Below, piece by piece: positions 1 to 48,512 of a DNA stretch of 48,512 nucleotides (its first letter is position 1; every line of letters begins with the position of its first letter). A program made the position numbers and the translations under genes. The notes beneath the pieces are model-generated. The model did no database searches. It saw only the letters and a program-made list of their open reading frames with translations, and was not told the DNA's origin. This stretch comes from Hydrogenophilus sp. (GTDB taxonomy: Bacteria > Pseudomonadota > Gammaproteobacteria > Burkholderiales > Thiobacillaceae), in NCBI GenBank assembly GCA_020725195.1, contig DYFL01000005.1:1-48512 (forward strand). The letters run 5' to 3'.

Positions 1-85
1 TCAGGGGTCAGGGGTCAGGGGTCAGGGGTCAGGGGTCAGGGGTCAGGGGTCAGGGGTCTTTTCTGATCCCTGACCCCTGACCCCT
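1..85. repeat. Heptamer tandem repeat hairpin (TCAGGGG)
   Basis: Eight perfect tandem copies of TCAGGGG (1-56) are followed by a short spacer and then the complementary heptamer CCCCTGA in two to three copies (about 66-85), so the locus can fold into a long G-rich/C-rich hairpin. It lies immediately after the hemA stop codon and its left end is cut by the window edge. It may act as a transcription boundary for hemA, but that is inference. Confidence 0.85.
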
Positions 86-1334
86 ACTCCTCATGCAGGT
101 TGTAGAGCCGTGAGAGGAGGCGAGCCAGGGCCTCGCGCTCGGCGCCGTCGGCGTGGTTGAGGGCGTGGCTGGGGTCGTGCAGGAGCTTGTTCATGAGGCC
201 CTGGCTCATGGCCTCCAGGACCTCCTTGGGGTCGTCGCCGCGGGCGAGGAGCTTCTTCGCCTTCTCCAGCTCGTGGCGGCGCATGCGCTCGGCGTGGTCG
301 CGCAGGGCCCGCACCACGGGCACGGCGCGGCGCGAGTCGATCCAGCGCATGAACTCCGAGACGTTGGCGGCGATGATGGCCTCGGCGTGGTCGACCGCGG
401 CGTGCCGCGCGTCGTGGCCGGCGCGCACCACCTCGCCCAGGTCGTCGACGGTGTAGAGGAAGACGTCGGCAAGCTCGCCCACCTCGGCCTCGATGTCGCG
501 CGGCACGGCCAGGTCCACCATGAACATGGGCCGGTGCTTCCTGAGCTTCACGGCGCGCTCGGCCATGCCCAGGCCCAGGATGGGCAGGGGGCTCGCGGTG
601 GAGGTGACGACAATGTCGTAGTCGGCGAGCAGCTCGGGCAGGGCATTGAGCGCCGCCGCCTCGCCGCCGAGCCTGTGCGCGAGCTCGCGCGCACGCTCCA
701 CGGTGCGGTTGACCACCAGGGTCTTGCGCGGCCTGCGCGCGGCGAAGTGGGTGGCCACCAGCTCGATCATCTCGCCGGCGCCGATGTAGAGCACCGCCTG
801 CTCGTGGATGGAGGGGAAGATGCGCTCGGCGAGCGTCACCGCCGCCGCGGCCATGGACACCGTGTTGGCGCCGATCTGGGTGCTTGAGCGCACCTCCTTG
901 GCCACCGAGAAGGTGCGCTGGAAGAGCTTGTTGAGCAGCAGGCCCAGGGTGCCGATGTCCTTGGCGCGGTCCGCGGCCTGCTTCATCTGGCCCAGGATCT
1001 GGGTCTCGCCCAGGACCATGGAGTCCAGGCCCGAGGCGACGCGGAAGGCGTGGCTCACGGCCTGGTCGTCGGGCAGCAGATAGAGGTAGGGCTTCACCTC
1101 CCTGGCCGGCAGGGAGTGGAAGGCGGCCAGCCATTCGGCCACCGCCTCGGGCTCCTTGGTGCTGCAGTAGATCTCGGTGCGGTTGCAGGTCGAGAGGATG
1201 GCCGCCTCGCGGGCGAGCTTCTGCCCGGTCACGTCGACCAGGGCGCGCTCCAGGATGTCGGGCGGGAAGGCGACGCGCTCGCGGATGGCGACGGGGGCGG
1301 TATGGTGGTTCACGCCGCAGGCGAAGAGCTGCAT
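84..1334 (-). CDS. hemA: Glutamyl-tRNA reductase
   Basis: Cytoplasmic enzyme that reduces glutamyl-tRNA(Glu) to glutamate-1-semialdehyde with NADPH, the first committed step of C5-pathway tetrapyrrole synthesis. At 416 residues it has the usual length. The N-terminus [20 protein letters not shown] and the STCNRTE motif are typical; C50 is the expected catalytic cysteine. A GAGEM nucleotide-binding motif follows and the C-terminal dimerisation helices are complete. Its stop codon touches the heptamer repeat at the left edge. hemF and hemB, also haem genes, are in this window but in separate units. Confidence 0.97.
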
Positions 1335-1428
1335 CGGACGGAAGGGCTAGAAAAAACAGAAGGTTGGCATTTTAGCGCGAAGCGGCGCAATTCAGCCCAA
1401 GTTCGGCCCTGGTCGGCGCGGCAGGGCG

Positions 1429-4400
1429 TCAGAAACCCTGCTCCTCCACCCATGGGTTGGGGTTGGGCTTGGTCGGCGGCAGCAGCTTCTTGAGCCGGGT
1501 CGAGATCGAATCCTTGGGCTCCGCCGGCGGGGCGGGCTCGGCGGGCGGCTGCGCGGCCTCCTTGTCCTTGGCCTCGGCGCCCGCGGCGGGCTCTGCCTGT
1601 GCGGCCGGCTGGGCAGGCTTGGCGAGCTGCGCGGGGGATGCGCCCGGCCGGGCGGCGGGGGCGGGCGACGGCGCGACCGCCTGGGGCGGCTTCGCCGAGG
1701 GCTCCGCAGCGGGGCGCGCGGCAGGCGCGGCCGGCTTGCCCGGTGCGGCGGGGGCGGGCGGATGAGACGCACCCGGCTGTGCGGCCGCCGCGGTGGTCGG
1801 CGCCTGGGCCGCGGGCGGGCTGGGTGGGGCCTCCGCGGGCGGGGCGGCGACGGGGGGCGCGGGCCGCGGCAGGGGGGCTGCCGGGGTCGGGTTCCGGGCC
1901 TCGAAGGCCCGCACCTCCTCTTCCCAGGAGCGCTCGCGCCCGAGCTCCGCGCTCACGACCAGGGGCCGCAGGGCGGGCTCCAGGAGCTTGAGCAGCTGCA
2001 CCGGCAGGCCGCTGGTGAAGTGGTAGTCCTTGGCCGCCTCGCCGGGGACCAGCACGGTCATGACGCCGTAGAAGCGCCTGCCCATGAAGAAGGCGAAGGT
2101 GGCCACCCGGTTCACGACGCGGGATTCGAGCACCGCGCCGCCGGGCGCGTAGGTCTCGTAGCGGTGGTCGCCGGTGCCGGTCTTGCCGCCGATGGCGAGG
2201 CGGCCGCCGTCGGGCAGGGCGTAGGCCTCGCGCAGGCGCCGGGCGGTGCCCTCCTGGACCACGTTCACCAGGGCCTTCTGCACCACCTGGGCGACGGCCG
2301 CGGGGAAGACGCGCTCGCCCTCGGGCCGGCTGCGCCTGAACACGGTCTCGTAGGGGGTGCCCGCCGCGAACTCCAGGCGGTTGATGGCGGCGGTGGGCAG
2401 CCGGACGCCGTCGTTGAGGATGACGCCCATGAGCTCGGCCAGGGCCGCCGGCCGGTCTGCGGAGGAGCCGATGGCGGAGGCGTAGGAGGGCACCAGGCTG
2501 GAGAAGGGGTAGCCGAGCCGGCGCCAGCGGCTGTGGATCTCCTCGAAGGCCTCGATCTCCAGGAGGGAGAGGATGCGGCTGTCCTGGGCGTTCTTGCGCC
2601 CGGTCTTGAACAGCCATTCGTAGACCTCCACCCGCTGCTCGGCGCTGGCCGCGACGATGTCCGACCAGCCGGCCTTGGGGTGGGCGGCGAGATGGGCCAC
2701 CAGCCACAGCTCCAGGGGGTGGATCTGGGCGATGTAGCCGCGGTCGGCGAGGCTGAACCTGTCCGGGCCGTAGGTCTCGTAGAGGCCCGCCAGGGCCTTG
2801 TCGTCATAGGCCGCGGGGTTGGCGAGGCGGCCTCTCATGAAGGCGCTGAAGGCCGCCGGGTCGGCGGCGGGATACAGATAGCGGTGCACGGCGGCGAGCC
2901 GGCGCGGGTGGGCCGCCAGGTGGTTGAGCAGGTTGGCCGCGGCCTCCTCGGGCTTGAGTCCCCGGTACTTCTTGTAGAAGCGGGCGAGGAACTCCTTGCC
3001 CTCCTTGTCGGCGAACTTGGCCAGGTAGGTCTTGCGCCGGGGATCCTCGGCGTCCTCCAGCACGCGGGCGGCCGTGCCCGGGGCGCGGTACATGAAGTGG
3101 CGCACGATGTCGCGCATGAGCCGGATGAAGGGCAGGTTCACCGAGTTGCGCGTGGCCTCCCACAGGTTCATCACCTTGAAGTTGTCCTCCCTGTTGAAGT
3201 TGGCGAAATAGTGCAGGCCGCCGCCGGTGAAGAAGGCCTCGCCCGGGTTCGCCGAATAGGTCCGGTTCATGGCCGCGGTGAGCATGGCGGTGAGGCTCCT
3301 GTCCTGGGCCTGCAGCAGGTACTGCACGGCCCAGCGCGAGAGCACGTCGCGCTCGGGGACCTGGACGCGGGCGAGCTGCTCGCGCTTCATCCAGGCGTAC
3401 TGGGTGTGCAGCTCGGCGACGACGGACAGATAGGTGATCAGGGTGCGCAGCTTGGCCGAGGAGCCCATGTCCAGCTTGGCGCCCTGGTTGATGTCGAAGG
3501 GCTGGTCCAGGTTGTCGGCCTGCACGCGCAGCAGGGCGCCGTCGTCCGTGAGCTCGTAGAGGGTGAAGCTGTAGATGGGCTTCGCGAGGTCGTTGCCCGG
3601 CGAGAGCAGGTACTGGCCGTAGAGCCCGGAGGCCTCGACCACCACCGGGTCGCTGAGCTGCTGCAGGAATTCCGAGACCAGGCGCTGGCTGTGGGCGTGC
3701 AGGGTGGTGTCGACCGTGAGGTCCAGGCGGTCCAGGTCGTAGAGGCGCGGCACCCCGAGCATCTGCGCCAGCTCCACGCGGATGGCGTTGGTGGCCTTGT
3801 TTTCCACGAAGTTCGGGCGCGCCCCGGTACGTCCGCCGTCCCCTGCCGCGCCGGGCGCCGAGGTCCCCGCCCCCTTGCCCAGCGCTCCCCCGTTTGCGGT
3901 GGCGCCGCGCGCCGATGCCCTTGCGAAGGCGATGTCTTCTTGCAGGGCGAGGTCGCGGAAGGGCCGGGAGATGACGCCGGCGTCGGCGAGCAGCCTCAGG
4001 TGCGCGTTGGCCAGCTCGTTCAGCTCCTCGCGGCCGGCGATCAGGTAGTAGGACGGCCGGCGCTGGGAGAGGAGCAGGCCCAGCACGTGCTTGTAGGCGC
4101 GCGCGGCCTCCGAGCTCTGCTGCGGCTTGTGCAGGAGCCGGTTCACGCTGTCGAAATCCAGGCCGAACCACGCCGCCAGGCCGTCGCCCACGCCGTGGAC
4201 CTCGCCGTAGCCGGGGGCGGCGGCCAGCGGCACCGTGTTGAGGTAGTCGCGCACGATGCGGTGCCGCGAGACGCGGGTGTCCGCCCCTTCCAGGTAGGCG
4301 CGCACCGAGGCGGAGGCCATCTGGGTGAGCTTGTCGCCGGCGGTCATGGTGAGGCCGTCGGGCGCATGGCGGAACTTCTCGATCTGGGTGGCGAGCGTGG

Positions 4401-5016
4401 AGCCGCCGGGCACGTTGCGGCCGGGGTCGACGATCTGCATGCCCTTCTCCAGCACGGCCTGGGCGAGGCGGTCCCACTCCACGGCGGGGTTGCGGCGCGG
4501 GTGGTTGGGGTCGAGCAGCTCGCGGTTCTCGATGAACAGCAGGGTGTTGGCCACCACCGGCGGGATGTCGATGAAGTCCGCATAGACGTGGCGGGGGTAG
4601 CGGTGGCTGGAGAGGGTCTCGCCTGCGCAGTCGGTCAGGCCGAGGCCGGCCGTGTTCTTTTCCCGGTAGGGCAGGTAGAGGCCGTAGCCGGCGAGCTGCC
4701 CCATCTGCTCGGAGATGCGCGCCTGGTGGGTGATCTCGTAGCCTCGGGCCGCGAGGCGCCGGCTGAATTCGGGCAGCCCCACGTAGCCCAGGCGGATGTC
4801 GTAGGGGCCGGCCGCCGGGAAATGGATGTCCGGGCTGGGGCCGGCCTCCAGGCTGTAGGTGAGGCGCCTGGCGTAGTCCGAGAGGAACAGGGCCTGCAGG
4901 GGCGAGGCGACGAACTCGTAGAGCGCGGCGCCCGCCAGGACGGCGGCGCCGAGCCAGACGGCGATCCTGAGGCGGCGGCGGCCTCTGGAGCGGCGTGCTT
5001 CCAGGCTCTCGAACAT
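1429..5016 (-). CDS. Large divergent class A penicillin-binding protein (transglycosylase/transpeptidase)
   Basis: Predicted inner-membrane protein of 1195 residues that would polymerise and cross-link peptidoglycan. One membrane segment lies near residues 18-38. The GT51 region has ENREL at 163-167, a variant of EDxxF that keeps the catalytic Glu, and GGSTLATQ at 204-211. The transpeptidase part shows SSAK at 519-522, SVN at 625-627 and KTG from K945. It is much longer than mrcA in this window because of a long insert before and inside the transpeptidase domain and an Ala/Pro-rich tail from about residue 1042. A Gly/Ala-rich stretch encoded near 3820-3930, just before the ENKATNAIR segment, may be a lineage-specific insertion. 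It is flanked by hemA and hemF without overlap. The GT51 and transpeptidase assignment is firm; the exact role is not. Confidence 0.85.
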   Translation of the reverse strand: MFESLEARRSRGRRRLRIAVWLGAAVLAGAALYEFVASPLQALFLSDYARRLTYSLEAGPSPDIHFPAAGPYDIRLGYVGLPEFSRRLAARGYEITHQARISEQMGQLAGYGLYLPYREKNTAGLGLTDCAGETLSSHRYPRHVYADFIDIPPVVANTLLFIENRELLDPNHPRRNPAVEWDRLAQAVLEKGMQIVDPGRNVPGGSTLATQIEKFRHAPDGLTMTAGDKLTQMASASVRAYLEGADTRVSRHRIVRDYLNTVPLAAAPGYGEVHGVGDGLAAWFGLDFDSVNRLLHKPQQSSEAARAYKHVLGLLLSQRRPSYYLIAGREELNELANAHLRLLADAGVISRPFRDLALQEDIAFARASARGATANGGALGKGAGTSAPGAAGDGGRTGARPNFVENKATNAIRVELAQMLGVPRLYDLDRLDLTVDTTLHAHSQRLVSEFLQQLSDPVVVEASGLYGQYLLSPGNDLAKPIYSFTLYELTDDGALLRVQADNLDQPFDINQGAKLDMGSSAKLRTLITYLSVVAELHTQYAWMKREQLARVQVPERDVLSRWAVQYLLQAQDRSLTAMLTAAMNRTYSANPGEAFFTGGGLHYFANFNREDNFKVMNLWEATRNSVNLPFIRLMRDIVRHFMYRAPGTAARVLEDAEDPRRKTYLAKFADKEGKEFLARFYKKYRGLKPEEAAANLLNHLAAHPRRLAAVHRYLYPAADPAAFSAFMRGRLANPAAYDDKALAGLYETYGPDRFSLADRGYIAQIHPLELWLVAHLAAHPKAGWSDIVAASAEQRVEVYEWLFKTGRKNAQDSRILSLLEIEAFEEIHSRWRRLGYPFSSLVPSYASAIGSSADRPAALAELMGVILNDGVRLPTAAINRLEFAAGTPYETVFRRSRPEGERVFPAAVAQVVQKALVNVVQEGTARRLREAYALPDGGRLAIGGKTGTGDHRYETYAPGGAVLESRVVNRVATFAFFMGRRFYGVMTVLVPGEAAKDYHFTSGLPVQLLKLLEPALRPLVVSAELGRERSWEEEVRAFEARNPTPAAPLPRPAPPVAAPPAEAPPSPPAAQAPTTAAAAQPGASHPPAPAAPGKPAAPAARPAAEPSAKPPQAVAPSPAPAARPGASPAQLAKPAQPAAQAEPAAGAEAKDKEAAQPPAEPAPPAEPKDSISTRLKKLLPPTKPNPNPWVEEQGF

Positions 5017-5036
5017 CAGGCCCCCTCGTGAAACGC

Positions 5037-5099
5037 AACGTCGCTTTGCGACGCTTTGTCCCTCTCCCCCGCAAGCGGGGGAGAGTTGGGAGAGAGGGA
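5037..5099. repeat. Palindromic intergenic element (CCCTCTCCC...GAGAGGG family)
   Basis: In the gap between hemF and the large PBP gene, a GTCGC/GCGAC hairpin is followed by CCCCCGC/GCGGGGG and then GAGAGTTGGGAGAGAGGG. The same arrangement (small GC hairpin, a GTTTG/CTTTG link, CCCGC-N2-GCGGG, GAGxGTTGGGxAGAG) occurs inside murB at about 37935-38030, so both belong to one dispersed family. The class resembles REP-like elements. Confidence 0.7.
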
Positions 5100-5133
5100 A
5101 CGATCATGCCGACGATAGCACTGCATAAAGCGC

Positions 5134-6189
<1,056 letters not shown>

Positions 6190-6239
6190 TCAAGCGCGCG
6201 GCAAGTTTAGCACGTCGCCGGCGCGCCACGCGGCCGGGC

Positions 6240-7208
6240 TCACGCGCCCGCCTCCAGGAAGGCGAGGAGCCGGCGGGGCAGCCAGTCGAGCCGCCCCGGG
6301 AAGGGGCCGGTCATGAAGCCGGCGTGGCCGCCCTGCGCCGGGTAATCCAGGCGCACCCCGGCGGAGACCGCCTCGCGGCCGGGCAGGGCCTCGCGGGGCA
6401 GGAAGGGGTCGTTGAGGGCATGCAGGATGAGGCTGGGCACGGCGATGCCCTGGAGCCAGGGCTTGGCGCCGCTGCGCCGCCAGTAGTCCTCGGCATCGCG
6501 AAAGCCGTGCAGCGGCGCGGTGACCCGGTCGTCGAAGGCGCGCAGGCTGCGCAGCGCATCGAGGTCGACGCCATCGAGCAGCCCGGGGTGGATCTCGCGC
6601 TTGGCGCGGATCTTGGCCTTGAGGCTGGCGAGGAAGTGGCGGGCGTAGACGCGGTTGCAGCCCCGGTCCAGGGCCCGCCCTGCGGCGACCATGTCGACGG
6701 GGGCGGAGACCGCGGCGGCGCGCCGCACGAGGCGGCCCGCCTGCGCGCCCGCCTCGCCCAGCCACTTGAGCAGGGCGTTGCCGCCCAGGGAGACGCCCAC
6801 GGCATGGAGCGGCGCCGCGCCGGCCAGGGGCGCGAGCTGGCCGAGGACGGCGCCGACGGTCTCGCTGTCGCCGGCGTGGTAGGCGCGGGGCAGGCGGTTG
6901 GGCTCCCCGGAGCAGCCCCGGAAGTGGGCCACCACGCCGCGCCAGCCCCGGTCCCGCAGCGCGCCCATGAGGGCAAGCGCATAGTGGCTGCGGGAGCTGC
7001 CCTCCAGGCCATGGAACAGCACCACCAGGGGGGCGGCGTCCGGGCCGTCGAGCCAGTCGAGGTCGAGGAAGTCGCCGTCCGGCAGCTCCCAGCGGGCACG
7101 CCGGTAGGCGAAGGCCGGCAGGCGCGGGGTGAGCGCGGGGTAGATCGTCTGCAGGTGGCCGCCGGGCAGCCAGGCCGGGGCGCGGTAGGGCGGGCTCGGC
7201 GCGGCCAA
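6240..7208 (-). CDS. YheT-like alpha/beta hydrolase
   Basis: Predicted hydrolase of the YheT/ABHD1-3 family, substrate unknown. Visible elements are LPGGHLQTIYPAL near the N-terminus, FHGLEGSS at the oxyanion loop, the nucleophile elbow GVSLGGN, NDPFLP for the acidic residue and GGHAGF for the histidine, giving a complete Ser-Asp-His triad. I placed the start at TTG 7208, ten bases after the purD stop, because family homology begins at APSPPYRAPAWLPGG; the reading frame stays open further upstream inside purD, but that part has no protein-like character. The start lacks a strong ribosome site and is probably coupled to purD translation. Confidence 0.85.
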   Translation of the reverse strand: MAAPSPPYRAPAWLPGGHLQTIYPALTPRLPAFAYRRARWELPDGDFLDLDWLDGPDAAPLVVLFHGLEGSSRSHYALALMGALRDRGWRGVVAHFRGCSGEPNRLPRAYHAGDSETVGAVLGQLAPLAGAAPLHAVGVSLGGNALLKWLGEAGAQAGRLVRRAAAVSAPVDMVAAGRALDRGCNRVYARHFLASLKAKIRAKREIHPGLLDGVDLDALRSLRAFDDRVTAPLHGFRDAEDYWRRSGAKPWLQGIAVPSLILHALNDPFLPREALPGREAVSAGVRLDYPAQGGHAGFMTGPFPGRLDWLPRRLLAFLEAGA

Positions 7209-7218
7209 GGCGCGGCGG

Positions 7219-8493
7219 CTACTTCTTCTTGCGTTGGATGGCGCGGTGGCCGATGTCGCGCCGCATCTGCCGGCCCGCGAACTCGATGCGGTCGGCGACC
7301 TCGTAGGCGAGCGCCTGGGCGATCTTGGCGGTGTCGCCCAGGGCGGTGACGCAGAGCACGCGGCCGCCGGCGGTGACCACCTTGTTGTCGCGCATGGCGG
7401 TGCCGGCATGGAAGACGTGGAAGTCCTCGCCCCCGGCGGGCAGGCCGGAGATCACGTCGCCCTTCTGCGGCTCCTCGGGGTAGCCGGCGGCGGCCAGCAC
7501 CACGCCCAGGGCGAAGCGGCGGTCCCACTCGGCCTCCACCTCGTCGAGCCGGCCCTCGATGGCGGCCTCGACGAGGTGGGCGAAGTCGTTCTTCAGCCGC
7601 ATCAGGATGGGCTGGGTCTCGGGGTCGCCCATGCGGCAGTTGAACTCCAGCACGCCGAGGCGGCCGTCCTCGCCGATCATGAGGCCGGCGTAGAGGAAGC
7701 CGGTGTAGGCGATGCCTTCCTGCTTCATGCCGGCGACCACGGGGCGGATCACCTCGCGCAGGATCCGGGCGTGCAGCTCCGGGGTCACCACCGGGGCGGG
7801 GGAGTAGGCGCCCATGCCGCCGGTGTTGGGGCCGCGGTCGCCGTCGAGCAGCCGCTTGTGGTCCTGGCTGGTGGCGAGGCTCAGCACGTTCTCGCCGTCC
7901 ACCATGACGATGAAGCTCGCCTCCTCGCCCGCGAGGCATTCCTCGATCACCACCCGGGCGCCGGCCTCGCCCATCTGGCCGCCGAGCATGTTGTCGACGG
8001 CGGCGTGGGCCTGCTCGAGGCTCTCGGCCACCACCACGCCCTTGCCGGCGGCCAGGCCGTCGGCCTTGACCACGATGGGCGCGCCTTGCGCCTCTATGTA
8101 GGCGTGGGCGGCGGCGGCGTCGGTGAAGGTGGCGTAGGCGGCGGTGGGGATGCCGTGGCGCACCATGAAGGCCTTGGCGAAGTCCTTGGAGGCCTCGAGC
8201 TGCGCGGCGGCCTGCACGGGGCCGAAGATCCTGAGCCCCGCGGCCCGGAAGGCGTCGACGATGCCGGCGGCGAGCGGCGCCTCCGGGCCCACCACGGTGA
8301 AGGCGACGTCCTCCTGGCGGGCGAAGGCGATGAGGTCCGGGAAGGCCGTCAGGTTGACGTTCTCCAGGCCTTCCTCGCAGGCCGTGCCGCCGTTGCCCGG
8401 GGCCACGTAGACGACCTGCACCCGCGGGCTCTGCTTGAGCCGCCAGGCCATGGCGTGCTCGCGCCCGCCGGAACCGATTACCAACAATTTCAT
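7219..8493 (-). CDS. purD: Phosphoribosylamine-glycine ligase
   Basis: ATP-grasp enzyme joining 5-phosphoribosylamine and glycine to GAR in purine synthesis. The N-terminus MKLLVIGSGGREHAMAW, the PGNGGTA segment, the GPNTGGMGAYSPAP motif of the ATP-grasp domain and FNCRMGDPETQ are all standard, and 424 residues is the usual length. The last codons are lysine-rich (RKKK). It follows purH on the same strand across a heptamer hairpin, so the two may be co-transcribed or separated by that hairpin. Confidence 0.98.
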   Translation of the reverse strand: MKLLVIGSGGREHAMAWRLKQSPRVQVVYVAPGNGGTACEEGLENVNLTAFPDLIAFARQEDVAFTVVGPEAPLAAGIVDAFRAAGLRIFGPVQAAAQLEASKDFAKAFMVRHGIPTAAYATFTDAAAAHAYIEAQGAPIVVKADGLAAGKGVVVAESLEQAHAAVDNMLGGQMGEAGARVVIEECLAGEEASFIVMVDGENVLSLATSQDHKRLLDGDRGPNTGGMGAYSPAPVVTPELHARILREVIRPVVAGMKQEGIAYTGFLYAGLMIGEDGRLGVLEFNCRMGDPETQPILMRLKNDFAHLVEAAIEGRLDEVEAEWDRRFALGVVLAAAGYPEEPQKGDVISGLPAGGEDFHVFHAGTAMRDNKVVTAGGRVLCVTALGDTAKIAQALAYEVADRIEFAGRQMRRDIGHRAIQRKKK

Positions 8494-8511
8494 ACGCGTC
8501 TCACGTTATAT

Positions 8512-8604
8512 CGGGGAAACGGGAAACGGGAAACGGGAAACGCGGGCAAGGCACCCGCCGTGGTCGAGGCTATACGTTTCCCGTTTCTCATTTCCCTTTT
8601 CCCG
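8512..8604. repeat. Heptamer hairpin (GGGAAAC) between purH and purD
   Basis: Four tandem copies of GGGAAAC (about 8512-8542), a roughly 32-base spacer, then the imperfect complementary arm CGTTTCCCGTTTCTC and further TTTCCC units to 8604. It fills most of the purH-purD gap. The same heptamer, in the same orientation, occurs on the other side of purH at 10177-10253. Confidence 0.85.
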
Positions 8605-8609
8605 CCGAG

Positions 8610-10163
8610 CTAATGCCGGAAATGGCGCATGCCGGTGAAGACCATGGCCATGCCGTGCTCGTCGGCGGCGGCGATGACCTCCTCGTCGCGCATGGAGCCG
8701 CCGGGCTGGATCACCGCCTTGACCCCGGCCTGCGCGGCCTGGTCGATGCCGTCGCGGAAGGGGAAGAAGGCGTCCGAGGCCATGACCGAGCCCTTCACCA
8801 CCAGGCCGGCATGCTCCGCCTTGATCGCGGCGATGCGGGCGGAGTTGACCCGGCTCATCTGGCCGGCGCCGACGCCGATGGTCATCTTGTCTTTCGCATA
8901 GACGATGGCGTTGGACTTGACGAACTTGGCCACGGCCCAGGCGAACAGGAGGTCGGCCATCTCCTGCTCGGTCGGGGCGCGGCGGGTCGCCACTTTCAGT
9001 TCGTTGTACAGCGCGAGGTCGGCGTCCTGCACCAGCAGGCCGCCGGTGACCCGCTTGTAGTCGAGGCGGCGGCCCGGCTCGGCCGGCCACTGGCCGCACT
9101 CGAGCACGCGCACGTTCTTCTTGGCGGCGGCGATCTCGACCGCGGCGGCGGCGACCCTGGGCGCGATGATCACCTCGACGAACTGGCGCTCGACGATGGC
9201 CTTCATGGTGCCGGCGTCGAGCTCGCCGTTGAAGGCGATGATGCCGCCGAAGGCCGACTCGGGGTCGGTCCCATAGGCGCGGTCGTAGGCCTCGAGCAGG
9301 CTCGATCCATAGGCGACGCCGCAGGGGTTGGCGTGCTTGACGATGACGCAGGCCGGCGCCGCGCTGAACTGCTTGACGCACTCCAGCGCGGCGTCGGCGT
9401 CGCCGATGTTGTTGTAGGAGAGCTCCTTGCCCTGCAGCTGGCGGGCGGTGGCGATGCTGGCCTCGCGGGCGCCTTCCTCGACGTAGAAGGCGGCGTTCTG
9501 GTGCGGGTTCTCGCCGTAGCGCATGCCCTGGGCCTTCCTGAACTGCAGGTTGACCGTCCTCGGGAATTCTGACCGCTCCACGAGCCTGCCGAAGTGGTTG
9601 GCGATGGCCCCGTCGTAGGCGGCGGTGTGCTCGAAGGCCTTGATCGCCAGGGAGAAGCGGGTGGCGTCGCTCACCGCGCCGCCGCCCGCCTGCATCTCGC
9701 CGACGACCACCGCGTAGTCGGCCGGGTCGGTGACGATGGTGACGTGCGCGTGGTTCTTGGCCGAGGAACGCACCATGGCCGGGCCGCCGATGTCGATGTT
9801 CTCGATCGCGTCCTCCAGGGTGCAGCCGGGCTTGGCGACGGTCTGTACGAAGGGGTAGAGGTTGACGCAGACCAGATCGATGCCGCCGATGCCGTGCCGG
9901 TCCATGGCGGCGACGTGCTCGGGCAGGTCGCGCCGGCCGAGGATGCCGCCGTGGATCTTTGGGTGCAGGGTCTTCACCCGCCCGTCGAGCATCTCCGGGA
10001 ATCCCGTGTAGTCGGCCACCTCGATCACCGGCAGCCCCGCGTCGCGCAGCGCCTTGGCGGTGCCGCCGGTGGACAGCAGCTCGACGCCCTGGTCGTGCAG
10101 GGCCCGGGCGAAGTCGACGAGGCCGGTCTTGTCGGATACGGAGAGGAGGGCGCGTTGGATCAT
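8610..10163 (-). CDS. purH: Bifunctional AICAR transformylase/IMP cyclohydrolase
   Basis: Catalyses the last two steps of IMP synthesis: formyl transfer from 10-formyl-THF to AICAR, then ring closure. 517 residues. The N-terminal MGS-like cyclohydrolase region begins [19 protein letters not shown] and contains the STGGTAKAL and [15 protein letters not shown] motifs. The transformylase region has [13 protein letters not shown] and the catalytic KHANPCGVA segment. It sits between fis and purD, a common betaproteobacterial order. Confidence 0.98.
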
Positions 10164-10176
10164 GGTTGGGTTATCG

Positions 10177-10253
10177 GGGAAACGGGAAACGGGAAACGGG
10201 AAACGGGAAACGGGAAACGGGAAACGGGAAATGGGAAATGGGAAATGGGAAAC
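10177..10253. repeat. Eleven-unit GGGAAAC/T heptamer array
   Basis: Exactly eleven contiguous 7-base units lie between fis and purH: seven GGGAAAC, three GGGAAAT and one GGGAAAC. Unlike the other heptamer loci here, I see only one arm and no clear complementary arm. The three consecutive variant units suggest expansion by slippage after a C-to-T change. It is not coding and lies just upstream of the purH start. Confidence 0.9.
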
Positions 10254-10293
10254 GCAAACCCCTCAACCCCGTGCAAGTCCCGCATCATCGGGC

Positions 10294-10536
10294 TTATTTG
10301 ATCCCATGCTGCTGCATCTTCTTGCGCAGGGTGTTGCGGTTGATGCCGAGCATCTCGGCGGCGCGGCTCTGGTTGCCGCCGGCGTGGTTCAGCACCATCT
10401 CCAGGCAGGGCTTCTCCACGCATTGGATGACCATGTCGTAGACGTTGGCGGCGGGCTCGCCGTCGAGGTCGCGGAAGTACTGCTCGAGCACGCGGCGCAC
10501 GCAGACGGCGAGTTCGTTTTCGTTCTTGGTTTTCAT
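10294..10536 (-). CDS. fis: Fis family nucleoid-associated DNA-binding protein
   Basis: An 80-residue Fis protein: a DNA-bending nucleoid protein and global regulator of growth-linked promoters. The C-terminal helix-turn-helix NQSRAAEMLGINRNTLRKKM is diagnostic. The N-terminal part before the dimerisation helices is short. The start ATG at 10536 is preceded by AGGGAA at good spacing. It lies 26 bases after dusB on the same strand, the classic dusB-fis operon, with purH downstream beyond the heptamer array. Confidence 0.95.
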   Translation of the reverse strand: MKTKNENELAVCVRRVLEQYFRDLDGEPAANVYDMVIQCVEKPCLEMVLNHAGGNQSRAAEMLGINRNTLRKKMQQHGIK

Positions 10537-10562
10537 CCGTTTCCCTGAGCGTATGGTTGTGT

Positions 10563-11588
10563 TCAGGCCGCGATGCGCTCGGCGGCCGGGCCTTCGGCGT
10601 AGAGCAGGCGGCAGCTGCGCTCGGCGGTGCGCCGGAAGAACGCGTTGACCGCCTCGATCTGCTCCCGGGTGGTCTCCAGCCGGTTCATGGCGTGGCGGAA
10701 GCCCGCGGAGTCGGCGAGGCCCCGGGTGTACCAGGCGATGTGCTTGCGCGCCATGCGCACCCCGGTCTCCTCGCCGTAGAAGCGGTAGAGCTCGTCCAGG
10801 TGCCCGAGCAGCAGCCCGTGGATCTCGCCCACCTCCGGTGCGGGCAGGGTCTCGCCGGTCTCGAGGAAGTGCGCGATCTCGCGGAAGATCCAGGGCCGGC
10901 CCTGGGCGGCGCGGCCGATCATGACGGCGTCCGCCCCGGTGTGGTCGAGCACGTGTTTCGCCTTCGCCGGGCTGGTGATGTCGCCGTTGGCGATCACCGG
11001 GATGGCCGCGGCGGCCTTCAGCGTCCGGATGGTGTCGTACTCCGCCTCGCCGGAGTAGCCGCAGGCTCGGGTGCGGCCGTGCACGGCCAGGGCCTGGACG
11101 CCGGAGGCCTCGGCGATCTTCAGGATCGCGAGGGCGTTGCGGCTGGACTTGTCCCAGCCGGTGCGGATCTTGAGCGTGACCGGCACCCCGGGCACCGCCC
11201 CGACCACGGCCTCCAGGATGCGCGCCACCAGGGGCTCGTCCTGCAGCAGGGCGGAGCCCGCCATCACGTTGCACACCTTCTTGGCCGGGCAGCCCATGTT
11301 GATGTCGATGATCTGGGCGCCGCGGTCCACGTTGCGGCGTGCGGCCTCGGCCATCATCCCGGGGTCGGCGCCGGCGATCTGCACGCTGACGGGCTCCGCC
11401 TCCCCCTCGTGGTTCGCCCGGCGCCGGGTCTTGGCCGAGCCGTAGAGCAGCGAGTTGGAGGTCACCATCTCGGACACCGCCATGCCCGCCCCCAGGCGCT
11501 TGCACAGCTGGCGAAACGGCCGGTCGGTCACCCCCGCCATGGGGGCGACGACAAGGTTGTTCTTGAGCTGGTGGGGCCCGATGCGCAT
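10563..11588 (-). CDS. dusB: tRNA-dihydrouridine synthase B
   Basis: FMN- and NADPH-dependent enzyme reducing uridines in the tRNA D-loop. 341 residues, normal length. Motifs are VVAPMAGVTDRPFR at the N-terminal barrel strand, DINMGCPAKKVCN with the catalytic cysteine, KIRTGWD, VHGRTR and NGDI. First gene of the dusB-fis unit, divergent from lnt across a 104-base gap that should hold both promoters, though I see no clear consensus there. Confidence 0.96.
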   Translation of the reverse strand: MRIGPHQLKNNLVVAPMAGVTDRPFRQLCKRLGAGMAVSEMVTSNSLLYGSAKTRRRANHEGEAEPVSVQIAGADPGMMAEAARRNVDRGAQIIDINMGCPAKKVCNVMAGSALLQDEPLVARILEAVVGAVPGVPVTLKIRTGWDKSSRNALAILKIAEASGVQALAVHGRTRACGYSGEAEYDTIRTLKAAAAIPVIANGDITSPAKAKHVLDHTGADAVMIGRAAQGRPWIFREIAHFLETGETLPAPEVGEIHGLLLGHLDELYRFYGEETGVRMARKHIAWYTRGLADSAGFRHAMNRLETTREQIEAVNAFFRRTAERSCRLLYAEGPAAERIAA

Positions 11589-11692
11589 TGCCTGGGAGGA
11601 CGGCGTGGTGAAAAAGGGGGCACGAATTGTAACCCAAAGCCACCCGGCGCGAAGTTACACTTGCACCCCCGCCCCTCACCTCGCGCCGCCGC

Positions 11693-13303
11693 TTGCTGCA
11701 CCGCCTCCGCTTCCTCCTGCCGCTGCTGGCGCCCGCCGCGCTGGGCGCGCTGTCCGTGGCGGGCTTCGCGCCCTGGGCCTGGTACGGCCTGCCCATCCTC
11801 GCCCTGGCCGGTCTCTTCTGGCTGGCGCGGGCGGACTACCCCCGGGCCGCCTTCCGCAAGGGCTACGCCTTCGGCCTGGGCTGGTTCGGCGCGGGGGTGT
11901 CCTGGGTCTACGTCAGCCTGCACGACTTCGGCATGATGCCCGCGCCCCTGGCGGTCGTCGCCACGGCGCTCTTCTGCGCCTTCCTCGCCCTGTTCCCGGC
12001 GCTGTCCCTGGCCCTCGCCGCGCGCCTCGCCCCGCCGGGCGGCTGGCGCTGGCTCGCCGCCGCCCCCGCCGCCTGGGTGCTCCTGGAGTGGACGCGGGGC
12101 TGGATCTTCACGGGCTTCCCCTGGCAGGCCCTGGGCTATGCCCAGATCCCCGCCAGCCCCCTGGCGGGCTACGCGCCCCTGCTCGGCGTCTACGGGGTGT
12201 CCTGGCTGGCGGCGCTCAGCGCCGGGGCCCTCGCCCTGGTGGGGGCGCCCCCGCATCGGGGTCCGGGGCGGGCTTCAGGCGTGAAGCGGCGCTTCGCTTC
12301 GCGGCGCCTGTCCCCGGATGGGGGGAAGCCGCTCCTGCAGGGGGGGGCGGGGGGGCGTCTCCCGCCCCTCATCTTCATCGCCCTCCTCTGGGCGGGCGGA
12401 CTCGGGCTGCAGCAGGTCGAATGGACCCGGCCCGCGGGGGCGCCGGTGACGGTGAGCCTGCTCCAGGGCAACGTCCCCCAGACCATGAAGTTCCAGCCCG
12501 AGCGCCTCGCCCAGACCCTGCTCGACTACCGGCAGCTGACCCTCGCGAGCCGCTCCCGGCTCATCGTCCTGCCGGAGACCGCCCTGCCCCTCTACCTCGA
12601 CCGGGTGCCCCGCTTCTATCTGGAGGAGCTCGCCGAACACGCCCGCGCCCAGGGCGGCGACCTGCTCGTGGGCGTGCCCGAGTCCTTGCCCGACGGGCGC
12701 TACTTCAATAGCGTGGTCTCCCTCGGCACCGCCCCGACCCAGACCTACCGCAAGCAGCACCTCGTGCCCTTCGGCGAGTTCGTGCCGCCGGGCTTCGGCT
12801 GGATCGTCGAGTTCCTCGATATCCCCCTGTCCGACTTCTCCCGCGGCGAGACGGTGCAGGCGCCCTTCGAGGTGGCGGGCCAGCGGGTGGCGGTGAACAT
12901 CTGCTACGAGGACGCCTTCGGCGAGGAGCTCATCCGGGCGCTGCCCGCCGCCACCCTGCTCGTCAACGTGAGCAACGACGCCTGGTTCGGCGACTCCTTC
13001 GCGCCCTGGCAGCACCTGCAGCTCGCCCAGGCGCGGGCCCTGGAGACCGGGCGCCCCATGCTGCGCGCGAACAACACCGGCATCACCGCGGTCATCGACC
13101 CCCGCGGCCGGGTCACGGCCCGGCTCCCGCCCTTCACCCAGGGCGCGCTGCACGCCGAGGTCCGGGGCTACGCGGGGCTCACCCCCTACGCCCGCTGGGG
13201 CAACGCCCCGGCGGTCGCCCTGGCCCTGGCCGCGCTCGCCGCCGCGGTCTGGGCGGCACGCCGGGGAAGGACCGCGTACCGAGCAGCGAGTACCGAGTCA
13301 TGA
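11693..13303 (+). CDS. lnt: Apolipoprotein N-acyltransferase
   Basis: Inner-membrane enzyme that N-acylates the terminal cysteine of outer-membrane lipoproteins, the last step of lipoprotein maturation. The N-terminal half is a run of hydrophobic segments followed by a periplasmic nitrilase-like domain. The Glu-Lys-Cys triad is visible in VLPETALP, YRKQHLVPFGEFVP and NICYEDAFG. The chosen start is TTG at 11693, giving the expected short N-terminus before the first membrane segment. An unusual hydrophilic segment of about 35 residues near residue 190-220 interrupts the membrane/periplasm boundary and looks inserted (see the repeat there). The last eight residues are encoded by the left arm of a heptamer hairpin. 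Confidence 0.95.
   Translation: MLHRLRFLLPLLAPAALGALSVAGFAPWAWYGLPILALAGLFWLARADYPRAAFRKGYAFGLGWFGAGVSWVYVSLHDFGMMPAPLAVVATALFCAFLALFPALSLALAARLAPPGGWRWLAAAPAAWVLLEWTRGWIFTGFPWQALGYAQIPASPLAGYAPLLGVYGVSWLAALSAGALALVGAPPHRGPGRASGVKRRFASRRLSPDGGKPLLQGGAGGRLPPLIFIALLWAGGLGLQQVEWTRPAGAPVTVSLLQGNVPQTMKFQPERLAQTLLDYRQLTLASRSRLIVLPETALPLYLDRVPRFYLEELAEHARAQGGDLLVGVPESLPDGRYFNSVVSLGTAPTQTYRKQHLVPFGEFVPPGFGWIVEFLDIPLSDFSRGETVQAPFEVAGQRVAVNICYEDAFGEELIRALPAATLLVNVSNDAWFGDSFAPWQHLQLAQARALETGRPMLRANNTGITAVIDPRGRVTARLPPFTQGALHAEVRGYAGLTPYARWGNAPAVALALAALAAAVWAARRGRTAYRAASTES
12255..12350. repeat. Probable in-frame palindromic insertion inside lnt
   Basis: This stretch of lnt is packed with short inverted repeats: GCTTCA/TGAAGC at 12272-12287, an AGGCG/CGCCT pair enclosing a GCG-rich core, and TCCCC/GGGGGA. 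It encodes a basic hydrophilic run containing SGVKRRFASRRLSPDGGKP, which is unlike Lnt membrane or catalytic regions. The frame is kept on both sides. I infer a mobile palindromic element tolerated in a loop; no second copy is seen in this window. Confidence 0.5.
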
Positions 13304-13353
13304 TGGGCATCGCGCCTTATTACTCGGCACTCGGTACCCGCTACTCGGTACTA
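13276..13353. repeat. Heptamer hairpin (ACCGAGT) at lnt 3' end
   Basis: Left arm: imperfect ACCGAGC, AGCGAGT, ACCGAGT units at about 13276-13299. Right arm: complementary ACTCGGC, ACTCGGT and CTACTCGGTA units at 13320-13353. The left arm overlaps the final codons of lnt, and the right arm ends just before the senB start, so the hairpin separates lnt from the selenoneine genes. Confidence 0.8.
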
Positions 13354-13361
13354 TAAAAAAA

Positions 13362-14318
13362 ATGCACATCGCCCTCGTCACCCCCTACCTGCCCGCCGCC
13401 CGCAACGGCAACGCCCATACCGCCGTGCGCTGGGCCCGCTTCCTGCGCGCCGCGGGGCACAGGGTGGACCTGGCCCTGGAGTGGGACGGGGCGCCCGCCG
13501 ACGCGATGGTCGCCTTGCATGCGCGACGCTCGGCGGCCTCGATCCGGCGCTTTGCCGCGCGCCATCCCGGGCGGCCGCTCGTCGTGGTGCTCACCGGCAC
13601 CGACCTCTACCGCGACATCTGCACGGATGCCGAGGCGCAGGCGTCGCTGGCCCTGGCGCACCGGCTGGTGGTGCTGCAGGAGCGCGGGCTGGACGAGCTG
13701 GCGCCCGAGCAGGGGGCCAAGGCGCGGGTGATCTACCAGTCGGCGCCGCGCCTCAAGCCCCGGTCGCGCCCCGTCCAGCACTTCGAGGTCTGCGTGGTGG
13801 CCCACCTGCGCGAGGAGAAGGACCCCTTCCGCGCCGCCTATGCCACGGCGCGGCTGCCGCCGGCCTCGCGCATCCGGGTGCGGCACCTGGGCGAGGCCCT
13901 GAGCCCCGAGATGGCCGCCGAGGCGCGCCGCTGCGCCGCGGCCTACCCGCGCTGGCACTGGCTCGGCGGGCTGGGCCACGGCGCGGCGCGGCAGCGCATC
14001 GCGCGCTCGCACCTCATGGTGAACTCCTCGCGCATGGAGGGCGGGGCGCACGTGATCCTGGAGGCGGTCACCGCCGGCGTGCCGGTGCTCGCCTCGCGCA
14101 TTCCGGGCAACGAGGGCATGCTCGGGTTAGACTATGCGGGTTATTTCCCCCTCGGTGACGAGGGCGCCCTGGCGCAGCTCATGCGGCGGGCGGAAGTCGA
14201 CGCGGCCTTCTATGGCGGACTGATGCGACAATGCGCGGCGCGCTCGCCGCTGTTCGAACCGGCCCGGGAACGCGCGGCCGTGCAGGACCTGATCATCGAG
14301 GCAAGCAGACAGACATGA
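13362..14318 (+). CDS. senB: Selenosugar synthase SenB (glycosyltransferase)
   Basis: Recognised as the SenB type of GT4-like glycosyltransferase, which uses selenophosphate and a UDP-sugar to make a selenosugar for selenoneine synthesis. 318 residues, usual length. The N-terminus MHIALVTPYLPAARNGNAHT, then VVVLTGTDLYRDI, VVAHLREEKDPFRAA and the C-terminal EGGAHVILEAVTAGVPVLAS nucleotide-sugar region all match. Its stop overlaps the selD start (ATGA), giving tight coupling to the selenophosphate source. The assignment rests on motif recognition plus the neighbouring selD, senA and egtD. The start lacks a good ribosome site (an A-rich run precedes ATG). Confidence 0.88.
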   Translation: MHIALVTPYLPAARNGNAHTAVRWARFLRAAGHRVDLALEWDGAPADAMVALHARRSAASIRRFAARHPGRPLVVVLTGTDLYRDICTDAEAQASLALAHRLVVLQERGLDELAPEQGAKARVIYQSAPRLKPRSRPVQHFEVCVVAHLREEKDPFRAAYATARLPPASRIRVRHLGEALSPEMAAEARRCAAAYPRWHWLGGLGHGAARQRIARSHLMVNSSRMEGGAHVILEAVTAGVPVLASRIPGNEGMLGLDYAGYFPLGDEGALAQLMRRAEVDAAFYGGLMRQCAARSPLFEPARERAAVQDLIIEASRQT

Positions 14319-15388
14319 CCCAACCCACCCTGAACGCGCCCATCCGGCTCACCCAGCTCTCCCACGGCGGCGGCTGCGGCTGCAAGATCGCGCCGGCGGT
14401 GCTGCAGCAGATCCTCGCCGATACCCCGTTCACCACCCATGTGGCGGCGGCCTTCCCCGACCTCATGGTGGGCATCGAACACGCCGACGACGCGGCGGTC
14501 TACCGGCTCAACGAGCACCAGGCGGTGGTGGCGACCACCGACTTCTTCATGCCCATCGTCGACGACCCCTACCAGTTCGGCCGCATCGCCGCGACCAACG
14601 CCCTGTCCGACGTCTATTCCATGGGCGGCCGGCCGCTCTTCGCCCTGGCCATCGTGGGCATGCCGGTGGACAAGCTGCCGCACGAGGTCATCCGCCAGAT
14701 CCTCGCCGGCGGCGAGGCGGTGTGCCGCGCGGCGGGCATCCCCATCGCCGGCGGCCACTCCATCGATGCGCCCGAGCCCATCTACGGCCTGGTGGGCATC
14801 GGCGTGGTGGACCCGAAGCGGGTGTGCCGCAACGCCGATGGCCAGGACGGCGACGTGCTCGTCCTGGGCAAGGGCCTGGGCGTGGGCATCTACAGCGCGG
14901 CCCTGAAGAAGGGCGCGCTCTCGCCCGCGGGCTACGAGGCCATGATCGACTCCACCACCCAGCTCAACACCGCGGGGGCGGAGCTCGCGCAGATCGACGG
15001 CGTGCACGCCATGACCGACGTCACCGGCTTCGGCCTCCTGGGCCATGCCCTGGAGATCACCCGTGCCTCCCGGCTCGACGCGCGCATCCGCCTCGGCCGC
15101 CTGCCGGTGCTGCCCGAGGTGCTGGAGCTCGCCGCCGCCGGCCACGTCACCGGCGCGGGCCGGCGCAACTGGGCGGGCTACGGCCAGGAGGTTGCGCTCT
15201 TTGACGGCATCGCGGACGCGGAGCACGCCGTGCTCACCGATCCCCAGACCAGCGGCGGGCTGCTGGTATCCTGTGCCGAAGCTGTGGTGGAGGAGGTGCT
15301 GCACACCTTCCGCCTGCACGGCTTCGCGCGGGCCGCCGCCATCGGCCGCCTGGAGGCGGGCGCGGGGAGGGTGCTCGTCGAGCGCTGA
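14315..15388 (+). CDS. selD: Selenide, water dikinase
   Basis: Makes selenophosphate from selenide and ATP, the reactive selenium donor. Start taken at ATG 14315, where it overlaps the senB stop by ATGA; an upstream in-frame ATG inside senB would add a non-homologous leader. The protein is 357 residues. The active-site segment SHGGGCGCKIAP carries Cys, not selenocysteine (C21 and K24 correspond to E. coli C17 and K20). IEHADDAAVY, GGRPLFALAIVGMP, GGHSID and TDVTGFGLLGHALE are typical. No selA, selB or selC is in this window, so a local role in selenoneine synthesis is likely; wider roles cannot be judged here. Confidence 0.97.
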   Translation: MTQPTLNAPIRLTQLSHGGGCGCKIAPAVLQQILADTPFTTHVAAAFPDLMVGIEHADDAAVYRLNEHQAVVATTDFFMPIVDDPYQFGRIAATNALSDVYSMGGRPLFALAIVGMPVDKLPHEVIRQILAGGEAVCRAAGIPIAGGHSIDAPEPIYGLVGIGVVDPKRVCRNADGQDGDVLVLGKGLGVGIYSAALKKGALSPAGYEAMIDSTTQLNTAGAELAQIDGVHAMTDVTGFGLLGHALEITRASRLDARIRLGRLPVLPEVLELAAAGHVTGAGRRNWAGYGQEVALFDGIADAEHAVLTDPQTSGGLLVSCAEAVVEEVLHTFRLHGFARAAAIGRLEAGAGRVLVER

Positions 15389-15429
15389 GACGCGGGAGGC
15401 AAGCCCGCGGATATCTTGTTGGAAGAGCT

Positions 15430-16698
15430 ATGAAACGTTTGGACGACTACCGGCTGAGCTTCCCCGGACAGGGGCGCGGCGGCCGCAACGAATTCGTGCC
15501 CATCATGATCGGCGGCATGGGCGTGGACATCTCCACCTCGGACATGGCCCTGGAGGCCGCGCGCCTGGGCGGCATCGGCCACATCTCGGACGCCATGGTG
15601 CCCACCGTGTCCGACCGCCGCTTCAAGACCGATTACGTCAAGGAGCGGCTGAAGAAGTACAAGTCCGTGCGCGAGTCGGCCAACAAGCTGGAGGCCCAGT
15701 TCGACCTGGGGGCGCTGGCAGAGGCCCAGAAGCGCTTCGTGAGCGCCGCCATGGAGGCCAAGCGCGGGCCGGGGCTTATCTTCATCAACTGCATGGAAAA
15801 GCTGGGCATGAACGCGCCCAAGGCCACCCTGCGCGAGCGCCTCATCGCCGCCCTGGACGCCGGCATCGACGGCATCACGCTCTCCGCCGGCCTGCACCTG
15901 GGATCCTTCGCGCTCATCGCCGACCACCCGCGCTTTCGCGACGCGCGGCTCGGCATCATCGTCTCCTCGGCGCGCGCCCTGCAGCTCTTCCTGCGCAAGA
16001 ACTCGGGCCTCGACCGCCTGCCCGACTACGTGGTGGTCGAGGGGCCGCTCGCCGGCGGCCACCTGGGCTTCGGCATGGACTGGGCGAAGTACGACCTGAG
16101 GACCCTCGTGGCCGAGGTGCTCGCCTTCATGAAGGAGAACCACCTCGGGCACATCCCGGTGCTCGCCGCCGGCGGCGTCTTCACCGGCTCGGATGCAGTG
16201 GGCTACCTGGACATGGGCTGCGGCGGGGTGCAGGTCGCCACCCGCTTCACCGTCACCCGCGAGTGCGGCCTGCCCGACGCCGTGAAGCAGGAGTACTTCA
16301 AGGCCAACGAGGAGGACATCGAGGTCAACACCCTCTCGCCCACCGGCTACCCCATGCGCATGCTCAGGAACTCGCCGGCCATCGGCTCGGGGATCAAGCC
16401 CAACTGCGAGTCCTACGGATATCTGCTCGACAGCAAGGGCCACTGCGACTACATCGACGCCTACAACCGCGAGCTCGCGCGCGTCGGCGACGAGGGCAAG
16501 GTCCGCGTCTACGACAAGACCTGCCTGTGCACCCACATGCGCAAGTTCCAGTGCTGGACCTGCGGCCACTACACCTACCGCCTCAAGGACACCTCGCGGC
16601 GCAACGCCGACGGCAGCTACGCGCTGCTCACCACCGAGCACGTCTTCCGCGACTACCAGTTCAGCACCGAGCACCAGGTCCTGCTGCCGGCGGCCTGA
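15430..16698 (+). CDS. Nitronate monooxygenase-family flavoprotein with C-terminal Cys cluster
   Basis: A 422-residue TIM-barrel FMN protein of the nitronate monooxygenase/2-nitropropane dioxygenase family, which oxidises alkyl nitronates in known members; the substrate here is unknown. FVPIMIGGMGVDIST at the N-terminus, VVEGPLAGGHLGFG and VLAAGGVFTGSDAV near the phosphate-binding loops and GGVQVATRFTVT support the fold. It carries a C-terminal extension with four cysteines in CLC and CWTC, like a small metal-binding site. Start ATG 15430 has a good GGAAGAG site. It follows selD by 41 bases on the same strand and converges on senA after 24 bases, so it is probably in the senB-selD transcript. 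A role in selenium metabolism is only a context-based guess. Confidence 0.8.
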   Translation: MKRLDDYRLSFPGQGRGGRNEFVPIMIGGMGVDISTSDMALEAARLGGIGHISDAMVPTVSDRRFKTDYVKERLKKYKSVRESANKLEAQFDLGALAEAQKRFVSAAMEAKRGPGLIFINCMEKLGMNAPKATLRERLIAALDAGIDGITLSAGLHLGSFALIADHPRFRDARLGIIVSSARALQLFLRKNSGLDRLPDYVVVEGPLAGGHLGFGMDWAKYDLRTLVAEVLAFMKENHLGHIPVLAAGGVFTGSDAVGYLDMGCGGVQVATRFTVTRECGLPDAVKQEYFKANEEDIEVNTLSPTGYPMRMLRNSPAIGSGIKPNCESYGYLLDSKGHCDYIDAYNRELARVGDEGKVRVYDKTCLCTHMRKFQCWTCGHYTYRLKDTSRRNADGSYALLTTEHVFRDYQFSTEHQVLLPAA

Positions 16699-16722
16699 GG
16701 CGCCGCCGTCCTGCCGTGCGGC

Positions 16723-17901
16723 TCAGCGGTCCCGCGCGGTGCGCAGCCCCGCGTAGGGGTCGCGCCGGTGGGGCAGGTAGAAGTTGCGGTAGCCCGGCCG
16801 CGCCAGGGCCGGGTCGGTGACCGGAGAGCCGCCGCGCAGCTCGCCGTGGCTGTGGAACCAGGGCTGGGAATAGGCCGCGTAGGGGTCGGGGGCGAAGCCG
16901 GGGTAGGGTGCGAAGGCATCGAGGAGCCACTCCCAGCCGAGGCCCCGGCGGAAGGCCGGGTGTTCGGCGGCGCGGCACCACTCGGCCGCACTCGGCAGGC
17001 GGCGGCCGCGCCAGGCGGCATAGGCCTCGGCCTCGAAGCGGTTGACGTGGAGGAGCGGGCGGCCGGCCGCCAGGGGCTGCCAGCGCTCGAAGCGGCGCAC
17101 CGCCCAGCCGGGGCCCTGCGGCCGCCAGTAGAGCGGGTGCCGGGCATGGGTGCGGGCGAGCCAGTCGCGGCCCGCCGCGGACCAGAGCGCCGGGCGGGCG
17201 TAGCCGCCGGCGGCGACGAACTCGGCATAGGCCCCCTCGGTCACCGGGCTCGCGTCGATCTCGAAGGCCCGTGTCGCCACCTCATGGCGCCATTTCTCGT
17301 TGTCGAAGACGAAGCCCGCCTCCGGGCCCGAGCCCAGCACCGCGGTGCCGTCGTCGAAGGCGAGCTGCCCGGGCTCCGGCGCCAGGTCCTCGGGCAGGGC
17401 CGGCGGCTCGGGCGGCGCATAGCCCAGGTTCTGCCAGGCCATCCACCAGGCCTCGATGTGCATGAGCTCGTGGTAGAGGGCGAGCTCGGCGAAGTAGGCG
17501 AGCCGCGGGTCGAGGCCCTCGCGCAGCCGCTGCGCCAGCGCCGCCAGCACCGCCGCGCCGTAGTCCCGCGCCGCCTCGGGGTCGAGCAGCGGCAGCGCCC
17601 AGCGGCTGTCGTGAGGCACGCTGCCGGAGTCGTAGAGGGCATCGCCGTTCGGCAGGCGCCCTGCGGCCAGGCTGCCGTCCGGGCGCCAGCGCAGGCACCA
17701 GCGCTCCTGGAACCAGACGATGTGGCCGTACTCCCAGAGCGGCGGGTTGAGGTGCTCGGCCTCGGGCCCCAGCCAGCCCTCCGGCGGCAGGCAGGCGACC
17801 AGCGCGTGCAGGCGCGCGCGCGCGGCCTCGAGCCGCTCGACGAGCTGCCCGGGGCTGAGGGGGCTGACGGGTTTGGGCCATTCGGCCGGCGGGCTGTCCA
17901 T
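16723..17901 (-). CDS. senA: Selenoneine synthase SenA
   Basis: EgtB-like non-haem iron enzyme that couples hercynine to the selenosugar from SenB on the way to selenoneine. 392 residues. The N-terminal DinB-like part supplies the expected three-histidine iron site: H60 (WEYGHIVWF) and H144/H148 (YHELMHIE). The C-terminal FGE-sulfatase-like domain includes VNRFEAEAYAAWRGRRLPSA and ends with HRRDPYAGLRTARDR. The pairing with senB and selD is what separates SenA from EgtB. It is divergent from egtD across 42 bases, where a TATAGT-like box is present. An ordinary EgtB making ergothioneine is the alternative, less likely with SenB adjacent. Confidence 0.88.
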   Translation of the reverse strand: MDSPPAEWPKPVSPLSPGQLVERLEAARARLHALVACLPPEGWLGPEAEHLNPPLWEYGHIVWFQERWCLRWRPDGSLAAGRLPNGDALYDSGSVPHDSRWALPLLDPEAARDYGAAVLAALAQRLREGLDPRLAYFAELALYHELMHIEAWWMAWQNLGYAPPEPPALPEDLAPEPGQLAFDDGTAVLGSGPEAGFVFDNEKWRHEVATRAFEIDASPVTEGAYAEFVAAGGYARPALWSAAGRDWLARTHARHPLYWRPQGPGWAVRRFERWQPLAAGRPLLHVNRFEAEAYAAWRGRRLPSAAEWCRAAEHPAFRRGLGWEWLLDAFAPYPGFAPDPYAAYSQPWFHSHGELRGGSPVTDPALARPGYRNFYLPHRRDPYAGLRTARDR

Positions 17902-17943
17902 GCTTGTTTATAGTGAAAGTCCGTTTCCGGCACAGGCCCCGGC

Positions 17944-18960
17944 ATGCGCGACGTCCCCGCCACCCCCGACACGATCCCCGCCCGCGCGGGCGGGGCGCTG
18001 CGCTTCCTGGACCTGGCGCCCGCCCGGGACGGCCTGCGGGCGGACGTGCTCGCGGGCCTGCGCGCCCGGCCCAGGTCCATCCCGCCCAAGTACTTCTACG
18101 ACGCCGAGGGCGCGCGGCTCTTCGAGCGGATCTGCCGGCTGCCGGAGTACTACCTCACCCGCACCGAATACGCCCTGCTGCAGGCGCGCCTGCCCGAGAT
18201 CGCGGCCGTGGCGGGGCGGGTGGACTGCGTGATCGAGCCCGGGGCAGGGGGCTGCGGCAAGGTGCGGCTCCTGATCGAGGCCCTGCGTCCCGCCCGGGTC
18301 TACGCCCTGGACATCGCCAGCGCCCACCTCGCCCAGGCGGCCCAGGCCCTGGCCCGCGACCACCCCGGGCTCGAGGTCAGCGCCGTCGGGCTCGACTTCG
18401 TGCACGGCCTCGAGGCCCTGGCGCCGCACCTGCCCGCGGCGGGGCGGCGGCTCGTCTTCTACCCCGGCTCCAGCATCGGCAACTTCACCCCGGAGGAGGC
18501 GGTCGCGCTGCTCGGGCGCTTCCACACCCTGGCCGGGCCGGACGGCGGGCTGCTCGTCGGGGTGGACTTGAAGAAGGATCCGGAACGCCTGCACCGGGCT
18601 TACAACGACGCCCAGGGGGTGACCGCGGCCTTCAACCTCAACCTGCTCGCGCGCCTGAACCGGGAGCTCGGGGCCGACTTCGCGCCCGGGGCCTTCCGCC
18701 ACTATGCCTACTACAACCCGGTGGAAGGGCGCATCGAGATGCACCTGGTGAGCCTGGCGGCCCAGACGGTCCACGTGGCGGGCGAGCACTTCGAGTTCGC
18801 CGCGGGCGAGAGCCTGCACACGGAGAACTCCTACAAGTACCGCCCGGAGGAATTCGTCCGGCTCGCCGCCGCTGCGGGCTGGCGCCCGGCGGGGCAGTGG
18901 CTGGACGCCGAGGGCGGCTTCGCGCTGCAGTACTACGCCGCCGGGTCCGGTGTGGGCTAG
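17944..18960 (+). CDS. egtD: L-histidine N-alpha-methyltransferase
   Basis: SAM-dependent enzyme that trimethylates histidine to hercynine, the substrate of SenA or EgtB. 338 residues. Hallmarks are PPKYFYDAEGARLFERICRL, PEYYLTRTEY, the SAM loop VIEPGAGGCGKVR near residue 97, FYPGSSIGNFTPEEA with the substrate-binding Asn, and HRAYNDAQGVTAAFNLNLL. Start ATG 17944 is the first Met in frame. Divergent from senA with a 42-base shared upstream region, suggesting joint control. The 3' end overlaps the convergent reductase gene by four bases. Confidence 0.95.
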   Translation: MRDVPATPDTIPARAGGALRFLDLAPARDGLRADVLAGLRARPRSIPPKYFYDAEGARLFERICRLPEYYLTRTEYALLQARLPEIAAVAGRVDCVIEPGAGGCGKVRLLIEALRPARVYALDIASAHLAQAAQALARDHPGLEVSAVGLDFVHGLEALAPHLPAAGRRLVFYPGSSIGNFTPEEAVALLGRFHTLAGPDGGLLVGVDLKKDPERLHRAYNDAQGVTAAFNLNLLARLNRELGADFAPGAFRHYAYYNPVEGRIEMHLVSLAAQTVHVAGEHFEFAAGESLHTENSYKYRPEEFVRLAAAAGWRPAGQWLDAEGGFALQYYAAGSGVG

Positions 18961-19730
18961 CCGGGGCCCCGCTCGGCGGCGATGCGCCTGAGGGTCGCCA
19001 CCTCGAGGCCGGCCTCGTCGGCGTGCGCCAGGGCCCGCGCGAGGCGCAGGGGTGCGGTGCGGCCGGCGCAGCCGTGCAGGGGGTCGGCCTCGAAGGCCTC
19101 CAGCAGCCCGGCCATGAGCGCGAGGCGGTCGTGCTCGCGGCCGGTGAGCCGCTCCTGCAGGTCGAGCACGTCGCTCGCCACGGCCTCGGCGAGCTCGCGG
19201 TGCCGTGCCCAGAGGGTGCCCACGTCGCCGCCCGCCACGAGGCCGGCGATGTTGGTCACCAGGATGTAGAGGTTCTTGCGCACCAGCTCCCATTCCAGCG
19301 CCTCGGCGTCGGGCAGGGTGCGGGCGGGCAGCTCGATCGCGCCCAGGGCGGTGACCAGGCGCGCGGCGCCGGGGCCGTAGGCGGGCGAGGGCAGCAGGGG
19401 CTTGGCGTCCATGCCCCGCTTCTTCTCGAACCAGACCGAGACGACGGTGGGGTCCGGGAGCCGGTGGGCGAGCCAGTCGCGCGGCAGCAGCTCGTTCTGC
19501 AGGAGGCCCACGCGGTCGCGCCAGGCCGGGGGCAGATGGGCCAGCACGGGGTGCAGGTCGGCCTCGGCCACCGCGACCAGGGCGAGCGCCGGCTCGGGCC
19601 AGCGCGCGGCGACGATGTCCATGTCGTCGCCCCGGTTCACGGGCACCACGGTGTGCCCGGTGCGCAGGAGGCCGCCGGCGAAGACGCGCCCGAGCTGCCC
19701 CAGACCGATGAGGGCGACCGCCTTGTCCAT
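18957..19730 (-). CDS. Ketopantoate reductase-like NAD(P)-binding protein
   Basis: Predicted Rossmann-fold oxidoreductase of 257 residues. The N-terminus is MDKAVALIGLGQLGRVFAGG, with a GxGxxG nucleotide-binding loop, and the C-terminal helical half (RKNLYILVTNIAGLVAGGDVG) resembles ApbA/PanE. The start at 19730 is preceded by GAGG; the frame is open further upstream but that part is Arg-rich shadow. At this divergence it may not be a pantothenate enzyme. It is convergent with egtD and divergent from the aminotransferase, so its partners are unclear. Confidence 0.65.
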   Translation of the reverse strand: MDKAVALIGLGQLGRVFAGGLLRTGHTVVPVNRGDDMDIVAARWPEPALALVAVAEADLHPVLAHLPPAWRDRVGLLQNELLPRDWLAHRLPDPTVVSVWFEKKRGMDAKPLLPSPAYGPGAARLVTALGAIELPARTLPDAEALEWELVRKNLYILVTNIAGLVAGGDVGTLWARHRELAEAVASDVLDLQERLTGREHDRLALMAGLLEAFEADPLHGCAGRTAPLRLARALAHADEAGLEVATLRRIAAERGPG

Positions 19731-19846
19731 GCCTCGACTCCTGCCGCAAAAGGGTCCGATTCTACCGCTTCCGGCCCGGGCCCGAGGCCGACTAGAATCG
19801 CCGGGTTTGCGAGCCGTCGCCCGCACGGCCGTTTCGAGGAAGAGGA

Positions 19847-20992
19847 ATGCCCACAATATCCATCGCCGCACCCGCCATCCAGCCCTTCCAGCCCCCGCGC
19901 CGCACCCTCATGGGCCCCGGCCCGTCCGACGTGCCCCAGCGCATCCTGGATGCGATGGCGCGGCCCACCATCGGCCACCTGGACCCGGCCTTCGTCGGCA
20001 TGATGGAGGAGCTCAAGGCCCTGCTGCGCTACGCCTTCCAGACCGGGAACGCGCTCACCTTCCCCGTCTCGGGCCCCGGCTCGGTCGGCATGGAGACCTG
20101 CTTCGTGAACCTGGTGGAGCCGGGCGACAAGGTCATCGTCTGCAGCAACGGGGTCTTCGGCGGGCGCATGCTGGAGAACGTGCGGCGCGCCGGCGGCCGC
20201 CCGGTGGCGGTGGAAGACGCCTGGGGCGAGCCCGTGGACCCGGGCAAGGTGGAGGACGCCTTCCGGGCCCATCCGGACGCGAAGGCGCTCGCCTTCGTCC
20301 ACGCCGAGACCTCCACCGGGGCGCAGTCCGACGCGAAGGCCCTGGCCGCCATCGCCCGGCGCCACGGCGCGCTCAGCATCATGGACTGCGTCACCTCGCT
20401 GGGCGGCACGCCGGTGCTCGTCGACGCATGGGGCATCGACGCCGCCTACTCCGGCAGCCAGAAATGCCTGTCCTGCACCCCTGGGCTCTCGCCGGTGAGC
20501 TTCAATGATCGCGCCGTCGAGCGGGTGCGCGCGCGCAAGACCCCGGTGCAGAGCTGGTTCATGGACCTGAACCTGGTGCTCGGCTACTGGAGCGGGGAGG
20601 GCCGCCGCACCTACCACCACACCGCCCCCATCAACCCGCTCTACGGCCTGCACGAGGCCCTGGTGATGCTGGCCGAGGAGGGCATCGAGCACGCCTGGGC
20701 CCGGCACCGCGCAAGCCACGAGGCGCTCAAGGCGGGCCTGGAGCGGCTGGGCATCGGCTTCGTGGTGGCCGAGGCGGCGCGCCTGCCCCAGCTCAACGCC
20801 ATCCGGATCCCGGAGGGGGCGGACGACGCCGCGCTGCGCACACGGCTCCTGCAAGAGTTCAACCTGGAGATCGGCGCCGGCCTGGGGGTGCTCGCCGGAC
20901 GGATCTGGCGCATCGGGCTCATGGGCCACAGCGCCCGGCCGCAGAACGTGGACCACTGCCTGCGGGCGCTGGAGGCCGTCCTCCGGCCCTGA
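19847..20992 (+). CDS. Class V aminotransferase (alanine/serine-glyoxylate type)
   Basis: PLP enzyme of the alanine-glyoxylate/serine-glyoxylate aminotransferase group, 381 residues. RRTLMGPGPSDVPQRIL at the N-terminus, PVSGPGSVGMETCFVNL, HAETSTGAQ, DCVTSLGG and the PLP-lysine segment YSGSQKCLSC are typical, as is the substrate loop YHHTAPINPLYGL. The start ATG has a strong GAGGAAGAGG site. The exact amino donor cannot be read from sequence. No glyoxylate or photorespiratory partner gene lies beside it. Confidence 0.9.
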   Translation: MPTISIAAPAIQPFQPPRRTLMGPGPSDVPQRILDAMARPTIGHLDPAFVGMMEELKALLRYAFQTGNALTFPVSGPGSVGMETCFVNLVEPGDKVIVCSNGVFGGRMLENVRRAGGRPVAVEDAWGEPVDPGKVEDAFRAHPDAKALAFVHAETSTGAQSDAKALAAIARRHGALSIMDCVTSLGGTPVLVDAWGIDAAYSGSQKCLSCTPGLSPVSFNDRAVERVRARKTPVQSWFMDLNLVLGYWSGEGRRTYHHTAPINPLYGLHEALVMLAEEGIEHAWARHRASHEALKAGLERLGIGFVVAEAARLPQLNAIRIPEGADDAALRTRLLQEFNLEIGAGLGVLAGRIWRIGLMGHSARPQNVDHCLRALEAVLRP

Positions 20993-20994
20993 GC

Positions 20995-21101
20995 AAAAAA
21001 AGGCCCGGCTCAAGGGGAGAAAGCCGGGCCAGAAGAGCCTTAACCATTGCGTTAAGGCACCCGCTCAGGGAGGAGAAGCGGGAGACGAAGCGATTCGTCT
21101 C
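20995..21101 (-). ncRNA. Candidate sigma-E-dependent small RNA with anti-Shine-Dalgarno loops
   Basis: Read on the minus strand, four consecutive hairpins follow a sigma-E-like promoter: GAGACGAA/TTCGTCTC (21082-21101), a CCCGCT/AGCGGG stem with loop TCTCCTCCCTG (21060-21082), a GCCTTAAC/GTTAAGGC stem (21037-21058), and a 9-bp GGCCCGGCT/AGCCGGGCC stem whose loop contains CTCCCC (21002-21030), ending in seven U (20995-21001). The C/U-rich loops are complementary to Shine-Dalgarno sequences, as in the 'cuckoo' small RNAs of alphaproteobacteria. The predicted length is about 107 nt. It is antisense to nothing and fills the aminotransferase-hemB gap. Prediction only; strand choice rests on promoter plus U-tract. 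Confidence 0.65.
21002..21030 (-). terminator. Intrinsic terminator of the candidate small RNA
   Basis: A perfect 9-bp GC-rich stem (GGCCCGGCT/AGCCGGGCC) with a 11-base loop is followed on the minus strand by seven consecutive U residues at 20995-21001. This is the clearest intrinsic terminator in the window. On the plus strand the A-tract precedes the stem, so it would work poorly for the aminotransferase gene. Confidence 0.75.
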
Positions 21102-21106
21102 GATAA

Positions 21107-21134
21107 ATAGAGATCGCGATTGACAGAAAGTTCC
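21107..21134 (-). promoter_or_regulatory. Sigma-E-type promoter
   Basis: On the minus strand GGAACTT (21134-21128) is followed, after 16 bases, by TCTAT (21111-21107). GGAACTT is the consensus -35 element for RpoE and the spacing and TC-start of the -10 fit. Transcription would begin about 21101, exactly at the base of the first small-RNA hairpin. Confidence 0.6.
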
Positions 21135-21148
21135 CGGGGCGGTACAGA
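21120..21148 (+). promoter_or_regulatory. Possible sigma-70 promoter of hemB
   Basis: TTGACA (21120-21125, perfect -35) is followed after 17 bases by TACAGA (21143-21148), a moderate -10. Transcription would begin near 21155, about 28 bases before the hemB ATG. It overlaps the opposite-strand sigma-E-type promoter, so the two could interfere. Confidence 0.5.
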
Positions 21149-21158
21149 ATCCCGCTGA

Positions 21159-22187
<1,029 letters not shown>

Positions 22188-22208
22188 GGCCGCGGCGCCG
22201 GCGGGCCG

Positions 22209-22943
22209 CTATAGCAGACGCGCCCGGCGTTCGCGCTCGACCTTGTAGATGTAACGCTGGATCTCCGTCTCCACCGCGGCGGGCAGGCGGACGAACTGGC
22301 AGCCCGCCCGCAGGGCCACGAGGCCGTTGCGCATGGTCTCCTCGTAGGCGTTGCAGGCCTTCACGCTGATCAGGTAATCGCCCGCGCCCGGTATCGACAG
22401 GCGGCAGCCCTCGTAGACCGCGCCCGTGCACAGCCGGAAGCTGCCCGGGTGGTAGAGGACGCCGACGCCGCCGACGCTGATGTCGGTCACCAGGGCCTCC
22501 AGCGCAGCCTCGCCGCTGCCGAAGAGGCATTTCACCGGCTGGGTCAGCGAGGTGATCAGGCGGTAGTACTCGCGCCGCTGAAGCCTGAGCAACTGGCCGG
22601 GCATCCGCAGCCTGAAGACGCATTCGCCTTCCCGGACCGCGCGCTCCGCCGGCGGGGTGACGAACTGCACGCGCACCTGCTCGTGGGTCGCGGTCGCGGC
22701 GACCTCCACGCTGCCGAAGATGGCCTCGTTCTGGGCCGCGTTCGGACCGCAGGCCAGCAAGACCGCGCTGCCGTCGGCCTCGATCCCGGTGATGGCGGTC
22801 AGCACGAAGTCCCTGCCGTTGTCGCCGTGCAGCGTCACGAGGGTGTGGGCCTCCTGCATGCCCCGGAGGATCCGTTCGATCTCGGGGCCGTGGCGCACCA
22901 GGTATCGGCTGAGGTCCCCCTGGCTGTCGTATTCGAAATGCAT
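22209..22943 (-). CDS. YcgR-like PilZ-domain protein (c-di-GMP effector), copy 1
   Basis: Predicted cytoplasmic c-di-GMP-binding protein of 244 residues with an N-terminal YcgR-like domain and a C-terminal PilZ domain. The PilZ binding motifs are RLQRREYYRLI (RxxxR) and DISVGGVGV (D/NxSxxG). The start at 22943 (MHFEYDSQGDLSRY) has a GGGGAG site; a longer in-frame extension upstream is Arg/Ser-rich and overlaps the neighbouring gene, so I rejected it. Directly downstream of a paralogue on the same strand. Confidence 0.88.
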   Translation of the reverse strand: MHFEYDSQGDLSRYLVRHGPEIERILRGMQEAHTLVTLHGDNGRDFVLTAITGIEADGSAVLLACGPNAAQNEAIFGSVEVAATATHEQVRVQFVTPPAERAVREGECVFRLRMPGQLLRLQRREYYRLITSLTQPVKCLFGSGEAALEALVTDISVGGVGVLYHPGSFRLCTGAVYEGCRLSIPGAGDYLISVKACNAYEETMRNGLVALRAGCQFVRLPAAVETEIQRYIYKVERERRARLL

Positions 22944-23004
22944 CGCTCCCCCCGTCCGCCCGGTCTGTTGCCGGGCCGTGTCAGGCCTGCGCCGGCGCGG
23001 CGCG

Positions 23005-23748
23005 CTATCGGTCCCAGGAGCGGCGCTCCCGCTCCAGCTTGAAGATATAGGTCTGGATCGCGCGCTCCGTGGGCACGCCGAGGTCGACGAATTCGCAGCC
23101 CAGGCGCTGGACCAGGGCACCGTTTTTCAGCGCCACCTGGGCGCTGCTGCGCACCTTCAGGGTGACGGTGTAGGCGCCGAGTTCCGGGATGCCTAGGCGG
23201 CAGCCCGGCAGTTCCATGCCCACGCCGAGGGCGGAGGCCCCGGCGTCATGGCGAATCCCGACGCCGCCGACGCTGATGTCGACGATGACGGCCTCCAGGA
23301 CGCCGCCGGCGAGCGGAATGGCGCATTTCACGGGTTGCGCCTGGGGGGTCTGCACCCGGTAGTACTGCCGCCGCTGGAAGCGGTAGACCTTGTCCGGAAG
23401 GCCGAGCCCGTAGGCGTCGAGGCCGTCGAACCGGGTGCGCTCGCCGCGGGTGGCGGTGAACTGGATGCGCACGCCCTCGCAATGCGCGGTCAGCTCGATG
23501 CCCGCCCCGCCCAGCAGGTCCCCCTCGGCGCGCCGGTCGGCGGCGCACTCGATATAGAAGCGCCGGGCCCGGTCGTCCAGGCCGAGGAGGGTGGTCAGGT
23601 AGGTCTCCTTGCTCCGGCTGCCCTGCACGGTCAGCAGCGCCCTGTCCTTCATGAGCCCGCGCAGGATGCGCTCGATCTCCCGCGCGTTGCTGATGGCGAA
23701 CCGGCTGAGGTCCGCCTGGCTGCCGGATTGGTAGTTCTCGATATCCAT
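23005..23748 (-). CDS. YcgR-like PilZ-domain protein (c-di-GMP effector), copy 2
   Basis: Paralogue of the next gene, 247 residues with the same two-domain layout. Binding motifs are RFQRRQYYRVQ and DISVGGVGI, and both proteins share the ending IxxYI(Y/F)KxERERR, so a tandem duplication is likely. The N-terminus MDIENYQSGSQADLSRFAI aligns with the paralogue. Proximity to the type IV pilus operon makes a motility or surface role plausible but unproven. Confidence 0.88.
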   Translation of the reverse strand: MDIENYQSGSQADLSRFAISNAREIERILRGLMKDRALLTVQGSRSKETYLTTLLGLDDRARRFYIECAADRRAEGDLLGGAGIELTAHCEGVRIQFTATRGERTRFDGLDAYGLGLPDKVYRFQRRQYYRVQTPQAQPVKCAIPLAGGVLEAVIVDISVGGVGIRHDAGASALGVGMELPGCRLGIPELGAYTVTLKVRSSAQVALKNGALVQRLGCEFVDLGVPTERAIQTYIFKLERERRSWDR

Positions 23749-23825
23749 GAATCAGGGCAGGCGCCGAAACTGCATCTGCATAGCATAAGACAGAAGCGCC
23801 GCGGATATAACCGGCACGGGGCGGC

Positions 23826-24410
23826 TCATGCGGCGCCTTCCTCGATGACCCTTTCCAGCTGCCGTGCCGAGGCCCGCTTCAGGCCCTCCTGCCGTGCCCG
23901 CGCATGGGCGTGCAGGCTGCTCATGGGCAGCACCGTGACATGGATGTTCGACGGTGTCGAGTAGACGAGAAAGCCGTGCCTGCCGTTGCGGTCCGCCACC
24001 CTGAAGTCCGCCGCCTCGTTGATCAGGAACTGCTCGAACTCCTTGCTGGCGTCGGCATGGACCTCGATCTCGATGTCGGCGTGGGACGAGGCGGTGCCCT
24101 CCAGGACCGCGCCGGTCAGCACGGGCTGGAAACGCTCGAAGGCGCGCAGCGCCTCCAGGGCCTGCCGGCGTTGCGCCAGCAGCGTCAGGCGGTGGTCCTC
24201 GGCGTTGTAGAGCGCGTGGTAGCTGCGCAGGGCCGCGTCGATCTCGTCGTTGCCCGGCATGCTGTGGGTGTCGGGGGCGCCGAGCTGCCGCGCGGCCTTG
24301 CGCTTGGCCAGGGCGTAATCCCGGATGCCGTGCTCGGCCATGAACTGCGCCGCCAGCTGCGCGATGCGGATGCGCATCTGGCTGTGCCTGGGCGAAGGGT
24401 TCCTGGCCAT
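23826..24410 (-). CDS. Uncharacterised nucleotidyltransferase-like protein
   Basis: 194 residues from ATG 24410. The N-terminal part is helical (RIAQLAAQFMAEHGIRDYALAKRKAARQLG). The middle FQPVLTGAVLEGTASSHADIEIEVHADASKEFE resembles the G-S/T and D-x-(D/E) region of the nucleotidyltransferase fold. The catalytic pattern looks degenerate and I cannot assign an activity. It starts four bases after the mrcA stop, so it is very probably in the same transcript. Conserved hypothetical is the safe label. Confidence 0.75.
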   Translation of the reverse strand: MARNPSPRHSQMRIRIAQLAAQFMAEHGIRDYALAKRKAARQLGAPDTHSMPGNDEIDAALRSYHALYNAEDHRLTLLAQRRQALEALRAFERFQPVLTGAVLEGTASSHADIEIEVHADASKEFEQFLINEAADFRVADRNGRHGFLVYSTPSNIHVTVLPMSSLHAHARARQEGLKRASARQLERVIEEGAA

Positions 24411-24414
24411 GGCC

Positions 24415-26721
24415 TCAGTCCCCGAACAGGGTGAAGCCCTGGCTGGGCGCCTCGACATGGCCGGGCGCGAACTCCTCGTAGAAGTACTCAGTCACGCCGC
24501 CGTCGGCCGTCGACATGCCGGTCTTGGGGTCGACCTTCATCGCCAGCACGCCCTCCGGCGGGGGGTAGCCGGCATCCGGCACGCCCTGCAGGGCCTCGGA
24601 CATGTAGCGGACCCAGATCGGCAGGGCGGTCCCGCCGCCGGTCTCGCCGCTGCCCAGCGACCGGGGCTGGTCGTAGCCGACCCAGGCGACCCCGACCCGG
24701 TGCGGGTTGAAGCCGGCGAACCAGGCGTCGCGCTGGTCGTTGGTGGTCCCGGTCTTGCCGGCCAGATCGCCGCGGCCCAGGCGCAGGGCCGGGGTGGCGG
24801 TACCCCGCCGGATCACGTCCTGCATGAGGCTGGTCATGATGAAGGCGTTGCGCGGATCGAGGACGCGCGGCGCGCCCTGCTGGACCGGCACGCCCCGGTA
24901 GTCCTCCAGGACGCGGCCGTCCTTGTCCGTCACCCGGAGCAGGAAATAGGGCTTGACCTGATAGCCGCCGTTGGCGAAGACCGCGTAGGCGGTGGCCATC
25001 TGCAGCGGGGTGGTCTCGTTCACGCCCAGCGCCAGGGTCAGATAGGGGGGGAGGCGGTTGGCGTCGAAGCCGAAGCCGGCGGCGTGCTGGCGCACGAAAT
25101 CGATGCCGGCCGCCTGCAGCACGCGGATGGAGACCAGGTTCTTCGATTTCGCCAGGGCCGTGCGCAGCGGCATGGGGCCCTCCGTGGTGCCGTCGTAGTT
25201 CTTGGGCTCCCAGAGCCGGTCCCCGGTCTCCGAGGGGTCGACCGTGAGGGGCGCGTCGTCGAAGACGGTGGCCGGCGTCACCCCCTTTTCCAGGGCGGCG
25301 GAATAGACGAAGGGCTTGAAGCTGGAGCCCGGCTGGCGCCAGGCCTGGATGACATGGTTGTACTGGTTGCGGGAGAAGTCGAAGCCGCCGACCAGTGCCC
25401 GGATCGAGCCGTCCTGCGGCGACAGGGCCACGAAGGCCGCCTCCACCTCGGGCAGGTAGGTCAGCTGCCAGGGCTGGCCCGGCGCCAGGCGCACGACCCG
25501 GATGATCGAGCCGGGCGCGAGGCGCTTGCCCTTGGGCGCCTTGGACGAGAGGAAGCGCGCCGCGAACTTCGTCTCCGAGGCGCCCAGCTCGATCTCGTCG
25601 CCGTTGCGCAGCCGGGCCCGGATCGCGTCCTTCTCCACGGCGAGCACCACGGCGGGCACCAGGCCGTTGGACTCCGCGCGGTCCGCCAGGGCCTCTTCGA
25701 CGGCCTTGGCGCGCTCCTTCGGATCCTCGGGCAGCCGCACTTCGCCCTCCGGCCCGGCATAGCCGCGGCGGCGGTTGAACTCGACGATCCCGAGGCGCAC
25801 GCCGGCCACCGCCGCCCTCTGCTCGCGCGCCTGCAGGGTGGTGTAGACCTTCATGCCGCTCACGTAGATCTGCTCGCCGTAGCGCTGGAACATGTATTGG
25901 CGGACCATTTCCGCCGCGTGGTCGGCGGCGACCTCGAAGGCCTGGGGCGAGTAGCGCACGCCCAGGCGCTGGGCGCGGGCCTCCTCGTGCTGCGCCTCGG
26001 TGATGTAGCCGAGGCTGCGCATCCTGCCCAGGACATAGAGCTGGCGCGCCCTGGCCCGGCTGGGGTTGACCACCGGGTTGTAGGCGGAGGGCGCCTTGGG
26101 CAGGCCCGCCAGCATCGCCGCCTCGGCCACCGTGATCTGGGCGAGCGGCTTGCCGAAGTAGATCTGGGAGGCGGCGGCGAAACCGTAGGCGCGCTGCCCC
26201 AGGAAGATGTGGTTCAGGTAGAGCTCGAGGATCTCGTCCTTGCTGAGCTGGTGTTCGATCTTGATGGCGAGCAGGGCCTCGTTGATCTTGCGCCTGAAGC
26301 TGCGCTCGGAGGTCAGGAAGAAATTGCGCGCGACCTGCATGGTGATGGTGGAGGCCCCTTCGCGCACGCCGCCCGAGCTCAGATTGGACAAGGCCGCGCG
26401 CAGCACCCCAAGGGTGTCGATGCCGCCGTGGCTGTAGAAGCGCTCGTCCTCGGCGGCGAGGATCGCCTGGCGCAGGATGACCGGGGCCTCCTGGGTGCGG
26501 ACCACGGCGCGGCGCTCCTCGCCGAACTCGCCGATCAGCGTGCCGTCCTCCGTGTAGATGCGCAGGGGCATCTTGGGCCGGTAATCCTTCAGGGCCTCGA
26601 GGCTGGGCAGCGTGGGGTAGATCATGGCGGCCGAAAGAAGGCCCAGCGCGAGCCCCCCGACGGCCAGCCCGATCAGGCCGGCGACGAGGTAGTGCCACCA
26701 ACGTGTCATCAACTGTTGCAT
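24415..26721 (-). CDS. mrcA: Penicillin-binding protein 1A (bifunctional peptidoglycan synthase)
   Basis: Inner-membrane enzyme that polymerises lipid II and cross-links peptide stems. 768 residues. One membrane segment at about 12-34, GT51 motifs AAEDERFYSHGG and GASTITMQVARNFFL, then transpeptidase motifs QPGSSFKPFVY, KSKNLVSIRV and GKTGTTNDQRDAW. This is the canonical class A enzyme, in contrast to the divergent one near hemA. Divergent from pilM, a frequent proteobacterial arrangement; 26722-26860 between them is AT-richer than its surroundings and should hold both promoters. Confidence 0.96.
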   Translation of the reverse strand: MQQLMTRWWHYLVAGLIGLAVGGLALGLLSAAMIYPTLPSLEALKDYRPKMPLRIYTEDGTLIGEFGEERRAVVRTQEAPVILRQAILAAEDERFYSHGGIDTLGVLRAALSNLSSGGVREGASTITMQVARNFFLTSERSFRRKINEALLAIKIEHQLSKDEILELYLNHIFLGQRAYGFAAASQIYFGKPLAQITVAEAAMLAGLPKAPSAYNPVVNPSRARARQLYVLGRMRSLGYITEAQHEEARAQRLGVRYSPQAFEVAADHAAEMVRQYMFQRYGEQIYVSGMKVYTTLQAREQRAAVAGVRLGIVEFNRRRGYAGPEGEVRLPEDPKERAKAVEEALADRAESNGLVPAVVLAVEKDAIRARLRNGDEIELGASETKFAARFLSSKAPKGKRLAPGSIIRVVRLAPGQPWQLTYLPEVEAAFVALSPQDGSIRALVGGFDFSRNQYNHVIQAWRQPGSSFKPFVYSAALEKGVTPATVFDDAPLTVDPSETGDRLWEPKNYDGTTEGPMPLRTALAKSKNLVSIRVLQAAGIDFVRQHAAGFGFDANRLPPYLTLALGVNETTPLQMATAYAVFANGGYQVKPYFLLRVTDKDGRVLEDYRGVPVQQGAPRVLDPRNAFIMTSLMQDVIRRGTATPALRLGRGDLAGKTGTTNDQRDAWFAGFNPHRVGVAWVGYDQPRSLGSGETGGGTALPIWVRYMSEALQGVPDAGYPPPEGVLAMKVDPKTGMSTADGGVTEYFYEEFAPGHVEAPSQGFTLFGD

Positions 26722-26860
26722 TCACGCACCCGATGCCGAAAAGTGTTCCGGGACGGCATTCGTTGAACTGGAAAAATCATTTTACCGCGTATATGTTGTT
26801 GCCAGGATTTAACGTGGATTGTTAACAATCCGGCGTCGGGGCAGAAGGAAAGGGCAATCT

Positions 26861-27937
26861 TTGCGATTTGACTGGCTCAGCGGGGGAAACCGACCCTTGA
26901 TCGGGGTCGATATTAGCTCATCGGCGGTGAAAATGCTCGAACTGGCCGAGAGCGGCAAGGATGCATACCGAGTCGAGCGCTACGCCATCGTCCCATTGCC
27001 CAAGGATGCCGTCGCCGACGGCAACATCGCCAAGCCCGAGGCGGTCGAGGCGGCCGTCGGGGACGCCTGGCGGCTGCTCGGCACGCGTACCCGCGAGGTC
27101 GCGCTGGCCCTGCCCTCCTCGGTGGTCATGAGCAAGAAGGTCCTGGTGTCGGCCAAGGCGGGCGATGCCGAGATCGAGGCCCAGATCCATGCCGAGGCCA
27201 ACCAGATGGCCTCCTTCCCGATCGACGAGATCCGTCTGGACTATCAGGTCATCGGCGCCTCGGCAAAGACCCAGGGCGACAACGAGGCCATCCTGGTGAT
27301 GTCGCGCCGCGACCGCGTCGAGGAGCGCGTCGCCATCGCCGAGGCCGTCGGCCTGAAGGCGGTGATCATGGACGTCGACAACCTCGCCGCCCTGACCGCC
27401 TACGCCCAGCTGGCCAGCCAGCTGCCCGGCGGCGGGGCCCGGAAGACCGTGGCCATCGTCGATATCGGCGCCAATTTCACCCACATCAACATCCTCCACG
27501 ACAACAATCCCGTCTTCCAGCGCACCCACGCCTTCGGCGGCTATATCCTGACCAAGGAGATCGCCCGCCGGTTCAGCCTGTCCACCGAGGAGGCCGAAGC
27601 GGCCAAGCGCCGGGGCTCGCTGCCCGAGAACTACCGGACCGAGGTGCTGCCGCCCTTCCTGGACTCCGCGGCCCAGGAAATCATGCGCTCCCTGCAGCTC
27701 TTCTTCTCTTCCGCCACCTATCAGAGCGTGGACCACATCCTGCTGTGCGGGGGCTGTGCGGCGCTGCCGGGACTCATGGACGCCGTGCGCGACAAGACCC
27801 AGACCCATGTGCTGCCCGCCAACCCGTTCGCCCGGATGGCGCTCTCGCCGCAGGTCGGCGCCCAGCGCCTGTCGGAAGACGCCCCCATGCTCTTTGTGGC
27901 CTGCGGCCTGGCCCTGCGGAGGTTCGACCGGACATGA
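26861..27937 (+). CDS. pilM: Type IV pilus inner-membrane platform protein PilM
   Basis: Actin-like cytoplasmic ATPase-fold protein that binds the PilN N-terminus and anchors the pilus alignment complex. The start is placed at TTG 26861, giving MRFDWLSGGNRPLIGVDISS, because a strong AAGGAAAGGG site precedes it; an upstream in-frame TTG at 26819 adds a basic leader not seen in the family. 358 residues, usual length. The DIGANFTHINI and LLCGGCAALPGL phosphate/adenosine loops are present. Overlaps pilN by ATGA. Confidence 0.93.
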   Translation: MRFDWLSGGNRPLIGVDISSSAVKMLELAESGKDAYRVERYAIVPLPKDAVADGNIAKPEAVEAAVGDAWRLLGTRTREVALALPSSVVMSKKVLVSAKAGDAEIEAQIHAEANQMASFPIDEIRLDYQVIGASAKTQGDNEAILVMSRRDRVEERVAIAEAVGLKAVIMDVDNLAALTAYAQLASQLPGGGARKTVAIVDIGANFTHINILHDNNPVFQRTHAFGGYILTKEIARRFSLSTEEAEAAKRRGSLPENYRTEVLPPFLDSAAQEIMRSLQLFFSSATYQSVDHILLCGGCAALPGLMDAVRDKTQTHVLPANPFARMALSPQVGAQRLSEDAPMLFVACGLALRRFDRT

Positions 27938-28515
27938 TCCCGATCCGCATCAATCTGCTGCCTCACCGCGAACTGAAGCGCGCGCGCCAGGCCCGGCAAT
28001 TCGCCGTCATGGCGGCAGCCGCGCTGGTGCTGGGGGCGGCCGTCGTCGTGCTGGGGAACATGGCGATCGCCAACGCGACCGACAACCAGACCCGCCGCAA
28101 CGAGTTTCTCCGGCTGGAGATCGCGAAGCTGGATCAGCAGCTCGCCGAGATCAAGAAGCTCAAGGAGAAGACCCAGGCGCTGCTGTCCCGGAAGGACGTG
28201 GTGGAGTCGCTGCAGGGCCAGAGGGTCGTCCCGGTGCACCTGATGGACGAGATGGCGCGCCGCCTGCCCGAGGGGGTCATACTGCGCGCCGTGCGCCAGA
28301 GCGAGGAGACCCTGTCGATCCAGGGGGTCACCCAGTCCAGTGCGCTGGTGTCGAGCTATATGCGGAACCTGGAGGCGTCGCCCTGGTTCGAGACCCCCAA
28401 CCTCATCGAGGTCAAGGCCGCGAGCCAGGACAGCCTGCGCACGAACGAGTTCTCGCTGACCGTGAAGATCAGCGGCCCCCACGACCAAGGCGACCGGCGC
28501 CGCCCCGAATCATGA
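27934..28515 (+). CDS. pilN: Type IV pilus assembly protein PilN
   Basis: Bitopic inner-membrane protein of 193 residues, partner of PilO and PilM. The conserved cytoplasmic peptide MIPIRINLLPHRE at the N-terminus is the PilM-binding motif. One membrane segment follows (about residues 24-44), then a coiled coil (LRLEIAKLDQQLAEIKKLKEKT) and the periplasmic ferredoxin-like domain. Start overlaps the pilM stop. Downstream of its stop is a palindromic element rather than the usual direct overlap with pilO. Confidence 0.95.
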   Translation: MIPIRINLLPHRELKRARQARQFAVMAAAALVLGAAVVVLGNMAIANATDNQTRRNEFLRLEIAKLDQQLAEIKKLKEKTQALLSRKDVVESLQGQRVVPVHLMDEMARRLPEGVILRAVRQSEETLSIQGVTQSSALVSSYMRNLEASPWFETPNLIEVKAASQDSLRTNEFSLTVKISGPHDQGDRRRPES

Positions 28516-28540
28516 GCGCCGCTGCCGCCATGATCGCTTC

Positions 28541-28600
28541 CCTCCCCCTCTCCCGCTCGCGGGCGAGGCAGATGCGGTGTCGCCGCGGCGGCATCCACGT
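28541..28600. repeat. Palindromic element in the pilN-pilO gap
   Basis: CCCTCTCCCGCTCGCGGGCGAGG followed by GAxGCxGTGxCG, a CGCGGCGG segment and ATCCACGT. The same order of blocks, about 70 percent similar by eye, occurs in the pilP-pilQ gap (29893-29956), so these are two copies of one element. CTCGCGGGCGAG forms a hairpin. Confidence 0.6.
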
Positions 28601-28632
28601 CCATGCCCCATCCGGTAAAGGCGCCCCCTGAC

Positions 28633-29250
28633 ATGCAGCTGTCGGACCTCAACAACCTCGACCTCAAGGACCTCGGCAACGCGCCCCCGGCGGTGAAGGG
28701 GGTGCTCCTGGCCCTGATCCTCGTCGTCATCGTCGCGGCGGGATACTACTTCCACCTCTCGGACCAGATGAGCGGCCTGAAGTCGCTGGAAAACGAGGAA
28801 CAGGCGCTGCGCGGCGTCTATGCCCAGAAGAAGGCCCAGGCCCGGAATCTGGACATCCATCGCCAGCAGCTCCGGGAAGCGGAACAGACGCTCGCCGTGC
28901 TGCTCAAGCAGCTGCCCAGCAGGTCCGAGATCGACGCGCTGCTGACCGACATCAACCAGGCGGGGCTGGGCCGCGGCCTGCAGTTCGACCTGTTCCGGCC
29001 CCAGGCTGCCACCTATGCGGACTTCTATGCGACCATCCCGGTCGCCATCAAGGTCAACGGCTCCTACCACGAGATCGCAGGCTTCGTCAGCGATGTCGCC
29101 CACCTGCCGCGCATCGTGACGGTCCATGACATCGCCATCGTCCCGACCAAGGGCGCGACGCTCACCATGGATGCCACCTTGAAGACCTATCGCTATCTGG
29201 ACGAGGGCGAGATCGCCGCGATGAAGAAGCCGGCCGGAGGTGCCAAGTGA
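28633..29250 (+). CDS. pilO: Type IV pilus assembly protein PilO
   Basis: Inner-membrane/periplasmic partner of PilN, 205 residues from ATG 28633 (MQLSDLNNLDLKDLGN). An ATG ten codons upstream at 28603 lies in the inserted palindromic element, so I prefer the later start, although its ribosome site is weak. A membrane segment (VLLALILVVIVAAGYYF), a coiled coil and the C-terminal fold follow. Its stop overlaps the pilP GTG start. Confidence 0.93.
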   Translation: MQLSDLNNLDLKDLGNAPPAVKGVLLALILVVIVAAGYYFHLSDQMSGLKSLENEEQALRGVYAQKKAQARNLDIHRQQLREAEQTLAVLLKQLPSRSEIDALLTDINQAGLGRGLQFDLFRPQAATYADFYATIPVAIKVNGSYHEIAGFVSDVAHLPRIVTVHDIAIVPTKGATLTMDATLKTYRYLDEGEIAAMKKPAGGAK

Positions 29251-29786
29251 AACCCTGGCCCCTGCTGATCGTGCCGGCCCTGCTGGCGGGCTGCGCCCAG
29301 GACGATTTCGCCGACCTGCGCCAGTTCATGGACGAGGCCGGCAAGGACGGCGCGGCCAAGGTCGAGCCCCTGCCGCCGCTCAGGCCCCTGGACACCTTCG
29401 TCTATCAGCCCGGTCAGCTGCCCGATCCCTTCAGCGCCGGCGCCCTGCGTCCGGGCCAGGCGGAGCTCATGAAGGGCGAGCCGGGGCGGCCTGGCCAGGC
29501 CCTCGAGGCCTGGCCGCTGGAGTCGCTGCGCGTGGCGGGCATCATCGAGAAGGATGGCGCCTACCACGCCCTGGTCGCCACCCCGGAGAACCGGCTGCAC
29601 CTGGCCAGGCAGGGCGACCGCATCGGCCAGAGCGGCGGCGTGATCACCCGGGTCCACGGCAAGGGCATCGATGTCAGGGAGCGGGTCAGGGACAGCCGCG
29701 GCCGATGGGTCGAGGTCAAGACCAGCCTGCTCAAGCAGCAGGACGGCGAGGCCCAGGCGGCCACTCCGGGCAAGCCCGGAAACTGA
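29247..29786 (+). CDS. pilP: Type IV pilus lipoprotein PilP
   Basis: Inner-membrane lipoprotein linking PilN/PilO to the PilQ secretin. 179 residues from a GTG start overlapping the pilO stop. The N-terminal signal ends in the lipobox LLAGC (Cys at about residue 16). A proline-rich linker and the C-terminal beta domain (LESLRVAGIIEKDGAYHALV) follow. Lipidation would depend on the same pathway that ends in Lnt, also in this window. Confidence 0.94.
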   Translation: MKPWPLLIVPALLAGCAQDDFADLRQFMDEAGKDGAAKVEPLPPLRPLDTFVYQPGQLPDPFSAGALRPGQAELMKGEPGRPGQALEAWPLESLRVAGIIEKDGAYHALVATPENRLHLARQGDRIGQSGGVITRVHGKGIDVRERVRDSRGRWVEVKTSLLKQQDGEAQAATPGKPGN

Positions 29787-29892
29787 GCCGATCCGGGACG
29801 GACGATGGAGGGCGCAATGGCGCGCGAACAGGAACCGAACGGACATGGCGCATGGCCACAGCCTTCTCAAGCCAGCACTTCTCGCCCTGCCC

Positions 29893-29956
29893 GTTTCCCT
29901 CACCCCTGCCTCTCGCGGGCGAGGGGGACGCAGTGACGTTCGCGTCGATTCACGTT
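29893..29956. repeat. Palindromic element in the pilP-pilQ gap
   Basis: Second copy of the element seen between pilN and pilO: CCTCTCGCGGGCGAGG, then GACGCAGTGACG, CGCG and TTCACGTT. It forms the right half of a 184-base gap and ends about ten bases before the pilQ ribosome site (AAAGAGG). No gene is seen in the rest of the gap. Confidence 0.6.
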
Positions 29957-29970
29957 AAAGAGGCGGCAAC

Positions 29971-32190
29971 ATGACCCACACCACCCCTAGTACCTGGCTC
30001 AAGTGGCTGATCGTCGGCATCGCAGCCCAGGCCCTGCCGGCCTGGGCCGACGGCAACGTCCTCGAACAGCTCAAGGTCACCCCGGGGCCCGACGATACAC
30101 GGGTCGTCAGCGTGACCCTGAAGGACAGCCCGGCCGCGCCCCCCGTGACCTTCACGACGGCCAGCCCGAACCGGATCATCGTCGATTTCGCCAAGACCAA
30201 GAGCGGCATGGGCCGCCACGTGGAGACCGTCAACGCCGGCTCGATCCGCACGGTCCAGGTGCTCGAGTCCGGAGACCGCACGCGCCTGGTGCTCAGCCTC
30301 GATGGCCCCGCGCAGTACGAGGTCAAGACCGAGCGCAACCAGGTCGTCATCGCCGTGCGCGGCGCCAAGGCGGGCGCCGCGGCCCCCACCCACTTCGCGG
30401 AAACGGCACCCAAGCGCAGCCACGGCATCCGCGACATCGACTTCCGGCGCGGCACCTCGGGCGAGGGCCGCGTCGTCGTCCGCCTGACCGACCCCGGCAT
30501 CGGCATCGACATCAAGCAGGTCGGCAACAAGATCCAGGTCGATTTCCTCAACACCGCGCTGCCGCCCGGGCTGGCCCGCCGGCTCGACGTCAGCGACTTC
30601 GCCACCCCGGCGCAGAGCATCGAGACCTTCGCCGTGAACGGGCATACCCGCATGGTCGTCACCCCCGCCGGCAAGCCGAGCCATTCCGCCTACCAGACGG
30701 GCGACCAGTTCGTGCTCGAGCTCGCCGCCCAGGAGGCCGGGTTCGCGGTCCCCGGCAAGCGCGAGCAGTACACCGGGGAGAAGCTCACCCTCGACTTCTA
30801 CAACGTCGAGGTCAAGGACCTGCTCAAGGTCATCGCCGACTTCACCGGACTCAACATCGTGACCAGCGAGAAGGTCACCGGCACCATCTCCCTGCGCCTC
30901 AAGGACATCCCCTGGGACCAGGCCCTGGACATCATCCTGGCGACCAAGGGCATGGACAAGCGGGTGATCGGCAGCAACGTGATCTGGGTCGCCCCCCGCT
31001 CGGAGCTCGCGGAACTGGACAAGCGCGAGCTGGAAGACCGCCAGAAGATCTCCGAGCTGGAGGAGCTGACGACGGAGGCCATCCGCCTGAACTACCTGCG
31101 GGCCGACGAGGCGCAGGCGATCCTGAGCGGCCAGTCCGTCGCCGCCACCCATGCGAGCGAGGCGGTGACCTGCACGCCGGCGGCCACCGGGATCACCGGG
31201 GCACCGGCCCAGGCCATGTCGGCCTCCCTGCCCGGACAGCAGGGGGCGGCCGCCGCCGCGGCCCAGCGCATCCTCTCCCCGCGCGGCAGCAGCTCCTACG
31301 ACCTCAAGACCAACACGCTGTTCGTCAAGGACTCGGCCGCCAAGATCAAGGAGATCAAGGAGGTGCTCGCACGGGTGGACACGCCCGCCCGCCAGGTCAT
31401 GATCGAGGCGCGGGTGGTGGTGGCCAACGACGGCTTCAGCCGCGACCTGGGCGCCCGCCTCATGCTGAGGGGCTTCGGCGGGATCGGCGGGGGCGGGATC
31501 GGGCTCGGCGGCACGCTCGGCACCGAAACCACGGACGCCATCGGCTTCCTCAATACCCGCAGCGTCACGAACCCCTCCATCCCCAACGTGAACCTGCCGT
31601 TCTCGACTGCGGAGAGCCCGCCGTCCACCCTCGGCATCGCCATCGTCAACTCCGCCTCGACGGCCCTGGTCGGCCTGGAGATCCAGGCGCTGGAGGCGGA
31701 CAACCGCGGCAAGATCATCTCCAGCCCGCGCGTGGTCACCCAGAACCAGAAGCCGGCGGTCATCCTGCAGGGCACCCAGTTCCCGGTGGTCACCCCGGGC
31801 ACGGCCAACAACCCGGCCACCACCACCTTCAAGGATGCCCTGCTGTGCCTGCTGGTCAACCCGCAGGTCCTGAACAACGAGGAGGTCATCCTCAGCGTCG
31901 AGGTCACCAAGGACGTCGCCGGCGAGGTGATCGCCGGCACCGGCGGCAACCGCCCCATCAACGCCCGGCGGGTGAAGACCCAGGTGCGGGTGAAGAGCGG
32001 GGAGACGGCGGTGCTGGGCGGCATCTTCGAGCAGGAGCTGCGCAACGACGTGAGCAAGGTCCCGCTCCTGGGCGACCTCCCGGTGCTCGGCCACCTGTTC
32101 AAGAGGACGCATAAGTCGGACGCCAAGACGGAGCTGCTCATCTTCCTGACCCCGCGCGTCATGCCGGAAGGCCTGGCCGGCCTCCAGTAA
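29971..32190 (+). CDS. pilQ: Type IV pilus secretin PilQ
   Basis: Outer-membrane secretin through which the pilus emerges; 739 residues. A signal peptide ends near LPAWA. Two AMIN domains (about 30-135 and 150-260) bind peptidoglycan, then an STN/N0 domain beginning YTGEKLTLDFYNVEVKDLLK, an N1 domain with a Gly/Ala-rich insertion, and the C-terminal secretin barrel with VPLLGDLPVLGHLFK and ending LLIFLTPRVMPEGLAGLQ. Last gene of the pil operon; the usual downstream aroK/aroB pair is absent and lpxC converges instead. Confidence 0.96.
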   Translation: MTHTTPSTWLKWLIVGIAAQALPAWADGNVLEQLKVTPGPDDTRVVSVTLKDSPAAPPVTFTTASPNRIIVDFAKTKSGMGRHVETVNAGSIRTVQVLESGDRTRLVLSLDGPAQYEVKTERNQVVIAVRGAKAGAAAPTHFAETAPKRSHGIRDIDFRRGTSGEGRVVVRLTDPGIGIDIKQVGNKIQVDFLNTALPPGLARRLDVSDFATPAQSIETFAVNGHTRMVVTPAGKPSHSAYQTGDQFVLELAAQEAGFAVPGKREQYTGEKLTLDFYNVEVKDLLKVIADFTGLNIVTSEKVTGTISLRLKDIPWDQALDIILATKGMDKRVIGSNVIWVAPRSELAELDKRELEDRQKISELEELTTEAIRLNYLRADEAQAILSGQSVAATHASEAVTCTPAATGITGAPAQAMSASLPGQQGAAAAAAQRILSPRGSSSYDLKTNTLFVKDSAAKIKEIKEVLARVDTPARQVMIEARVVVANDGFSRDLGARLMLRGFGGIGGGGIGLGGTLGTETTDAIGFLNTRSVTNPSIPNVNLPFSTAESPPSTLGIAIVNSASTALVGLEIQALEADNRGKIISSPRVVTQNQKPAVILQGTQFPVVTPGTANNPATTTFKDALLCLLVNPQVLNNEEVILSVEVTKDVAGEVIAGTGGNRPINARRVKTQVRVKSGETAVLGGIFEQELRNDVSKVPLLGDLPVLGHLFKRTHKSDAKTELLIFLTPRVMPEGLAGLQ

Positions 32191-32195
32191 GCGGT

Positions 32196-32237
32196 CCGGC
32201 CCGGGAGGGGGCCGGGCGCGCGCCAGCCGGCGCGCCC
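32196..32237. terminator. Stem-loops between convergent pilQ and lpxC
   Basis: Two adjacent GC-rich hairpins: CCGGCCC/GGGCCGG, then a perfect 8-bp GGGCGCGC/GCGCGCCC stem with an 8-base loop (32214-32237). No U-tract follows on either strand, so intrinsic termination is uncertain; placement between convergent genes supports a bidirectional stop signal. Confidence 0.4.
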
Positions 32238-32265
32238 TGCCCGGCAAGGGGGTCCGCAGCGGCCC

Positions 32266-33180
32266 TCAGGCCGCCAGGGTGTGCAGGCGGGCCAGGGCGA
32301 AGGGGGCCCGGTCGGCGTCGCCGAACGTCGCCCACTCCCAGGCCGCGGCATCGTCGAGCAGGGTGCGCAGGAGCCGGTTGTTGAGACCGTGCCCCGACTT
32401 GTAGGCGGTGAAGGCGCCGATGAGGGGGTGGCCGCAAAGATACAGATCCCCGATGGCATCGAGGACCTTGTGCTTGACGAATTCGTCCGCATAGCGCAGG
32501 CCGTCGGCGTTGAGCACGCGGAATTCGTCCATGACCACGGCGTTGTCCAGCGAGCCGCCCAGGGCCAGCCCCCGGCTGCGCAGGTATTCCACGTCCTGCA
32601 TGAAGCCGAAGGTGCGCGCCCGCGCGATCTCCTTCACGTAGGACTGGGTGGCGAAGTCGATCGTGATCTCCTGTCCCGACTTGTGGAAGACGGGATGGTC
32701 GAAGTCGATGCGGAAGGTGAGCTTGAAGCCTTCGTGCGGGCTGAGCTCGGCCCACTTGTCGCCCTCCTCCACGCGTATGGTGCGCTTGACCCGGATGTAG
32801 CGCTTCGCGACGTCCTGCTCCTCGATGCCGGCGGACTGCAGCAGATAGACGAAGGGCGCGGCCGAACCGTCCAGGATGGGGATCTCGGGGCCGTCCAGGT
32901 CGATGTAGAGGTTGTCGATGCCCAGCCCCGCCAGGGCGGACATCAGGTGCTCCACGGTGGCCACCTTGACGCCCTCGTGCTCGATGGCGGTGCACAGGCG
33001 CGTGTCCGTCACCAGGCGGGGGTCGATGCGGAAATCCACCGGGGTCGGCAGGTCGACGCGGCGAAAAGAGATACCGGCATCGGGCGGCGCGGGGCGCAAG
33101 GCGATCCGGGCCTTGCGTCCGCTGTGCAACCCGACGCCGGTGGCGCGTACGAGGGTCTTGATGCTGCGCTGCTTGATCAT
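32266..33180 (-). CDS. lpxC: UDP-3-O-acyl-N-acetylglucosamine deacetylase
   Basis: Zinc enzyme for the committed step of lipid A synthesis. 304 residues. Zinc ligands are visible as H78 in VEHLMSAL and the His/Asp of HKVLDAIGD; the substrate-region motifs TGVGLHSG and GSLDNAVV are present. Position after ftsZ at the end of the dcw cluster is the standard gamma/betaproteobacterial order. The 43-base gap to ftsZ shows no strong terminator. Confidence 0.98.
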
Positions 33181-33223
33181 GCAGGCATTTTAGCTTTTTA
33201 GACTCTTTCCAGCACGAATCGCC

Positions 33224-34384
33224 TCAGTCCGCCTGCTTGCGCAGGAAGGCCGGGATGTCCAGGGTGTCGATGCCCTGCTCCTGGGCGGCATCCATGGCGG
33301 CGTGGCTGCGGCGGTTGCGCCAGATGGCCGGGGTCTCCGGGTCGGCCTCGAACGGCCGGGCGGGCAGGCCGTCGGTGCCGGTGCCCTGCAGCACGGTCAT
33401 CTGGGGTTTGGCCTGGCTGCGGCCGACGGGGTTGCCCAGCCCGGTGGCCACCATGGTCACGCGCAGGTTCTCGCCCATGTCCTCGTCGAAGGCGGTGCCC
33501 ACGATCACCGTGGCCTCGTCGGCGGTGAAGCCCTGGATGGTGTTCATCACCTCGTAGTACTCGTCCAGCGTCAGGCTGTCGTTGGCGGTGATGTTCACCA
33601 GCACGCCGCGCGCGCCCTTGAGATCGACGTTCTCCAGCAGGGGGCTGTTGACCGCGGCCTCGGCGGCCTGGCGGGCGCGGGCTTCGCCGGTGGCCAGGGC
33701 CGAGCCCATCATGGCCATGCCCATCTCGCTCATCACCGTGCGCACGTCGGCGAAGTCGACGTTGATCATGCCCGGGCTGGCGATGATCTCGGCGATGCCG
33801 CCCACGGCGCTGTGCAGCACGTCGTTGGCGGCCTGGAAGGCCTCGTTCAGCTTCATGCCGCCGCCGAGCACCAGGCGCAGCTTGTCGTTGGGGATGATGA
33901 TCAGCGAGTCCACGTACTCGGACAGCGCCTTGAGGCCGTGCTCGGCGACGCGCATGCGCTTGCCCTCGAAGGCGAAGGGCTTGGTCACCACGGCCACGGT
34001 GAGGATGCCCAGCTCCTTGGCCACCTCCGCGACCACGGGGGCCGCGCCGGTGCCGGTGCCGCCGCCCATGCCGGCGGTGATGAAGAGCATGTCGGCGCCG
34101 TCGATCAGCTCCGCGATGCGCTCGCGGTCCTCCAGCGCGGCCTCGCGCCCGACCTCGGGCTTGGCGCCCGCGCCCAGGCCCTTGGTCACGTTGGTGCCGA
34201 TCTGCAGCTGCATGGGCGCCGCAGTGCGCTTGAGCGCCTGGGCATCGGTGTTGAGGGCGAGGAACTCCACCCCGGTCATGCCCTTGTTGATCATGTGGTC
34301 CACGGCGTTGCCGCCGCAGCCGCCCACGCCGATGACCTTGATCACGGCCTCCTGCGATTGCATGTCCTCGAGTTCGTACAGCAT
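33224..34384 (-). CDS. ftsZ: Cell division GTPase FtsZ
   Basis: Tubulin-like GTPase that forms the Z ring. 386 residues. The signature GGGTGTG is at 107-113, the N-terminal nucleotide loop is GVGGCGGNAV, and the T7-loop segment NVDFADVRTVM is intact. The conserved C-terminal peptide DIPAFLRKQ, which binds FtsA and ZipA, is present after a short linker. The gap to ftsA holds a heptamer hairpin. Confidence 0.99.
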   Translation of the reverse strand: MLYELEDMQSQEAVIKVIGVGGCGGNAVDHMINKGMTGVEFLALNTDAQALKRTAAPMQLQIGTNVTKGLGAGAKPEVGREAALEDRERIAELIDGADMLFITAGMGGGTGTGAAPVVAEVAKELGILTVAVVTKPFAFEGKRMRVAEHGLKALSEYVDSLIIIPNDKLRLVLGGGMKLNEAFQAANDVLHSAVGGIAEIIASPGMINVDFADVRTVMSEMGMAMMGSALATGEARARQAAEAAVNSPLLENVDLKGARGVLVNITANDSLTLDEYYEVMNTIQGFTADEATVIVGTAFDEDMGENLRVTMVATGLGNPVGRSQAKPQMTVLQGTGTDGLPARPFEADPETPAIWRNRRSHAAMDAAQEQGIDTLDIPAFLRKQAD

Positions 34385-34416
34385 CTTCTTCCTCCTTCTG
34401 CGCGCGCAAAAAAATT

Positions 34417-34507
34417 AGGGGCCAGTGGCCGGGGATCGGGGGCTTGGGCCAATGAAGCGTCGCGCAGCGACGCTGGCCCCTGACCCCTGTTGCCCGTCCC
34501 CTGTCTA
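34417..34507. repeat. Heptamer-type composite hairpin between ftsA and ftsZ
   Basis: Degenerate 7-base units (GGGGCCA, GGGATCG, GGGGCTT) form the left arm and CTGGCCCCTGACCCC with further units the right arm; the centre is a perfect AGCGTCGC/GCGACGCT hairpin, similar to the GTCGC/GCGAC hairpin at 5037-5060. It ends at the ftsA stop codon and lies upstream of the ftsZ ribosome site (AGGAGGAAG). Confidence 0.7.
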
Positions 34508-35791
34508 AAACGTGTTCTGGAACCATGACCGCATCCGCTCCAGGATCTGCTTGAAGGACGCCCCCTGGATCTTGGCCGTCTGCTGCAGCTCGTACTGCTC
34601 GAGGCCCGCCAAGAGCAGGCCGATCCCGGTGGCATAGCTGGGGCTGCGCACCCGCTCCGAGAGCCCGCCGACGTAGTCCGGCACGCCCATGCGCACCGGC
34701 ATGTGGAAGACCTCCTCGGCGAGCTCCACCATGCCCCGCATCTGGCTCGATCCCCCGGTGAGCACGAGCCCCGAGGAGATCTGCGCCTCGAAGCCGGAGC
34801 GTCTGAGCTCGGCCTGCACCAGGCTGTAGAGCTCCTCCACCCGGGGCTCGATCACCTCGGAGAGCATCTGCTTGGAGAGCATCCTCGGGCCGCGCTCGCC
34901 GATGCCCGGCACCTCGATCATCTCGCGCGCGTCGGCCAGTTGCCGGAGCGCGATGCCGTGCTGGATCTTCAGGTCCTCCGCCTCGCGCGTCGGGGTGCGC
35001 AGGGTCATGGCGATGTCGTTGGTGATCTGGTCGCCGGCGATGGGGATCACCGCCGTGTGCTGGATGGCGCCGCGGGTGAAGACGGCGATGTCGGTGGTGC
35101 CGCCGCCGATGTCCACCAGGCACACCCCCAGGTCCTTCTCGTCGTCGTTGAGCACCGCATGGCTGGAGGCGAGCGGCTGCAGGATGAGGTCGTGCACCTC
35201 CAGGCCGCAGCGGCGCACGCACTTGACGATGTTCTGGGCGGCCGACACGGCGCCGGTGACGATGTGCACCTTCACCTCCAGGCGCACCCCGCTCATGCCC
35301 AGGGGTTCGCGCACCCCCTCCTGGCCGTCGATGATGTATTCCTGGGGCAGCACGTGGAGGATCTGCTGGTCGGTGGAGATGTTCACCGCGCGCGCCGTCT
35401 CGATCACCCGGTCGATGTCGTTCTGGGTCACCTCGCGGTCGCGGATGGGCACCATGCCGTGGGAATTGAGCGAGCGGATGTGGCTGCCGGCGATCCCCGT
35501 GTAGACGTGGCTGATCTTGCAGTTGGCCATCAGCTCGGCGTCCTCCAGGGCGCGCTGGATGGCGCTCACCGTGCCCTCGATGTTCACCACCACGCCCTTC
35601 TTCAGGCCGCGCGACTGGCTCATGCCCATGCCGAGGATGTTGAAGCCGCCCTCGGGCAGGGCCTCGGCCACCAGGGCGACGATCTTGGAGGTGCCGATGT
35701 CCAGGCCGACCACCAGGTCCCGGTTCTGGCCGCCGCCGAAGCTCCTCATGGCCACGTTGTCGCGTATCTTGCTCATGCCTTTCAGACTCAT
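34505..35791 (-). CDS. ftsA: Cell division protein FtsA
   Basis: Actin-like protein that tethers FtsZ to the membrane. 428 residues, slightly long at the N-terminus. VGLDIGTSKI, DIGGGTTDIAVF and LTGGSSQMRGM are the nucleotide-binding loops; the C-terminal amphipathic helix FKQILERMRSWFQNTF is the membrane anchor. Start overlaps the ftsQ stop (ATGA); an internal Met at residue 6 is an alternative start. Confidence 0.98.
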   Translation of the reverse strand: MSLKGMSKIRDNVAMRSFGGGQNRDLVVGLDIGTSKIVALVAEALPEGGFNILGMGMSQSRGLKKGVVVNIEGTVSAIQRALEDAELMANCKISHVYTGIAGSHIRSLNSHGMVPIRDREVTQNDIDRVIETARAVNISTDQQILHVLPQEYIIDGQEGVREPLGMSGVRLEVKVHIVTGAVSAAQNIVKCVRRCGLEVHDLILQPLASSHAVLNDDEKDLGVCLVDIGGGTTDIAVFTRGAIQHTAVIPIAGDQITNDIAMTLRTPTREAEDLKIQHGIALRQLADAREMIEVPGIGERGPRMLSKQMLSEVIEPRVEELYSLVQAELRRSGFEAQISSGLVLTGGSSQMRGMVELAEEVFHMPVRMGVPDYVGGLSERVRSPSYATGIGLLLAGLEQYELQQTAKIQGASFKQILERMRSWFQNTF

Positions 35792-36543
35792 GCCCTGCCC
35801 TCAAAACCGGCCCTGTGTTCTTCCGAAGCCGCGGCGGGGGGCTTGCCCCGGCCGCCGCGGGTAGCCATGGAAACGGCGAAGCCGTTCGGGTAACGCAGAT
35901 CCACCTGGGCCACCGGCCCCATCTGGGCCAGCACCCGCGGATAGGCCGCGACGAAACGCCGCATCCTTTCGTCGAGCCGGTCCCGGCCCAGCTCCAGCAC
36001 CAGGCCGTCCTCGATCTGCAGGCGCCAGGCGTGCCGCGGGCTCACCTGCACGCCCTCGAGCCTCAGCCCCAGGGGGGCCAGGGCCCGGGAGAATTCGCCG
36101 TAGCGGCGCGAGACCTCCAGCGCCATGCCCTCGGGCGCGTAGATGCGCGGCAGGCCCGCCACGGGGCGCACCGGGAAGACCTCGCCGTGGGTGTTGAGCA
36201 TGGCCTGGCCGTTCCAGGCCGCGGCCGGCACGTGCTCGGCGAGCTCGACCACCAGGCGGTCGGGCCAGACCTTGCGCAGCGTGACGCTCCGCACCCAGGG
36301 CAGGGCCTCGAAGCCCTGGCGGGCGGCCTCCAGGTCCATGCCGAAGAAGCTGCCGCTGAGGGTGCGGACGATCCTTGCGGCCTCGGTCCGGGTCTCGGCG
36401 TGCTGCGCACCCAGGATGTCCACCCTCTTGAACGGCAGCCAGGCCTCGCCCAGGCCGCGCCCGGCCACCAGCAGCGCGTAGATGGCTGCCACCAGCAGCA
36501 GCCAGTGGGAGAGGCGGTTGAGGGCGTCGGGGTTAGCCCACAT
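35788..36543 (-). CDS. ftsQ: Cell division protein FtsQ
   Basis: Bitopic divisome protein of 251 residues. A short cytoplasmic tail, a membrane segment near residues 13-32, the POTRA domain ([19 protein letters not shown] onward) and the beta domain follow. [22 protein letters not shown] is the family pattern. The tail beyond YPNGFAVSM is Arg/Gly/Ala rich. Overlaps ddl upstream by 11 bases and ftsA downstream by four. Confidence 0.96.
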
Positions 36544-37444
36544 CGGCCCGCTCCAGGATGCGCAGGCACAGCGCGTCGAAGCCGATGCCGGCCGCGCGCG
36601 CCGCCATGGGCACCAGGCTGTGGTCGGTCATCCCCGGCGCGGTGTTGATCTCCAGCAGATAGGGCCGGCCCTCGGCGTCGAGCAGCACGTCCACCCGGCC
36701 CCAGCCGCGGCAGCCCAGCACGGCGAAGGCCCGGCGGGCGAGGGCCTGCATCCCGGCCTCCTCGTCGGCAGACAGCCCCGCCGGACACAGGTAGCGGGTG
36801 TCGTCGCGGCTGTACTTGGCCTCGTAGTCGTAGAACTCGGCGGCCGGCTCGATCTTCACCACGGGCAGGGCCTCGTCGCCCAGGATGGCGACGGTGAACT
36901 CGCCGCCGGCGAGGTAGCGCTCGGCGAGGACGAGGGTGTCGTGCTCGGCGGCCATCCGGTAGGCGGCCTCGAGGGTGCCGGGCAGCTTCACCTTGGCCAC
37001 CCCGACGCTGGAGCCCTCGTTCGCCGGCTTCACGAAGAGCGGCAGGCCCAGCCGCCGCTCCACCGCGTCGAAGTCGCTGCCGGCCTCGAGCAGGGCGTAG
37101 TCCGGCACCGGCAGGCCGGCCGCCTGCCAGATGAGTTTGCTGCGCCACTTGTCCATGCCCAGGGCGCTGGCCAGCACGCCGCTGCCGGTGAACGGGATGC
37201 CCATCAGGGTGAGGGCGCCCTGCAGGCTGCCGTCCTCGCCGCCGCGGCCGTGCAGGGCGATGAACACCCGCTCGAAGCCTTCCCTCTGCAGCTCGGCCAG
37301 GGGCCGCTCGGCGGGATCGAAGGCGTGGGCGTCGACGCCCTGGCGGATGAGCGCGGCCAGCACCGCCCCGCCGCTCTTCAGAGAAACTTCTCGCTCGGCG
37401 GAGCGGCCACCGAGCAGGACACCCACCTTGCCGAATTCATGCAT
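36533..37444 (-). CDS. ddl: D-alanine-D-alanine ligase
   Basis: ATP-grasp ligase supplying D-Ala-D-Ala for MurF. 303 residues from ATG 37444 ([19 protein letters not shown]), with an AGAAGGGG ribosome site. [24 protein letters not shown] and [12 protein letters not shown] are the family motifs. The frame is open upstream into the inserted gap, but that part is not Ddl-like. A fossil copy of its 5' end lies beside the murB stop (37533-37577), so the present start appears to have been displaced by an insertion. Confidence 0.97.
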
Positions 37445-37532
37445 ATCGTGTGCCCCTTCTCGTGCTCCGTGTGGTGGCCGCCGGCAGCCCTGCCCGCACC
37501 GGCCCGCTCCGCGGGCACCGTGTACGGGACGC

Positions 37533-37577
37533 CCCACCCAGCAGAACGCCGACTTTGCCGAATGCCTTACTTGTCAC
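37533..37577 (-). pseudogene. Fossil 5' end of ddl overlapping the murB stop
   Basis: Starting at a GTG inside the last murB codons, the minus strand reads [15 protein letters not shown] and then loses similarity. [10 protein letters not shown] is identical to residues 4-13 of the working ddl, yet the 30 bases coding it differ at six positions, all third codon positions. This looks like the ancestral ddl start, once overlapping murB. The 88 bases between it and the present ddl start (37445-37532) contain a GCCCGCGGAGCGGGC palindrome and no gene. Confidence 0.7.
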
Positions 37578-38610
37578 CGATGATCCTCACTTCCCTTTGC
37601 AGTTCCACGCCCGTCCTCGCCGCCACGGTGCCCTGCACCGTCTCGATCAGCGCCTCGATGTCCGCGGCCGTGGCGCCACCCAGGTTGACGATGAAATTGG
37701 CGTGCTTTTCCGAGACCTGCGCATGGCCCAGGCGCCTGCCCTTGAGCCCGCACTGCTCGATGAGCCGCGCGGCGAAGTCCCCCGGCGGGTTGCGGAAGAC
37801 CGAGCCCGCGTTGGGCAGGCCCAGGGGCTGGCTCGCCACGCGCCGGGCGAGCAGGCGCCGGATCTCCTCGCGGGAGGCCTCGCCGTGGCCGCGCGGCAGG
37901 AGCAGCCAGGCCGCGACGAACCATTCGTGAACAGGGTTTTGACGCGCGTAGCGCTCGTTTGCCCCCTCGCCCGCTTGCGGGAGAGGGTTGGGGAGAGGGC
38001 AAGGGGTGTCCGCATGCTGTTTGCTGATTAATTCCACGTGCCGGTAGCCCACCTCGAACTCCGAGGGCAGGCGCCGGTGCAGCTGTCCGCGCCGGTCCAG
38101 GGTCTGGACCATCGCGACGTATTCCCAGGTCTCGTGGCCGTAGCAGCCGGCGTTCATGGCCAGCGCCCCGCCCAGGGTGCCGGGGATGCCGGCGAGGAAC
38201 TCCGCCCCGACGAGGTCGTGCCGGGCGGCGTAGCGCGCCACCTTCGGCGCCGCCACCCCGGCCTCGGCGTAGAGCACGCCGAACTGCCCCGGATCCTTGT
38301 CTGCCCAGTGCATGCCCTGGCTGCGCTGTTCGATCCGGATGTGGTTCAACGCCCCGTGCAGCAGCACCACGGTGCCGCGCAGGCCGCCGTCGCGCACCAG
38401 GAGGTTGCTGCCCAGGCCGACGAAATGGATCGGCTCGTCCTCGTCCAGGCCCTGGAGGAAGGTCGCGAGGTCCTCGAGGTCCGCCGGCCTGTACACCCGC
38501 TCCGCCTCGCCGCCCGCGCGCCAGCTCACGTGGCGCGCCATGGGCACGCGGTAGGCGAGCTCGCCGCGCAGGCCGCCCGGCAGGTCGAGGACGGAGCCGG
38601 CCGCGCACAT
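37567..38610 (-). CDS. murB: UDP-N-acetylenolpyruvoylglucosamine reductase
   Basis: FAD/NADPH enzyme reducing enolpyruvyl-UDP-GlcNAc to UDP-MurNAc. 347 residues from ATG 38610, which shares a base with the murC stop (TGATG). [45 protein letters not shown] with the catalytic Ser, and the C-terminal [10 protein letters not shown] are all present. Between GYRHVEL and EWFVAAW lies an insertion of about 34 residues containing [17 protein letters not shown], encoded by a palindromic element. The enzyme should remain active, since the insertion is in frame and all key motifs are kept. Confidence 0.96.
37935..38030. repeat. In-frame palindromic element inside murB
   Basis: Same family as 5037-5099: a GCGCGTAGCGCTC hairpin, CGTTTG, CCCGC-TT-GCGGG, then GAGAGGGTTGGGGAGAGGG. 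It adds about 34 codons to murB without breaking the frame. The encoded peptide containing [12 protein letters not shown] is what this repeat class commonly yields when translated. This is the murB counterpart of in-gene palindromic elements such as those of Rickettsia. Confidence 0.75.
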
Positions 38611-40007
38611 CACTTCGCTTCCTCCTGCGCGGCGACCCTGGCGGGCACCTGGCCGATGGAGCCCGCGCCCATGGTCAGCACCACGTCGCCGTCCCGGACG
38701 AAGTCGGCGATGGCCTGGGGCAGCTCCGCCGCGTCGGCGACGAACACGGGCTCCACGCGGCCGGCCACGCGCACCGCGCGGGCGAGGCTGCGGCCGTCGG
38801 CCGCGACGATGGGGGCCTCGCCCGCGGCGTAGACCTCGGTGAGCAGCAGCGCGTCGGCCTGGGACAGGACGTGGACGAAGTCCTCGAAGAGGTCGCGCGT
38901 GCGGCTGTAGCGGTGCGGCTGGAAGGCGAGCACCAGGCGCCGGTCCGGGAAGGCGCCGCGCGCGGCGGCGAGGGTGGCCGCCATCTCGGCGGGGTGGTGG
39001 CCGTAGTCGTCCACGAGGTCGAAGCGCCGCCCGTCCGCGAGCGCGACCTCGCCGTAGCGCTGGAAGCGCCGGCCCACGCCGCTGAAGCCCGCCAAGGCCT
39101 TCTGCACGGCGGCGTCCTCGATGTTGAGCTCCCAGGCCACGGCGATCGCGGCCAGGGCGTTGAGCACGTTGTGCAGGCCCGGGGTGTTGAGGCTGATGGC
39201 GATGGGCGAGCGCTCGCCGTTCCTGAGCGCGGTGAAGTGCATGCGGCCGCCGCGGGCCTCGATGTCCACGGCCTGGATGCTGCAGTCCTCGGTGGTGCCG
39301 TAGGTCATCACGGGCTTCTCGATGCGCGGCAGCAGCGCGCGCACCACGGGGTCGTCCGCGCACAGCACCGCCATGCCCCAGAAGGGCAGGCGGTGGACGA
39401 AGTCGACGAAGGCGTCCTTGAGCCGCCCGAAGTCGTGGCCGTAGGTGTCCATGTGGTCGGCGTCGATGTTGGTGACCACCGAGATCACGGGGTTCAGGAG
39501 CAGGAAGGAGGCGTCCGACTCGTCCGCCTCCGCCACCAGGTATTCGCCCTGCCCCAGCCTGGCGTTGGCGTCGGCGGCGAGCAGCTTGCCGCCGATGACG
39601 AAGGTGGGGTCGAGCCCCGCCTCGGAGAGCACGCTGGCGATGAGGCTCGTGGTGGTGGTCTTGCCGTGGGTGCCGGCCACCGCGATGCCCTGCTTGAAGC
39701 GCATGAGCTCGGCCAGCATCATCGCCCGCGCCACCACCGGGATGTGGGCGGCGCGCGCGGCCTGCACCTCCGGGTTGTCCTCGCGCACCGCGGTGGAGGC
39801 GACCAGGACGTCGGCGCCCTGGAGGTTCCCGGCCTCATGGCCGCGGAAGACCTGCGCCCCCATCGCCTCGAGGCGCCGGGTGACGGCGGTGTCGGAGAGG
39901 TCGCTGCCCGAGACCGCATAGCCCAGGTTGAGCAGCACCTCGGCGATGCCGCTCATGCCGGCGCCGCCGATGCCGACGAAGTGGACGTGGCGGACCTTGT
40001 GTTTCAT
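38610..40007 (-). CDS. murC: UDP-N-acetylmuramate-L-alanine ligase
   Basis: Adds L-Ala to UDP-MurNAc. 465 residues. The N-terminal Rossmann part [20 protein letters not shown], the ATP loop [12 protein letters not shown], and the third-domain motif [10 protein letters not shown] are typical. Start ATG 40007 is separated from murG by a 118-base gap filled by a heptamer hairpin, whereas the murG stop still carries an overlapping ATGA (start at 40129), suggesting that the murC start once overlapped murG. Confidence 0.98.
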
Positions 40008-40029
40008 CGCTGCGCTCCGCTGCTCAGGA

Positions 40030-40120
40030 GTGAAAAGTTGAAAGTGAAAAGTGAAAAGGCCGGTTGCTTGCCGTCCGCGCTCTTCACTTCTCTTTTCCCT
40101 TTTCTCTTTTCCCTTTTCAC
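40030..40120. repeat. Heptamer hairpin (GTGAAAA) between murG and murC
   Basis: Left arm GTGAAAA, GTTGAAA, GTGAAAA, GTGAAAA (40030-40058); right arm CTTTTCC/TTTTCAC units (about 40081-40120). It is A/T-rich against a GC-rich background. Read through on the minus strand it stays open as a lysine-rich 41-codon frame from 40129, which I regard as accidental. Confidence 0.85.
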
Positions 40121-40125
40121 TGCCT

Positions 40126-41244
40126 TCATCCCGCCAACTCCTTCACCACTTCGGCCACCCGGGCCGTGGCCTCGGGCTTGGCCAGCGCGCGCGCCTTCAC
40201 GGCCCGGGCCGTGAGCTCCTCGCGGTTCAATCCCGAGAGCCACTGGGCCAGGCCCTCGGGCGTGAGGCCCGCCTGGGGCATGAGCCAGGCCGCGCCCGCC
40301 TCGGTGAGGAAGCGTGCGTTCTCGGTCTGGTGGTCGTCCACCGCATGCGGATAGGGCACGAAGGCCGCGGCCGCGCCGGCGGCCGCCACCTCGGCGACGG
40401 TGAGCGCGCCGGCGCGACAGAGCACGACGTCGGCCCAGGCATAGGCCTCCGCCATGTCGGCGATGAAGTCCAGGCACTCGGCCGCCACGCCGGCCGCCGC
40501 GTAGTGGTCCCTGAGCTGCGCGAGGTGCCCGGCGCCGGCCTGGTGGCGCACCTCGGGGCGGGCCTCGGCCGGCAGCAGCGCCAGCGCCCTGGGCACCGCG
40601 TCGTTGAGCGCCGCCGCGCCCAGGCTGCCGCCCACCACCAGCAGGCGCAGCCGCCCCCAGCGCCCGGCCAGGCGCTGCACCGGGTCGGGCAGGGCGGCGA
40701 TCTCGGGGCGCACGGGGTTGCCCACCCATTCGGTCTTCACGTTCAGGCAGGGCAGCGGGCGGTCCTTCATGCCCTTCAGGGTATTGCCGTGCGCGAAGGC
40801 GGCGGGCAGGCCCAGGAGCACCCGCTCGGCCAGGCAGGCGAGGATGCGGTTGGTCAGCCCGGCCACCGAGTTCTGCTCGTGGATGACCAGGGGCTTGCCC
40901 AGGAGCGCGGCCATCATGCCGCCCGGGAAGGCGGCATAGCCGCCCAGGCCCAGGACCACGTCGGGACGCACCCGGAAGATGGCCCGCGCGGCCTGCCAGA
41001 AGGCGGCGAGGAGCCGCAGCGGCAGCAGGGCGAGGCGCAGCGGCCCCTTGCCGCGCACCCCGCCGAAGCTCAGCCAGGCCATCTCGATGCCCTGCTCCGG
41101 CACCAGCCGCGCCTCCATGCCGGCGCGGGTGCCGAGCCAGACCACGCGCCAGCCCTCGGCGCGCAGGGCCTCGGCCACCGCCAGGGCGGGCATGACGTGG
41201 CCGCCGGTGCCGCCGGCCATGACGAGGCAGGTTCGGGGGGTCAT
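40126..41244 (-). CDS. murG: Lipid II synthase MurG (GlcNAc transferase)
   Basis: Peripheral inner-membrane glycosyltransferase adding GlcNAc to lipid I. 372 residues. The N-terminal [17 protein letters not shown], the [12 protein letters not shown] segment, [13 protein letters not shown] and the C-terminal [15 protein letters not shown] are diagnostic. Its start lies 133 bases after ftsW, across an inserted element, although an ATG still overlaps the ftsW stop at 41381. Confidence 0.98.
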
Positions 41245-41276
41245 TGGGCAAACCTCTCGGCTGCGACGGGCCGATT

Positions 41277-41330
41277 TTGGCTCCGGCCGCTTCGCTCAGC
41301 TTCGGCGTTGCCGAAGTCAGCCTGCGCCGA
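41277..41330. repeat. 54-base structured repeat, copy A (ftsW-murG gap)
   Basis: Begins TTGGCTCCGGCCGCTT and ends TCAGCCTGCGCCGA around a CTTCGGC-GTT-GCCGAAG hairpin. Copy B inside murD (43443-43496) has the same ends and length but a different central stem. The outer parts GCCGATTTTGGC and GCCGAAATCGGC also pair, giving a longer fold. The rest of the 41245-41377 gap shows no gene. Confidence 0.75.
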
Positions 41331-41377
41331 AATCGGCTGCCCATGGCTCCTGGAAACGATGTGCCGGACGGACGGGC

Positions 41378-42508
41378 TCATAGGGCCTTTTTCCCCCTCA
41401 TGAGCAGCCGATTTTCAAAATCCACCCTGACCAGGATGGCGAGCGCGATGCAGTTGGCCACGATGCCGGAGCCGCCGTAGCTCATGAGCGGCAGGGTCAG
41501 GCCCTTGGTGGGCAGCAGGCCCATGTTCACGCCCATGTTGATGAAGCCCTGCACCCCCAGCCACACGCCCACGCCCTGGGCCACCAGGGCGGCGTAGTTG
41601 CGGCCCAGGAGCGCGGCCTGCCAGCCGATGGAGAAGGCGCGCCAGGTGATCCAGGCGAAGAGCCCCACCACGGCCATGACCCCGAGGAAGCCGAGCTCCT
41701 CGGCGATGACCGCGAGCAGGAAGTCGGTGTAGGCCTCGGGCAGGTAGAAGAGCTTTTCCACGCTGTCGCCCAGGCCCACCCCCGTGAACTCGCCGCGGCC
41801 GAAGGCGATGAGCGAGTGGGAGAGCTGGTAGCCCTTGCCCAGGGGGTCGGCCCAGGGGTCCATGAAGCCGATCACCCGCTGCAGCCGGTAGGGAGACAGT
41901 GCGATGAGCGCCACGAAGCCCGCGCCCAGCATGACGATCAGCCCCGCGAAGAGCCGCCAGTTGAGGCCGCCCAGGAAGAGGATGGCGAGCGCGATGGCCA
42001 CGATCACGGCGAAGGCCCCGAAGTCCGGCTCCATCAGCAGCAGGGCGCCGATGCCCAGCATGACCAGGAACATGGGCAGGAAGCCCTTGCGCAGGTTGTC
42101 CATGAAGGCCGCCTTGCGCACCGTGTAGTCGGCGGCGTAGAGGATGGCGAAGAGCTTCATGAGCTCCGAGGGCTGGAAGTTGCCCAGGGGCCCGAGGGGG
42201 ATCCAGCGCCGGCTGCCGTTGACCTCCTTGCCGACGTGGGGCAGCAGCACCAGCACCAGCAAGACGGCGCCGGCGAGGAAGAGGTAGGGCGAGAGCCTCT
42301 GCCAGAGGGCGGTGGGGACCTGGAAGGCCGCGTAGGCGGCGGACAGGGCCACCACCAGGTACATGGCGTGGCGGAGCAGGTAGAAGCTCGCCTGGCCGTT
42401 GGCGCTCTTCGCCTCGGCCACGGCGATGGAGGCCGAGTAGACCATCACCAGCCCCAGCCCGAGCAGGGCAAGCACGGCCCAGAGCAGGGCGGGGTCGTAG
42501 GCCGTCAT
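41378..42508 (-). CDS. ftsW: Peptidoglycan glycosyltransferase FtsW
   Basis: SEDS-family divisome polymerase with about ten membrane segments; 376 residues from ATG 42508 ([10 protein letters not shown]). [42 protein letters not shown] and [11 protein letters not shown] are the family signatures. A GTG at 42541, overlapping the murD 3' end and preceded by a run of seven G, would add 11 residues and is a real alternative start. The stop overlaps an ATG at 41381 that may be the lost murG start. Confidence 0.96.
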
Positions 42509-42530
42509 GGCGCTGCGCTTGAGGGCGGGG

Positions 42531-44015
42531 CTATCGAACACCGGCCCCCCCCTGCGCCTCGGCCAGGGCGCGCACCGCGGCGACGAAGACCTCGGCCCGG
42601 TGCACGTAGTTGCGGAACATGTCGAAGCTCGCGCAGGCGGGCGAGAGCAGCACGGCGTCGCCCGCCCGCGCCTGGGCATGGGCCAGGCGCACGGCCTCCT
42701 CCAGGCTCGCGGCGCGGTGCACGGGCACGGCGCCGGCGACGGCCGCCTCGATGAGCGGGGCGTCGCGGCCGATCAGCACCACGGCGCGGGCGTGCCGCAC
42801 GGCATGGTTGAGCGGCGAGAAGTCCTGGCCCTTGCCGTCGCCGCCGGCGATCAGCACCACCGGGCAGGCGAAGCCGTGCAGCGCCGCCACGGTGGCGCCC
42901 ACGTTGGTGCCCTTGGAGTCGTCGTAGTAGGTCACGCCCTCGACCGTGGCGACCTTCTCGACCCGGTGGGGCAGGCCCTTGAAGGTCCTGAGGCCCTGGA
43001 TCAGCGGCTCGTAGGGCAGGCCGATGGCGCGACACAGGGCCAGCGCGGCCAGGGCGTTGGCCGCGTTGTGCAGGCCGGCGAGGGTCAGTTCGTCCACCGG
43101 CAGCAGGCGTTCGTTGCCCTCTGCCAGCCACTTGCGGCTGCCCTCTTCGAGCAGGCCCCAATGGCCGAAGCCGGCCGGCGCATCCAGGCCGAAGGTGTAG
43201 GCCCGATGGCCGTGGCGCTGCATGGCCATGACCAGGGGGTCGTCGCGGTTGAGCACCTGCACGCCGTGGCCGGCGAAGATGCGCGCCTTGGCCGCCGCGT
43301 ACTCGGCCATTCCGGCGTAGCGGTCCATGTGGTCCTCGGAGAGGTTGAGCACCGTGGCCGCCTCCGGCGTCAGGCTCGTGGTCGTCTCCAGCTGGAAGCT
43401 GGAGAGCTCCAGGACGTAGACCTCCGGGGCCTCGGCCTCGAATTGGCTCCAGCCGCTTTGCTTAACGCCGGCTGCGCCGGCATTAGCCTGCGCCGATACT
43501 CGCCCTTGGGGCTCGTATTCCGTGAGGGCGTCCAGCACGGGCAGGCCGATGTTGCCGGCCATCACCGTCTTCAGGCCCGCCGTGCGGCAGAGGTGGGCGG
43601 CGAGGCTGGTCACCGTGCTCTTGCCGTTGGAGCCGGTGATGGCCAGGACCTTGGCCCGGCTGCGGGCCAGCGCCCGGGCGAAGAGCTCGACGTCGCCCAC
43701 CACCGGCTTGCCGGCCTGCAGGGCCGCCCGGATCTCGGGCGTGGCCACGGGCACGCCGGGGCTCGCGACGATGAGCTCGGCCCAGTCGAAGTCCGCCGCC
43801 CGGAAGCCGCCCAGGCGGAGCGCCACCCCGGGGTGGGCCTCGCGCAGACGCGCGGCGTGCGGCGGCTCGGCGCGGCTGTCGGTGGCGCGTACCTCGGCGC
43901 CCTGGGCGAGCAGCCAGCGCACGCAGGACAGCCCGGTGTCGCCGAGTCCGACGACCAGGGCCTTGCGGCCCTGGAGTGAGGCGTGGGGCGTGAGGGGTGA
44001 GGAGGGTATCGTCAT
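42531..44015 (-). CDS. murD: UDP-N-acetylmuramoyl-L-alanine-D-glutamate ligase
   Basis: Adds D-Glu to UDP-MurNAc-L-Ala. 494 residues, about 25 longer than usual. [13 protein letters not shown], the ATP loop [13 protein letters not shown], the [10 protein letters not shown] segment and the C-terminal [11 protein letters not shown] are typical. Between [11 protein letters not shown] and [16 protein letters not shown] lies an extra segment including [14 protein letters not shown], encoded by a structured repeat (copy B). The start at 44015 overlaps the stop of the fossil mraY 3' end (ATGA). Confidence 0.97.
43443..43496. repeat. 54-base structured repeat, copy B (in frame inside murD)
   Basis: Begins TTGGCTCCAGCCGCTT and ends TTAGCCTGCGCCGA around GCCGGC-TGC-GCCGGC. 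Compared with copy A the flanks are nearly identical, while two stem base pairs have changed on both sides (TT:AA to GC:GC), keeping the hairpin. It adds about 18-24 codons between the ATP-binding loop and the VYVLELSS strand of murD. Confidence 0.75.
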
Positions 44016-44074
44016 CGCAGCTTCAGCGTCGACAAGCCGATGAGCACCAGCACCATGGAGATGATCCAGAAGCG
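44012..44074 (-). pseudogene. Fossil 3' end of mraY upstream of murD
   Basis: The minus strand reads [20 protein letters not shown] followed by TGA, which overlaps the murD ATG. The working mraY ends [20 protein letters not shown]. One residue differs, while several of the 63 bases differ, nearly all silently. The fossil keeps the ATGA junction expected for an undisturbed dcw cluster, so it is probably the ancestral mraY terminus, cut off by the 115-base insertion at 44075-44189. Confidence 0.8.
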
Positions 44075-44164
44075 GCCGGTTTCCGGGTTTTGTCTGCGGC
44101 CAACGGCCATGGGCGCGTCGGCGCGACGGCCTGCGCCGTCGGCCCCCGGCCGTTACCCTGCGAC

Positions 44165-44269
44165 GAAATCAAGCCGTAGTTCGCCATGGTTACCTCAGCT
44201 TCAGGGTGGAGAGCCCGATGAGCACGAGCATCATGGAGATGATCCAGAAGCGAACTACGACTTGATTTT
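44165..44269. repeat. Inverted repeat spanning the mraY 3' end
   Basis: Positions 44165-44184 are an inverted copy of 44250-44269 (18 of 20 bases complementary). The right arm is mraY coding sequence just before the duplicated C-terminal segment, and the left arm lies in the inserted gap, so the mraY 3' end sits in the loop of a quasi-palindrome. The remaining insert (44075-44164) contains further palindromes such as GACGGC-CTGC-GCCGTC. Confidence 0.75.
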
Positions 44270-45275
44270 CCTTCCAGCCCTTGAGCTCGTAGTGGTGGTG
44301 CAGCGGCGCCATGAGGAAGATGCGCTTGCCCCGGAGCTTGTAGGAGCCCACCTGCAGCATCACCGAGATGGTCTCCATGACGAAGACCCCGCCCATGATG
44401 AAGAGCACGATCTCCTGGCGCACGATCACCGCCACCACGCCGAGGGCCGCGCCCAGGGCCAGGGCGCCGACGTCGCCCATGAAGACCTCCGCCGGGTAGG
44501 CGTTGAACCAGAGGAAGGCGAGCCCGGCGCCGATCAGGGCGCTGCAGAAGACCGCCAGCTCGCCCGCGCCGGGGATGTGGGGCACGCCCAGGTACTTGGC
44601 GAACACGGCATGTCCCGCCGCGTAGGCGAAGATGGCCAGGGCCCCGGCCACCATCACCGTGGGCATGATGGCCAGGCCGTCGGCGCCGTCGGTGAGGTTC
44701 ACCGCGTTGCTCGAGCCGACGATGACGAAGTAGCTGAGCAGCACGAAGCCCGCCGCCCCCAGGGGAATGACCACGTCCTTGAAGAAGGGCACGATGAGCT
44801 CGGTCTGGGCCGGCAGCTGTGCCGACCAGGCGAGCCAGGAGGAGACCGCGGCGGCGATGAGCGACTGCCAGAAGTACTTCCACCGGGCGGGAAGCCCCTT
44901 GGGGTTGCGGTGCACCACCTTGCGCCAGTCGTCCACCCAGCCGATGGCGCCGAAGCCCAGCAGGGTGAGCAGGGCGACCCAGACGTAGGGGTTGGCGAGG
45001 TCCGCCCAGAGCAGGGTGGTGACGGCCACCGCGGTGAGGATCAGCGCGCCGCCCATGGTCGGCGTGCCGGCCTTGACCAGGTGGGTCTGCGGCCCGTCGT
45101 CGCGCACCGCCTGGCCGATCTTGTACTGGGTCAGCTTGCGGATCATGGCCGGCCCTACGAAGAAGGAGATGACGAGCGCGGTGAGCACCGCCAGCACCGA
45201 GCGCAGGGTGATGTAGCCGAAGACGTTGAAGGCGCGGATGTCTTGGCCGAGCCACTGGGCCAGGGTCAGGAGCAT
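44190..45275 (-). CDS. mraY: Phospho-N-acetylmuramoyl-pentapeptide transferase
   Basis: Polytopic inner-membrane enzyme making lipid I from UDP-MurNAc-pentapeptide and undecaprenyl phosphate. 361 residues. [44 protein letters not shown] and [12 protein letters not shown] are the signature loops. It overlaps murF by ten bases at its start. Its 3' end is duplicated: the present stop TAA is followed by an insert and then an older copy of its last 20 codons abutting murD. Confidence 0.98.
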
Positions 45276-46621
45276 AGCTTGGCCTCCGCGAAGCTCTGCA
45301 CCACCCTCTCCATCTGCATGAAGCGCGAACCCTTGACCAGCACCGTGACCCCGGGCGCCAGGGCGTTCTCCACCTCCGCGAGCAGCTCCTCGATGCGCTC
45401 GAAGTGCATGCCGCCCGCGCCGAAGCCCCGCACCGCATGGACGGAGAGCTCGCCCAGGGCGAGGAGCCGGTCGATGCCGGCGGCGCGCGCCTTTTCGCCG
45501 ATCTCGCGGTGCATCGCCTCCGCCCCCGGGCCGAGCTCGCCCATGTCGCCCAGCACCAGGAGCCTCTGGCCCTGCTGCGCGGCGAGCACCTGGATGGCGG
45601 CGGCGACGGAGTCGGGATTGGCGTTGTAGGTGTCGTCGATGAGCTGCGCGCCGAGGATGCAGGCGTGGCGCTCGAGCCGGCCCTTCACCCCCGCATAGGC
45701 GGCGAGCCCCCGGGCGACGGCCCCGGGCGTGGCGCCCAGGGCGAGGGCGGCGGCCGCCGCGGCCGCCGCGTTGCGCACGTTGTGCAGGCCGGGCGCATGG
45801 AGCCGGGTCTCGATCCGGCCCGCCGGGGTGTGCAGCACGAGCTCCGCGCCGTACTCCAGTGCCCGGTGCTCGACGCGCACCTCCGCGTCCTGCGCCAGGC
45901 CGAAGCCGACGATGCGCCGCCCCCGGTTCATCTCGCGCCAGAGGCCGGCATGCGGGTCGTCGGCGTTGACGAGCGCCACCCCGCCCTCGCGCAGCCCGCC
46001 GAAGATCTCGCCCTTGGCGCGGGCCACCGCCTCGACGCTCGCCAGACCCTCCAGATGGGCGCGCTGGGCGTTGTTGACCAGGGCGGCGTCGGGCCGGGCG
46101 AGGCCGGTGAGGTAGGTGAGCTCGCCCGGGTGGTTCATGCCCATCTCGATCACGGCGTAGCGGTGCGCAGGCGTGAGGCGCAGCAGCATCAGCGGCACGC
46201 CGATGTCGTTGTTGAGGTTGCCCTCGGTGGCGAGCACCGCCGCCTCCCCGGCCTCGGCCCTGAGGATGGCGGCGGTCATCTCCTTCACCGTGGTCTTGCC
46301 GTTGCTGCCGGTGACGGCGACGAGCTTCGCCGCCTGCCGCCCGCGGTGCCAGGCGGCGAGCCGTCCCAGGGCGAGCCGGGTGTCCGGCACCACGAGGGCC
46401 GGGGCGAGGTCGAGGCCGGCGTCCGCCTGCACCATCACCGCCGCGGCGCCTTCCTCGAGCGCCTGCGCGGCGAAGACGTGGCCGTCGTAGCGCGGGCCGC
46501 GCAGGGCCACGAACAGCGCGCCCTTGGGCAGGCGGCGCGTGTCGGTGGACACCGCGGTGAATTCGATGTCCGGGCCTGCGGCGGTGGCGCCGAGGGCCTG
46601 GGCGACTTCATGTAGCCGCAT
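45266..46621 (-). CDS. murF: UDP-N-acetylmuramoyl-tripeptide-D-alanyl-D-alanine ligase
   Basis: Adds D-Ala-D-Ala to the UDP-MurNAc-tripeptide. 451 residues from ATG 46621 ([13 protein letters not shown]), within the murE 3' end (14-base overlap). An in-frame Met further upstream lies fully inside murE and adds non-homologous sequence. The ATP loop [24 protein letters not shown] and [10 protein letters not shown] are typical. Overlaps mraY downstream. Confidence 0.98.
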
Positions 46622-48074
46622 GGGCTTGACTCCATAGTTCCAGGGCCAGCGCGGCCTCCTCGGCATCCGAGAAGTGCAGGCGCCGGCCCGCGATTTCCTG
46701 ATAATCCTCATGGCCCTTGCCGGCGATGAGCACGATGTCCTTCGGGCCGGCCTCGGCCACCGCGATGCGGATCGCCTCGCGGCGGTCGATCACGGCGGTC
46801 TGGCCCGGCGGCATGCCCGAGAGGATCTCCGCGAGGATGTCGGCGGGGTCCTCGTTTCTGGGGTTGTCGCTGGTCACGACCACCCGGTCGGCGAGCCCGG
46901 CCGCGGTGCCGCCCATGAGCGGGCGCTTGCCGCGGTCGCGGCCGCCGCCGCAGCCGAACACGCAGGCGAGCCGGCCTTCCCCGGCGAGCGGGCGCAGCGC
47001 CGTGAGCACCTTGGCGAGCGCATCCGGGGTGTGGGCGTAGTCGACGATGACGCTCGGCCCGGCCCCGGCCTCGATCCGCTGCAGCCGCCCGGCGACGGGG
47101 CGCACCTGAGACAGCGCCGCCAGGGCATCGTTCAACGCGACCCCGCCCGCGAGCAGGGCGCCGAGGCAGGCGAGCAGGTTGTAGGCGTTGTACTCGCCGA
47201 GGAGGCCGGTCTCCAGCCGCCCGTGGCCCCAGGGCGTGGCGACCTCCATGGCGAGGCCCGTCCGGCTCATGGACAGCGCCTCGGCGCGGATCTCGCCCGC
47301 CCTGAAGCCGTAGCCCAGCACCTGGGTGCGGCCGCCCTTGAGGTCCTGCTGCAGGCGCAGGCCGAATTCGTCCTCCACGTTGAGCACCGCCCACCCGAGC
47401 CCCGGCCAGCCGAAGAGCCTGGCCTTGGCGTGGGCGTAGGCGGCCATGTCGCCGTGGTAGTCGAGGTGGTCGCGCGAGAGATTGGTGAGCACGGCGACGT
47501 CGAAATGCACGCCCGCCACCCGCCCCTGGTCCAGGGCGTGGGAGGAGACCTCCATGGAGACCGCCGCCGCCCCGGCGTCGCGGTAGCCGGCGAGCAGGCG
47601 CTGCAGGGTGACGGCGTCGGGCGTGGTGTGGCCGGTCTCGGCCAGCGCCCCCGGGAAGCCGTTGCCCAGGGTGCCCACCACCGCGGCGCGCCGCCCCAGC
47701 CGCTCCAGGGCCTGGGCGAGCCAGTGGCTGCAGGAGGTCTTGCCGTTGGTGCCGGTCACCCCGATCATCCAGAGCGCCTCCGAGGGCGCGCCGTACCAGG
47801 CCGCGGCGAGCTCTGCCGCCGCGCCCCTGAGGCCCGGCACGGCCCGGTTGTAGACCTCCCAGTCCTGCCGCCACTGGAAGCCCTCGGGCTCCCAGAGCAC
47901 GGCGGCGGCGCCGGCCTCGACGGCGGCGGCGATGTGGCTGCGCCCGTCGTGCACGGCCCCGGGGAAGGCGAGGAAGGCGTCGCCCGGCTCGACGCGGCGG
48001 CTGTCCGCGGTGAGGTGGCGCAGCGCCGGCGTGAGGGCGCGCAGTTCCCGGACCAGGTCAGGCAGCGCGCTCAT
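46608..48074 (-). CDS. murE: UDP-MurNAc-L-Ala-D-Glu: meso-diaminopimelate ligase
   Basis: Adds the third residue of the stem peptide. 488 residues. TADSRRVEPGDAF, the ATP loop VTGTNGKTSCSHW, VVDYAHTPDAL-type segment IVDYAHTPDAL and FGCGGGRDRGKRPLMG are present. The motif TSDNPRNEDP marks meso-diaminopimelate as the substrate, as expected in Gram-negatives. Start overlaps the ftsI stop (ATGA). Confidence 0.98.
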   Translation of the reverse strand: MSALPDLVRELRALTPALRHLTADSRRVEPGDAFLAFPGAVHDGRSHIAAAVEAGAAAVLWEPEGFQWRQDWEVYNRAVPGLRGAAAELAAAWYGAPSEALWMIGVTGTNGKTSCSHWLAQALERLGRRAAVVGTLGNGFPGALAETGHTTPDAVTLQRLLAGYRDAGAAAVSMEVSSHALDQGRVAGVHFDVAVLTNLSRDHLDYHGDMAAYAHAKARLFGWPGLGWAVLNVEDEFGLRLQQDLKGGRTQVLGYGFRAGEIRAEALSMSRTGLAMEVATPWGHGRLETGLLGEYNAYNLLACLGALLAGGVALNDALAALSQVRPVAGRLQRIEAGAGPSVIVDYAHTPDALAKVLTALRPLAGEGRLACVFGCGGGRDRGKRPLMGGTAAGLADRVVVTSDNPRNEDPADILAEILSGMPPGQTAVIDRREAIRIAVAEAGPKDIVLIAGKGHEDYQEIAGRRLHFSDAEEAALALELWSQAHAAT

Positions 48075-48512
48075 GCGGCCTCCGAGTCTTCGGGGACGAC
48101 CGGCCCTGCGGCGGGCGGCGCCTCCATGGGGGCGTCCGGCGGCACGGCCATGAGCCGCATCGCGCCGGCCGTCACCCGGCTGAAGACCGGCGCGGCCACC
48201 AGGCCGCCGTAGTACTGCCGGCCGGAGGGCTCGTCCACCATGACCGCCACGACGATGCGCGGGTTCGACGCCGGCGCGAGGCCGACGAAGGAGGCGATGT
48301 ACTTGTCCGGGGCATAGCGGCCGCCGACGAGCTTGTGGGCCGTGCCCGTCTTGCCGGCGACGCGGTAGCCCGTCACCCGGGCCTGGGGGGCGGTGCCGCC
48401 GTCCTGGGTCGCCAGCTCGAGCATGGCCCGCACCTCGCGTGCGGTGTGCGCGCTCATCGTGCGCTGGGCCGCGACCGCCTCGCGCCGCTTGTGCACGGTC
48501 AGGGGCGGCATC
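48071..48512 (-). CDS. ftsI: Peptidoglycan D,D-transpeptidase FtsI (3' part only)
   Basis: The last 146 codons or so of the septal class B penicillin-binding protein; the rest is beyond the right edge. GYRVAGKTGTAHKL contains the KTG active-site motif, followed by YIASFVGLAPASNPRIVVAVMVDEP and YYGGLVAAPVFSRV, which are typical of FtsI. The C-terminal tail is Pro/Ala-rich and acidic. First visible gene of the dcw series, overlapping murE. Confidence 0.96.
   Translation of the reverse strand, partial: MPPLTVHKRREAVAAQRTMSAHTAREVRAMLELATQDGGTAPQARVTGYRVAGKTGTAHKLVGGRYAPDKYIASFVGLAPASNPRIVVAVMVDEPSGRQYYGGLVAAPVFSRVTAGAMRLMAVPPDAPMEAPPAAGPVVPEDSEAA

Follow-up and report, generated by a model that had tools for sequence, protein, structure and literature searches.

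A conserved sigma-E-like promoter suggests RpoE control of the anti-hemB small RNA (RF02837) in part of the betaproteobacteria

In Escherichia coli, the small RNAs (sRNAs) RybB, MicA and MicL are expressed from RpoE promoters of the GGAACTT / TCTNA type and target the mRNAs of outer-membrane proteins. The cuckoo RNAs, among which UpsM is also counted, are known from alphaproteobacteria. According to one passage of PMC4504443, a cuckoo RNA has two to four hairpins, a conserved loop motif and helices without sequence conservation. Two further groups of sRNAs are described in betaproteobacteria, for which we rely on excerpts of the respective papers. The two anti-Shine-Dalgarno (anti-SD) stretches of Neisseria NmsR repress translation (PMC5362039). 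Bordetella pertussis S17, which is described as homologous to the RNAs of family RF02278, acts at ribosome-binding sites, as has been demonstrated for S17 (PMC11722255) and predicted for the ncS RNAs of that family.

The closest described relative of the RNA studied here is ncS04 of Burkholderia cenocepacia J2315, for which excerpts of the literature report a 105-nt transcript detected by dRNA-seq, with the 3' end also determined by RACE (PMC5688073, PMC4603805). In the excerpts of PMC5688073, ncS04 is named in the legend of a Northern figure, its binding to Hfq is stated by the authors as shown in an earlier study, and the qPCR table marks it with a dash, for no change, under each of seven conditions, namely biofilm, stationary phase, starvation, glucose medium, osmotic stress, low pH and low iron. 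An anti-hemB RNA is also listed for B. pseudomallei (excerpt of PMC3521395). In the portions of the literature covered, we found no assignment of RF02837 to sigma-E among texts on anti-hemB, ncS04 and betaproteobacterial RpoE sRNAs, and neither a function nor a regulator of the family among those on anti-hemB and ncS04.

We analyzed a 48,512-nucleotide stretch of a Hydrogenophilus sp. contig (DYFL01000005.1), hereafter the window, in which an earlier note had proposed a candidate sRNA gene driven by sigma-E. On the minus strand, the -35 element GGAACTT (21128-21134), the 16-nt spacer and the -10 element TCTAT (21107-21111; one base off TCTNA) are present as described, and they are followed by the sRNA gene at 20995-21101, with four hairpins and a terminal U7. 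The assignment of the -35 and -10 elements relies on the sequence and on the comparison with homologues, which place the -35 at a conserved position. Hairpin 1 (21083-21100), hairpin 2 (21060-21082), hairpin 3 (21037-21058) and hairpin 4 (21002-21030) make up both the minimum-energy fold (-52.3 kcal/mol) and the centroid fold, in agreement with the four hairpins previously drawn, and none of 200 dinucleotide shuffles is equally stable (z = -6.5). Hairpin 4 and U7 (21001-20995) form a Rho-independent terminator (20995-21030), according to fold, alignment and sequence. Two loops do expose anti-SD sequences: the loop of hairpin 2 reads CTCCTCCC, with the anti-SD CUCCUCCC, at 21075-21068, and that of hairpin 4 contains CUCCCC (CTCCCC in the DNA, 21019-21014). 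The 5' end of the sRNA probably lies at around 21099-21101, going by the length of ncS04 (105 nt) and by the spacing from the -10 element. A simple scan for promoters and terminators, whose terminator rule covers loops of 3-8 nt (the loop here has 9) and whose promoter rule covers sigma-70 only, returned zero sites in 20900-21250.

At curated thresholds, Rfam has a single match in the window, RF02837 'anti-hemB', which covers 20995-21085 of the minus strand over the full model (1-81) with 75.1 bits, the gathering threshold being 49.5. The sRNA therefore belongs to a known family, rather than being the unknown candidate of the earlier note, and it has an experimentally seen homologue in ncS04. 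The position agrees with the family definition, since the sRNA (minus strand) lies beside hemB (plus strand) in opposite orientation. The reading as an sRNA gene is in turn strengthened by the transcript detected elsewhere in the family and by the conservation of the stems.

To follow the family among relatives, we built a model, R1, from 27 homologues and let it extend over the 5' hairpin; it scores the window sRNA, which is one of these 27 sequences, with 117 bits. RF02837 is above cut-off in 48 out of 61 genomes (the Hydrogenophilus genome and 60 relatives), and R1 matches 50 of the same 61, the best match per genome reaching at least 55.8 bits. R1 also matches 33 of 80 titled hemB loci, in every case on the strand opposite hemB, and none of the four hemB loci of Methylophilaceae type (L063, L064, L068 and L083). 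From the overall 83 R1 matches we removed locus L051 (20.9 bits, a double-hairpin RNA), which left 82 loci, and L056, an upstream duplicate of L021, which left 81 distinct homologues. One genome, G060, hosts two R1-type copies, L033 and L050: the hemB-linked copy has a sigma-E-like promoter and the unlinked copy, L050, has TTGACA-N17-TATTCT.

The four-stem pattern, which the earlier note had suggested to search for in related genomes, is conserved. In a model-fitted alignment of 50 sequences (L051 included), both sides change in 29 of 31 base pairs, including all eight of hairpin 3, and 96.0% of the cells are paired, compared to 79.1% after shuffling. Since a fitted alignment leans towards structure, we examined hairpins 1 and 2 again in 42 sequences aligned by MAFFT without such fitting. 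Both-side changes were detectable in seven of seven pairs of hairpin 1 and in three of six pairs of hairpin 2 (10 out of 13 together), and 94.7% of the cells were paired, compared to 83.0% in shuffled and 31-54% in slid alignments. Hairpin 1 is thus supported by compensatory changes and, because it lies outside the 81-position Rfam model, that model does not reach the 5' part of the gene among these relatives. The stem sequence of hairpin 2 is nearly constant among the homologues, and 78 of 81 retain CTCCCTGA in its loop. A second C-rich loop, that of the terminator hairpin, occurs in 45 of the 59 homologues with a promoter of sigma-E type and in two of the other 22, where promoter type and loop number are confounded with clade.

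The -35 motif [GT]GAAC occurs at -29 to -23 from the R1 start in 59 of the 81 distinct homologues and is missing from this place in 22. GGAAC itself is found there in 53 homologues, compared to 0.6% per shuffled sequence, and the -35 combined with TC[TA] at a spacing of 15-17 nt in 56, compared to 0.9% of shuffles; these shuffles preserved base composition only, not dinucleotides, and the relatedness of the genomes inflates the counts. The presence of [GT]GAAC differs sharply between the 32 titled loci (13 with [GT]GAAC) and the remaining 49 (46 with the motif). The 13 titled loci with the motif are assigned to Gallionellaceae, Gallionella, Sideroxydans, Nitrosomonas, Nitrosomonadales, Nitrosomonadaceae, Rhodocyclaceae and Hydrogenophilales, in addition to three broader titles, one of which is 'Burkholderiales bacterium'. 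The 19 titled loci without the motif include Burkholderia, Paraburkholderia, Cupriavidus, Pandoraea, Paucimonas, Variovorax, Polaromonas, Caenimonas, Hydrogenophaga, Rubrivivax, one Comamonadaceae and three broader titles. Paucimonas has the near-match GAAACTT-N16-TCTGA, and Pandoraea has GAAACTT-N16-TCATA. In B. ambifaria, if the 105-nt length is transferred from J2315 and the RNA ends at the U-run, its start would have TATGAT, a -10 box of sigma-70 type, at positions -12 to -7, and the Burkholderia homologue likely has a sigma-70 promoter; this reading was worked out for B. ambifaria and made by eye for the other promoters without GGAAC. Three loci from Paraburkholderia and Pandoraea (L077, L107 and L120) show the palindrome-like GGTATATCATACC over the -10 region, possibly the site of a regulator.

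RpoE is encoded in the same genome as the window (TIGR02939, 279.9 bits, cut-off 236.15), with GGAACTT-N17-TCA upstream of the gene. In 31 rpoE loci, composed of the best-scoring 30 from the 61 genomes and the own one, 21 (own locus included) have [GT]GAAC...TC[TA] among the 300 nt preceding the gene, compared to 3.4% in shuffles that preserved base composition only, and the remaining 10 have no motif by the same rule. Overall, RpoE is above cut-off in 52 of the 61 genomes. To compare the occurrence of RpoE and the sRNA, we took one genome of at least 90% completeness per genus, which was available for 34 out of 36 genera. Both are present in 28 genera, neither in three, RpoE only in three and the sRNA only in none (Fisher p = 0.003, an optimistic value because the genera are related). 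The corresponding table of all 61 genomes has 48 with both, 2 with the sRNA only, 5 with RpoE only and 6 with neither (p = 0.0002, likewise optimistic), with G036 counted as RpoE-positive on a truncated match of 231.8 bits, just below the cut-off. RpoE is below cut-off in two of the 50 sRNA-bearing genomes, which are 80% and 84% complete and both lie outside the genus table. Neither RpoE above cut-off nor an R1 match occurs in the g8 genomes (G007, G017, G025 and G033), which are small (1.3-1.7 Mb), or in G045 and G055.

GGAACTT-N14-17-TC shows no enrichment within the own genome (21 rows, compared to 139 for the reversed pattern), so that the motif alone is weak evidence, and the single site of GGAACTT-N14-17-TCTNA falls inside an open stretch of 373 codons. 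We therefore rejected an RpoE regulon defined by motif alone, the looser motif being rarer than its reversed control, and read only the sites upstream of the sRNA and of rpoE as supportive. The conservation of the promoter and its match upstream of rpoE suggest that RpoE switches on the sRNA in much of the group, Burkholderia excepted.

The neighbouring hemB gene, encoding porphobilinogen synthase, lies at 21183-22187 on the plus strand (NCBIfam NF006762, 487.9 bits, cut-off 297; Pfam ALAD, 441.7). Its putative promoter, TTGACA-N17-TACAGA (21120-21148, plus strand), was read from the sequence and has a weak -10; TTGACA is at 21120-21125 and TACAGA at 21143-21148, 17 nt apart. TTGACA falls inside the spacer of the sRNA promoter, and the two promoters therefore overlap in the window. 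From the overlap of the sRNA -35 with the hemB promoter the earlier note had derived a link between envelope stress and haem synthesis. The overlap is real in the window, while the link to haem remains a guess, as exact TTGACA is found at this place in only 3 of 82 loci (L001, which is the window, L031 and L038). We also looked for a hemB promoter that keeps its position across loci, with 45 of the 82 loci scored, and did not find one.

The gene order is more widely kept: hemB is divergent from the sRNA in 77 of the 82 loci. In 75 of these, 43-311 nt separate it from the R1 start, and in the other two (L111 and L125) it is 1.46 kb away. No hemB was found upstream within 1478 nt at L023, 612 nt at L043, 659 nt at L047, 555 nt at L050 and 45 nt at L046, the last being too short a stretch for a verdict. 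Since the promoter motif is kept at L023 and L043, it is tied to the sRNA. Because the sRNA gene points away from hemB, its transcript is not expected to pair in antisense with the hemB coding sequence. The link between the two is positional, with promoter interference as a possibility.

On the other side of the sRNA, a class-V aminotransferase gene (19847-20992, plus strand; Pfam Aminotran_5, 67.1 bits; no NCBIfam equivalog above its cut-off) has a stop codon that ends 2 nt short of the sRNA 3' end (20992-20995). The scan lists no terminator in 20900-21250, and read-through from the aminotransferase gene would therefore yield RNA antisense to the sRNA. Beyond hemB, two adjoining minus-strand genes (22209-23120 and 23005-23748) each have YcgR PilZN and PilZ domains and form an apparent tandem pair, which we take to encode c-di-GMP receptors of the flagellar-brake type.

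The computed part of our preferred explanation comprises family membership, the four stems, an anti-SD loop 2 that hardly varies, and a promoter of sigma-E type that 59 of 81 homologues have at a fixed distance. We consider it probable that the locus encodes a trans-acting, Hfq-type RF02837 sRNA, divergent from hemB, that is induced by RpoE in envelope stress and blocks ribosome-binding sites. RpoE would transcribe the sRNA in envelope stress, and the loop of hairpin 2 would pair with the Shine-Dalgarno sequences of selected mRNAs and block the binding of ribosomes, by analogy with NmsR and S17. The C-rich loop of the terminator hairpin, present in 45 of the 59 members of sigma-E type, may act by the same analogy as a second Shine-Dalgarno-pairing loop. 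Burkholderia, Cupriavidus, Variovorax and their relatives have retained loop 2, with the motif missing. A more far-reaching version, which we hold only tentatively and regard as doubtful, is that of an ancestral betaproteobacterial sRNA of the RpoE regulon, a brake on translation with two loops that envelope stress sets off and whose promoter occludes that of hemB, so that one binding of RpoE would both cut haem supply and repress a set of mRNAs; Burkholderiaceae would later have exchanged the sigma factor and lost the second loop.

That housekeeping sigma-70 or another ECF factor transcribes the sRNA, with GGAAC not being specific to RpoE, seems unlikely to us. The AAC core is common to the -35 of many ECF factors, the genomes hold several further ECF-like matches, and both the TATGAT of B. 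ambifaria and the promoter of the unlinked copy L050 would suit sigma-70. Against this, the site in the window has no sigma-70 match by the scan rule, 21 of the 31 rpoE loci have a matching motif upstream of the gene, and the three genera without RpoE also lack the sRNA. It is still less probable that the element acts mainly in cis, with the divergent promoter or antisense transcription controlling haem synthesis and the RNA as a by-product. The sRNA runs away from hemB and has zero antisense overlap with its coding sequence, selection on DNA alone does not require covarying stems, and hemB is distant from the sRNA at L111 and L125 and not found near L023, L050, L043 and L047. These points speak against a cis element despite the divergent hemB in 77 of 82 loci and the overlapping TTGACA in the window. 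The multiple hairpins with C-rich anti-SD loops and the stress-type promoter speak for a genuine cuckoo RNA in a betaproteobacterium, one that is homologous to the CcsR-type RNAs of alphaproteobacteria. This origin is highly improbable, given that a DUF1127 neighbour and an RpoH-type promoter are absent, that alphaproteobacterial Rfam models stay under threshold (ar14, 24.6 versus 58.8; suhB, 19.6 versus 41), and that the hairpin 2 stem is nearly constant, unlike the cuckoo helices in the passage of PMC4504443.

As a possible target of the trans-acting sRNA we considered ctaD (cytochrome c oxidase subunit I), recognised from its sequence. In the own genome, its Shine-Dalgarno sequence gives a strong match to loop 2 and is one of eight AGGGAGGA-N4-11-ATG places. 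Over 24 ctaD loci, the energies of pairing with loop 2 lie between -6.0 and -17.0 kcal/mol and are correlated with those of plain anti-SD pairing (Spearman 0.61). Because it is not uniformly strong, we excluded ctaD as evidence. At two distant ctaD loci, L210 and L221, loop 2 pairs better than the strength of the Shine-Dalgarno sequence suggests.

The RNA family was already known, and sigma-E control is its newly supported part, for which the comparison of homologues argues fairly strongly. It is a first lead on the control of RF02837. The conserved RpoE-type promoter gives the family a testable signal, envelope stress, in lineages including Gallionellaceae, Nitrosomonadaceae and Rhodocyclaceae, for which we know of no RpoE-controlled sRNA described so far. 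The different promoter of the Burkholderia clade offers a reason for the lack of response of ncS04, and the contrast between promoters would be an example from nature of one sigma factor taking the place of another in front of an sRNA that stays the same.

When compared to known systems, the window RNA shares with RybB, MicA and MicL a kinship in control only, sequence and targets being different. Like the cuckoo RNAs (CcsR1-4) and AbcR, it has hairpins exposing anti-SD motifs, and stress or nutrient regulation would be a further likeness. Its four hairpins and two C-rich loops can be set beside the cuckoo definition given in the passage of PMC4504443, from which the nearly constant hairpin 2 stem departs. 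CcsR differs in its RpoHI/RpoHII promoter, co-transcription with the DUF1127 gene ccaF1 and RNase E processing. We rejected cuckoo membership: the CIN1 context is missing, the neighbours are hemB and the aminotransferase gene, the promoter is of GGAAC type and the loci are betaproteobacterial where resolved. The cuckoo layout seen by the earlier note fails on those context features that were open to testing, with no adjoining DUF1127 gene and no RpoH-type promoter. The same note had considered this layout notable in a betaproteobacterium; anti-SD sRNAs are already known there from RF02278/S17 and NmsR.

NmsR (RF02877) is, like the window RNA, betaproteobacterial and has two anti-SD stretches; it differs in its tandem siblings, link to RelA, sigma-70-like promoter and TCA-cycle targets (excerpt of PMC5362039), and no NmsR match is listed in the window at E <= 1. 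The RF02278 RNAs (toxic sRNA; ncS03/05/27/62 and bdhR1) share anti-SD stretches and a terminator hairpin with the window RNA. They are unlike it in having two hairpins and several dispersed copies and, as far as the excerpts on S17 go, a sigma-A promoter in that member. As a member of RF02278 the window RNA was rejected (24.7 bits, threshold 50). The own genome has a true RF02278 member elsewhere (G000:C108:5721-5781, L002:1499-1561; 63.8 bits), which lies upstream of a match to a group II intron by about 90 nt. The closest relative remains ncS04/RF02837, which resembles the window RNA in sequence, hairpins 2-4, terminator, divergence from hemB and a length of about 105 nt. The window RNA differs from the Burkholderia type in its sigma-E-like promoter and second C-rich loop, both of which are missing from the Burkholderia, Paraburkholderia and Pandoraea loci L080, L077, L120 and L107.
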